DNA of 64,000 nt from Mesaphorura yosii. Its lineage: Eukaryota > Arthropoda > Collembola > Poduromorpha > Tullbergiidae. Made by a program: the position numbers and the translations under genes. The notes beneath the pieces were generated by a model that ran no database searches, had not been told where the DNA came from, and saw only the letters and a program-made list of their open reading frames with translations. The stretch is from the NCBI GenBank assembly GCA_009869945.1, contig WIXG01000067.1, positions 62,001 to 126,000 of the forward strand. Direction: 5' to 3'. Below, piece by piece: positions 1 to 64,000 of this stretch (within the stretch, counting starts at the first letter, position 1; every line of letters begins with the position of its first letter).

Positions 1-244
1 TGACAAACTGTTAAACTGAACGGTGAATCAAACTAATGTTCTATGAGGACATGAGTGAGGAAGTAACCGTAAAAACGTGTTCAAAAGTTTCAGGCTAGGC
101 ACTACTTTCACAGCGAGAGTAAAGTTTTTCAAAGAGAGTAATTAATTAAACGTTAACTCGTTAGAACACACAACCCACGCTTATGTATTAGAAGCGAGGC
201 GGAAGAGCAAATAAAACCAGAGCAAACTGATTTGAAGGACGTAC

Positions 245-634
245 CACAGCCATCGCGTCATCTGCCTCGTCTTCAACTTCAATCCCGCCATCAAAGCTTT
301 CATAAGCATCGTCATCGGTTACTGAAGAAGATGAAAGCGGCCAAATAAGCATTTCACTGCACATTTCGTACGTGGTTGAATTTCCGTTCCTTGCAGATGC
401 AGACGGTGCCTGTGTCGAAGTCGGTGCGGCTGCTAATGACGGCGACGAGGGCGACGGATTGGAGTTGGACGTGTGAAAGTTGCTCGCCTCCGTGATTTGG
501 AGGATAATCAAGATTAAGCTGGGGACAACGACGAGGGCACGAGCACGTGAGGAAGAACAATGTGCAAGTGGACATCCAGGGCCATTACAGCTAATAAAAC
601 TTTTATTTTTGTACATCATCCTCATTGTCATCAT
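245..634 (-). CDS. Probable first exon of a secreted or membrane protein, partial at left edge
   Basis: The minus-strand reading frame opens at ATG 634 and contains a strong hydrophobic run (residues about 33-50, core ALVVVPSLILIILQ) that looks like a signal peptide. A Ser/Pro/Thr/Ala-rich stretch follows, then an acidic stretch (VTDDDAYESFDG, VEDEADDAMAV). A good donor (GTG|gtacgt, phase 0) lies at 244-245, so the frame probably splices to exons beyond the left edge; otherwise it would run on to a stop near 188. Several in-frame ATGs near the start make the true start uncertain. I recognise no family. It could be a chance open frame, but hydrophobic core, low-complexity linker and correctly phased donor together favour a real first exon. 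Confidence 0.4.
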
Positions 635-3600
635 CTTTGATCTTTGTGGAATGTGGTCACTTTCTCACTTCGTTCTTCGATCACTTAATTACGTTATCAC
701 AATCACGGAACAGTGAATTGTGCGCGAAATCTTCACCAAATGTTGGCCGAGGAGAAGGTGAAGAAGTGAAACGACGAAAAAGAAAGTTCAGCATGATACT
801 GCACAATGTGCAGCCAATAAGTTACCGGTTGTGGAGCATCCCACTTTCGTGTTTTTTGCCGTCATCACATCTCAGACAGACTTCAGTATTATGCCAATAA
901 CTAATAGGATTTGAGAAAGACGCCTCGCAGCCTCGACTGTCGACGTAATTCGTAATATTTCACTCACACTGTCATAATTCGATATTTTCTCGACTCATGG
1001 CCGTAGGAGCGCATATCACAAACTTTCTAGCCTTTATTTGTTCCATTCATTTCAGCGTCCAGTGTCCAACCGAAATTGTGATCGCAAAGGTTTAATGACG
1101 ATGGCCTGAGCCTGTATGTAGCGAGCGCAGAGAAGTCAACATGTGTCCGTGGCAGGATTACGATATTTTGAACTCAATTTCGTGTTCGTCTTTTGTGCGT
1201 CGTCGTATTGTCCACATGCGACGGTGATTTTTGAGTATTGTCATGAAATTCGACCCTGCCCATGGTCGTTGTGTTGCTGTTGTTGACCCTGCTCTGGTGT
1301 GGTTTTCTGCTGTTGGAGCTGGTCTCTGTTTGTATGCGTTCCGTGAAAGAAAATTCTAGGATTACTTCGCAATCAACCGAAGTAATGTGAGATTTGACCC
1401 GACTCTGGCTTTGGAGGTTTTTCTGCTCGGATTTGGATTCATTTTCTTTCTCCGTGTTTTCGTGTCCTGGCTCGACTGCTGCTGCTGCTGCTCCGTTATC
1501 ACAATCAGGAACCAGAAGCAAAAAGTGAACATAAGAATCCAATAATAAATTACATGACAAGTCTCGTACAGTTCAGAGGCTGGACTCAATTCAATCGTGT
1601 TATTGAAACCCTAAATTGATGCTAAACTTACGATGGAAATGAATGAATGGAGCCAAAAACCAACCCGAATGAGCAAGGCTACAAAATCCCATTTATCCTA
1701 TTATCCCATTATTGACTCATATTTACTTCTACATACTTTATTGGCTGCATCGCGAATTAATTTGATTCAGACTCCATGCCATCCCATCCATGCCAAGCCA
1801 CAATTTCGCAAAATTTGTTCCTTGAACTACTCGAGGGAAATGCAACCACAACCACAAACTTCCTCTACATTGAACAACTCTCCATTCTAAAGTAAATATT
1901 TATCCTCACACACGAGAATTGAGAATACACAGCTAATGCCCTGCCTTGCCTTTACGCCTCTGCTACCGTTGCCATAAATCAAGTTCGATGCCACGCGCTC
2001 AAAACTCGAAAACTGAATTCGAAAATAGGAAAAAAGAATCGATGCCTGAAGAATGTTGCCAATTTCCACGCCTGCCCGGGTTGGCACATTTGCTCACCAT
2101 ATTATAGCGTAGTTCTCCAGACTTCAGTGATAGGAACTTTACGACCGATAAATCTGGAGCGACGACGTGTGAGCCGAGCCGTTAATTAATTTACGTACGC
2201 GTGCAAGTCAACAAGATTGAAATCTGATCTACACGTCGCCTCGTTTTGCAATTTGTGCAAGCTGTTACCTTTCCTTCCATTCCAAGTAATTCAATTTGCC
2301 ATTTTATCCGCTTACCGCATAGGTGCATGCCTGTACGTACATTTCACAGAAACCTGAGCCTCGCGTCTGTCCCTGCGCCAGCTCCGTTGGCTTTAACACT
2401 GCCAGCCTCGTTGCTAAGTTGCTAATGAGAATATTACAATTTCCTGCTCGCGCGGTGCGCTGCCAGGAAGTTTTTGGCATTCATGCATAAGAGCGACGCA
2501 TGAAAGAAATTCAATTGAAAAGGAGTCAGTGCAGTACTTTTAAGAGGGATAATGGAATTTGAAGCCATGAGCTTGTTATTGGGCACGAGTACGAGTACAA
2601 AGTGACGGATATTCCATATTTCTCTCTTCATACACGAAACGAGTTCCGAGAAAAGAAGACGTCATTTTTGTGTAAGGCATTGTGATAAATGGGGGATGCA
2701 GCATGCCCAAGCCGGCTTACTGGCGGCCTGGCAGGCAAGAATGAATGAACGGGCGAATAACGAATAATAAATTGATAAAAGATTTTCTTGACATGCAAAG
2801 TAGTTGCAATCTAAGAAGTTGTACGTAATCGTGAATGAAGTGTCTGTTCCCTTCCCTATTAATAGTCTTCAGCTTGTCCTATTTTTATGTAATCGATGCG
2901 CTGAATTCCGTACTTGAAATTCAATCCGAGATCGTAATAAATGCCGCTGCATTGTAATTACATTTGGTGAGATACGAAAACGATTGCAAAGCGTAAGCAG
3001 AAGGAAAGCAATTACAGCGGAAATCCTTCGTTTAGGAAATGGAAATGGAAGTAGAAATGGCTTCCATAAAGCTTTCATGAGGCTCGAGACGGAGATCACA
3101 TAAAGTGCGGTGAAGGGGAATTATTTAAAGAAAAGTTGGCCAGACCTGATTTCTGTGTCCCGTTGGTGTGAAGTGAGATAAAAAGTTTTGCAGAATGCAA
3201 GAGCCTGCCAATTTCGTTTATTGTCGCGGGTCGTGACATTTCCCTTTAATGCGAGCTCTCATTAGAAACTCGATTCCCGTCTTGTTAGTTTTCTGGGAGG
3301 TAATCAGTACTTATGGTCGAGTAATGAGCAAGACCAGCTAAAAGACACGCCTCGGGCGAGCACTGAGAAATAAAACCAATTACGACCGAAATTAAATGGG
3401 AATGACGAGGCGTGAAAACTTTGAGATGAACTTTTCTAACGACTGCATTTTTCTTCTAGCACTTTGCAAGTAATAAGAAAAAACCTTTTAAAAAACACTG
3501 TATTTAAGTTTGATATCCAAACGAGTCCGATGGAATCAAAGGTGGCCTGAAAATAGAATGAAATGAATTCACCTTTTGCCATTGCCATTTTGCAGGATTT

Positions 3601-6600
3601 TGCCTAAGAGCGAGAGACTTAGACTTGGTAGTGCAGCTTCAATTAAGGGAATTATGGAAATAATCCGCAAATGCGAAAGAATTTGAATTGATATTGAAAT
3701 ACTTTATCGATTCTTCGGTTCACTGCTAATGCTAATGCGTCTGCAACAGCTCTCGTGCTAGGATTCCCTCGTGTCAGTCTCTCCTGCTACACATAATGGA
3801 ATTCAGGGTTCATACATTCTTTTCTTGTTCTTCATTGAAATGCTTAAAGTGATAGCAGAACGATACGCATCCTGCTATCAGAGGGCCGCACTTTTCCATC
3901 TTCTATCATTAACCCAGATTATACGAATGTATTCGTGCTCCCACAATTGAGACCGTCGAAAAACGGGCTAACTTACTCTTACCTGGAAAATTACTGCCGC
4001 CTTTGAAAGAGTGAAATAGTTCACTTACCTCAGTACCAATTATTACCAACGATTGTACTCTTCAAGTGCACTGTCAATATTCGTTGACCCTTTCTCATGT
4101 CGAGAGGTACAAATGTCAAATGCAACGATTCACGAAGTGACGTGTGGCATCGGTAACTCACACAAAAACGAAGCGACTGACTGCCCGAAACTGCAACCAG
4201 AAGACAACTGACGCTTAGGATGAAATTGAGACCAAGATTTGTTCAGTATTGCACTGCCTTCCGTACGCGAGTCGAGGTGAAAGCAACTCTGCACGCGACC
4301 CATTGAGAAATGAGGCAGAGGAGAAAGGACAAGGTTGAATCTTGTCTTCTCCGTGTCTGCTGTTGAGTGTGTTTTTCCAACTGTCTCTTCAAATTCTGCC
4401 CAAACAGCGTGCATAAGGCGCATACGACCAGTTTGTTTTTGAGTACGTCAGGTCCTATCCCGCTTGACTTGGTTTCGGGTTGGCTTTCTCTCTTATTACT
4501 GTGTGGATTCAGATTTTGGTCTTGAATTGTGATGCAAACTATCAGCTCTTCACTTTACTGCACTGCACACTTTGTGCTTTTCCTGTTCCTTTTCCCATCC
4601 AAACCCATTTTCATATTCCATTGTCCCGATTCATGAAAAGCATAACACTAGTACGAGAAAAAGGAGGAATATTTTACTGAATGTAGCGCGAACGAGATCG
4701 CGTGGATGTGAGAAAGAACCAAACTGCAAAAAGAGTATTGCTGGCTACATCCAACTTCCATTTCGTTTCAGTGAAGCATTTGCTTGCATTCTAGCGATTA
4801 GCTTGACTGAGGAAAAAGGGAAAAATGTGCAGACTGGAATACGTCGTGGTGGTCGTGTATCACAAATTGAATAGAAGCCTGACCCGGATCATATTTCATA
4901 TGTTACCAGATTGTCGGTTGTAAAGCTCTCGAGTTTCTTGTTCAAACAACCGTCCTGAGCTGACAGCCAAGTGGATAGTCACAGGCTTAGTTGGCTAATG
5001 TAGTATGAAATGGTTATAGATTAGTAATGTAATTACAATGTCTTTCCCGAGCCTCTGTCTCTGAGTCGCGATCGCCGAATCGTGATTCACTGAATCAGCA
5101 ACAACCGCTTCAGTTCACTTGCAACAGAGTTTGGCAGGATTTGAAGAGAAAGCCAAGCCAAGACAAGAAGAGGCACAAACAAGCAACTAGCTGAATAGAA
5201 TTTTTCTAAAGAGGCTTTGGCTTTTGCAGACTGGACTAGGAATTATGATGATAGGATTTCAAGTTTTACGATGGTGAAAGGAAGAGCTTTGGCATTTTCG
5301 CATGTGAAGTCATTTGGAACAGGATTTCAGCTTTCTCTTCATGCTTTCATTACACGGGTTATTATGTTCAGACGCTAGCAGTTCGTAGCTTCAACGGTCG
5401 GCTACACTACTCGACAAATGATTTATTGTGATTATATTTGCTCTGCCCTTGTGAACTTGGGTGTGCTTGCTTTTGATGTCTGACCCTGAGTATACAGTAA
5501 AACGTGCGTACGACTCGTACGTGTGCGACATATAAAAAACCGCTTCTCTGTCAGTGCCTTCAAAATTAATATAAAATTCAGCATTAACTTCGACTTGTCG
5601 TGGGCGATACTCTTTGCCATTCGAAAGTGTAAACTTAATTTTGCAAGAGGTAGAAAGGTAATGAAATTAGTGAGTGAGCCGCGCCGTGACAAACCACTCC
5701 AGAATACAAAGCGCCTCGTTTGCATGTTTGTTCACTTTAAACAGTCATCTGCACATCTCGAAGAAGATGGTACTTGAGTTCTCTGGAAATTGGCACTGCG
5801 CGTATTAGGACAAGGTCGGCACGGTTCAGCGTTGCATGCTTTCGCTAATTCGGGCGATCACAAAGTCCTCTGATCACAGTATGGCTGAATGTAAAGTGAG
5901 CTTCGAGAGTTTGACAAGCGCAGATCCTTGCGTCAATTGAATTAATTAGATGAACAATTACTCAACTTAATTGAGGACAAAGACGCAATTAAATATTATT
6001 GATGAACATGACACAAGCGAAAAATTCAAAGACAAGGACACTTTTATGAGATAACGACAGTAGCAAACTTTGCAACAAAACATGTTGACTCTTTTGTAAT
6101 TGCTCACTTGAGTTCAAACTTGCGACTTATTGGTTTCAAAGAAAGGAGCTGCAGACGCTAATGACAAAGGAACGGCTGAAGCCTACAAATTGTCTAATTA
6201 AGAGAGAAAGCGTCAATTAAACACAATAGAGCGGATGGAATTCATTAATAATTGATTGCTTGTTCTCCTCAGAATCATTCTAAATTAAGTGTTTGGAAGT
6301 TCTTTGTTTTGTGCGCAGCAGAAAATACATTGAAATTGTTGCCTGCCGTTTTGAGTGTCCCGGCGGTCAAAATCAAGGTTAAGGTTACTACACCAGATAA
6401 GATCGATTGTCTGCCCCTTTGGTTAAGTGTGTGGCGTGTAATTTATCGCTCTAAATTTTAATGCACACAAATTTGGTGGTTATTGTATGTATAAGTGAGA
6501 GAGATTGAAGAAGACTGAGCTTGATGAACACATTCCCAAGCTGTGAGCTGTGAAGGATTTCCCGTTGCGGTTGATGCGTCTGAAACCAAGTTCGGTTTCA

Positions 6601-9600
6601 GAGGAAGGACGATTTTGTAGCACGACGTGGCGAGGCTGAACCAGAATTCATTAAATTATAAATTCGCATTTAGCCTAACTCCAGAAAGATCGTGACGAAG
6701 AAGGTTGATACATATTCCAACTGAACTGTGCGACTCTGGCCTAGAAGATTGCAAAACATTTCATGACATTTGTGTACATTCGCCCGCGGATACTTGCTAA
6801 ACTTGTCATTTGTATTTGCTATTTGCACATTTCAACACAACACGGGTGTCTGAGACACGACGGTGAAGTGTTATAAAATCTTGCTTTGGGGCCAGGCTTT
6901 ATGAAACGAAGATGTGACGCTCGTAAATTAATTAAATTCGAGAATTGCGAGTAGCCGCACGTGCACACGAAGCCTTATTTTCATAACCTGGACTTTTGGG
7001 CCCGGACGAGAATTCTGAGCGTGCAGCCTTCGCAGTTCTGTTTAACGAGAGCTTGAATGTGTGTCGTACCGATTTTAGCAAGCGTAGAAAGAAAAACTAA
7101 ATGTAAAGTGCTTTTTTATTGATTCGTCTCGCAAAAGACTCGCTCGGGAATGCATTTATGAGGATTCTTTCCATTTCAACTGCGGGCAAGATGCGAGAGC
7201 GGACGAAATGCTACATGGAAGGAGTTACGCATGCTGGGCATAACATTCTTGAAATTATTGCCTTTTTAATGAAGACAGCCTAACTTTAGTACTAATGTGT
7301 GCTCGCGTGGCCTCTCCTCTGAGGCACTCAAGTGCTAAATATGACGGAGAATGGAAAATACCAAAACTCTAAAAATAAAATACTTGTGAATTGTGAAGCT
7401 GTGGGTCTTAAGTTCCAAACTGTCTGGTTTCGGCAAATAGGAAATGGACGAACAACCAATCAAGAAGGAAGTTCATAATTTAACAATTAAACGTTAACTG
7501 CCGAAACTCATCACTTCAGGGTTTCATTGGCTCATTCACTTTTCAATGGCGGCCTAGGACGAATGTAGAATAGCAGTGTAGTAAAATGAACTTGACCTTA
7601 TTCCTGGACATTGTGGACTCTGCACAAAAGCAGTGCACGTTTGACATTTCCAGATTCACTTCCTCCCCAACACACATGCCGGATTGAATTCAAGGCTGTC
7701 TCGCTTCTTCGTCTCGTTCATTCTAAACGATGTGTGGGTAAAGGAAATTAAAAACACACTCGTGCTGAGGGTGAGCACTTTTTTCGTTCCTTCTTGTTCT
7801 TGGAAATAGAAATGGCAATGCTGTACTGCAGTGCATGAAACGAAGAAGGCAAGCCGAGCCGGTCTATTCTTACTGCGGTGTGGCAAGAACTTAGAACTTT
7901 CTTCATTTTTCACAAACTTTTACAGAGGTTTATTCTTATTAAAATGAGTAATGCCCGCTGCTGCCGTTGCTGAACTACTTACATTAAATACAACGGGCGA
8001 CCGTGATGAAAGACAAGGCTAGACTCGCGTGGAATGAATTTATTCATGGCTCCCGGCAACAGCCCGCAGTGCGAAGACCGACTGCGTTCTGAGGTAAAGG
8101 TTAATTGAAGAACGAGGAAAGAATCAAAACAGATGAAACTCCACATCACAAGAAAGCGGTCTAGTGGTCCATTTCAAGTCTTGCGCTCGCCTTTACAGGC
8201 CACGGGCCAAACTACTTGCAAAATGAAGAGCTGAAGATTCCTCTTCTTCAGCAAGATTTTTATCTTTAATCTCGTGAAGGTTGCCTTGTCTTAATATTAA
8301 TACCATTTCACAATTCCCTTCCGTGCCAGTCTGCTGCTGCTGCTGAAAGGTAAATCGATTGAAATCTTGAAACCGAAACCCGCTGACATCCGCACAATAT
8401 TCCGTTCAGTGTATGGTTTGCTGATTTGAGCATTTTGCACGTTACATCTGAGATATGATTCATATGCTTCGGACAACTGACAAAACTGCGTGCCTTGTCT
8501 TTAGTCTGTGCCATGCAGTGGATCCAAACTAACAACTGAATGAGGGAATTTGCGTTCAAAAACAGAATCTAAAGCCCACAGTTCATATCATCATCGCCAG
8601 TCTCTTTTGCTCGAGAGATTTTAATCGTCTTGTCTTGTTTGCTTTGCAAACATTGCACAAATCAATGGAATTGGAACGTAAGAAAGGGAATTTGAGTATA
8701 AATTGTGAAAAGAAGATGGAAAACAAAATATACTCTCCACTTAGTACTTTAACCAAGATCTTATTATACACCCAAAATGAAAAGTTTCCATAAGTGAAAA
8801 TTCTCTAATGCAATTTGCTCATCACAGGTTCAGGTAAATAAGTAAATGCACAAGAATGCAGTGTACTAAAAGAGGACTTTAACCACAGAACCGACACAAA
8901 TGAGAGTACTCAATTCTAATCTGGTTGAACGAATTGAAATGGAAATGAAATTGGAGAGTAAACAGAGTGTGAAGAAAGTTCCCACGCTCCTCGTCCATGT
9001 GTAAAGTTACTTACTACAATGTGTAATCGTAGCGAAATGAAGTGACTACCGAGACTGGCGATGGCGACGTTCGACAGGCCAGACGAGAGAAGATGAAATG
9101 TGAAGATGCTGATGGCTGTTGCTTTCTCCACTTGCGCCAAGTCAGATAGACACTGAGCGCGATTCTAAGTTTGTGTAAATAAGTCAAGCATAGAAATGGA
9201 AATGAGAATTTTGTCACAGTCGAAGCCGTAGTCAGTCGTAGTGAGAGCACAAAGCAAAAGCAACGAGAGGAGTAAGCCTTCGTCAGTCGCTCGTGCAATT
9301 TTTGCTTGGTTACGCAATAACAAAAGTTGTGGATGCCGCCTGACTGGCAGCCCCGACTCCAGACAGAAACGCAAAGTGCACTTCATTTTAATATGGGCGC
9401 ATTATTGAATTCGCGTATGCGAGATTTTTTTTTACGTGTCCTTACTTTCTTCTTCGCTTCAAACACTAAAATGTTTACGATTACGATTCGAAAACACGCA
9501 CGCTTGATTAAGTTACTTTACTTTATTTCAACAGCGAAAGTGGATTTGGGTAAATAAAACCAAGTACACTCGCGAATTGCTCTTAATTTAGGCTTGCATT

Positions 9601-9642
9601 CGTCTCAGGAAATCAATAATTTTGAGCGTTACGGGAAGACGT
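635..9642. other. Long gene-poor region
   Basis: About 9 kb with only short open frames. None combines a start, protein-like composition and phased splice sites. I see scattered TGCTGC-type microsatellite stubs (near 1479-1493 and 8330-8345) and A/T-rich stretches. It may hold distal regulatory DNA or the upstream part of the left-edge gene. No RNA gene or mobile element is recognisable by eye. Confidence 0.5.
9522..9527 (-). terminator. Poly(A) signal of the minus-strand adenylate kinase gene
   Basis: On the minus strand this reads AATAAA, 116 nt downstream of the stop codon at 9643-9645. It is the only canonical hexamer I noticed close behind that stop. Confidence 0.55.
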
Positions 9643-10405
9643 CTATTTTGGAACTGGTAAGCCGGCAGCAGTCAAAACTTTATCGACTTCAACACGAGCC
9701 TTGTCAAAGATTGCATCCGCCGATCCATTCGCGTCGATTTTGGCGACCTTGGATTTGTATTGCCCTACAACCGGTTCAGATTCTTTATGAAATGTTGCCA
9801 GACGTTTCTTGATACTTTCCGTGTTGTCGTCTGCACGTCCAGAAGTCTTGCCACGTTCCAAGATGCGTTCCGTCATGGTGTCATCCGAGCAGTCAAAATA
9901 TAGAATGAGCGAGCAAGGTTTAATCTGCATAGAACAGACCGATTCAGGAATTATGAAAAGATGTGGCATTTAAAAGACTTGCTCACCTTGGACTCGAAGT
10001 CTCTGCCCTGCTCAATTTTTCTCGGGTATCCATCGATGAGGTAGCCCTTCGCATTGGCGACATTCTTGAGTACAGCAAGCTTGAGCAGGTCCAGAACAAT
10101 GTCGTCGGACACGAGTAGGCCTTTCTTCATCATCTCGTCGATCTGCTTTCCACGCGGTGTTTTGGTCTGAACTTCAGCACGGAGTAGGTCACCAGATGAA
10201 ATGTGAACGAATCCATATCGGGCAACGAGTTTCTGACACTGGGTGCCTTTCCCGCAGCCTGGCCCACCAAGAACCCAGATGATTGGGGCATTTGATTGTT
10301 TCAATTTGGTCTGATTCTAATGGTACAAATGGGAGGTCAATCTGCGCTGCGGCACTCTGCGTGACAAACATGGTAATGGAAACTTACGACATCCTCACCA
10401 CTCAT
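9643..10405 (-). CDS. Adenylate kinase 1-type, cytosolic (copy A, intact motifs)
   Basis: This is a short-form (AK1-like) nucleoside monophosphate kinase that should interconvert ATP + AMP and 2 ADP in the cytosol. Three exons: 10405-10388 (MSGEDV), 10316-9987 and 9924-9643, all phase 0, giving 209 residues. Visible motifs are the P-loop GGPGCGKGTQ, the NMP-binding segment SSGDLLRAEV, the LIDGYPRKIEQ motif with the Mg-coordinating Asp and AMP/ATP-contacting Arg, and the lid-side ERGKTSGRADD followed by KKRL. There is no mitochondrial presequence and no long lid, as expected for the AK1 class. The exon 2 acceptor is ambiguous (TTAG or AATCAG, 6 nt apart, both in frame). I chose TTAG because it yields NQTKLKQ, matching NLTKLKQ in the neighbouring copy. 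It is transcribed away from copy B. Confidence 0.93.
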
Positions 10406-10924
10406 TTTGATCGGACAATTCTGCCACAGCAAATTTCGAAAAGGGTTTTGATGCACTTAGGAAAACGTAAAGACGTGATGGACGCCAAATGATAACGAAG
10501 CGTAGGAGTTGACGAATCAGTTCAATAATTACTAATAACCTAGACTAATTACGATCTGCATATCTCTGTTTGAATGAGTTTTGAAAATTGAAAATTAATT
10601 TATGGCGTTGCGTTGCTTTGTACGAAACTTGCGGTTGGGCCATGATTTCTTCATGGCTGCATTGAATGTACATGGCAACGGGCAGCAGTGGCAACGAATG
10701 GTCGCGCGGTGGAAGACCAAACAAACGAACGATTCAATCGTTTGGCAGTTTGTCTTCAGACCTTCATCCTCCTTGTTCACAGTTCAGTCAGTCCTCCGAA
10801 GAAGATTGTGCTGGCAAGTCGTCAGTTTTTCGCTCTGATTCTTTCGCGATTTTAATCAGTGAAACTTGACTGATAACGTATCATTTATCGATTTAATTGT
10901 GAAATCTGCAAATTCCAAGCCAAG
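10406..10924. promoter_or_regulatory. Shared divergent promoter region of the two adenylate kinase genes
   Basis: These 519 bp separate the two ATGs of the head-to-head AK genes, so both promoters and both 5' UTRs must lie here. I see no convincing TATA box. A repeated motif or mirror symmetry left over from the inverted duplication was not evident by eye. The start codons follow AAA (copy A) and AAG (copy B) in reasonable Kozak context. Confidence 0.6.
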
Positions 10925-11713
10925 ATGTCCATCGAAGACGTTGTAAGTACACTATCGCTATTTTCTATAGTTTTCAGTGGCTCGTAAGATTAGTTTCATG
11001 ACCTAACGTTGACTTTTGTACAGAATCTCACCAAGCTCAAGCAATCCAAGGTTCCAGTCATTTGGATTCTGGGTGGACCTGGCTCCGGTCGCCGCACGCA
11101 AGCTGACAAACTGAAGGCACGCTATGGCTTCGTTCACATTTCCTCTGGTGATCTGCTCCGTGCTGAAGTCGCAGCGAAGACACCCAATGGAAAGCAGATT
11201 GAAGACAACATGAAGAAAGGTGAACTGGTTCCAAATGACATTGTCTGCGACCTTATGAAGAAGGCTATTGGCAAGCAAGCCGCAGCCGCCAAAGGTTTTC
11301 TTATCCATGGTTATCCAGGCAAGCTCGACCAGGCTAAGGACTTCGAGTCTAAGGTATGCCTATAATTTTTTAGTTCCTAATATCCCTATCTGCAAGTTTA
11401 TCTAATTTCATGCCACTTTCTCCCTTGACAGATTAAGCCGGCTGCACTGATTCTTTTCTTAGACGCGAGTGATGACACATTGACCAAGCGTCTGCTGGAA
11501 CGTGGAAAAACTTCTGGACGTGCTGACGACACCGCAGATACAATTAAGAAGCGTCTGGCAACTTTCCATAAGGAATCAGATAGCATCCTGAAAGAATACA
11601 AGGCCAAGATTGTGAAGATTGACGCCAACGCTACTGCTGATGCTGTTTTCGAGAAGGCCCGTCATGAAGTTGACAAGGTCTGCACTGCGGCTGGCATTGC
11701 TGTTCCAAAGTAG
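10925..11713 (+). CDS. Adenylate kinase paralogue with altered active site (copy B, probable pseudoenzyme)
   Basis: Exons are 10925-10942 (MSIEDV), 11024-11353 and 11432-11713: 18, 330 and 282 nt, exactly the sizes in the inverted neighbour, giving again 209 residues. The fold-defining segments are retained (SSGDLLRAEV, ERGKTSGRADD, TIKKRL). Two catalytic motifs are broken. The P-loop reads GGPGSGRRTQ instead of GGPGSGKGTQ, so the invariant phosphate-binding Lys and the next Gly are both Arg. The DGYPR motif reads IHGYPGKLDQ, losing the Asp and the Arg. Known AK1 biochemistry assigns the Lys to ATP phosphate contact and the DGYPR residues to Mg and nucleotide contacts, so I infer little or no kinase activity. 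The frame is intact and closely follows copy A elsewhere, which argues for a maintained protein rather than a decayed pseudogene. Confidence 0.9.
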
Positions 11714-12234
11714 GCGGCTACGATCAACAACAGTCCACCATATCAATTACCCTATTACTTTATCTTACTCTAAATTAAGCAAGCATTGGCACTAAAATGT
11801 AACTAAAATTCTTGTAACTAACATGAATAAACTACGCGAACTGTAAATAACATTACATTTGGGCTCGTATTTCTGTCTCATTTCACTTCCTTCTTAGTAC
11901 TTTTCAGATGAAAGATTTTAGTAGATTTACATAAGATAAGATAAGAATTCTAGATTTCTAGAAAGAAAATTCTGAAAATTGTATGAGAAAACTTTGGATA
12001 GATTTTTGAAGGCTTCGAGGTTCATTGTCGTCTTGGTCCAAAACGAAGAGTAGAATCAAAGTTGAGATTGCACACAAACTTGGAACGCGACTTCTTGCTC
12101 TTCTTGTCGTCACTCGAAGGCATGCCACTGAATAAAGCCAATTTATTGAATCTGGAATCTCTAAACAACAATGTGGTATTGCCGCATTGATTTAGCAAGA
12201 ATTTTGCACAGCATGGACACAGACTAACCGAAGG
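11714..12234. other. Intergenic: AK copy B 3' UTR and upstream of TMEM272-like gene
   Basis: It holds the AK copy B 3' UTR with AATAAA at 11826-11831, then A/T-rich DNA. A short minus-strand open frame at 12022-12255 overlaps the next gene's start and has no support. The 5' end of the next gene must lie toward the right side. Confidence 0.5.
11826..11831 (+). terminator. Poly(A) signal of adenylate kinase copy B
   Basis: AATAAA, 113 nt downstream of the stop codon, in an A/T-rich 3' UTR. Confidence 0.65.
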
Positions 12235-13167
12235 ATGGCCCAACTTGCCCATCATCGCAAGAATTCTCCGCTTGTTGAACTGAATGATGGCTCACAGACC
12301 CACTACGACGTCCCAACGCGGCTACCGGAGACCACCGACACGGGCCTTGGCTTCATGAGACTAAGCCAGAGCTCAGCAAGACGGAACAGTGCCGGCGCCG
12401 GAGATGACAAGCACAATGAGCTCAGGAGGCAAGCATCCTTCCAAATCAAGGAGTTTGGGGAGGTGGGCGCAGTGTCGTTTATGAGTCGTGTCACATGCTG
12501 CACATTTGTGGCTGTCGTCGTGTATCTGACCATCTCGTGCGCACTCGCCACGTTCTGTGTCGTCATCGGCGCCATGTTCATAATCGACTGTCCTGGTCAA
12601 CGAACGTTGCCAATCGTTCTGGTCTGCACCGGAGCAGTCACGCTCGTCACGTCCAATTCGGACCTCATCACTGTCATCAAGAAGAAGAGGGCCAAAGACG
12701 ATGACCAGTACGACGAGCACGCAACGGTCAAAGACTACGAGCTCAAAGATTTGCCACTTCCGAAGATCTCCATGCTGATGACCACCCTGCGTCTGGCACA
12801 TCTCGTCCTGTTCATCGCCTTGAACGTCCTCGTCTTTGACGCGTATCAAGAAATGCACGTGCAGTTGACTGCTGGTGGGCCATTCTGCTGTCGTCCTTTC
12901 CTATACTGGACCTCCTTCGGCTACTTAGTGGCACACTTCGTCGAGATTGGCATTTGGTTCGTCTGCTGCGTGGGCTTCTGCTGTTGCTGTTTCATCTTCT
13001 GGTTCAAAAAGTGGAATGAAGCCGATAGCGTGGCCGTGAATGCAAACCAAAACCAACCTTCGAGTACGGACGACTCGACAGTGGCAACCTCCTCGAAATC
13101 CAAATATGCCCAGACCAGGAGAGAAACTGAGCGCACAATGAAGACCAAATATTCTCCTCCTGGATAG
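12235..13167 (+). CDS. Four-helix membrane protein, TMEM272-like
   Basis: A single coding exon of 310 residues starts at ATG 12235. Residues 1-82 are polar and Ser/Arg-rich, probably cytosolic. Hydrophobic segments follow at about 89-112 (after CCTFVAVVVYLTISCA), 122-140 (LPIVLVCTGAVTLVTS), 183-203 (LAHLVLFIALNVLVF) and 222-256 (FGYLVAHFVEIGIWFVCCVG, running into a Cys cluster FCCCCF). Between helices 2 and 3 there is a charged loop (KKKRAKDDDQYDEH). The pattern of an Asp-Cys-Pro motif after helix 1 followed by a Pro-containing hydrophobic helix resembles the TMEM272-like family of animals, whose function is unknown. The membrane-proximal Cys cluster could be palmitoylated (inference). The C-terminal tail is polar and Ser/Thr/Lys-rich. 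The family call is from memory of a motif and is tentative; the four-TM topology is more secure. Confidence 0.72.
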   Translation: MAQLAHHRKNSPLVELNDGSQTHYDVPTRLPETTDTGLGFMRLSQSSARRNSAGAGDDKHNELRRQASFQIKEFGEVGAVSFMSRVTCCTFVAVVVYLTISCALATFCVVIGAMFIIDCPGQRTLPIVLVCTGAVTLVTSNSDLITVIKKKRAKDDDQYDEHATVKDYELKDLPLPKISMLMTTLRLAHLVLFIALNVLVFDAYQEMHVQLTAGGPFCCRPFLYWTSFGYLVAHFVEIGIWFVCCVGFCCCCFIFWFKKWNEADSVAVNANQNQPSSTDDSTVATSSKSKYAQTRRETERTMKTKYSPPG

Positions 13168-14358
13168 TGTATTGATAAACATATAAATGTTGTTACAAAT
13201 CACACAGTACGCTGTACAAATAGCCCAGAAATACAAAAACAAGGCTGATGTACGAATTTCTGTTTTTTCCTGTTGTCTCTGTCAATATCAAACAGCTTGT
13301 CGTTTCTCTTCGTACCATTTTACATGATAAATGAATACGTTGAACGAGTCCAGCTTGGTCTTATTTCGAGTTTTTGAGTATGGAAGTGGGAGGTCATTTT
13401 TCAAACGGAATATTTTCCATGAACTGTGAAATATTCTTTGGAAAGTGCAGCGATATTTCACTGCATTTCGCGTGTCCGGACTGGACGACTCATCCGAGTC
13501 ATGCACACAAAACGTTGGTCATTTTTCTCAGGAAGGATGCGAGGCAGTGGGTGACTATGCTCAACTAGCGTGAAACTAATTTGTAACCTAAATGAGTCTT
13601 TGGATTTTTATATTCAAAATTCAATTGATATTGCATATATTCTTATAAAGTTTAATTAAGAATTCGTGCCTGACGCAAATACATTTTTGGGCTTCGAGTG
13701 AAACGAAATGAAACGGGAAAACCAAATCACAGCACCACACGCAACCATTCCTTCATTCCCAATTTGGGCATAAATCCTGCTTTGTCGTTCTTAATCACTA
13801 AAGAATTTGTTGATCTTCTGCGGCTCGTTAAAGTTTATTTTAGCATCTAACCTACATTTCCTTACCGGACGCGGACGCGACACGCACTGGCAGGTGAGTT
13901 ACGACATTGCATGGCAAGAATTAGTGAAAGTGATTCGCATGCGTTCCGTATCGTGTACAAAAGTATATATACAAATGCATCATCATTAACTTGAGGACTT
14001 GACAAGACACGAAGACGGAGTCGCGATTCTTCCTTTACCTTTTATGAATGATGGCTCGAGCGTCGAGCCTGTTGAAGAGATACAAATGAAAGTGTTGCTT
14101 ATTTAGAAGTTTGGTGACTTGGTGTTGCCTCTTCAGTAGTCCTGTACCTCACACTTGCAATTGCGACATCGACATTAGCAGTGCATCATTTACCCCGATA
14201 AGTGACAAGTAACTAGAGTTGATCTCTTTATTATTACTTCTCTCATTTCCTGTCGACGCACTCAGCCAAGTCAAGTTGAAGTGCTGGTGCCGGTGAGACT
14301 TTTAGAATTTATTTCTCAATACAGCAAGAAGGGTAAAAGTTCGTTGTTTCTCACAGTA
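13168..14358. other. Intergenic, with probable 5' UTR intron of the next gene
   Basis: About 1.2 kb without a supported coding exon. At the right end, a donor at 14293 (CCG|gtgaga) and an acceptor ending at 14356 (tcacag) define a likely 64-nt 5' UTR intron whose 3' splice site lies two bases before the start codon at 14359. The rest is A/T-rich and unremarkable. Confidence 0.45.
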
Positions 14359-15757
14359 ATGTATTCAACTCTGTGCTTAATTGCTGTTACCTTAGTTAGC
14401 TGTAATCAGATCTTGACCCTGGTTATTGCTGACGATCTTAAAACAAATTCGGTGACGTCGCCTCAAATAGCACCACTGCAAAAAGTTGAGAACCCTGTGA
14501 ATCAAAGCGGAAATGAAAGTCTCGAAGGATCCGCCGTGACCGAAGGCCAACAGCCGCAGTCTACATTGACACACGGGGACAGGGATCCTCGTGTCCTGTC
14601 CTTCATTCGTGATCTGTTCTCATCACTGTCCTCGTCTGCCTCGCCGTCACCCACGGCGTCGCCCGGCTCCAACTTTAACCAGCGGATCCAGGCTCTGTAC
14701 CAGCCACAGCACGCGAGCTACCCGGAAGTGAACAAGTACGGAGAATTCTTGCAGTCGTATCCCGTCGGTGCACAGTATCACATTGGTGCCGGGCAAGGGC
14801 TAGCAGCAGCAGCTCGACCTGGCCCGCTGAGTGGATACCATCCTGGCACAGTAGAATCGATCGCGAACCCCAATTACGCAAGTTTGAATCCCGGGGCAGC
14901 TGCAACTGTCGGAAGTGCAAGCGGCAGTCCGTGGATAACAAGCCCCAATTATAACTACAACTACAACAACGTCTACAGCAATTACAATCCCGCCCAGTCA
15001 ATGCTCGGCCAGTACGGCCAGCAGCTTGGAGCGGCCGGTCTCGGTCTCGGTGGACTTGGCTCCAATCTTGTCAATACAAATGCACAAGACCAGTCAAGCA
15101 ATTCCGGAATACTGAAGACCGTGATGTCAATGCTTGGCTTGAGCTCACTCGGAACAGGCAGCAGCAGCACGAACACAAACAGCAACTTCGTCACGAGCAC
15201 CGGCGACTTCGACCCGACTTCCCTTCTCACTAGAATATTTGATTTGGGTAGCAGTTCGATGGAGAATTTGGTTACTCGAATGAACAGGTTTGACAAACTC
15301 AAGTGTATTCCACGCCTTATTTGTCAAACCATTGCGAGAAGGCAGGAAGATGCTGCACTGGCTGCGTTGACAAGCACGACCACAAGTACGACGACGTCAA
15401 CGAGGAGGCCAAGATTGCTCTCCGGCACAGATGAGGAACTGGACAATGCGAGAGATGGAAGATTCATAAAGTTTCAGGGGCTTGACACCGCGCTGCAACA
15501 ATTCGTCAGGTATGGTTCTTCGGCAGCTCAAGTAAAGCTGTCTTTAATGAATGTGTCCATTTCTCGTTTACAGTTTTCTGGACTTGATGCAGCTCAAAGA
15601 GTGGTCGCTGTATCCGTTGCTGAACGGAGCGTATCAAGGGTCCCAAGCTGCCCGAGCGGATGACTGCAGGACCAAATTCGAGACGTGCCCCTTTTCAGAC
15701 CAGCAACTGGTGTACTACTTTAATAATTACAATGGCGGATTCTTCCAGAACCTTTGA
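14359..15757 (+). CDS. Secreted low-complexity protein with C-terminal cysteine domain, unrecognised
   Basis: Two exons, 14359-15509 and 15574-15757 (phase 2, GT-AG), encode 444 residues. The start at 14359 is chosen because it directly begins a hydrophobic signal peptide (MYSTLCLIAVTLVSC) and lies just after a probable 5' UTR splice acceptor. The middle is a low-complexity Ser/Pro, then Gly/Ala/Tyr/Asn-rich region (YNYNYNNVYSNYN; GAAGLGLGGLGSN), like some extracellular-matrix or cuticle proteins. A short Thr/Ser tract (TSTTTSTTTST) precedes the last part. The C-terminal section is more conserved-looking, with Cys pairs (KCIPRLICQ; then DDCRTKFETC across the exon junction) and aromatic FNNYNGGFF near the end. 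I infer a secreted structural or epithelial protein whose Cys-containing C-terminal module is the folded part. I do not recognise the family. Confidence 0.75.
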
Positions 15758-16060
15758 GATGTGTCACCGTTCTTCCAACTCATTCCGGTGTGAAATACGA
15801 ATTGTGCATGTATTCACGTTACTTTTTCTGGACTCTGTTAATTGTTATTACACGTTATTGTTGGAACATTTATTTTGGACAATCAGAAATAATAAAGAAG
15901 TGAATTTCTTGCTTCCTTCCAATTAGTTTCTGATTTACCAGTGGATTTTTGCTTCATGGGCAAAAATAGAAACAGTTAGTTGTCTGGGGAGGATTTCAGC
16001 GGTGTCATCTTCATTAAATCTTATTTGAGAGCTCTCAGCAGTTTCACGACTGAGCTCCTC
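15758..16060. other. Intergenic between two plus-strand genes
   Basis: About 300 bp: the 3' UTR of the secreted-protein gene with AATAAA at 15891-15896, then only about 165 bp before the next start codon. The 14-3-3-like gene promoter must therefore be very compact or overlap the upstream 3' end. An in-frame stretch without stops extends upstream of ATG 16061 to about 15980 but has no ATG. Confidence 0.55.
15891..15896 (+). terminator. Poly(A) signal of the secreted-protein gene
   Basis: AATAAA, 134 nt after the stop codon. Confidence 0.6.
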
Positions 16061-19000
16061 ATGGCGGCTTCTCGGCGCTACTCGTCAATCAATTCTTGTC
16101 TTTTGCGGTTAAAAACGTTGCAAGAAAGGTCCAACTTAGCCTACACAGTCCGAGCTCAGTCGCGCACGTTAGAAATGAAGACTAAGCAGATATTGGTCAG
16201 TCGTGCATGGATCGCGAAGAAGCTCAAGCGCTACGATGACTTGTACGCGTGCATGCGGGCTGTCTCGCAGTCCGGCGAGTTCCTCACGAAGAAGGAGCGC
16301 ACACTCTTCTACCTGGCCTACCAACACATTCTCAAGCCGTACCGCGACGGATGGTACAAGCTGCTCGTCATCTCCAGACTCGTCGATGGCAGTCAGCGCA
16401 AGATGCAGCTCACAAAGGAGTACATGAACTTCGTGGAGCGCCAGTGGATGGAGTACTCCATAGAGGCAGTCAACGCAATCGACACGCTCCTCGTGCGCGC
16501 CAACCGACCGCGACCGAAAATATTCTACTTGAAGATGCGTGCGGACCTGACGCGGTACCTCATCGAGATTTCTGGCTCTGCAAAAGCCCGGCGCAAGCGA
16601 CTGCTGAAGGAAACGAAGTCCGCGTACGTGGAGGCGAGTCAGCTCTGCGAAGAGAAGCTCAGTCCCATTCATCCGCTTCGGTTGGCGGTCGCTTTGGCCC
16701 ACGCTGTCTATTTGGCTCACGTTAAAGGCAAGAAGGAAATGGCCATCAATTTGGCGAAAGCAGCGCTCACCGAAGCAAAAAAGAAGCTGTCGCAGGATAA
16801 GACGGAGATCAAGAGTAAGCTGAAGAAAGTCACTGCCCTGTTGCAGTTGTTGCGAGACAATATCGTGTTCTGGGCGCCACGTGGCTCGGATGAAGACGAA
16901 ATCAATGGACCGATCAAAGAGGCCAAGATGTTGAGTCGAAACGACTACATGGCCGCAGGTGCTGGCGCTTTGGCGGGAGGCAAGAGCAAAGCAGCCCTCA
17001 AAGGCACGGTTGAGGGCAAGTACGGGCGACCAACCCTTGTGGACGAGTACGAAGTCGACATGGCTGAAGAAGCGAGCACGCTCGCCAACCAAATTGTCTT
17101 AATCGAACAATTTAACTCACCACCGCTGTCTGAGGAATTGTCTTCGACTTCTGAAGATGGAAACGAGGAGGTCGAAGAGGAGGAAGAAGAAGATTTGGAG
17201 CCAAGACTGAGCGAATTGCTAAAGGGCGAAGACGAACTACGCGAAGAAGTAGAACAAATTCAAGAGGAAGGCAGTGAAGAGGAGGAGGAAGAGGGTGAAG
17301 AAGAGGAGGGCGACCTTCATCTGGATGATGAAGGTCAATTTCGAAAGTCTTCAGTGCCCGCTCCAGCACCGGGGCCAACAAAGCTAGTCCCACCAGGCGG
17401 AATAACCCCGTTTGTCTTCACTCCATTTGAGGACGATCTCCTGTACAAAAAGGTTCAGCAGGAGGAAGAATACTTGGCTGAGCTTGCTGCAAATAAAACG
17501 ACCGTACTGCAGCGTGAAGAGCTTATCGCCATCAAGGCGGCAGCAAAAGCGACCGAATCGGAACTTGACACAGGGACGATTCCAAGCAAAAGCACGACTG
17601 TGCTCGGCGAGAAGTTGTCGGACGAGGGATCGACATCGGAAAGCAGTGAGACGGAAGCGGGCGAAGACGACCGATACTCTTCGGACAACGATCAGGAGAC
17701 AGAAGATCGACTTGTTGAGCAAATCCTAGACGAATTCTTCAAGGTAGAACTTGCAAAGATTCCTCAACCTGGAGATGAGACCTCGTCGATGACTGAATCG
17801 TGCGCGTCGTCGGTGTCTTCGGGGCGGAGTGTCAGTTCAACGGGTTCAGTGATTACTGTTGCTTCTTCGTACTCTGGAGCCATTTCTAGAATGTCGAGAT
17901 CAACAATTACCAGCGAGCAGCAGAAACGGAAAGCAAGCAAAGCCAAGAGTCCAGAAGAAGAAGAACCTGAAATTGATGAGGAGGAAGCGGTGGAGTCGGA
18001 TGAAGAGGTACTGGAAGGAGAAGTGGAGGAGCCTAAAGATGAGCTCGAAGAGAATGACCAATTTGAGCCAAGTGACAGTCTCCTGGATATTCAAAGCTTG
18101 GGCTCTGACTCCGATTTCATGGACAATTACTTTGATGACCACGATCAAGACGACTCTGGGCATATCGAAATTGAGGAGCCAGAATCCGAGGAGAGCGAAG
18201 AAGAAGAAACTGTTGAAGAGGAGGAAGAAGAAGTTGCCGATGAAGAGAAAGGAGAGCCGTCGGCCTCCAAGGCATCCGTCGATACTTCCGACAAGCCACG
18301 GAAGCATAAACATAACACACGTTCTCACTCACGAATTGGCTCGAAATTCGGGTCAGAGGGGGTTTCAACGTCTTTTGAAGACTCCAGAGCCTCACCAGCA
18401 TCGATCTCGTCCCGCGCTTCAGTAAGTTCTGGCAGCGTGTCATCTTCAAGCGTCTCAACAACGTCTACGAAGGAGAAGGCTTCCAAAAAGTCGAAAAAGC
18501 GAACAGGAGCTGGCGATTATTTTCATCCGCTTCCACCAGGTCCCAAATCAGCGTTCGACCAGCGCAAATACGTCGATGAATTCTCGGCTGTCGTTCAGAA
18601 TGTGGAAGCAGGCTTGGGCGATTTTGAGTTTAGCCCAGAACGGTTCAAGGAAATCGACCGGGTGCTGGACTTCCTCGAGGACCAAGAAGAGCGACGAGAA
18701 CTCGCTGAGACCGAAGGCCACCGAATGGAAGTGCGGGACATGATCGTAGAAGATTCACTCGTGAAGCTGATGTTCACCGACTTTCGAATTGTGTACCCGG
18801 AGTACGATCACTACATAACTACTGGTGTGAATATTGCGGAGGAGGAGAACGACGACGAGTCGGAGGAAGAGTCGGAGGACGAGACGAGAAGAAACCAGCG
18901 CAGAATGTCTTCGGCAGCCGGCGCCGAGCGAGAAGACGCAGCGACAAGAAACGAGACGGAAGACAAAGCTGAGATTGACTGCTTGCTCGAATATCCGGAC

Positions 19001-19318
19001 GAGTTCAAAGACTACCAGGAAGCGCACTTCAAGGCGGAGTACGTCAAAATCGAGCAACCATTTCGCAGCAGGTTTGGACGATACCAAAAATCCGCTGGTG
19101 AATACGAATACAGAGGCGAGTACGACGACCTGGAAGTGGTTGACGCAATTCTGCAGCCGCGACTAACTGAAGCTGGCACCGGTCTGGACGGCAGTCGCAG
19201 TCACGCTTCCATTGACGACACGCTCAAGCCATCAAAGTCGATTCGGAGTGTGAGGTTGAGCGAGAAGAAGCCGGATTCAAAATCTAAAACTCGGGTGTCA
19301 GTGCTTAGAAAGAAATGA
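16061..19318 (+). CDS. Divergent 14-3-3 domain fused to a long acidic tail (intronless)
   Basis: One uninterrupted exon of 1,085 residues from ATG 16061 (ATGG context; no earlier in-frame ATG). Residues about 38-273 align with the whole 14-3-3 fold: KRYDDLYACMRAVSQSGEF, RTLFYLAYQHI (signature 1), KIFYLKMRADLTRYL, PIHPLRLAVAL and LLQLLRDNIVFW (signature 2). By the zeta numbering, R56, K120, R127, Y128 and N224 are kept (R95, K158, R165, Y166, N267). K49 is Gln (Q88) and N173 is Ala (A213), so phosphopeptide binding should be weakened or altered. A roughly 36-residue extension precedes the domain. Residues from about 345 onward are a Glu/Asp/Ser-rich, probably disordered tail with Ser clusters. 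Two more ordered blocks interrupt it, at about 820-925 (LPPGPKSAFDQRKYVDEF to PEYDHYITTG) and 968-1030 (Tyr-rich). Ordinary 14-3-3 proteins are about 245 residues, so this is a fusion. Lack of introns suggests a retrocopy origin (inference). Function unknown. Confidence 0.88.
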   Translation: MAASRRYSSINSCLLRLKTLQERSNLAYTVRAQSRTLEMKTKQILVSRAWIAKKLKRYDDLYACMRAVSQSGEFLTKKERTLFYLAYQHILKPYRDGWYKLLVISRLVDGSQRKMQLTKEYMNFVERQWMEYSIEAVNAIDTLLVRANRPRPKIFYLKMRADLTRYLIEISGSAKARRKRLLKETKSAYVEASQLCEEKLSPIHPLRLAVALAHAVYLAHVKGKKEMAINLAKAALTEAKKKLSQDKTEIKSKLKKVTALLQLLRDNIVFWAPRGSDEDEINGPIKEAKMLSRNDYMAAGAGALAGGKSKAALKGTVEGKYGRPTLVDEYEVDMAEEASTLANQIVLIEQFNSPPLSEELSSTSEDGNEEVEEEEEEDLEPRLSELLKGEDELREEVEQIQEEGSEEEEEEGEEEEGDLHLDDEGQFRKSSVPAPAPGPTKLVPPGGITPFVFTPFEDDLLYKKVQQEEEYLAELAANKTTVLQREELIAIKAAAKATESELDTGTIPSKSTTVLGEKLSDEGSTSESSETEAGEDDRYSSDNDQETEDRLVEQILDEFFKVELAKIPQPGDETSSMTESCASSVSSGRSVSSTGSVITVASSYSGAISRMSRSTITSEQQKRKASKAKSPEEEEPEIDEEEAVESDEEVLEGEVEEPKDELEENDQFEPSDSLLDIQSLGSDSDFMDNYFDDHDQDDSGHIEIEEPESEESEEEETVEEEEEEVADEEKGEPSASKASVDTSDKPRKHKHNTRSHSRIGSKFGSEGVSTSFEDSRASPASISSRASVSSGSVSSSSVSTTSTKEKASKKSKKRTGAGDYFHPLPPGPKSAFDQRKYVDEFSAVVQNVEAGLGDFEFSPERFKEIDRVLDFLEDQEERRELAETEGHRMEVRDMIVEDSLVKLMFTDFRIVYPEYDHYITTGVNIAEEENDDESEEESEDETRRNQRRMSSAAGAEREDAATRNETEDKAEIDCLLEYPDEFKDYQEAHFKAEYVKIEQPFRSRFGRYQKSAGEYEYRGEYDDLEVVDAILQPRLTEAGTGLDGSRSHASIDDTLKPSKSIRSVRLSEKKPDSKSKTRVSVLRKK

Positions 19319-19965
19319 ATTATAAACCAAATGGAGTAAATGTAATTTCACGTAATAAATGACAATACGTATTCTGCCTTTGCTTCAATTTCATGGGATC
19401 TTCAGATGCCTGCCATTAAACCCGAGTTATGATCTTAGCAATTTCTTCTATTCCTACACGGGACGTGAGACAGGAATCGAAGGAACAAACGTACCAGATA
19501 AATCGATCTGTAACGGCTCTGCATTTCAAGGCGCTATGCGAGTCCACTTCATTCCAGAGCCGAGCCAACTATCACCGCTTCAGCTTGCACAGCTACACAT
19601 CGGCTGCGTATGAATGGCGAAGAAAGCGAAAGTGAACCCCCTGGAATTCAGTGAATGCTTTCCAAAGTGTAGACCATCTGGGTAGTAGTGAGTAGTGAAA
19701 GTGAACGTGAAAGCAGTACGCAAACATAAACATTCTCCGTGTTCCGAGTATTCCCATTCTAGCAGTAGTAGCCAAGTGCGGCAATGGCACAGCACAAGAT
19801 TGGATTTCACAAACATTTTACATTTTATGCTCATATTCCACAAGTTAAGTTTAAAGTTCTCTAGTAATCAATTTAGTTCCAGTGAATAGGCGAATACTGG
19901 GTTAGTGTCATTGCTTAAATTTCTACGAGGTTTCACGATGATTACTTAATTAATTGACAATCAAA
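19319..19965. other. Intergenic: 14-3-3-like 3' end and promoter of LolA-like gene
   Basis: AATAAA at 19354-19359, 36 nt after the stop, ends the upstream gene. The remaining 600 bp has no supported coding sequence and must include the 5' end of the gene starting at 19966. Confidence 0.5.
19354..19359 (+). terminator. Poly(A) signal of the 14-3-3 fusion gene
   Basis: AATAAA 36 nt after the TGA, implying a very short 3' UTR. Confidence 0.65.
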
Positions 19966-22900
19966 ATGGCTATCAACGCGCACTCAAGTTACTTTCATTG
20001 CTGGACGTCCATCAGCATCGTTAGCTTGATGAGCATTGGATTGGTGCTCATAACCGTCAGCGTCCAGCCATCTCAACAATGCCAGCAGACTGCATCAGAG
20101 CTGGAACTCGACTCAGCCAATCAAATCGCTCCTGGAGCTTCCTACGACCTTAAACCAAGTAACAATGCTACAAGTTCAGAAATTAAAACGGATGACACAG
20201 GCTCAAGAATCAGCAGCAGCACTAATGCACCGCCAGTAAGTGTCAAACAGCCTGGGATTCTGTGTCCCATGGATATTTACCCACTCGAGAGCTTCCCACC
20301 CAAGGCACCAATCATCCCCGACATTTTTACAGTCGCAATTGAAACCGTGTATCTCAAGGTAAGAACAAATCTCGGCTCTTTGCAAAGATCTGTAAACCAA
20401 TTGGAATTCCCATGCATGGACATTAACGTTAACACAGGAACAAAAGCGCCAGATTTGGAAGCTGCATATTGATAGAGCCGAGAAGATTGTTGTCCATAAG
20501 CTGGACCACATTAACAGCAATGAAAAACGAACCGACTGGTTTTACTCGAAGATTGTGCGAGAATTTCGATCAGGTAGTCCAACCTTTCATAATACTCACC
20601 ATCGCTCACGTAATAAGAGCAATACAAATACTCACCTGTTTAGGATTGGAGTTTCGTATTTCTAACACGAAAGACGAGACAGACTGCGTCGTCGAGCCAA
20701 TCAACAACGAATTCGAGTCAAGCACCAAGAATCTGAAACGATTCATCTTGGAGCACGCTAAATTATTGCTGAATTTTGACCCGTCATTTGTCAACTATTG
20801 GGGCAAAGTAAGTGCATAAATAATTTATTCCTTCCCAACAACAATTGTCGAACCCGAGTCGTTGATTCGCATGCAAATTGAGCTTTAAACATTTTGGAGG
20901 ACGGTTGCGTCTGCTTAAGTACACCAAGATTAGGACATGGCTGGCATACGTGGAATAAAACCAAATTAAATTCCAACTCATGTCTCACGAATTGTCAAAG
21001 TCAGTCGGAGACGGAGACAGGCTGTTTGAATTCTGCGTGCGACTTGTGACTTGACAGTTGGCAATGAACGCAGACAGCCTGGCCCAGTGTGAATGAGGAA
21101 AGCATTCATTTCGTACGACGTGTTGAATTGCTGAATGAATTTCAAATGCGAATTGTGAAATGTGATGTTGGCAGTGTCGAGTCTTCACGCTCTACACTGT
21201 GGGTGAGGTGACAAATAACACGTCGGTTCGAGGAGCTCTTTCTCCGTGCCTGCTCCAAATATATTGTGCTAATAAAATGACAAAATAATGTGAATAATTC
21301 TGGAGAAAGAGAAATGGGAGCAGAAAGACTTGGCATGGCAGGTTTCGGGTCGCGGCTTGTGAGAGTCTTTTCTTGTTTTTAATGGGTTTGCGCTCTCAAG
21401 ACCGTCATGCATTATTCAACGCGACCGATGCTGACGCTGATGCTTGTCCCATTTTGTAATTCATTTTCCTTTCACAGAGATCAATACGCAATCTCCAGTG
21501 CGACATTTGGCTGCACGAAAGCTCCGGCGAGTACGTCTCTGAATTCGGATTCACAAATGACTCGAATCTCCCGATTTCGGTGGCCACGTTCTCACGCGAG
21601 TCGAAACCCGACATAATTGCAATTTCAAATATTTATGAGGACAACTCGCACACGTTCAACCCGTTCGCCAAGACGCAGGGACACCCCGACGTCTCAGAGT
21701 GCTTGGACAGCACTCCGCTGTTGCTGCGGATCATTCTCAACAGTAAGCGATATGCAATTTTAGAGTCTTGCAGGGGATAAACGCTAAGCTAAGTCGTACA
21801 TTCAAAATTTGTATCCACGCAGCTCCGTACGCGAAGCTCAAAGCCGGAAACGAGTTCAACGTGCTGGAGTCCATTCGACGGGCCGTGGCGGGCCTGGCCG
21901 GCATCTCGCTCATCCGCGTCACCGATATCGCGGTACGCAAATTGACTTATGACCCTTATTCAGCCAATCACGCATTCAGTGCACGCATTAATCATGATTT
22001 TTGATTGAGACCTTTTCGCTCACTTGACTAATATACGTTTGCTTTCCATTCCTGTGCTCATTTGTATGCACATCGCAGCTGACGGAGTGGCCAAGCGAGA
22101 ACGCCGCATTTTGGTTCTCATTGAGACAAATTGTGAATTTTCAAGAGCTTTCAAAGAGTAACAGCACATCGCAGCACTCAACAATCGTATTCCCGCTGGC
22201 AGATGCTTATCGCATTCTGCGCGATGTAATCTTCCGACATGATGTAACAATCCGTGTTGATTTGGATCTGTCTTCGAATGCTCACATGGTACGTGACTCT
22301 TGCATACGCTATTTGCTCTCCTTTTGCTTTTATACACACGCTCATTCATTCATTGCGGTCGTCTCGCCGTGACTGTAATTCATTGTGGTGCTGGTGTTAT
22401 ACAAATCCTTTTATTTTCATCGTCTTCTATCTGCTTTGTTCTGCTCACGACGCGCATTTCACGCAAAGCGACAGCAGATTAAGGAAGTCAAAGCAACGTA
22501 CAAGTGCTTGCGCAATCGCTGCCGCACACCGCACTTGTCCGACGATCACGACAATTCAATTGACTGGCACCCTTTGTACAAAAATGGTGGTTTTATTAAG
22601 AAGAGATTTAACAAAAGTACGGAATCGCTGAATGGCTGGCTGAAACAATGCGCTTAATGAGATTACTGCAATTACGATACTGGGCCTCGTTCTCCACGCG
22701 TGCTGACTACCTCCGATAACTGCTCTGCCAGTGCCCGTCGCCTCCGCCTCCCTGCCCGTACTGGTTCTCTGGCTGCAGATAGACGTAATAGCTTTCACTT
22801 CCCGTCCCGTCGTGCACATCTCCGTAGTCTGCTCGCTCGTTCCAGCCTCCGCTTCCTCCATACCCGCCACCTCCGCCTCCGTGCCCGCCACCACTACCAC

Positions 22901-25127
22901 CGGTTCCTCCACCTCCACCAGCGGCTCCAAACGCTTTCTTAAGCAGCAGCAATTTAATGGCTTTCTTGACAATGATGGCTTTCTTTAGCTTTAGAGTGCC
23001 CACAATTGAGGTCGCGGGCTCTGGCACTGTGACTAACATTCCTATGAGCACAATTCCCATCCAGATCCACAGCTAGGCACAAAAGGCAATGAGATTTGGT
23101 TCAGTCGCAGAGTCGTTCACCTGGACAAGTGGTCGGGGTGGTCCAAGCGTACTCGAGCACTTACCTTTCGAAGATTCATTGTGGTAGTTTTAAATTAGAG
23201 TTCCGATCCAGGAAGATGAGGCTCAGATCACTGATCACATGAGTGAGTGCACTGTCACTGCCGAGTTCTGATCGCTGACTGTGGCACTGTTGAGAGATGC
23301 ACCGCGTATAAATAAAAATCTATAACTAGTCGTGAAATATTAAACGGCGTGCATATTTATATACTCGGTGTCCTTACGCGTCACGCACAGAGGCAGGCTA
23401 GGAAAGAGAGACAGATGAGAGATACTAATAATCGTAATCAGGAAATTAAGATAAACCCAGGCCAGGTTGCAGAGGCTCTTTTCATTTAAAGATATGTATT
23501 TAAAGACCGACGACGTGGCTGGGATGAGGCAATCTCGTACAAAGTACGCGTACGCATAAGCACGCAGTTCTTGGCATCAGTTTTAGTCTTGAGACCATAA
23601 TCATGAAATATGAACGACCACCGCACAACGGCACAACAACTACAAAACGGCAACAATACGCGAAGAATGCAAAACTAGGACAGGCAGGCAGGCAAGCAGA
23701 CTGACGGAGAGGAAAGCCGAGATTTGATATTATGCGCACTTAACTGTATTATGCAGTATGCACATTTTATTTATAACTCTCAGTTTTCATCCATTTATTA
23801 TTAAGATGATTACGACTCGCGATTCACGATTATGATTGCCAAAACAATATTATACTAATGTACATCAACGACGAGTGCGTTGTCGGCGCGTACAAGTGCC
23901 TGCTCGCTCGCTACCTTACAACATGGCCGGCCCGGTGAACAGATCTCAGGCTCAGACTCACATGTAATTAATAATGCGAATGCGAGTCTTTAAAACTTTG
24001 TTTCATTTACGATGGTAATCTTCGAGTTGCCGCGATTGGTACACTAAAATATGTCATTTTCATCATCTTTCCGCACAATACTGTTATTAGTCGGCATTGT
24101 TGCATTGTGTTGTTGCTGCGAGCCAAATCTCGCCTGTGACTGTAAATACGGTCATTTCCTATCCTGAAAATGAGTCATGACGATCGTGTACGCGTAAACA
24201 CTCTCGCTCGCATGTGTGTTTTGCTAATGCACGACGTGGCTTGGCGTGGCGGCGTATTCGGGCGTATGAACGGACTGATGGACTGACGGACAGGCAGACA
24301 ATGCCGATGACTGATGATGATGATGATGGCGATGATGAGATGAAGGAGTTATGTCAGAATAAATTGATGCAATTAAAAAAGGAGCTCAGCATGCACTGTG
24401 CACTTATGCACTGGTCAGCGCCGCTGCGTTCGCGTTGGTCCGAGAGAAGGAAGAAAGAAAAAGTGTGTGTTTAATGAACTAAAAACCTGTATAAATAGCT
24501 CGCCTAATAATTGGCTCACTTTTGAGCAACAGCCAACGGACGGCTCGAGAAGAAGACCGGTTCAAGTCAAGTATCAGGCAGGCAGGCGCCTTGCGAAAGC
24601 GCCGAGTAGGCGAGTTAATGCCTGATGTTGATGCTAATGCGTTTTCAACAGTACAGCGCCGCACTGCACTGCACTCAATCTAATAATGAAAGATTTCCTT
24701 ACTTTAACTCGCGCTTTACGATTACATAATCCGTCGTAATAATGTCCCTTTTGTTCTTAATACAGCTCGTCGGGATTCAGCGGGGGTCTCTCATCTCGAT
24801 TCCACGAACCCTTCATCCCGTCTACATGCGAAATATGAATTCGAAATCATTGTCAGTCATCAAAGCCTCGTACACTTCCGGTAAGTCCACGCGTAACGCT
24901 TATTTTTAGGATGACCCACATTTCTTCACTCGCACTCTTTGCTGATTTGTGATTTGCTGTTGCTGGCCATCGCAGGTGCGGTTGCCGGGCTGGGGTTAGC
25001 CATGGCCATCTTGGGCCTCTCCGTGGGCCTGCTCTTGGGCTTCGTGCTATGGAATGACTCGACCCGAATCCGCTACTGGAGAAGTTCATGGTCAAACTGT
25101 CCCGCACCGTACGGAATAGAAACATGA
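19966..25127 (+). CDS. LolA-like extracellular glycoprotein, alternative soluble and membrane-anchored C-termini
   Basis: Six common exons: 19966-20358, 20438-20573, 20644-20807, 21478-21742, 21823-21932 and 22079-22288; all phases agree. The last common exon ends in phase 0 at ATG|gtacgt. It can join exon 7A (22478-22657, stop TAA; 485 residues) or 7B (24766-24880) plus 8B (24976-25127; 514 residues). Form B adds a transmembrane helix (GAVAGLGLAMAILGLSVGLL) and a short tail; form A ends in a Cys-containing soluble tail. The N-terminus carries a signal-like hydrophobic segment (residues about 15-38), then Ser/Thr-rich sequence. The body contains WGKRSIRNLQCDIW, TFNPFAKTQGHPDVSECLD and N-glycosylation sequons (NDS, NST). 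The G-x-x-x-I-R-N-x-x-C-D-x-W pattern resembles LolA-like-domain proteins of arthropods and nematodes, whose role is unclear. That family call is tentative; the exon model is better supported. Confidence 0.75.
22707..23179 (-). CDS. Small glycine-rich secreted protein nested in the LolA-like gene
   Basis: Two exons, 23179-23165 (MNLRK|gtaagt, phase 0) and 23072-22707, encode 126 residues. Joining them creates a signal peptide (MNLRKLWIWMGIVLIGMLVT). A Lys/Leu-rich segment (KLKKAIIVKKAIKLLLLKKA) follows, then a Gly-rich run with GGGHGGGGGGYGGSGG, and a polar tail with Tyr, His, Gln and Gly. Small Gly/Tyr/His-rich secreted proteins with a basic hydrophobic prefix are common in arthropod cuticle and in some antimicrobial peptides; I cannot choose between these. 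A minus-strand TATA-like run (tatataaata) lies near 23362-23353. The gene is inside the intron of, and antisense to, the LolA-like gene, with its stop only 50 bp from the stop of exon 7A. Confidence 0.68.
23353..23362 (-). promoter_or_regulatory. Possible TATA box of the nested glycine-rich gene
   Basis: Read on the minus strand this is tatataaata, about 175 bp upstream of the ATG at 23179. A start site about 30 bp downstream would leave a 5' UTR of roughly 150 nt. It is a motif match only. Confidence 0.3.
24313..24338. repeat. GAT trinucleotide microsatellite
   Basis: Imperfect run of GAT units interrupted by GGC, within the large intron before exon 7B. Confidence 0.7.
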
Positions 25128-27184
25128 GAAAATTGGGAACAGCCACGCACACCTGTTGCTCAGCTGGCCCATCGCAATTAGACAGATGAAGTCCGTCGGT
25201 GCCTGGCGTGTGCTACATATTTAATGTATTACGCAATTACACGCGTGCTGCGAGGTACGAGATCGAGATGCGAGTGTTCAGCCAATATTTGCACTGCTGT
25301 ATTAATCTCAGGAGGAGATTATTGACAATGGCTACTTTTTATTACCATTTCTGTCAAGTCATGAGTGCGCTTTGTAGATTAATTGCCGTGAGAAAGTGAA
25401 TGGTGTTTAATTTATCTCCGCGTCTCATCTTCTCATTCTGTACGCACTCCATTGGCAATTCGCAAATGAGCATATCGGAGTAGAGCGACGGACGCTGTCG
25501 CAACTTCTTAATTAGAATACGTGGGCTTGAACATGAGCACGGGTCAGTGGCTAACTAAACACTGTTATTCCATTTTTAACTCGTAGAGACCTAACTGCAT
25601 GCTCTGGGCTCTGTTTAGTTTAACTGCGCCGCTAATATTATTGATATTGTGTCAAGTTGATAAGCAAATCAATCGTTGTTCAATTTCATGCTCGGCCGCA
25701 GACGAAAAAGGCTCAGAGCAATCTCACAGTTCATTTACGGGCGACTTGTGACTTGTGATTTGGCGATTTGCGAAACAATCTCTCGTGTACTACTTATCAC
25801 AATCATGGTTCATGAGTTCCATGGTGGGTCTCAATTCGCTGTGCTTGTAGTTGTAGAATAATTAATCACTGGGCTCAAAGTTGAATAATTGAAAGCTCTC
25901 GGAGATTAAGTTCGATTTCTTCAGAGCGAGGCGCTCGCTCTCTGCTGTTGATAATTAGATGCGTTCGCATATTTTTCTTTTAATAACAGCCAATAGCCAA
26001 TAGCCAATAGCCAATTGTGTACAAATTATCATTACAATAACAATTACGCATGAATGTGGTCAATTGTGCGATTACGAAATCATTGGACAACTCTCGAAAG
26101 AGATGTAACGGAATTCGAGGTAAGCTAGTTAGTTAATTCGTCGAGTCGTGGTACGCAAGCAAATGAGAATAGTTAACGTAAACGGAACCAATTTAGGAGG
26201 CACCGCAACGCAAGCAGAATAGAATGATCAGCGGCCATTCGGATTGGAGTACGATTACGACTGCAATTTGGCAATGCAATTGCGCAAAACAATGGAATCT
26301 GTAATTCACCTCAACTTGTGCATGTTTGTGATTTCGTGAAGAAGAATAAGAATGCCCGTTGACAGTTTCTTTGTTTTTGTCTTGTCTCTGCATCTTTCGC
26401 CTTGCGCATGCCAATTGCCAGCTCTCAACGTGTGAGTGTGTGCGGCAAAACGGATGGATGCATCTTTCCTTAATTTAAATAAAAGGTCAAACGAAAGTAA
26501 ATTGTAATCCGCAAATGATGCTGAAGGATTCTGCCATCGTGCCATCAAACTTCACGGGATTCCATCTGATGTTACCGAGTCAATTTCGACCTTTCGACGG
26601 CAAAGACAATGCAAGGAAAGAGACCTCTTGCAAGGAATAAATAATTAAGCCCACTTCCTTTTCAAGATTGTCAGTTAATAGAAACATCCACTTTATTCTG
26701 GACTCATGTGAAATGTGTTTAATATTGTTGCTTACCTAATGTTATTGTGCATGTAGAAAATACCGTACAAATTTAGCTAACTGTCTAAACAAACTGAGAA
26801 ATAAACAAGAAACCTGTTGCCGAACTAAATCAACGTATTTAATAAGAGTATTCTGAATTAAATAACATTTTACAGGAGTATGTATAAATTGGACTTAAAC
26901 TTAAAAGTCGACTTGGTTTAAGTCTGGAAGTTTGGAGTTGGTCGGATAAACCGGACCCTAATGTCAAATATCTGAAAATTTCAACTAAAATTAGCATAAA
27001 CTTGTCGGTAACATCAAGATTTACACTAAGATGAAGCGGTCGTTTTTCAAATTAATAGTCGACATGAAGAATACTATACAGACTGCAAAAGGCAAGAAAC
27101 AGAAACTGAACCGAACCGCACGTTTAGAACTTCAAGCTACTGACTATAAGAAAGAAATCGAAAGATACATACTGACATCTGAAC
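25128..27184. other. Intergenic between LolA-like gene and SLBP (convergent 3' ends)
   Basis: About 2 kb with no supported coding sequence. It holds the 3' UTR of the LolA-like long form, a CCAATAG tandem repeat at 25990-26015, and A/T-rich sequence. A minus-strand AATAAA at 26697-26692 could serve SLBP. Confidence 0.5.
25990..26015. repeat. Four CCAAT pentamers in a 7-bp tandem repeat
   Basis: CCAATAG is repeated three times with a fourth CCAAT following, starting at 25990, 25997, 26004 and 26011. It is either a minisatellite stub or an array of CCAAT-box motifs; no gene start is adjacent. Confidence 0.7.
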
Positions 27185-28148
27185 CTACACCGTAACTCGA
27201 ATATTATCGTCTTCGCTGTCTTCGTCGTAATAATCGTCGACTTCCTGTGACCATGAAGTTTCTTGTTTCTCAATCTTCATCTGCGGCTTTGACTCGTCTG
27301 ACTCCTGCTTGATTTCAGTCTTGAAATTATGAGGTCCGTCGACTGCGTCTCCATTTCTTTCGCCTTGGAATTCTTGCATTAAATCAGATATTGGAATCTT
27401 TCCGTCTTCCATCTCCTCCGAAGTGAACGATTCGTTCCCTGAGAATTGTCCAGGTTGATCTGGCACTCCATTGCAACTATGATCGTGCCAAATATGGAGA
27501 TTCTTGCGCCATTGCTTGATTAGGCCGTCCCAAGCACGACGACTGTATTTGCGTCTGGCATTTGGGGTTCGAGGATGAAATGACTCTCGAGATTCTCTGC
27601 AATACAGACATGTCATTTAGATTATTCAATGTTGTGTCCCGAAGCAGGGAAAAAACGAAATTCGCACTGAATACTTACCGAGGTACGGCCTTGGAGTAAG
27701 TCTGATATTCAACGGTGTTCTTGCCATAACTAATCTGTTTTTTCCTTCTTGTCAAAACAGCAGTATCAGTTTCGGCCTCAAACTTGGACTGAGGTTTGTC
27801 GCTGCTTCCCGCACCGGATAAAGACGATGCTGAACGCGAACCCTCCTCTGCGCTAGCGCTGCCAGGTTTATGTACGGGAAGTAGTCCACTGAACACATCA
27901 CCAATTCGGCAGAGAACCGCAACTTGAGGTCGTTTTCTTGATCTCGTTCCGGGTTCAGACTTCAGTTTAATGTCCATTTCTTCAGAATGATCCGCCACCT
28001 CCGCGTCGGCAACAGGATCGTAGTCTTCGTCTTCATCAGAGTTCTCCGCCGATTGCATCTTGACTTTTTTAGAGGGGCTTGGTTTGATCTGGTATCCGCT
28101 CCGTCCTTCTTGCGACGAGTTTTCGGAGGCTACCGCCATTGTCGCCAT
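27185..28148 (-). CDS. SLBP: Histone RNA hairpin-binding protein (stem-loop-binding protein)
   Basis: Two exons, 28148-27679 and 27596-27185 (GT-AG), encode 293 residues. The RNA-binding domain spans the junction: RRKKQISYGKNTVEYQTY, KAVPRESRESFHPRTPNARR, then KYSRRAWDGLIKQWRKNLHIW. It matches the SLBP family, which binds the stem-loop at the 3' end of replication-dependent histone mRNAs and controls their processing, export and translation. The N-terminal half is disordered with acidic/Ser stretches (NSDEDEDYDP) and Ser-Pro or Thr-containing sites of the sort phosphorylated through the cell cycle. The C-terminus is acidic (DDYYDEDSEDDN). An oddity is TPNA in place of the family TPNK, whose Thr is phosphorylated in human and fly SLBP; the Thr is kept, the Lys is lost. 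The start ATG at 28148 opens MATMAVASENSS. Confidence 0.93.
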
Positions 28149-30109
28149 CTTGAATTGTGCTTAAGTCCTGTTTTCTTATCACCCGGCAAGAGATCGAATC
28201 GAATGACGCAGGGTTTGTCAATGGAATCACCTTAACCACGTTAATTAATTTAAAAGCGACTGAAATATTACAAGCTGTAGCACAAGTGTGACTAATAACT
28301 TGGTTCTTGGCAGCGAGATCAATGGCAAATGCGGAGCAAAACGGAGCGGACAGATCTGATGTGCCAAGTTTGTAACACCTGAAAAGAAAATTGAGTTCTT
28401 TAGCCCTTTGCTTTCGTTTCAGTCTGTCGTTGTTGATGTTTTTGTTCAGTCAAAAGGAGGCAAAAGCGAGCAACTCAGCGCCAATAACCGGCACAAGGAT
28501 TTCTTTCCTTACACAAATGCTCTCCAGTTATGTTAGTTGCAGGGACTGTGTGAAAAATGAAAAGCATGAGTAAACTGATCAACTTGGAGCCGTGCTTCTA
28601 TAAAAACGCAAATAAACTGGACGCAGTCGCGCAACATTGAAGAGAAACAAAGTAACACTCGGGAATCACTTTCTTTAATGTAGAACGATGCGATACGCAA
28701 GTGTCGCGACAGAAATATTGTAATTAGTAATTGCGAGACTGAAATCGAGGTAAATTACGCTTTGGTATCGGCGGATATAAATGGGAACCAAGCCAAATCA
28801 ATTATTAAAGGACACCTATCTCACTTTGCCTTCGCACGCTGAAACTGCGCTGCGAAAATACCTCTTTTGTTCAGCACCAGCTTCTGCCCAGCAAAAGCGC
28901 AGAACATCAGGCAGGAGGAAATCTAGATACGCAGCTGCCTGATCCGATGAGCTGTGTTTTTGATACCGTATGAACGGAGGCAGTGAGTTGATTGAAAACT
29001 AGAGCAATTAGCATAAGCAGTAGTCGGCACTCACTAAAGTGCTGACTGCCTGAATATGGAGCAAGGTGACGGCTTCATCTTTGAGTCACATCTGATTCGT
29101 ATTTCAAATCAACATTGAACTGAAGGCTGTTCTCGAACCAGAGACGAATTCTCGTGTTTTTGTGTAAAACGCAAGCAGCAAAACATTTTAAGAGTGGTCC
29201 ACGCTTGGGAGAAATCACTCTGATCCACATCGTCTGCTAAATTCGATATGACAAGGCCACGATAATACAAAAGCTGCAAGCATCAATATTTTTGAGAAGC
29301 AGACATTGTCCGAAGGAATTTGGCACTGACGAAGAGTGTAATTTTGTATGAAGAATCAATTTGTAGTAAACAGGAAAGAGGTTGTAATCTGATCACAATT
29401 CGATCTCAACTTTTGTCGGGGCATTTTTGCTAAAACTGTTTTAGCAGAAACGACTTTTTCTTGCATCTCCCTTCGTGATCTCTTGTGAATTTTGTCCAAG
29501 TTCATCTGGTCGCAAACGCCATGACTTAAGTGATTAAATTAATCATGGACATCAGTTTATACGGTGTTTTGCGACTTTCTCATGGGGAGTAGAGTCTGGC
29601 TGCCCTGATTCACCATCACGAACACCATTACGATCGTTTATGTAAACACCTCGATATATGTAAACGAAACCATTTATATCGACTTGCACGTTAGCGTAAT
29701 GCCATGAGGCTTACGTTACTTTCCGAGACCGAATGCTAAATGCTAACATGAGCAGCAACTACGTGTCTCACTTATTTGTCCCCAAACTCTAATTCCACAG
29801 CCCGTGATACTAAACCGAACTTAATACTAAACCTGCTTAACTCCTTTGTTACTTGGCTCGGTTTCCTTCCGTTGCTGAGACCCGGCGTGGTGTCAGTCTC
29901 TCAACTGCTCGGCTTGGTTCAGGAAGTTCAAGTGCAGTCGTCCTGATTCATTCTGCCCTGCCCAGCTCGGTACTTGTTTTCAGTCTCAGTAAACTCAGTC
30001 AGTACAAATACCTTTGAACTCTCGATTGATTTGTCTGTGTTCGGTGCAAGCATTCTGAGAATTTAGGCAGCAATTCCACGAAGAGAACAAAACAATAAAT
30101 TGTAGCAAC
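28149..30109. other. Intergenic: divergent promoters of SLBP and the TGF-beta gene
   Basis: About 2 kb with no supported coding frame. SLBP is transcribed leftward and the TGF-beta gene rightward, so both promoters lie here. CTCAGTC-type repeats occur just upstream of 30110 (29980-30005) but I attach no function to them. Confidence 0.45.
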
Positions 30110-33100
30110 ATGGAAAGAAGCGAGATCGCGAGTCCCTCGGTCCCTTCCCCGGCTTCCCGTTCATCTTTCTTCGATTTAGGTTCGTCCAGTCACGGTTTCA
30201 GAGTCAGATGCCAAAGCAGACGACTACGCCTCAGTCTCACGTTCATCTTGCTGGTCACCGCTTGCGTTTTCGTCACAATCGCGGTCTGCTCGCCACATCA
30301 CAGAATCAGGCATCATCATGGCCTCCATCATCACGATCATATCAGCAACCGGAGCGAGGTTGACCCGACACCGACGACCAAAACCGAGGACCCCACCCCG
30401 AATTCGAACACGTTTTTCAACCGACCTCCAGCTTACCTGACTCTAATGTACGAAGCTTTGGCGTCTCAATCGAAAACCATTCATCGAAAGAAGGCGTCCG
30501 GAGCTGGCGACAACGCACACACCGAGCCTATCGTACGAGCTCTGCTGGCATCACAAATTGCAGGCAAGTTCAGTGGCATGGCCGTGAGAATGGTTTCTAA
30601 GATTAGACGCGGACTTGAATTTATGCAGAGAGACGCCTCACCTGCATCTTAAGTAGTCTAGCCATGCTAACAATTAATTGCATGCGGCTTTGTCTTGGGT
30701 TTCTTCTCAACTCTTGAGGCTCAGTTAACTAATTCTGAAATCCACTTCAACCGCCTCACATGCAGGCGTTGTATGATTCTAATTAAAGCTGTGCCACTAG
30801 TTTCCACCATCGCACTCACGTTTGCATAAGTATAGAATTAATTTCCGTTGATTTATTGCATAATTAATGCATCCGATCAAGGCAGTTGCCAGGAAGGTCA
30901 AGGAGTACGGTGCTGTCGTTATCGCCTGGCCGTGGCTGCGTTGTAACAGCGAACACGAGGCATGTGTCCTAAAACCACGTCAGACTCTTCAGCGCCTTAC
31001 GCCTGAGTATAGCTGACGATACGGGCAAGGAGAGGAAATTAATTTCTGATGCTTAATTAATGTAAGGACAATCAAAGAGGGCGTTTATCAAAGTCGAGGC
31101 GACCTTCGACCGTACATTTGAGTAGACCAAATGTAAGCCCTTAAGTTATGTCGTTTGGCTGAGAATGCACGGTAAATTCAATAGACTATAAATCAGGAAA
31201 AATTGAAACAATGCTGAAAACCAAACGTATTGACTATATTGACGTAGATGTTGAATGGAGTTACAAAAATATTCCAGACATTTTTTCAATTTATGAGTTC
31301 CGAGTTCCGGTGCGCGTGTCTGTCTGCTTGCTTTACAATTTGCGAATTCTAAACTGCCTGTTTGAGATTATCTTTTGTAGCACTGAAAATGTTACGCAAT
31401 GATCAGAGTCCACAGTGCTCACGCGGCCCAACTTGCATAATCTTCAGTACTTAGCGTAAAACTTAATGGGTTCGGAAACTGAGTCAGCATTTCTGACACA
31501 AAGAAAATCGGGCCTCGGGCCCGCTGATAAATGTAGGCACGAGCCATGCATGATAATCATAAAGTAATCGTAATTGGATGATTAATGGATTAATAGCGTC
31601 GCCAGCAGGAAACATGCGAGTAGTATGTACCAAGCAAAGAGACAACGAACCAAATTTTGAGGGTCATTGTCATTTAACACGATGCTGTGTGGTTCAACTT
31701 TCAGATTCAGCATTGGCTACGAAAATCTCGTTCAGTCTTAGCAAAAAGAGCCTTGGCGAATTTAATCGAGCCAACATTATCCTTGCTCTGAAGGATGAGG
31801 TCAACTTGTCGGATGATGGCTCGGTGCTCACGATCGTGGTCAGTATGAAAGATTTTCAGGTATTACACGTCGTAAATGATTGGCGCAACTTGTATTTCTG
31901 AAGAATAAAATTCGTAACGCAGGTGCCACACTCGTTTACAATTCGCGAAGGGTCAAAGTTTTATTCTTTTGATGTCACGAAGCTCTTAAAGAGTAAGATG
32001 GCTGCAAGAGCAGCAGAAACAATGACGAATTCTGAGAAGGAAGAAGCCGAGACTCTCAATCTTGAGTGCACCGTCACGAACTCCGACGCTCAACAGTCGG
32101 GAAGAACTCGACGGTTTTCAGAAATCTTCGACCTTGACGTCGAGGCTCCGTTCATCCTGCTCAGATTTCAGCACATTCACTTGTCTTCTAGCGTCGACGT
32201 GGGCATTATTCAGACGAACCACCAGCAAGAAGGCGTAAAGAACACAGAACACTGGTAAGTTACAGTTGCAAAACAGCAAACTCCGTTTGCCGTTTACTTT
32301 TGCCAAAAGTTGGAAAATTACGGCTGGTAATATCAAGATATGATAGTTTGCGTGTACTGTACTGATTGATGTTTTATACTCGTGTGAAGGGTGATCGGAA
32401 ATCGCCGACGAAAGAGGTCCGCTTCGGAGTCAGCGCCTACGACGGCGGCAGGAATCCCGGAAGTGACCAGCCAATCAGAGCACACGAACGGACAATGCAC
32501 GTGTCCACGTACGAGCCACAACCTGAGGGACACATTTCCATTCTTACCTGCCGACGACGACCAGTCTCCCACGAATCCTTCGTATCTCTCAAAGCTTGAA
32601 CGAGGAAATGGATCAAGACAAGGAAACGACGCAAGACATGACGATGAGTACGAAGTCACCGACTTGAATAGCCTGCCGCCCTTCAACCTCACGTCTCCGA
32701 GCGAATCGAACCAGAACAACTCCAAGTTTGCAAACGGAATCGGCGGTCACAATTCAGTATCGGGCAAGCATCAGACGTTTGGTGTCGCCAAGCTGTCACT
32801 GAATGAGCGACGCCCGCCACCACCCCACCCATCAAAAGTGCCGCCAAGCCCCACAGTCTGCAAGAGGCACGACTGGCTAGTAAGACCAAGCGATATTTCA
32901 CTCGAGAATGTCCTGAGACCGGAGTACTTGGACTTAGGCTTCTGTAGCGGAACGTGCCCGTATCCTCTGCAGAACGACGTCTACAACTACACGCTGCACT
33001 CGTACTTTGTTGACCAGCACAGGTAAGTACAAAAACGGTAAACGGGACCACCTGAATCTTCTAGCGTGGCAGGGTTAATAATGTTAAGATGCACTTGTTG

Positions 33101-33260
33101 CAGGTTCTTCAACAATTTTGCGACTCCGTCCAACCTGCCACACTCGCGATGCATTCCCGTCACATACAAGAAGCTGATGGTACTCACGAAGGAGCGAGAC
33201 GGCGGGTTCGCAGTGATTGTGTATGAAGACGCGTCCGTTGACACCTGCGGCTGCAGATAG
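30110..33260 (+). CDS. Divergent TGF-beta superfamily ligand
   Basis: Exon 1 (from ATG 30110) has a signal/anchor hydrophobic segment (residues about 41-64), a His-rich stretch and RPPAYLTLMYEALA, which matches the prodomain helix motif of BMP-type ligands (PPxxMxxLY). Later exons are about 31705-31859, then 31923-32254, 32390-33022 and 33104-33260, with matching phases. The exon 1 to exon 2 junction is unresolved: exon 2 acceptors are phase 1 but the best exon 1 donor (GCC|gtgaga) is phase 0, so an exon may be missing. A furin site RRRKR at 32403-32417 separates pro and mature parts. The mature part has about 147 residues before the first knot Cys (VCKRHDW), then GFCSGTC, SRCIPV and DTCGCR. 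The usual CC pair is a single Cys, so the interchain Cys is absent. Expected role: secreted signalling ligand; subfamily not assignable. Confidence 0.88.
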
Positions 33261-33722
33261 ACTGTTTAGCGAGCCTTTAAGCTACACGTAGTTTGTAGTA
33301 TGCATCCTGTTTCAGTTTATTTTAATACTTTTGGAATACTTGCTTTAAATTGTGTGAACGTTTAAAGTGATATTGTAGGAGTAGCTTGTTTCTCGTCGCT
33401 TTGAACTCTAGAACTACAGTTTGGAAGTGTAGCAGCTTCGTCTTTAGCATTTAGTGTTTACATCTTGACAAATGTTTTCACAATAGTAATAGTTATAAAC
33501 AGTTTAGTAGACCTTTAATAGAGTTGAGTCATTATTTAAATCATTTTAATGACCAAATCAAAATAGACATTAAACAACATAGCATGTAGTCATTTAACAC
33601 AAAAGTCGAATGAAATTCCACTTTAATAAAAACGTTTTCTTTGTTCATCTTAAACGATGTGCAATACACGTTATTTCAGTTATAGTCTGTGAATCAAAAC
33701 ATAAACATAATTCGATCACAAC
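33261..33722. other. Convergent 3' region of TGF-beta gene and MED14
   Basis: About 460 bp, A/T-rich. Plus-strand AATAAA at 33625-33630 suits the TGF-beta gene. Minus-strand candidates for MED14 are AATAAA at 33321-33316 or ATTAAA at 33550-33545 and 33518-33513. Use of either set makes the two 3' UTRs overlap. Confidence 0.45.
33625..33630 (+). terminator. Probable poly(A) signal of the TGF-beta gene
   Basis: AATAAA, 365 nt after the stop and 92 nt before the last base of the convergent MED14 coding sequence. Confidence 0.45.
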
Positions 33723-36700
33723 TTAATGCATAAATTGTTGGCCCATTTGTGGTGGAGGCCTGCCCATTCCCATTTGCGGATGCATCTCCATCTGAAAGGG
33801 AAAAAACGCTTCTGTAGAGACCAAACGAAAGAAATTTTTCACTTATCAAGCTGCTTGACCACGTACAGGTGGCATGTGCATTCCCGGACCCTCTTGGCCC
33901 ATTGAAAATGAGGCCAATATGTCCTGCACAGCTGGAAATAGGGAGCACTCCATTCCTAATGTTGGTTGAGTGAAATCGGTGAACCGCTTCAGATGTTGGG
34001 ATAAAGCAGTGCACTCGGGAGGAACTATGTAGCCTAAAAAGAAAGGGTGAGGAGAAATTTATAGTAATACATTGACAGAATGCAGTCTGTACTCGCTGTG
34101 TCAATCTTAATACCTGGACTTGCTCTCTTTTCCGCCAGACTGGTCACGTTCATGATGGTCTCGTGAATGAGTGGTGCCACTATGAATGGGCTGTCCTTTG
34201 GCCGCTTCTGCTCTTGTCCTTCATATGCGTCTGTCTCCATCGGTGTGGCCTGAACTTTCGTGAGCAGGAGCTGAGGACATACAATAAACTTGTAGCTGCA
34301 ACCATTCTAACATTTTAAAATACGATTACAAACAATTTTGCTTACAAAGATCAAGAATTTGCTTTGTGATATCACCACGGCTGGCATGCCTTGTGGAATT
34401 ATCGGAATTGCAGCAGGTGGCACCGTGAGACAGAACTGAACGTGCCATTGCCACCCGTGTTGATCAACAATAGACGGAATCAGTTGCACTCGAATAATGC
34501 GGATGCAATCTCGAATAATTTTCGGTGGAAGCGAAACCATTCTTGCGAATGCAGCCAGCCCGTTCGGACGGAAGGGAGGACGCACAACTTTCGTTGAGAA
34601 GAACAATTCGAGCAGTTGAATTTCGTCCATAGTCCATTGCCACTGACTTTCAGGTACCGGTGTAATTTTCAAATGGAGTGATTGGAAATGGTTCACATCC
34701 AGTGTAACCCTAAATTGCATCGTCTCAGATCTAAAGATGAGCACCCCAAATTCTTGTGATGGAAGCCATGTTAACTATAAGAAAAGAGAAAGAAATTAGG
34801 AAAACTGGAACATGATAACAAAGTGGCTCAACTGAAAGAAATTTGATTACATGTTCCTCGGCCTGGACAATTCGCTGAAGTTGCCGTCTCAGGAAAGAGC
34901 AGCCCAGAAACCTTTCAATGGGGCTGCATGGATGTCCTTGGTTCAAATGAGCTAGAGAGTTTTGTAGTGGGTTTTCTTCTTGGCTCTCAACTGAGGTCAC
35001 CGGAGTGCAGAGTATGTCCAATGCATCGTGAGTTATGATGGTCGGAATCGCTCCGGCCCAACTTCTTTGCGGCAGCACTCTACTTTCGAAACTTGTTCTG
35101 CCCTCGACCTAAGAGTTCAAGTTCGGCATAACATTTACTGTTTATCCTTGCTCAGAATCTGAACTCAAGCTGGTACTTACATGACCGCTTTGCGGAGAAT
35201 GTCCAACGCGCGCGGGAGACGGTCTTGGCATTCCTGGAGAATTGGCCATACCCCATGGGCTTTGTACTGCTGCAGGTGAACTGTCAGGGTGGAAGAAAGG
35301 TGAGGAGTGCCCGCCAACACTTGGCAAAGCAGCGGATGCGCTGGCAGGGCCGCCTTGTCCTCCGCTCAGGTTTGCATGCGTTGTAGGATTTGGTGAAGGA
35401 GTCGGGACTGACAAAGGCCCGCTGGATGGCGAAGGCGCTGGCATTTGAGTTGTGGAGGATTGCGGGCTCGGGTGTGGAAGCACGGACGAAGGATTTGGCG
35501 AATTCTGAGGGATGTGAGGCAAGGACGGCGGAGAGGCCAAGTTTGCAAATGATGCAGCAGGACTGAATCCAGTTGCACTCTGAAAAAGTGACGTTGCAAA
35601 TCAGATACACTTCAGATCGCTTTAGGATGCAATAACATTAAAGCATTCGTACTCTGTCAGGCTGAATGTGAGGACTCGCAGGTGTATGGGGATTCGACCG
35701 TCCAGGAGCAGGGCTTTGAGGCTTTGCTGACATAAAACTCGAGGAGGAACCCGGGCCACCGGTCGGCGTGCCAAAGCTGTGATCCATCTCCACCATTGGA
35801 GATGGAGGGTTGTCATCTTCCGACTGAGACCTTCTTCTGAACACCGCATTTTCGTCAACATATTTTGACAAGAACGCCTAGGAAGAAATAGTTTAAATTA
35901 GTTTGCAATTCAAAAACATAAGTCTTCAAAGAATATGTACCTTGAGGCCCTGAATTGGCGTGAGTTCTCCCAAAACCTGCTTTCTATCGAACTGTGAAAA
36001 CGCTCCATCTCGAACTGAAACAAGCCCTTCAGGTATGAATTGGACATCCAGGCAGTACGCGGAGTTGTACACAATTCGAATTCGGGTGGGAGATTGAGGA
36101 ATTAGAATGAATGTCTGAATTGGCAATTGAGGGCGATTGTGGATTGCACCAAGCTGCGGCGTTGTTGGAAGTTTAGTAAGTGAATACAATGGTTCATAAG
36201 TTTCGCACAAAATCCTCATTAAATTCTCCAGCGGGTTTTTTCTGCGGGAATTTAAAGTACTCTGTAGCTGAAGTCTCATGAGAGTATGTGGATTGTGAGA
36301 AGCCGGTCCACCTGAGAAGATATTTTAGAGCATTATGCTCATGTAAAGGTAGCTCAAGGTCTTGATATGCTATTGATTAAAACCTAACACATACCAAATG
36401 AAAGCTTGTAATACTTTTCGGTTATGATATACTGTATCGTCGCGACTGCAGATCGATTCGGACCGTAATTGATGACCAACTTATTCCACGTAAAGCTTTT
36501 TATGAGTACATGACCACTTTGCTCCAGACTTGTCAACCAATTAGCCCTCTCCAGTAAGTAGAATAATTTTGCAATAGCAACCCAGTCGTCAAGGAAGCAG
36601 TCAACTATTTTTGGAATGTGGTCTTCCGCAGAAACTGACATTTCATGAACAAAGTGAACTGGTTTCAAGGCATTTTGAATTTTCAAGCTGCAGCAAAATA

Positions 36701-39617
36701 AAAAACCATTAGCGAACTATGTTCTGAATTGAGCCACGAACTAAATTATACTTACAGTCTCTTATTAGCAGCAAACCGCAGCTCCAAATTCCAAGTTCGA
36801 AAACCTTTTAATTGCATCTGAGACCTTACTCTTGCGTACTCTAATCGCATATTTAGCCTTAGGATAATTTTGGGCGGAATGTTTGCTAACTTTGTTGGAA
36901 ATCTTAGAATATTGACGGATAGGCAAGTTCCAGTTGCTTCCACACCGCAGCCCGTGTTTAAGATATCTCTATGCTGGAACTGGAAATAAATTAAAAATCA
37001 ATTTAAAACTACACCAGGAGTAACTAAGTTGCCACACTATTGAAATGTTCAACCTCTGTTGTCAACAGCGCGAATGGGAGTCTCTCATCGCATAATGCCA
37101 CTACATGGGCTAACTCTTCCACATAAAACGAACCGTCGTACTTTGGTTTCTTCGTATAAAATTCTTCATCTGCAGTCAATTTTCTTTTGCCGAAAACCAC
37201 GTCCGGATTTCCACCTGAAATCATTGCATGGCTTGAATATTTGGTACTTGATTTGCCACACTTGCCAGTGATGGTTCCATGCGTCTGACTCACCATCGAG
37301 ATCCGTGTACGGCCCGTGAGTGGACGAAAACGTATCCAGGGGCATAACAGTTACCGGCTTTAAGTAAAATTTAGGATTTGTACCAACAGTATTTGTGATC
37401 AAGTCCTCGTTCTCTTCTGCCGCGGCCTTTTTTACAATGACAAGGTAGAACAGGAAGTTCATCTCCCCAGATTCATCGTCCTTCTCACGAAATTCAACAA
37501 TCTATGGAAAATTCATCGTATTCAGTCTGTCCCAATTACGTCTGAAAGTATAAATCGGAATCGGATCGTAATTACCAAAATCGCGTACGGATGCTTCTGG
37601 AATTTGACAGTCAACCGGTGTGAACCGATTCTCCTCAATATGGGATTCTCATCCCATTTGAGAAGGGTAATTTTGTCTGACGCACTGGCCGGCAGATGCT
37701 GAAGTGTCATTTCGCATCTGCGCTCCGTTAACCAGTACCTCAATTGAGATATCAGTAACTTCAGCTTAGCGGAGTCAGGAACGGGAGAATTTAGTCTCTG
37801 CTCGATCTCGGAAACAATGCGAGGGGAAGGATCATACTGTGGAATATGCACCAGGAACGTTCCGGTATGAATACTGACGGTCACGCGCAATTCTTGCGAG
37901 CTTGAACTGCAAAAGGTCACATTCAGTTAAGTTTGCTTTCCCAAAAATGACACTTGGCAATTGTTTATGATGTTTACCAGCTGGAAGTCGCAAGCACGGG
38001 AACACTCAGAACCGGAGGAAATCCCTCCAAAGAGCAATCCAATGATAGATTCAGCTCAATCTCTTTCCTGAGCTCTACTAAACGATGCTTGCTCCTTAGA
38101 TGTACAATTTGGATTAAGAACTTCTCCAGGTGATTTGTTCTGAGTTCTTCTACCGCCGTCGAAACATCGTCCTCGTTCAATGTAGGCTGATGTGTTACAC
38201 ACAGGGGTTGTGCAGGGTCCAACGCGTCAACCGCGATAATTACTCTATAACCTAATTCAGCTCGAGGATCATGAAGACTCAGCTCTCTGCAAAAAACAAA
38301 AGATACACTTTGTTTATTTGTTTTTACAGGAAAGGAAAAATAACAAATTATTTCAGCAGGCTGAACAGACCTCCAGTATCCTAGAATGATGGATTTCCCA
38401 ACCACGTATTCTTCGATTACCAAGTAATCACCCAATCTTTCTCGGCACAACTTCAGCACTTGCGTGTATAAAACCTCGAGCTGTAGACTTTGAGCGAAGG
38501 TGTGCAGCATGTCGTACAACTCCTTCAGCGGGTTCGAAGAATTGTCAATTCTCGCCTGCCCAAGCTGCTGCAAGTACCCACTCTGAAGAGAGTGAACAAG
38601 TGGCATCCCTTCGCCAATCTCCTGATCCTCGACTAATATCGTAATGTCAATAATCTTCCACGGAATCGTCGGCGAATCTCCAAGAACAGTTAAAGAAACT
38701 TCAAACTCGTTTTCTACGTGGAATGTTACGCGACCAGCTTCCACCTTCAAATCTCGCATTTGGATTGGTAAGTCGATGGATACCAAGCGATGCTGGATGA
38801 CTTGATTGAGCCTGTTAAGTGTTGATTTCTTTTCGATAGCTGTAATTGGATCTGGTGGCACGATTCGATCTCGAATACACGTCGGCAACCGGTTATAGCT
38901 GCCACTAGTTAACACTTCCACCGCTGCTGGAATGTGGAAGTTTGGGAGTCTTGCGTGGACAAGTGTTTCCCGTGCAATTCTGGACAGAACATCGGCCGTT
39001 TCAATGAAGAGCATTGATTGTTTCTCCAGGAATCCCATGATGTGCTAAATTCAGGGCGATATGAAATGCTTTTACAATCCAATCAATACAAAACAAGTTT
39101 GGCCATTTTACGCAACGAAACCTACCACAGACTTGTCGACTTTTGATGCAGAAGATGCCCACTTAACTAAAGCCAACAGTCTTACAAAGAGTAACCTTGT
39201 CCGGGAAGAAAAATTGAATATCTCTTGCTTTCTTTCCATGTCGGTCTTTCTTGGTAACCTGTAAATGTTCCAGGAGCAGATACATTCGACCACGTCAAGA
39301 GAGGGAAAACTTATATCAGCATTGACATGGACTTACAGTTCCGCCAGTACAGTAAGCTCATGATACGTCCTCTGCGTGATGAAGTCAATCAGAACCGCTA
39401 AAGAAATGGAGCCTCCTGGTGATTGTGGAAGAGCAAGCTGCTGCTGTTGTTGTTGTTGTTGTTGCTGTTGTTGTTGCTGTTGGTGCATTGACATTGGCGT
39501 TAGAGGAGTACGATCCATCATATTCATGGGCATTGGTGGTCCACCGCTGTGACCGGGCGACACTCCACCATCCATACGAAAAGGGCCTTGCCTAACTGCC
39601 ATAGCGTTCATCATCAT
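33723..39617 (-). CDS. MED14: Mediator complex subunit 14
   Basis: MED14 is the backbone subunit linking Mediator head, middle and tail in RNA polymerase II transcription. About a dozen or more exons run right to left. Exon 1 (39617-39337) has a Met/Pro/Gly-rich start, a polyglutamine tract and SISLAVLIDFITQRTYHELT. Exon 2 (39258-39126) has LLPRKTDMERKQEIF and LFVRLLALVKWASSASKVDK. Exon 3 begins at 39044 with HIMGFLEKQSMLFIETADVL, then ARLPNFHIPAAVEVLTSGSY and CIRDRIVPPDPITAIEK, a near-continuous match to the conserved N-terminal half. Later exons give the repeated beta-sheet middle and, at about 35142-35540, the Pro/Ser-rich segment typical of animal MED14. The final exon ends in a Met/Gln/Pro-rich tail with stop at 33723-33725. 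ATG 39617 is part of an ATGATGATG run, so the exact start could be one or two codons later. Nuclear. Confidence 0.95.
39437..39483 (-). repeat. CAG/CAA repeat encoding polyglutamine in MED14
   Basis: About 15 consecutive Gln codons (mostly CAA mixed with CAG on the minus strand) near residue 46 of MED14. Mixed codons suggest relative stability compared with a pure CAG run. Confidence 0.85.
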
Positions 39618-40575
39618 GGCAGGTCAAATTTCGAACGGTCCGTCCGACAAGGCGAGACGGCGATAATTCTGATCGGCTAACCTGAAACAATAAGGTTGGA
39701 ATTAACAATTGAAAAATTCTGTGATCTGATCAGGTACTCATCCTCACTTTCACAATTTTCGTATTAACAATAAAAATTGTGACTAGGTTTGCTAAACGTT
39801 AAATATTCAACACCACCAGCACAACATACGCAAGGTTCCACATTATTCAAGGTTGTCCTAACGGGCACAGGCTACGCGCTGTGCACCGTTGCTTATTTCA
39901 ATAGCCCGGGATTTGATCGGTTCTTGTGAATATCTTTACCTTTAATGCGGATAATCTGGGAGGTGAGTCTCTGATTCCAATCTTAACAAGCAGTGAAGCT
40001 GTTCCGGATGCAGCACTTTGATGAAAATGCTAATCAATTGCACGATCACAGCGGCCTGTCCTGATATGGGAGTAGGGAGATATTGCGAAGGAATACTCCC
40101 ACAAATTCTCGGAATTCTACCAATTTCAGATTCAACTACTGATCAGTATCCCTAAAATAACTAATCCCAGAGGCTGATCGACGGATCGACCTCCTCGGCA
40201 TCAGTTTGAAATGAACTATGCGGGCCGAACACACTCGCTCGTCGCTCGCTTTCATACGAAGCATCACAATGTTGTACCGTGCCGCAGTATAACGCAAAGA
40301 ACTGTGATACGCAGTGGCGTTGCTCGCAAACCAGCACCAGCCTTTGATGACATACGCTACCAAATACAACTCAACTCGAAAATCTTTTGCGTGTGCGGTA
40401 TTTGTATTCGAACGTGTTTATGATATCGTCATTGAATCATGACCATGTTTCGGTTCCAATTCTAAATCGTGTGCATTTTAGTTAATTAATTATTAGTAAT
40501 TTGGATTTAGAATTTCGTTATTTTAACGCTGAACCATTAGAACCATGTCAAATCTATGATCGAAGGAGAATCAAA
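39618..40575. promoter_or_regulatory. Divergent promoter region of MED14 and RPRD1
   Basis: 958 bp separate the two start codons. A probable MED14 5' UTR splice acceptor (ccttattgtttcag on the minus strand) lies just upstream of the ATG, near 39681-39694. No clear TATA box is seen, as expected for housekeeping genes. Confidence 0.5.
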
Positions 40576-42206
40576 ATGTCCGGGTTCACCGAAAGCGGAT
40601 TCGAAAGGAAACTCGCTGAATTGAATTCATCACAACAATCAATTCAGGGCCTCTCGGCGTGGCTGATTCACCATCGAAAGCACTATCAAACGATTGTGAA
40701 AGTCTGGTACAAAGAATTCCTTAAAGGTACGTTGTGTCGTGTGTGGGATATTTATCAATTTGGTTATTATTGTGCCGGATGATAATTGATAAGCGTACTT
40801 TATTTTATTTTAGCTCAAGAACATCGAAAACTGACGTTCATTTACCTGGCTAATGACGTGATCCAAAACGGACGCAAGAAAGGTACAGAGTTCCTGAAAG
40901 CATTTGCTCCAATCTTCAAGAAGTCCTTCGAGCATATGGCCAGGATTCCGGGCGAGAAGGTAAAGAAGAGTGTTCGCCGAATATTCTCAATCTGGGAGGA
41001 GCGTGGCATTTACGAAACCAAGTTGATAAAAGACTTTGAGAAGTTATACTTGAAAGCGTGGGATGACTTGCACGGTGGTGACGATGACGAGTACGACCCT
41101 GTGACCGCAGACTTCGACCTTGATTTTGATTCGTTCAAAGCATCAGTTACAAGTCCACCTCAAGGCTCGTCAGCGGCTGCAATTGCTTCTGGGGCGAACG
41201 ATTCCAAGGCCAAGGCTCCCGATCGAGATAAAAAGGCTCAAAAGGATGCTCTGAAGAAAAGTGAGGGATCCAAGAGCAAAGAATCCAAATCCTCGCACTC
41301 ACACAGTCAAAAGAAGGGTTCTAGCTCCACCTCTGCGGATCCGCAAGCCTCGTCATCCGCGTCCTCAAGTAGGAAGCATGAAAGTTCAAGCAACAACTCA
41401 CATTCCGGCGAAAGGAAGAAACGAAAGCGAAGCCAAAAGGAAGAACTTGACTCGCTATTGCGAAAGAGGAGTTTAGAAGCGACAAATGTAGTCGAGGAAT
41501 GGGAAACAGACGGAGTTGTTCAGCTGGAAGTCAAATTGTCGCCGTCAATTTTCACGGAGCCACCCACGGAGGAGGAACTGATTCGCATCATTAAGGCAAG
41601 GAGTATATTATTATGATGAAACCGAATATTTTGGCTAGACAGCTCCCGCTAAGTTTTTTTTCTCGTATCATTCAGTTCAAATAATCTTTTTGTAGGACCT
41701 GGAAAAGATGCCAAGTACGGATGGAGTCACGAGAGGAAAAATCGCAGCCTTGCCTCCAGAACTTTCTGAAGTGGAAAGGGTTGATGAAATGTGCACCGAT
41801 TCAGACATTGCGAGAGCGATGCAAGCGAAGGCTAAGGCTGCCTTGGAACTTCTGTACGACTACAATGAGAAACTCGATAAGGAGCTGGACGATCGGAAGC
41901 TGGCATCGATGAAGCTCCAAGATTTCTTGTATGCACAAAAAGATCTTCTTACGCAGGCGGAGCAGAGACTAGAAGTAAGCTTGATTTACTCAAGCCTAGT
42001 TAATTTACTGTGGTGTCGCCTTCAATTCCATTGGCCTCTGTTTTCAGGAGCATCAAAGTCATGTGAAGGTCCTTACGAAGAAATTGGAAGAGTTGAAGAG
42101 TCACGTGTTGAGCATGCCCGATTTGAGTAAGCTTCCGTCGGTGACGGATGGACTCGCACCGCTACCCTCCGCAGGAGACTTGTTTAATATTTTGGAACAG
42201 GAATAA
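40576..42206 (+). CDS. RPRD1: Regulation of nuclear pre-mRNA domain-containing protein 1 (CID protein)
   Basis: Four exons, 40576-40726, 40814-41595, 41696-41974 and 42048-42206, all phases consistent, about 456 residues. The N-terminal CID (residues about 3-135) shows FERKLAELNSSQQSIQGLSAW, HHRKHYQTIVKVWYKEF and HRKLTFIYLANDVIQNGRKK. CID proteins of this family bind the phosphorylated C-terminal domain of RNA polymerase II and recruit CTD phosphatases. The middle (from about residue 160) is a Ser/Lys-rich low-complexity insert, longer than in vertebrate RPRD1A/B, which are about 310-330 residues. The C-terminal coiled coil ends with the family signature GLAPLPSAGDLFNIL. The junction between exons 2 and 3 uses a GC donor (AAG|gcaagg). 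The plus-strand AATAAA overlaps the stop codon. The ortholog could equally be RPRD1A or B, a split specific to vertebrates. Confidence 0.94.
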
Positions 42207-42207
42207 A
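42202..42207 (+). terminator. RPRD1 poly(A) signal overlapping its stop codon
   Basis: AATAAA at 42202-42207 includes the TAA stop (42204-42206). Cleavage 10-30 nt downstream would leave almost no 3' UTR. Confidence 0.6.
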
Positions 42208-42219
42208 TAATTTCGCACT

Positions 42220-42225
42220 TTTATT
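42220..42225 (-). terminator. Poly(A) signal of the convergent 174-residue gene
   Basis: AATAAA on the minus strand, 147 nt after the stop at 42372-42374 and only 12 nt from the opposing RPRD1 signal. Confidence 0.6.
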
Positions 42226-42371
42226 CCATGCTGGGAATATTATTTGGACATCAATCGGTTACAAGACTAAACGAGTGACTAGATGAAAATCCAGTGACAA
42301 AATTGGTTAAATTACGGCAATTAACACTGAACACGAAATCGGACCCATGATTCATGACGGAACTGCGGCGT

Positions 42372-42961
42372 CTACAAGTTTATGGACTTTTTGATCCATT
42401 CAGCCTGGTCTGCCTCTTCGAGACGTTTTCTGAGAAAGGAGATTTGTTTCGTGAGTAGCTGCAAATCCTTCTCCGTTTTGATGTCCACACAGGATGGATC
42501 CACCGCCTGCTCAAGCGATGCTATGCGAGATTCAAGCCGATGAACCTTCTCACGGATCAGTGAATCCGAAGGGAAGGATTCGGCGAGCTTCGGTTTAACT
42601 GCAGTTCAGAATTTCATTGTTCATGAGATGAGTACAAGAAACGGGTGCTTGACTTGGGCTTACTTGTCTGGTGTGGACGGAAAACTTGAATATCCAGAAG
42701 GTGCCCTTGCTCAAGACTGCTGGATTGAATCAAGCCCCACGGAATGAAACTCCCATCGTACTTCAACTTGATAATAGAATCAGACGGCAGTCCGCACGCA
42801 TGGATGAGATCCTCACGATCTTTTGGCGCATAAGTTAAGGGCGTAACTTGTGGAATGTCAATTTCGCTATCTCCGCCGACTTGGTCCATCTCCACATCGT
42901 ACCGACTTAGCTGGACATCAACTTGCACGCGGCGCTTCAATCTTTCTTCCGTGTCTGTCAT
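42372..42961 (-). CDS. Unrecognised 174-residue coiled-coil protein
   Basis: Two exons, 42961-42664 and 42598-42372 (phase 1, GT-AG), give 174 residues, with start MTDTEERLKRRVQ. The first part is charged, with VDVQLSRYDVEMDQVGG, and has a compact mixed segment, PKDREDLIHACGLPSDSII followed by LKYDGSFIPWGLIQSSSLEQ and LLDIQVFRP. The second exon is a predicted coiled coil with heptad Leu/Ile (SLIREKVHRLESRIASLEQ; LLTKQISFLRKRLEEADQ). There is no signal peptide and no membrane segment, so it is probably intracellular and may dimerise. I do not recognise the family. An upstream ATG in the same strand opens a longer frame but lacks coding-like composition. It is convergent with RPRD1; the stops are 165 bp apart. 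Confidence 0.72.
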
Positions 42962-46501
<3,540 letters not shown>

Positions 46502-47293
46502 ATACAGGTTCGGATTAATTCGCTTTCCGTTTCGCTCGGGCTTGAATCATAAGCATCGGAATTTGGCAACAGTCCTGGAACATTTATACGTTCACTGCGC
46601 ATTTCTTACTTGCCTTTTGTTTTGGATCAGACATAATGAATTATTGTACGCTGCTTCTCGTGATATTTAGGTTCAACAGATGTGATCTAATCAAGTAAAG
46701 GCAGAACGCAAAAGCGTTTCGAATCCCTGTGACTGTTTATGTTTTTTAGGTTAACAAGTAACACATATCGGTGAAATTCTAAGCTCTAATCGGTGAATTC
46801 CACAATTTAAACTGTTTCGTGATCCAGGCGATTATCATTTTGTATTGTTTAATGGGCAGAATTTTAAGTTAAGTTCAGAACTTCTACGGATTACGGTACG
46901 GCTATCGACACGAAAAAGCGCACGAGCAACGGGCCTAATTAACCACAGTATGTTATTACCAACAGGCCTTTTTACAAATACTACTGACTTATTGAACTAG
47001 TTCGTTATTCGTAATTTTCAAAGAGCATAAGCTCGAATTTAATATTATCAAACTCGCATTCCTTCAACTTCTTGTAGGCTACGTAGAAATAATTTACAAT
47101 TTGAAGATGGAAAATTCGTGTTGGGTTTGGGATTGGCTAGGTGCACTGGCGTACATGCCAGAGTTTGAAAAAGCAAGCGGAAAGCAAAAGCAATAGTAAA
47201 GGAAATGGAAAGTAGTTTCTTAGTTACTAAATATTTCTAGTGATTAATAAGGCACTTTCATATTGCTGATTGTAAGCGAATTTTAGGTGCATC

Positions 47294-47299
47294 AATAAA
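47294..47299 (+). terminator. Possible PCMTD1 poly(A) signal
   Basis: AATAAA in A/T-rich sequence about 790 nt after the stop; I noticed no canonical hexamer closer to the stop. Confidence 0.35.
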
Positions 47300-47356
47300 A
47301 ATTTAATATTCGACCTCACTCCACTCTCAAGACTCAAGCCTTTTGAGAAATGTCAT

Positions 47357-47362
47357 TTTATT
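47357..47362 (-). terminator. Possible ABCB poly(A) signal
   Basis: Minus-strand AATAAA about 220 nt after the ABCB stop at 47581-47583. Confidence 0.45.
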
Positions 47363-47580
47363 TCAGTTCATGAGACACAGGTATTTAATTGCATTGGAAC
47401 AGCTTAGCTTTTAGAATTTAAACGGAATTCATAACGAGTAATACTTGTGACATGACAGCAGGTACGTAGTCATTTTTTAGAGTCTTGACAAAAGAACAAG
47501 TAACAAAACACAAACGGAATGCGAATATTAAATTTAGGACTTGCAGATAGGCCCGAGAAACAGAGCGAGCACAAACACAT

Positions 47581-50500
47581 TCACGCATCCTTGTCTTTAT
47601 CTTTCCCAGCTGCTGAGCCTTGCATGTTCCACAATTTATGATAAAGTCCACCTTTCTGCAGGAGTTCGTTGTGAGTTCCAGATTCAGTCAATTTGCCGTT
47701 GCTGATTACAAGAATACAGTCTGAGTTTTGTATGGATGGTAGACGATGCGCAACTGCAATGAAATGGAAATTTGAGCATGATTTCATTCCACAAAGGAAC
47801 ATTGCAATTCAGGCCAAGATAACTTACTTGTGATCGAAGTTCGTCCAGAACTCGCGGTTTCCAGAGCAGCCTGGACCACCATTTCCGATTCCGTGTCTAA
47901 CGCAGACGTCGCCTCGTCAAGTAGGAGAAGTTTCGGATTGCGAATGAGAGCTCGAGCAATGGCCACTCGTTGCCTGCACAAATAAGCAATCAGTAGAATT
48001 TTTTGACATCAAGTTTAACAAAGACGAAAACCATACTTTTGACCCCCACTCAGCTGAGATCCGAGGTCTCCAACTCTGGTCTCGTATCCCTGTCAAACCC
48101 ATGAAAGATATTCAGGCTCAACTTATCCATTTGCAGGTAACGACATTAATTCCAAACTGCTAACCGCTGGCAACGAGCTGATGAATGAATGAATGTTGGC
48201 CATGCGAGCAGCTTTGATAATTTCATCCATGCTCAGTTCCCTTGTGTTGTCCCCGTACGCGATGTTCTCGCGCAGGGTCAAATCGAACAATGCTGGTTCT
48301 TGGGCCACGATGGCCATGTGCGATAACATCGAATTGACATTAAGGTCTTTGATGTTGTCTTTGTCCAATTTCTACACGAAATACAGAATGTATGAAGTTC
48401 AGCATTTCATTCACCGGTCCTTCGTTTCCAGCATCAACTTACCACTGATCCACTTATTGGATCGTAGAATCTCAAGATTAACTGAATGCAGGTTGATTTA
48501 CCCGAACTGCAAGACAGGGAAGATGATAAGGCTCGAAACATGCAAAGTCGGTAGGACATCAACAGCAATTATTTACCCTGATGGCCCGACAATCGCGACA
48601 GATTTGCCAGGTTGCACTGCGAACGATAAATTTCTCAAAATTGGTGCTGTCGGGCGTGTCGGGTAATGAAATCCAACTCCCTCAAAGGAGACTCTTCCAT
48701 CAACTTGTTTCTATCAACAGAAAATGAGACAGTATTAAATCAATGCACTCGCAACATGGGCACCATCACTCACAATCTGTTTTCCACAATTCGGCGACAA
48801 GTCAATCGTTGGCTGTCTGTCAAGCAATTTTACAATTCGGGCACCGGAAACTTTTGCCTTGTTATAGTTCGGTGCGAACGCCATCGTTTGCCCAACCCTG
48901 CACACGAAATTCAGTTTCAGTTTTAAGTATGACAACTGTTTAAAGTACCATCCTTTGACTTACATCATCGTTCCGAAAATCAAGGCTTCTGCGACCTTGA
49001 ACACTTTGTCGTAAGACTGATCGTCGTTTTTGATCAGGATCGTGCCGTAGTACATGACACAAGCGTACGCGAAAAGTGGAATAGATTGAGCAATCTAAAC
49101 GTGACAGATACAATTAAACACGAGTTCGACATGCATACAGCTACTAGTTTCTTACCCCGAACACAAGGCCCCGAATGTGAGCCTTTTTCATGTTTATTCT
49201 GTGAGTGTCAGTCAACCGATCCTCGTACATTTGCACAAACACTCTTTCTTTGCAAAGACTTGCTACGGTTCTGTCAGTGATTTTGGAAAATTGGAGTGAT
49301 ACAGTCAACACTGCACTTTAACTCTTTAACGATGAAAGTGAGTACCTTATGTTGGAAACAGCCTCCACTGCCAGTTTCGACCCGTCTTCTACAGCCTTCT
49401 TCTCTCCGATATTCTGGCCGGTCATGAATTTACCTTCGAAGTAAGTCGCAAATAGAACGATGGGCACGAACGCCAGCGCAACCGCTGCCAACTTTGGAAG
49501 CTGGTACATCGCCATTGCACAGCATCCCACGATTGTGGCCACTGCCTGGACCAAACTTCCGATCCTGCTTCCTGTTGCCTAATAGCAAATGTTCATTAAG
49601 CATACACGACTTTCAACTTAATATTATTAATCCTCTTTACCCCATTAACGCTAGCTGCATCTCCAGAAAGCCTCGAGCACAATGCACCGATGCTTCTGCT
49701 GGGATCGTCAAACCATCCCATTTCTTGGTTCAACATGGCTGCGAAGCTCAATTTTCTCAGCCTCAGTGTTAAGGCCTCGCCCGAAAACGTGAACGCAAAC
49801 ACTTGGATGAATTGAGAGACTCCGGCCAGGATTCCGATGCCAAGAAACAAAATCGCTAGGAAGTCGGACATTTCACGAGCCTTTTCGTCGGATTTACTCA
49901 ACGCCAGAAGATATTCACCAAAGATCAGAGCGTAAAATGGAAGAATGCATCCTTGGACGATGGCCATCAGTGTACCCATTATGATGTACTTAATTTCAGG
50001 CATGTTGTAGCCGAGAAGACGTCTTACTGGCGCCTCCTTCGCCAGCTCGGCTTCCTGAAATAATTTCATCGCTGTTATTTGACAGTTTTCAATTATTAGA
50101 ATCCAAATTCGAATTACATCGAGTGAGTCTTCAGACAGTGCGGGAATGTAGGGCATAATTTCTTCATCCTCCGGAATGCTTTTACTTCTGGATCTTAAGA
50201 ACGAAACTTTTCGTTCCAGTTTCTCCTTGCCCCCTGCAACATCCGTCTCTTCGTCTTCGTCGCTATTTTCCTCAGACTCGCGCGCGTGCATTTGCGTCGT
50301 GACAAGTTGATAGTACAAACCCTTCCTCTCCAGCAGCTCGGCATGTGTACCGATTTCTTCAACCTTGTTTCGAACGAAAGTCAAACGTACAGTTGTGAAC
50401 AATTGCAATTTACAAAACCGTCTCCACTTACTTGGCCGTTATTAATTGAAACAATCATGTCGGCTGCTCGAATTGTAGACAGACGGTGGGCCACGATGAG

Positions 50501-53500
50501 GGTCGTTCTTCCTATCCTGGCGTTATCCAATGCAGCTTGAACAATGCTTTCACTTTGTGTGTCGAGCGCAGACGTGGCCTCATCTAAAAGCAAAATTACT
50601 GGACGCCTAACCAAGGCCCGTGCAATCGCCACTCTTTGCTTTTGGCCACCACTCAATTGGGCTCCTGAAAAGCAAAGATTAACGCTTAACAATGCTTAAA
50701 GAATACTCAATCCGTTCCTTTTACCTCTGTCGCCAACCAAAGTATCATAACCCTGAGTAAAAGAGACGGAGGCACAGGTTAAACAATGTGCAAAAGTTGA
50801 TGAGTCATGTTTTCTCTTACGTTTGGCAATTTCGAAATGAACGCATGAGCATTTGATAACCGGCAAGCTTCCTCGATTTCCTCATGTGAAACTCCCTCTC
50901 GGCCATACTGAATGTTCGCACGAATTGTTGTGTTGAACAGAACCGGCTCCTGGCTAACGACGCCAATTTGAGATCGAAGCCAGCCAATGTTCAAGTCTGT
51001 GATGCCCTGATCGTCTAGGCTTATCTGCCACCAAAAGAAGTAGGTTGTGTCACACTTCACAGTAACTAAAAGCTTTACAGCCAACTTACTTTTCCTTTAA
51101 CTGGGTCATAAAATCTTTGGAGTAATTGAAGTGCCTGTAAATTTGCAAATTATGAAATTACCACTTGGAAGGGGCAGGCATGCAAGGCATGTTTTCTAAT
51201 CTACCGTGCTTTTTCCGCATCCGCTGTGTCCCACCAGTGCAACAGTTTGCCCAGGCTGGATGGTCAGGTTGAATCCTTTCATTACCTACGAGAAAGGCTC
51301 GTTAACTCCAGCTTCGAACTTATCATGGGTACAAGGGTTTGAGAATCGTTTACCTGCACATCAACTCGGGAAGGATAGCTGAAGTGAACGTCCTTAAACT
51401 CAATTAGTCCACGCGGCTTTGTGTCCGGCTTCTTTCCTGCGTCCGAGTAGGAGTCAATTTCTGGAACTCTGAAAACAGGAAACGGGCGCTTTAAGAGTTT
51501 TCTTTTCGTTGAAGGAATTTTTAGCAACTCTCACTTGCCTGTCAATAACGTTATAAATGCCACCCGCAGCTCCTCTTCCATTTGCAAAAGCTTCAAAGTA
51601 CGACGCAGATTGCCCGATGTTGAATGCACCCATCAAAACCTGGAGAGAATACGCTGATTAAAATGATTCAATCCTGCGTTACTTCGCTAGACAATTCGGT
51701 ATGTATTACCGAGAAGAAAACGATCAGGAGATTATCGGCTCCGTACTCAACGTCTTCTCCTTTGCAATATTTCGGACGATCATCAATGATTAACTTTGTT
51801 CCGTACCAAAAGGCCAGCGCATAACTTGCGTAAATGATAAACCACATGAGACCAACGCCGACTCCCGAAATCAGACCGCGTTTCTTTCCAGCAGATTCAG
51901 CAATAGAAAGTCCTTCTGAGTATCTTGCAATCTCTTTGTTCTGTCCACCGAACGCCTTCACTGTACGAATATTTGTAATCGCTTCTTCGACAACCTTGCC
52001 GGCCTTTGCGTAGGAGCCCTGCTCGTCCGTCGTGAGCTTCGACTGAATTGATGCCACGATCCCTGTCGCAAGCGCCAAGACAGGAGCTGAGCTGAGAACC
52101 ACGAGGGTTAGCTTCCAGCCATGGTAGAAGGCGGTGCCCAGCGAGAGCAATGAGACGGCCATGAAGAATATGCAAAGCCCGAGTTTCTCGCCTGTCGCTT
52201 CTTGAATCTTCATCAAATCTCTGGAAGACGACACGCAACTAAGTAAACGATCTCATCTTCCTCGAAATCGACCCTTTCGACTTACTCTGCAATGCGACTG
52301 ACAAAGTTCTTGTCGGTGACGGTGTCATACCAGGCAACATTTTGTCTGAGCAAAGCCTGGAGATACAATTTCCGAACTCTGTGAACCTGGTTTTCGGAAA
52401 CCGTGTTGAAGCATGTGATGAATGTATAAATGAGCAAGAGCGTCCCGATTCCCAAGAACAGCATGTACAAGGCGAATTTTCCAACATCGTCCACGAGTTT
52501 GCTGGAAATAGAAAGACGAGAACATATTACGCTTAAATTTCTTCTATCTGCCTGCATTTTTACACTAATTAGACTTGGAAGGCAAGCAACCGCACAGACA
52601 AAGGAAGGTTTATTCCTTAACCTGGAAGCTACGCTTGCAAAAACTCCAGCAGTGATGACTCAATCCAGAAGAATCATCACCGGCTGGCTCCGCGTCAAAC
52701 TTCGACTTCGATTTGCCAATACGCCAGTTACAATATCAAACTTCAAAATCAAAGCCAAGGTCTCAAGAAACAATCTAAAATCTAAAGGTGTGCAATGTGC
52801 ACCCTATAACACAAATGTTGTGGGGCAACTTGACACTCTGGTGTCGGACGCCAATTATTTCAAAATTTTGCACTCCAGATATATTAATTCAACACGTCAG
52901 AATCAGATGAGTCAGAACTTTACTGATTAATAGTCCGTCCTTTCAAATGAAATTGATTTTAAGTATATTGATCAGTTTAGGATAAAATCCATGCTCAAAA
53001 AGATCAACGGCGCAAGAAATATCCTAGTGATTATATTCTAAAATCCTGCTCATTTTCCTTGTGAACAAAAAGTCCGATTATAATCCAAGATCAGAATGAT
53101 CAGAAAGATCACCGTGGTTGAAACGTATCAATGGATCGGTCTACAAACACAAGGCACATGTTCTCATTCTATTTTAAGATCTCAAATTTTCCTCAGTCTC
53201 AAATTAGATCATTGATTATGAGCACACTTTGCATTGTTTACGAATAAACGAAACGAATCGCAGCTCACGACGACGTGAATCATCATGTACGATGTGCAGT
53301 CACTTTTGCGAGCTTACCAAAAACGTTGAATGTGTGAATCTCGCATGTGCAAATAATTACGTAACAGGTAACACTTAAGCCTCATAAGCATATCTTTAGC
53401 TTCACAGGCCAGCCCCGACCGTTCAACCTCGTCAAATATTCACACTTCATCATCTTTTGTCTCAAATCATGTCGATTCATGTTCTAGTTTTCGCTCTCAT

Positions 53501-54435
53501 CCTGACTCTGGTATTTCACGTTAATCTTGCATCGCAGGTATGAATCAAAGGCGTCACTTACTCCAACATGTCCTCCGGACTGATGGTAACGGGCTCCGGA
53601 TCACCGGGCATTGTCACGTTGTACTTATCACAAATCTCCGAGACGTCCGTCCCAGACTGGACCATCGTATCGGTGATGTTACCAAAGAGAATGACCATGG
53701 CTGGAGTGCAGCAGCCTGCAATTGCGGCGCTGGCGAGTCCAAGAAAGAGTAAGAAATTGTCGAGCGTTGTCGTGTAGCGAAACTATTAAAATTCACTCAT
53801 TAAGAAGGCGATTTGCATTCATTGCGCAGTGCATAAACCATTTGCAAGCTTACAAGAGCAAAATATGAAACCGGTGGAACTGCGGGCAGGTCTTTGTCTT
53901 TCTTCTCTTTCTTCTTTTCCTTCTTGCCTTTCTTTTTGCTCTTTTCCGCGTCGTCTTTAATGATTCCATTTGGTTCAGTGTGTCTGCATTAAAACATTCA
54001 AATTAAGCTGGATTAACTTCTTGTACCAATTTCTCGCTACGCTTATTCCATTCCGTTCAATTCGCGTGCGTCCTTCGATGGACAGACGGCGGACTATGAT
54101 CTGAACTTGACATTGTCTGAAACGGATTTGCTTGCTTCGATTAATTAATTTAAACTAGGGAAGAAAAGAAAAGAAGTCTGCTTCAATAAGCAACGATGAG
54201 CGCAAGGTCCAAAATTGGTCCGAATAAAATAATGCATCACTGACGTGAGAGTTGACAATGTCAATGCCAACGCTAGAGGATGGATCTATCATCTATCTAG
54301 TACGGTCGTATAGCAACACTTCAAGAAGACTTACATAGCCTTAGTGTCACCGAATCCATCTGGTATTGACTTGTACATCCCGTTGCCTCCCACGACTCCG
54401 TCACTGTCCTCAAGATTAATGTCCTTCTGGCTCAT
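47581..54435 (-). CDS. ABCB full transporter (P-glycoprotein / multidrug-resistance type)
   Basis: A many-exon gene with TMD1-NBD1-linker-TMD2-NBD2 order, about 1,250-1,300 residues by my estimate. Exon 1 (54435-54335) begins [13 protein letters not shown]. Exon 2 is Lys-rich ([18 protein letters not shown]), then TMD1 starts ([19 protein letters not shown]). NBD1 has Walker [10 protein letters not shown] near 51205-51232, Q-loop [14 protein letters not shown], signature LSGGQKQR and Walker [14 protein letters not shown] near 50590-50665. A charged linker (about 50160-50290) precedes TMD2. NBD2 has Walker A GPSGSGKST split by an intron (about 48500-48590), [19 protein letters not shown] and [12 protein letters not shown]. 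All catalytic motifs of both sites are present, so I expect an active ATP-driven exporter in the plasma membrane. It belongs to the ABCB1-like group rather than half-transporters. The H-loop is [12 protein letters not shown] (His kept). Confidence 0.93.
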
Positions 54436-56583
54436 GTCTTAAGGTAGACTTAAGCGTTAAGTTGACAGTTAAGCCTGTAACACAAACAGTCAGTCAATCA
54501 TTTAAAATGTGGGCGAAAGTTCCACGTGCTTAATTGTCATTCTATAGTTTCCAGCGTGTCAAGCTAGCGCATTTTTAAATGTGAAAATGCGATGCTGGCA
54601 GAATAGTACCGTTATCGTTGTATTGTTTATTTATTAACCTCGATTTCTCGATGATCAACTTACACTGATGCAATCACAACAAAAACTATTTCGCCTTCAC
54701 TTGGGATGAGATTCTGAGTTCCTTATGAATATTCTTGCGAAAAACTTCGCAGATTCACTGGAATAATAAAGTTTGCTTCAGAGACAGCCAAATTCTGAAA
54801 ATTGTTGTTTAAACCAGCTTCGAAGTCAGAAGCAGACTGACGTCCGAAACCATGCGACAAGTGCTTTTTAACCGTGGGCAAACTGAGAAAGCAACGAAAT
54901 GCTGTGCCACTGCTGCGCTCAGAAATCGTTTCGAGTTATTAATAACAGTGCATTTACTGGAACCATTGCAGCGGCAGCAATAGTTAGGACAGAGTTCTTC
55001 GGACCAGCATGGCAGAAGCGGTAAACGTTATATACAACGTTCGGTAGCGTGGAGGACGCAATTACAGTGGGATTGGAGAGAGGTGTAAAAAATTTGCACA
55101 ACACTGCTATGGCCAAGTACCGACAGCGAACGCTGTACCTTTGGTGCGTATGATAATGAAATACGGCATACGACACACATTGCATCGATTCTCAAGTGTG
55201 GAAAGTCGCCAAAACGGACTTCATTCGTAAACATGTCACGACACGATAACGTTTTGCCATTTTACCGACAAGATCACTTCGTCTTTGTTGTAAAAATTAT
55301 TTTGCATGGTGAACTGCAAACAATCGAGTCCAACGCCTCAAATAATTAACGCACAAAGAGCTTGCGTTTTCAATATTGAGTTCAAATTGTCTTTCCAAAT
55401 CTGACTGGATTTTCAGCTGCGTTTCTGTTTCATGGATTGATAATTGTTCTACGGTTCTGATTAAGCGCCGTAAATTGGAGCAGGCTAGTGACTGGACGGG
55501 GACGTGTGGAGTACGTTATCAGAACGTTGGCTGATTACAAAGTTCGTCCTCGATTCCTGGCTGCTTTTCAAAGCTTTTCAAGAGCTATAAGCAAACCTGA
55601 ATGAGCATTGAATAGAAGAGCATAATTGCATAACTTTGGTGAAGCCCAGCCAGTGTCGGATTAGCAATTGAAACCTAGACGCACATGTCCGATAGTGATT
55701 GCCGCATGGAAAATTTAAAGCCCAGAATTTGCACTCTTTGTAATCCAATTACGGGTGGACTTGTTGACTTTGATAAGCGTGTCTACATAAGTAATTTTAG
55801 CCGCAGCACAATCCAATATGCATTTGTGAGTATAATCATTCCGACATCGTCTGACGTATATTTAGGAGACGTGACCAACTTCACGGCAGAATGAATTCCT
55901 TTTCAATAGGATCCGTCAATAATGAATGAAGAGCTTATCCAATTTAGAATCAGGAACCAAGTTTCTATTTACCAATTTGCCCAATGAAACCAGGTTTCTT
56001 TCCATGTTTCGCATCAACGTACCTTGAAGTCACCAAATCACTTCGTGTCCTGGAACTGGATAATCAATTCACATAGTGCAGATGAGTTGACCTTTCAGGA
56101 GGTGGTAAGTGGTGAGGTGTGGAGATGAAGGTCAAGTCAAGGCATTACCTTCCGATTATAGATTGCTGACCTGTTGAAGCGATTATTTGTTATGCTGTTG
56201 TAATCTGTATCCTCTTCGCTTTCTCCGCTGTACGCAGCAATGCAAATGCCGTGTTATTCTACAAGATCTGTCCGCATTCTGCTGTATTGCGTTGGTTGAA
56301 AACGAATGTTATTGGGTTGCACTTAAATGTCAAACCGATATCAATTTAATTCAATTTGGACACGGCACTTTTAAGAACTCTGCTGTCGCAGAAGAAATGA
56401 GTACGCAATACTCTTCACAAAGCCGATAGGCAAGGATTTGGTTTCGTTTACATTTCTTGCTAATAAACCATGCAGAAACATGAAGGTCAGGCAGTCAAAT
56501 TAAATCCTTCCAATAACAACGCCAATTCTTTTATTCATTTTGAAACATGAATACCATTAAAAGATGATGATTCCAGTTCGGGG
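54436..56583. other. Intergenic between ABCB (5') and BBS5 (3')
   Basis: About 2.1 kb. It holds the ABCB promoter and 5' UTR and the short BBS5 3' UTR (minus-strand AATAAA at 56535-56530). Small open frames at 54919-55234 and 55685-55894 have no splice or composition support. Confidence 0.5.
56530..56535 (-). terminator. BBS5 poly(A) signal
   Basis: Minus-strand AATAAA 49 nt downstream of the BBS5 stop codon. Confidence 0.6.
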
Positions 56584-58632
56584 TTACGAGGAAGGAATTA
56601 CTTCCCAAAGCGACTGCAGCGTGAACCCATCTTTTGGTTTCTCAATGGCCAGGCCCAACTCCTCATTGTACACAATTTCCAGCGGTTTCTCCCGTCTCCC
56701 ACTACCGCTGTGATGACCATCCGCAAAGTATGCAGCAAATGCATCTGATGCTAGCTCCGGATTATTGTCTACCTCGTCCACATCATCAGTGATTGCTGCG
56801 TTCAAACGATACTGCTTCTCCTGCTCGCTTTCTTGGTCCAGCGTCTGTGAATTTCACACAAATGTTAAAGGCTGTGAAGAGATATGCATTTTCAGCGGTT
56901 CTTAGTTGCTAATTGCTTACATCCGGATTAAAGTCAACTCCATAAATGGGGTGCTGGAGAAACGCTTCCTGGATGGACATCAGCATTTTGTACGCGGCAA
57001 GCAGGCGTTCCTTCGGATCAATTCGAAATCCAAGAATGTAACTGCCTCCGGTCTCACACGTCTCGATCACGAGCGCCTTTCCGAATTTGGAGTCTCGAAC
57101 TTTGATCTGTAACGGAACGGAGAAAGCAATCTTAACTCACTTGACACGGCAAATGCACAATAACTAAGCCCATGTGAAAAACTCACATTCCCGATTTGGA
57201 GAAATGGAATTGACGCGTTGAAGAGTTCATTTGTAGCCGCGTACCAGACGACCCGAATGTTCGTGATGAAGAATGAGCCCAAGTTTCCCTGAAAGCGAAG
57301 GGTTTCTCTGATTGGTTGCTCGCTACTGACAAAGTAGTCGCATATATGCTTTCACACGTACTTGATCACTCGACAGATTCCAGACTCCATTGATTTGGTC
57401 AACAATGTGTTCTTGCGACAGCATTTGCAATTTCTTTCCAATGACTGTCATGGCGCTTCGCATTTTGATTTCACGGTAAAGTTTCGAGTGCGTGTACGCT
57501 CTGCAAGAATTTAATTTCGACCTAAATATTTGGTCCCTGGACCTCTATTTATGAAGATTCCTTCATCCAAAGATGTCAAGCCTTCTCCGGCTCAGAAGAT
57601 TCGAGCCGTCTTACCTTTGGACGCCAATGACGACAGGAAAGAGTCGATTATGGTCGAGCACCAAATTGGTAAAAATGAATTCGTATCGTGAAGTCTTTGT
57701 TTTAGCCAGAATATGAAGGGATTCAGTGAGCCCTCTCAATTTCTTCAGAATAGAATGTTTTTCGTAATTATTAAACTGGTGGTGGATACGAGAGAGACAC
57801 GACACAGACGGAGAGTAAATCCAAAAGAAGAAATAAATTAAAGCAGAATTAAGCTAAGCTTTCAGCAAGCAACCAGTACGAATAAAAGATCAAATGTAGT
57901 AGAAATACTTCTAAATACCAAATACCAATAAATGAGGCAGGCGGTAGGCGAGAGTTCAACCATGCTTTATCTCATGCTATTTGCTAAATTAAAACTAAAT
58001 GCCAGGCGTAAGGACTAAATGCTCATCCCAACTTAGCGTTATTACTCCGTTGCATTTTGCTAATCAACTGCCAAATACAAATTTTACCAACTTTCAGCCA
58101 TAGCACAGCTTAGTCAATTTGTTCAATTTGCTGCCGCTGCATACATAACTACTAACTTAACATTGACATCTTAATCACACCAAAAATCCTTCAACACTTC
58201 AACTGCACTGAACACAGTAACTGTTTGTCGACTTACCGAGGCAGCAGATTTGATGTTTATCGACGTAATTGGATTGTACCCGATTGCTGCCAAGTATTTG
58301 CAAACATCAAATTACTTCATGGAGCAATTTAGACATATGCACAATGTCAGTAAACATTTACAGAGGTTGATCTTCGGGTACTTGTTTGACTGCCATATCA
58401 GCCTGAGATTAGTCACAATTAGTTTGCCTGGTTCTCCATTGTTGCCTTTTGTATCTTCAACTGGCTCGATGACTTCATAAATTCGTTCGCCAGAACAGGG
58501 CTTCAGATACCTACAAATTTCAGCCTCGAATCACATAAGGGCACTTCACGAAGAGAAACGAAGCTGAACTCACCTGGTCATCAGGTCAAATCGAATGTCG
58601 TTGTCGTACCACGCCAAACTTCCAACAGGCAT
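56584..58632 (-). CDS. BBS5: Bardet-Biedl syndrome 5 protein (BBSome subunit)
   Basis: BBS5 is the phosphoinositide-binding subunit of the BBSome, which moves membrane proteins into and out of cilia. Exons run from ATG 58632 ([18 protein letters not shown]) through [21 protein letters not shown], the first PH-like repeat ([20 protein letters not shown], then [12 protein letters not shown]), [17 protein letters not shown], the second repeat ([20 protein letters not shown] and [11 protein letters not shown]) and the C-terminal AFAAYFADG and [21 protein letters not shown]. Both DM16/PH-like repeats and the terminal motif characteristic of the family are visible, so the gene looks complete at about 340-350 residues. 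Its presence implies cilia. It lies 314 bp downstream of XYLB on the same strand. Confidence 0.95.
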
Positions 58633-58946
58633 TTTTTCACGATCAGCCAAAGTTATAATTTTAAAATTAAAACAGCTAACTCGCCTTGTCACCCAAGCTC
58701 CTTTAGCACAGATCCCTAAAAGTTCGCTCGTATACATATCTCAAGTGAATATTGCCAAATACGCAACATCGCAAAAGTTTGTTGTGTTTTTATCGCGCAG
58801 CAGCTTAGCGACGACGACGACGGCGAAGAAGGAACGAAACTTTCGCCTGTATGACTTGCCTTGATTTGGTATGCAATCGTGCAAATCATCGCCATCATTC
58901 GTAGTAAGTTGTATATTTATTCAAAATATTGTCAGGATTTAAATAG
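58633..58946. other. Short XYLB-BBS5 spacer
   Basis: 314 bp between the XYLB stop and the BBS5 start, both on the minus strand. It contains the XYLB poly(A) signal (58921-58916) and must hold the BBS5 promoter. Confidence 0.55.
58916..58921 (-). terminator. XYLB poly(A) signal
   Basis: Minus-strand AATAAA 26 nt after the XYLB stop codon. Confidence 0.6.
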
Positions 58947-61818
<2,872 letters not shown>

Positions 61819-64000
61819 TTTCTCGAGTTGCTTTCCAATTGTACGCTGTTAACAAATTCAAGCAAGTGTCAGTCAGTCTCTCCCTATTCGCTTCTTCTCT
61901 GCCAATTAACTGATTGTCTCAATCAGAACTGCATTGGTATCACATTCGAGCTTCGATTTCGGTCTTCATGAGCACAAAACACAGCACAGATCGTAGAATA
62001 CTCAAGCTGGCACTGCACTGCAGCTCGTTGTGAAGTCTTCGCGTGTTGTGGTGTATTAATTCCTCATTGACTCATTTATCTAATGATGAAAACCATGAAC
62101 TATTAAGCCTCGTTCATGTTCCGTGTGTATTAATAAAGTCGAGAACTTCACTCGCTCAATAAAATTGAAGTCAGTCATGATAGTGTTAGTAAATAGTACG
62201 TGAACGCAACGTGTTCGACTTCAAGTTGATAAACCGTCAGTTCGACTCGGATTGTCTGCTGTCACTGTGTCAATGCTGTGCTGATGCTGATTCACGTTTA
62301 CGTTTACACGGTACTTTACTTAGCCCAGCCGTGCTAATGTTTCTCAGCGTTCACGTTCACTCTTACTTAACGTATTAGACTGCTTAGCGTGCAATCATTA
62401 TGGCATAAAAACTACAAAGCCTTATGAGTAGTGTAATTTATTGAAGGCCGACAATGAAATAAGCATGTATGACATCGTGTTATGTAAACCACGGACGGAG
62501 AAGGATTTGCACGAGTAATACACGGACGGACGTCGGTGGTCTGATCGACTGATGCGAGTTAATTGGAGACTGACCGCATCTGCCGCTGCTGCAGAGGCAA
62601 CTGTCAATTTGACGGATTATGATTAACTACGAACGCTTCTTTGAAGAGCCGTCTTCGAGCGTACGCGTTCTTTGGTCAATGGCTACTCGAGTTTCACTTC
62701 TGCGCACTACCTGCCTGCCAACACTGAGGCTACTGTAATTGCAGTTGCAAATGTAATTGTAACGGTCTCAAGCCAAGATGAACACGAAGTTGGTGAGCCA
62801 TTAAATCTAGGCCGTGTAATCTTCCTGTTCTGATGATGAATGCGAGCACTGCTGAGCTGCCGGTGGTGGGTTTTGAACAAAACAACAAAATTCTCACAAA
62901 ATGCGTCTTTTTAATGCGTAGCTTAAAAATTCCTCTGCAAACTGTAAACTAGACTTTTCTCATTGTTACGTGACTGAGGCTGTGGCCCAGCCGATTCGTT
63001 CAATTAGAGGAGTTTATGATGTATTTCTCTAGTTCCTTAACGTAAAACATTGTACTAAATGAAATATAACAATGGAGCCGAGTGGAGGAAAGTGAATCAC
63101 AACCACAGCCAGCAAAGATGAAATTGGAGGTGTACGTTTCACTTTGATTCACATCAAATGATCTCAACAAAACAAAGTCCGTCTAAAATCTACATCAGCA
63201 GCCAAATGTGTGTGAAGTCGAGTAGTTTGTTCTTTTGAGCACTTTAACGATGTAGTACTAATAAAATGGGCTAAGGCAAATAATGAGCGTGCATTGTTGA
63301 GCTCAACCGTACTCTCTCGTCTGTAAGCAGTGGGTGTAAGATTCTGGCCTGGCTCCCAACGAGACTCACGAATTTTGGTCATTACTTATTACGCACAATG
63401 CACTTAATTTATTCGAGAGAGAATCGAGATTACTTAAAATACCACTTCAGTACTGACAACACAAGTAAAGGCAGTTGTAAAAGTAAGCCAGACTCGAATA
63501 GGAAACAAAGGATGATGTCATAGCCATAACTCGAGTCGCGAAAAAGGGTTGAATCATGCCGATTTCAAGATTCTTGATGGTCTGATGGTCACGGCATGAC
63601 GGTGGGACTGTTTCTTACCTCTTTCAGCGCGACAGCAGGATATTGTTGCCTGCAATCGGTGGAGCGAAGAAAAGAAATCACTTTTACACTGTGCACATCA
63701 CGAAAATCCCAAATTCGTGTTCTGATCCTGCAGCAGCCGCGTCCTCAGAGGAAATGCACCCGCTAATGATCGAAAGTGTTGTAAATTCGAGTTGAAGTGG
63801 GTAATTTTTATTGTCACTTGATTGTCAATTGAAACCCTCTCGATGTATGCGGCGCAACTTGGCACACATTTGCGGCACTTTTTTTGTCACCAACTCGAGC
63901 AAATGAATCCAAAATGAGCTCAATTGCAACATACGCATGATGAGACCTCCCATTTATTGATTCTCGTGCTCACCCAGCTTGCAGCAGGTGATATTGAATT
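61819..64000. other. Intergenic to right edge
   Basis: The last 2.2 kb has the XYLB promoter at its left end and otherwise A/T-rich DNA with short unsupported open frames (for example at 62422-62607 and 63164-63382). No RNA gene, repeat array or exon with phased splice sites was recognised. Confidence 0.45.

What the first reader, a model, noticed from the sequence alone, without database searches (positions are those of the whole stretch)
16061..19318. A complete but altered 14-3-3 domain fused to an 800-residue acidic tail, in one exon
Seen: both 14-3-3 signatures and the overall helix order are present in the first 273 residues, followed by a long Glu/Asp/Ser-rich tail. Known: 14-3-3 proteins are about 245 residues and bind phosphopeptides through K49, R56, R127, Y128, N173 and N224. 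Here K49 is Gln and N173 is Ala while the others are kept, so the groove is half intact. Inference: an intronless retrocopy that gained a tail. The acidic tail, with many Ser sites, could occupy its own groove in cis as a regulatory switch or a client mimic.
Basis: partly seen in the sequence, partly recalled or inferred. Interest (0 to 1): 0.75.

Follow-up and report, generated by a model that had tools for sequence, protein, structure and literature searches.

The report
Charge-flipped 14-3-3 protein with acidic tail
In a small arthropod genome, one of the five 14-3-3 genes found has become an apparently single-exon gene whose 14-3-3 part has turned from acidic to strongly basic and carries an 800-residue acidic tail, which suggests that it no longer works as an ordinary phosphopeptide adapter.

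Summary

The domain's charge is inverted: net +25, pI 10.1, against -5 to -9 and pI 5.1-5.6 in the six other 14-3-3 domains compared. Resampling paralogue-like substitutions never reached the shift (0 of 20,000). Besides K49Q and N173A, E180 and D213 are lost, and dimer contacts are weakened. The "signatures" are degenerate.

Most likely this is a fast-evolved, possibly retroposed paralogue whose basic body is masked by its own acidic tail, an exaggeration of the known autoinhibitory C-terminal stretch. Rivals: a polyanion-binding scaffold, and a Cp14b-like phospho-tail lock. Transcription, conservation and species could not be tested.

The parts
16061..19318 (+). single open frame, 1085 aa plus stop: basic N-terminal extension, basic 14-3-3 domain, acidic tail
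16061..16183 (+). residues 1-41, basic extension (net +6); M39 lies about where other 14-3-3s start, so translation could also begin there; predicted helical
16184..16873 (+). residues 42-271, 14-3-3 domain, net +25, pI 10.06; Q88 (K49), R95 (R56), R165 (R127), Y166 (Y128), A213 (N173), H220 (E180), K256 (D213), N267 (N224)
16880..19315 (+). residues 274-1085, acidic tail, net -114, 17.6% Glu, 8.1% Asp, 12.2% Ser; no Pfam match above a cut-off, no PDB match at E 1
17342..17359 (+). RKSSVP (residues 428-433), the only RxxS/TxP site of the tail; not above chance
18506..19315 (+). residues 816-1085, tail end with helices predicted at very low confidence; no second copy in the genome for the two parts of it searched (816-928, 971-1070)
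19354..19359 (+). AATAAA, poly(A)-signal-like hexamer that begins 36 bases past the last base of the stop codon

Best explanation
This is a fast-evolved, apparently single-exon 14-3-3 paralogue, possibly a retrocopy. Its domain keeps the 14-3-3 helical fold but has lost the lysine and asparagine that clamp a phosphopeptide, and its dimer contacts are weakened. Its surface has turned basic (+25) while the chain has a long acidic, mostly disordered tail (-114). The likely working: the tail folds back on the basic body by bulk electrostatics and masks it until another polyanionic partner, or a change in tail phosphorylation or salt, displaces it. Shown by computation: the fold, the residue losses, the charges, the open frame without visible introns. 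Inferred: the tail-body contact, a monomeric or altered dimer state, and any regulation.
Against: No structure shows the contact: 740 of 1085 residues have pLDDT under 50, most of the tail among them, and pTM is 0.38. Opposite charges within one chain do not prove binding. R56, R127 and Y128 are kept, and G53K may partly replace K49 one helix turn away, so phosphate binding may persist. The resampling treats sites as independent. No relative of the tail was found in the collections searched, so neither tail nor charge is shown to be conserved; transcription was not tested. The dimer argument is limited: epsilon and C57 also lack K85, and isoforms have one to three salt bridges (PMC9523730, passage).
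Confidence: 0.42

Rival explanations
1. Polyanion-binding scaffold: the basic 14-3-3 body binds acidic outside partners (nucleic acid, acidic protein tails), and the tail is a disordered spacer or docking strip rather than a cis-inhibitor.
For: Domain net +25, gained over many helices; RRKR (residues 177-180) and KKSKKR in the tail look like nuclear signals (resemblance recalled); an acidic strip would suit a chromatin or RNA protein (inference).
Against: Runs of four K/R are no more than chance (1 seen; 577 of 2000 shuffles reach it). A -114 tail on the same chain should compete with outside polyanions.
Confidence: 0.27
2. One reading: a phosphorylated serine of the tail sits in the protein's own groove like a client, as in Cryptosporidium Cp14b.
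For: Precedent Cp14b: own phosphorylated C-terminus in the groove of one subunit, helices A and B merged in the other (PMC3154893, abstract and passages). My model also merges helices A and B (H2-71). RKSSVP at residues 428-433 resembles mode I.
Against: One such site is no more than chance (0.32 expected); no strict mode I, II or III motif. K49Q and N173A weaken contacts that such a peptide uses. The helix merger has pLDDT 50-61 at residues 41-70. The Cp14b authors expect most other 14-3-3s not to bind their tails this way because those tails are mostly Asp/Glu (PMC3154893, passage), which applies here too.
Confidence: 0.13
3. Decaying gene: a 14-3-3 copy under relaxed constraint with no set function; charge and tail are drift.
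For: Very long branch (6.49 changes per column); no relative of the tail found; codon-choice evidence for the tail is weak.
Against: 1085 codons without a stop while 300 first-order simulations reach 308 at most; fold-defining residues kept so that Pfam and fold matches stay strong; directional charge change beyond resampling of paralogue substitutions.
Confidence: 0.1
4. Two genes or a wrong model: the 14-3-3 part and the tail belong to separate transcripts.
For: GC3 falls from 0.65-0.79 in residues 1-300 to 0.46-0.68 in residues 301-1000; RNA evidence is missing.
Against: One frame through both with no stop; A(A/T)TAAA hexamers lie after the stop (19354, 19415) and at one place inside (17492), not near the boundary; no in-frame intron-like span by my uncalibrated criteria.
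Confidence: 0.05

Closest known systems
Canonical metazoan 14-3-3 zeta / epsilon (YWHAZ, YWHAE; own genes on C12 and C220)
   Same: Pfam PF00244 over nearly the whole profile, same fold, R56-R127-Y128, N224, W228
   Different: 32-35% identity; K49, N173, E180, D213 and E89 changed; domain basic instead of acidic; 812-residue tail instead of about 15-40; no visible introns
Cryptosporidium parvum Cp14b (PDB 3EFZ; PMC3154893, abstract and passages)
   Same: strongly diverged 14-3-3 with a self-binding tail; helices A and B merged in one subunit, as in the low-confidence model here
   Different: Cp14b's bound tail is a short phosphorylated LLTSAFF end, not mostly acidic; here 812 acidic residues, K49 and N173 changed; self-binding here is inferred
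Autoinhibitory acidic C-terminal stretch of 14-3-3 (PMC9523730, passages)
   Different: 15-40 residues there, 812 here; the whole body is basic here, not just the pocket
Cryptosporidium parvum Cp14a (PDB 2O8P; PMC3154893, abstract and passages)
   Same: 14-3-3 thought incapable of binding phosphopeptides
   Different: Cp14a lacks a C-terminal tail and keeps the classical dimer

Membership tests
14-3-3 family (Pfam PF00244) | match to the family profile | tested here: met
   E 1.5e-45, 155.9 bits, cut-off 33.2, profile 2-222 of 223
14-3-3 family (Pfam PF00244) | 14-3-3 helical-bundle fold | tested here: met
canonical phosphopeptide-binding 14-3-3 | phosphate pocket K49, R56, R127, Y128 | tested here: not met
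   3 of 4 kept, K49Q; the six others in A1 have 4 of 4
canonical phosphopeptide-binding 14-3-3 | backbone clamps N173 and N224 | tested here: not met
   N224 kept, N173A
canonical phosphopeptide-binding 14-3-3 | dimer with salt bridges E5-K74, R18-E89, D21-K85 (pairs recalled) | tested here: inconclusive
   one partner of each is lost (E5I, E89Q, K85F), E89 in the window row alone; but epsilon and C57 also lack K85 and K74, and isoforms have one to three bridges; the dimer itself was not tested
canonical phosphopeptide-binding 14-3-3 | acidic protein of about 245 residues | tested here: not met
   domain pI 10.06; 1085 residues
canonical phosphopeptide-binding 14-3-3 | binds phosphoserine peptides | not testable with these tools
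   needs protein
Cp14b-like self-locked 14-3-3 | own tail bound in own groove | tested here: inconclusive
   tail pLDDT mostly under 50; motif count at chance
Cp14b-like self-locked 14-3-3 | helices A and B merged | tested here: inconclusive
   one helix 2-71 in the model, pLDDT 50-61 at 41-70
retrogene | lacks the introns of its relatives | tested here: met
   0 visible against at least 5, 3, 3, 1 in the four other genes; no in-frame intron-like span by uncalibrated criteria
retrogene | identifiable parent | tested here: inconclusive
   five placements tested, none rejected, p-AU 0.118-0.492
retrogene | target-site duplication and poly(A) remnant | not tested
   expected to be eroded at this divergence

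The most novel reading that the evidence does not exclude
A 14-3-3 domain that has changed its ligand class: from an acidic phosphopeptide adapter to a basic polyanion-binding module that carries its own 812-residue acidic competitor on the same chain, so that the whole fold and not just the groove is gated by charge.
Probability: 0.33. Interest if true: 0.72.

Novelty: new variant of a known kind. Interest (0 to 1): 0.52.

Why it matters
14-3-3 proteins are among the most conserved and most uniform eukaryotic adapters: acidic, short, dimeric. A natural copy that inverted the charge of the whole domain while keeping the fold, and carries a matching acidic tail, would show that the fold can be turned to a different ligand class. 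It would also be a natural, extreme version of the autoinhibitory 14-3-3 C-terminus, and it can be tested with two purified fragments.

Tried and rejected
Tail homologues: the tail has no Pfam match above a cut-off (one chance match, PF21328, E 0.17), no PDB match at E 1; the whole protein has none in the plasmid collection; residues 816-1085 have none in viral contigs (13 stretches matched a pattern, none encoded a relative); three tail parts (residues 280-362, 816-928, 971-1070) find only themselves in the own genome. Scans with the 14-3-3 alignment A1 gave one locus in viral contigs and two in genome contigs; the open frames read there end soon after the domain, with no long tail.

Fold of the tail end alone (residues 816-1085): mean pLDDT 39.2; not used for a fold search.

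Phospho-motif enrichment in the tail: none. Nuclear-signal enrichment: none.

Codon choice as proof that the tail is translated: weak. Tail 0.027 per codon, domain 0.057, N-extension (residues 1-38) -0.024, training pieces 0.036-0.091, against mean -0.016 (sd 0.040, maximum 0.073) in 118 windows that I took as non-coding without checking them; 6 of 7 training pieces were used, one dropped for a wrong frame.

Parentage tree: 9 rows, window end branch 6.49, four of six inner branches open; no placement resolved.

Species: COX1 not found; 66 matches to the R&R cuticle family, 26 to hemocyanin-M; no 7tm_6 odorant receptor match, which shows nothing by itself. I take it as an arthropod and go no further.

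Literature on tailed, atypical or degenerate 14-3-3s: searches (no paper); I saw listings, plus the passages named in the report. Nothing like this protein appeared in those listings; that is no proof that it is not in print.

Full report
What was checked. The genome holds 66 matches to the R&R cuticle family and 26 to hemocyanin-M, so I take it to be an arthropod; the species was not determined. Of 124 open frames of 90 codons or more in the window I gave 20 to Pfam; among them MED14, an ABC transporter, a PCMT-type methyltransferase, a CID domain and SLBP match above cut-off, so the gene sits among ordinary animal genes.

The frame. 16061-19318 (+) reads 1085 residues and a stop. The other five frames hold 28 to 55 stops each, and 300 first-order simulations of the same composition gave at most 308 open codons. 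An AATAAA hexamer begins 36 bases past the stop. M1 is the first ATG of the open frame; M39 falls about where other 14-3-3s begin, so either may be used. The model makes residues 1-40 helical with block pLDDT 74-91, which does not settle it.

Groove and dimer. Against zeta (alignment A1: window, four own paralogues, two PDB rows): R56, R127, Y128, K120, L172, N224 and W228 are kept; K49Q, N173A, E180H, D213K, G169A and S45Y are changed. The six other rows all have K49, N173, E180 and D213. For the three dimer salt bridges (pairs recalled) one partner of each is gone: E5I, E89Q, K85F; S58 is Gly. Only E89Q is telling, for epsilon and C57 also lack K85 and K74, and isoforms have one to three bridges (PMC9523730, passage). 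One open point is G53K, one helix turn from position 49, which may partly restore a positive charge; I had no coordinates to measure this. That the phosphate is held by K49, R56, R127 and Y128 and the backbone by N173 and N224 is stated in PMC9523730 (passages).

Charge inversion. Over the same columns the window domain has 47 K+R and 22 D+E (net +25, pI 10.06); the six others have net -5 to -9 and pI 5.05-5.64. The diverged bacterial copy in L016 is acidic too (net -16 over 251 residues, tail included). Against the zeta row of 7exe the window differs at 151 of 226 positions with +31 charge, while C289 and C57 differ at 104 and 112 of 227 with -2 and -1. Resampling the 288 differences of epsilon, C289 and C57 gave mean -2.7, sd 6.9, maximum 27; +31 was reached in 0 of 20,000 draws. 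Sites are not independent, so this is a guide and not a strict probability. By helix (boundaries recalled) the gain lies in A (+5), F (+4), H (+4), C (+3), I (+3), the H-I loop (+3), E and G (+2 each), B and the E-F loop (+1 each); D falls (-1).

The tail. Residues 274-1085: 17.6% Glu, 8.1% Asp, 12.2% Ser, net -114; whole-protein pI 4.72, tail pI 4.34. It has no Pfam match above a cut-off and no PDB match at E 1. Three tail parts find only themselves in the own genome. Phospho-motifs: one RxxS/TxP (expected 0.32; 28% of 2000 shuffles reach one), strict mode I 0, mode II 0, mode III 0, RxxS/T 9 (expected 7.5), CK2-like 29 (expected 36). So the serines do not point to the groove.

Gene history. 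Introns in the modelled coding parts: zeta (C12) 5, epsilon (C220) 3, C57 3, C289 1, window 0. The paralogue models were joined by hand and those of epsilon and C57 stop just after the domain, so their counts are lower bounds. This fits retroposition, but stepwise loss is not excluded. The tree of nine rows leaves the window gene on an end branch of 6.49 changes per column, unplaced; five groupings were tested and none rejected (p-AU 0.118 to 0.492).

How it may work. Ordinary 14-3-3s carry an acidic C-terminal stretch of 15-40 residues that can interact with the positive pocket, acts in some isoforms as an auto-inhibitor, and in zeta is displaced by phosphopeptides (PMC9523730, passages). Cp14b of Cryptosporidium holds its own phosphorylated C-terminus in one groove and merges helices A and B in the other subunit; its authors think most other 14-3-3s unlikely to bind their acidic tails in that way (PMC3154893, abstract and passages). 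Here the body has become basic over most helices and the tail is about twenty times longer and strongly acidic, while the phosphopeptide clamp is damaged. The simplest reading is electrostatic masking of the body by its own tail, opened by a competing polyanion or by phosphorylation or salt. The model does show one helix 2-71 where helices A and B should be two, as in one Cp14b subunit, but pLDDT there is 50-61 at residues 41-70. The main rival is a polyanion-binding scaffold with the tail as spacer. Neither is shown.

Limits. No transcript, no relative from another arthropod, no coordinates of the model, and no protein experiment. The codon-choice test of the tail is weak. If related genomes lacked the tail or the charge, the claim of function would fall.

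Noticed in passing
L016:1830-2681 (Candidatus Thiobius zoothamnicola MAG, JAPQLC010000003.1; also L019): Intact, intronless 14-3-3 gene (PF00244, E 1.4e-73) in a bacterial ectosymbiont of a ciliate, on a 268,565-base contig and flanked by bacterial genes (Cys/Met PLP enzyme, DUF3530, DUF2269, epimerase/DoxX): looks like a eukaryote-to-bacterium transfer. In a sample of 195 genomes of its order, drawn from a larger group and its own included, only its own matches. The genome paper PMC10952691 has no occurrence of '14-3-3' in its main text; PMC5726717 reports other, human-like bacterial hits (passages).
   Followed up: partly
L012 (G000:C12:440500-450000), reverse strand: The zeta gene has two alternative exons for residues 142-196, probably mutually exclusive, as recalled for Drosophila 14-3-3 zeta.
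   Followed up: no
L010:4054-5072 (G000:C289:76053-77071): Another diverged 14-3-3 paralogue, with the phosphopeptide residues kept, one intron in the coding part and a longer acidic tail of about 45 residues.
   Followed up: partly
L011 (G000:C57:211500-220500), reverse strand: Epsilon-like diverged paralogue (groups with epsilon, 84/71 support); its second intron appears to be of the GC-AG type.
   Followed up: no
L015:1650-2549 (JAIYDP010000280.1, labelled Verrucomicrobiaceae MAG): Epsilon-like 14-3-3 gene that seems to have two short introns: probably eukaryotic contamination of a bacterial MAG.
   Followed up: no
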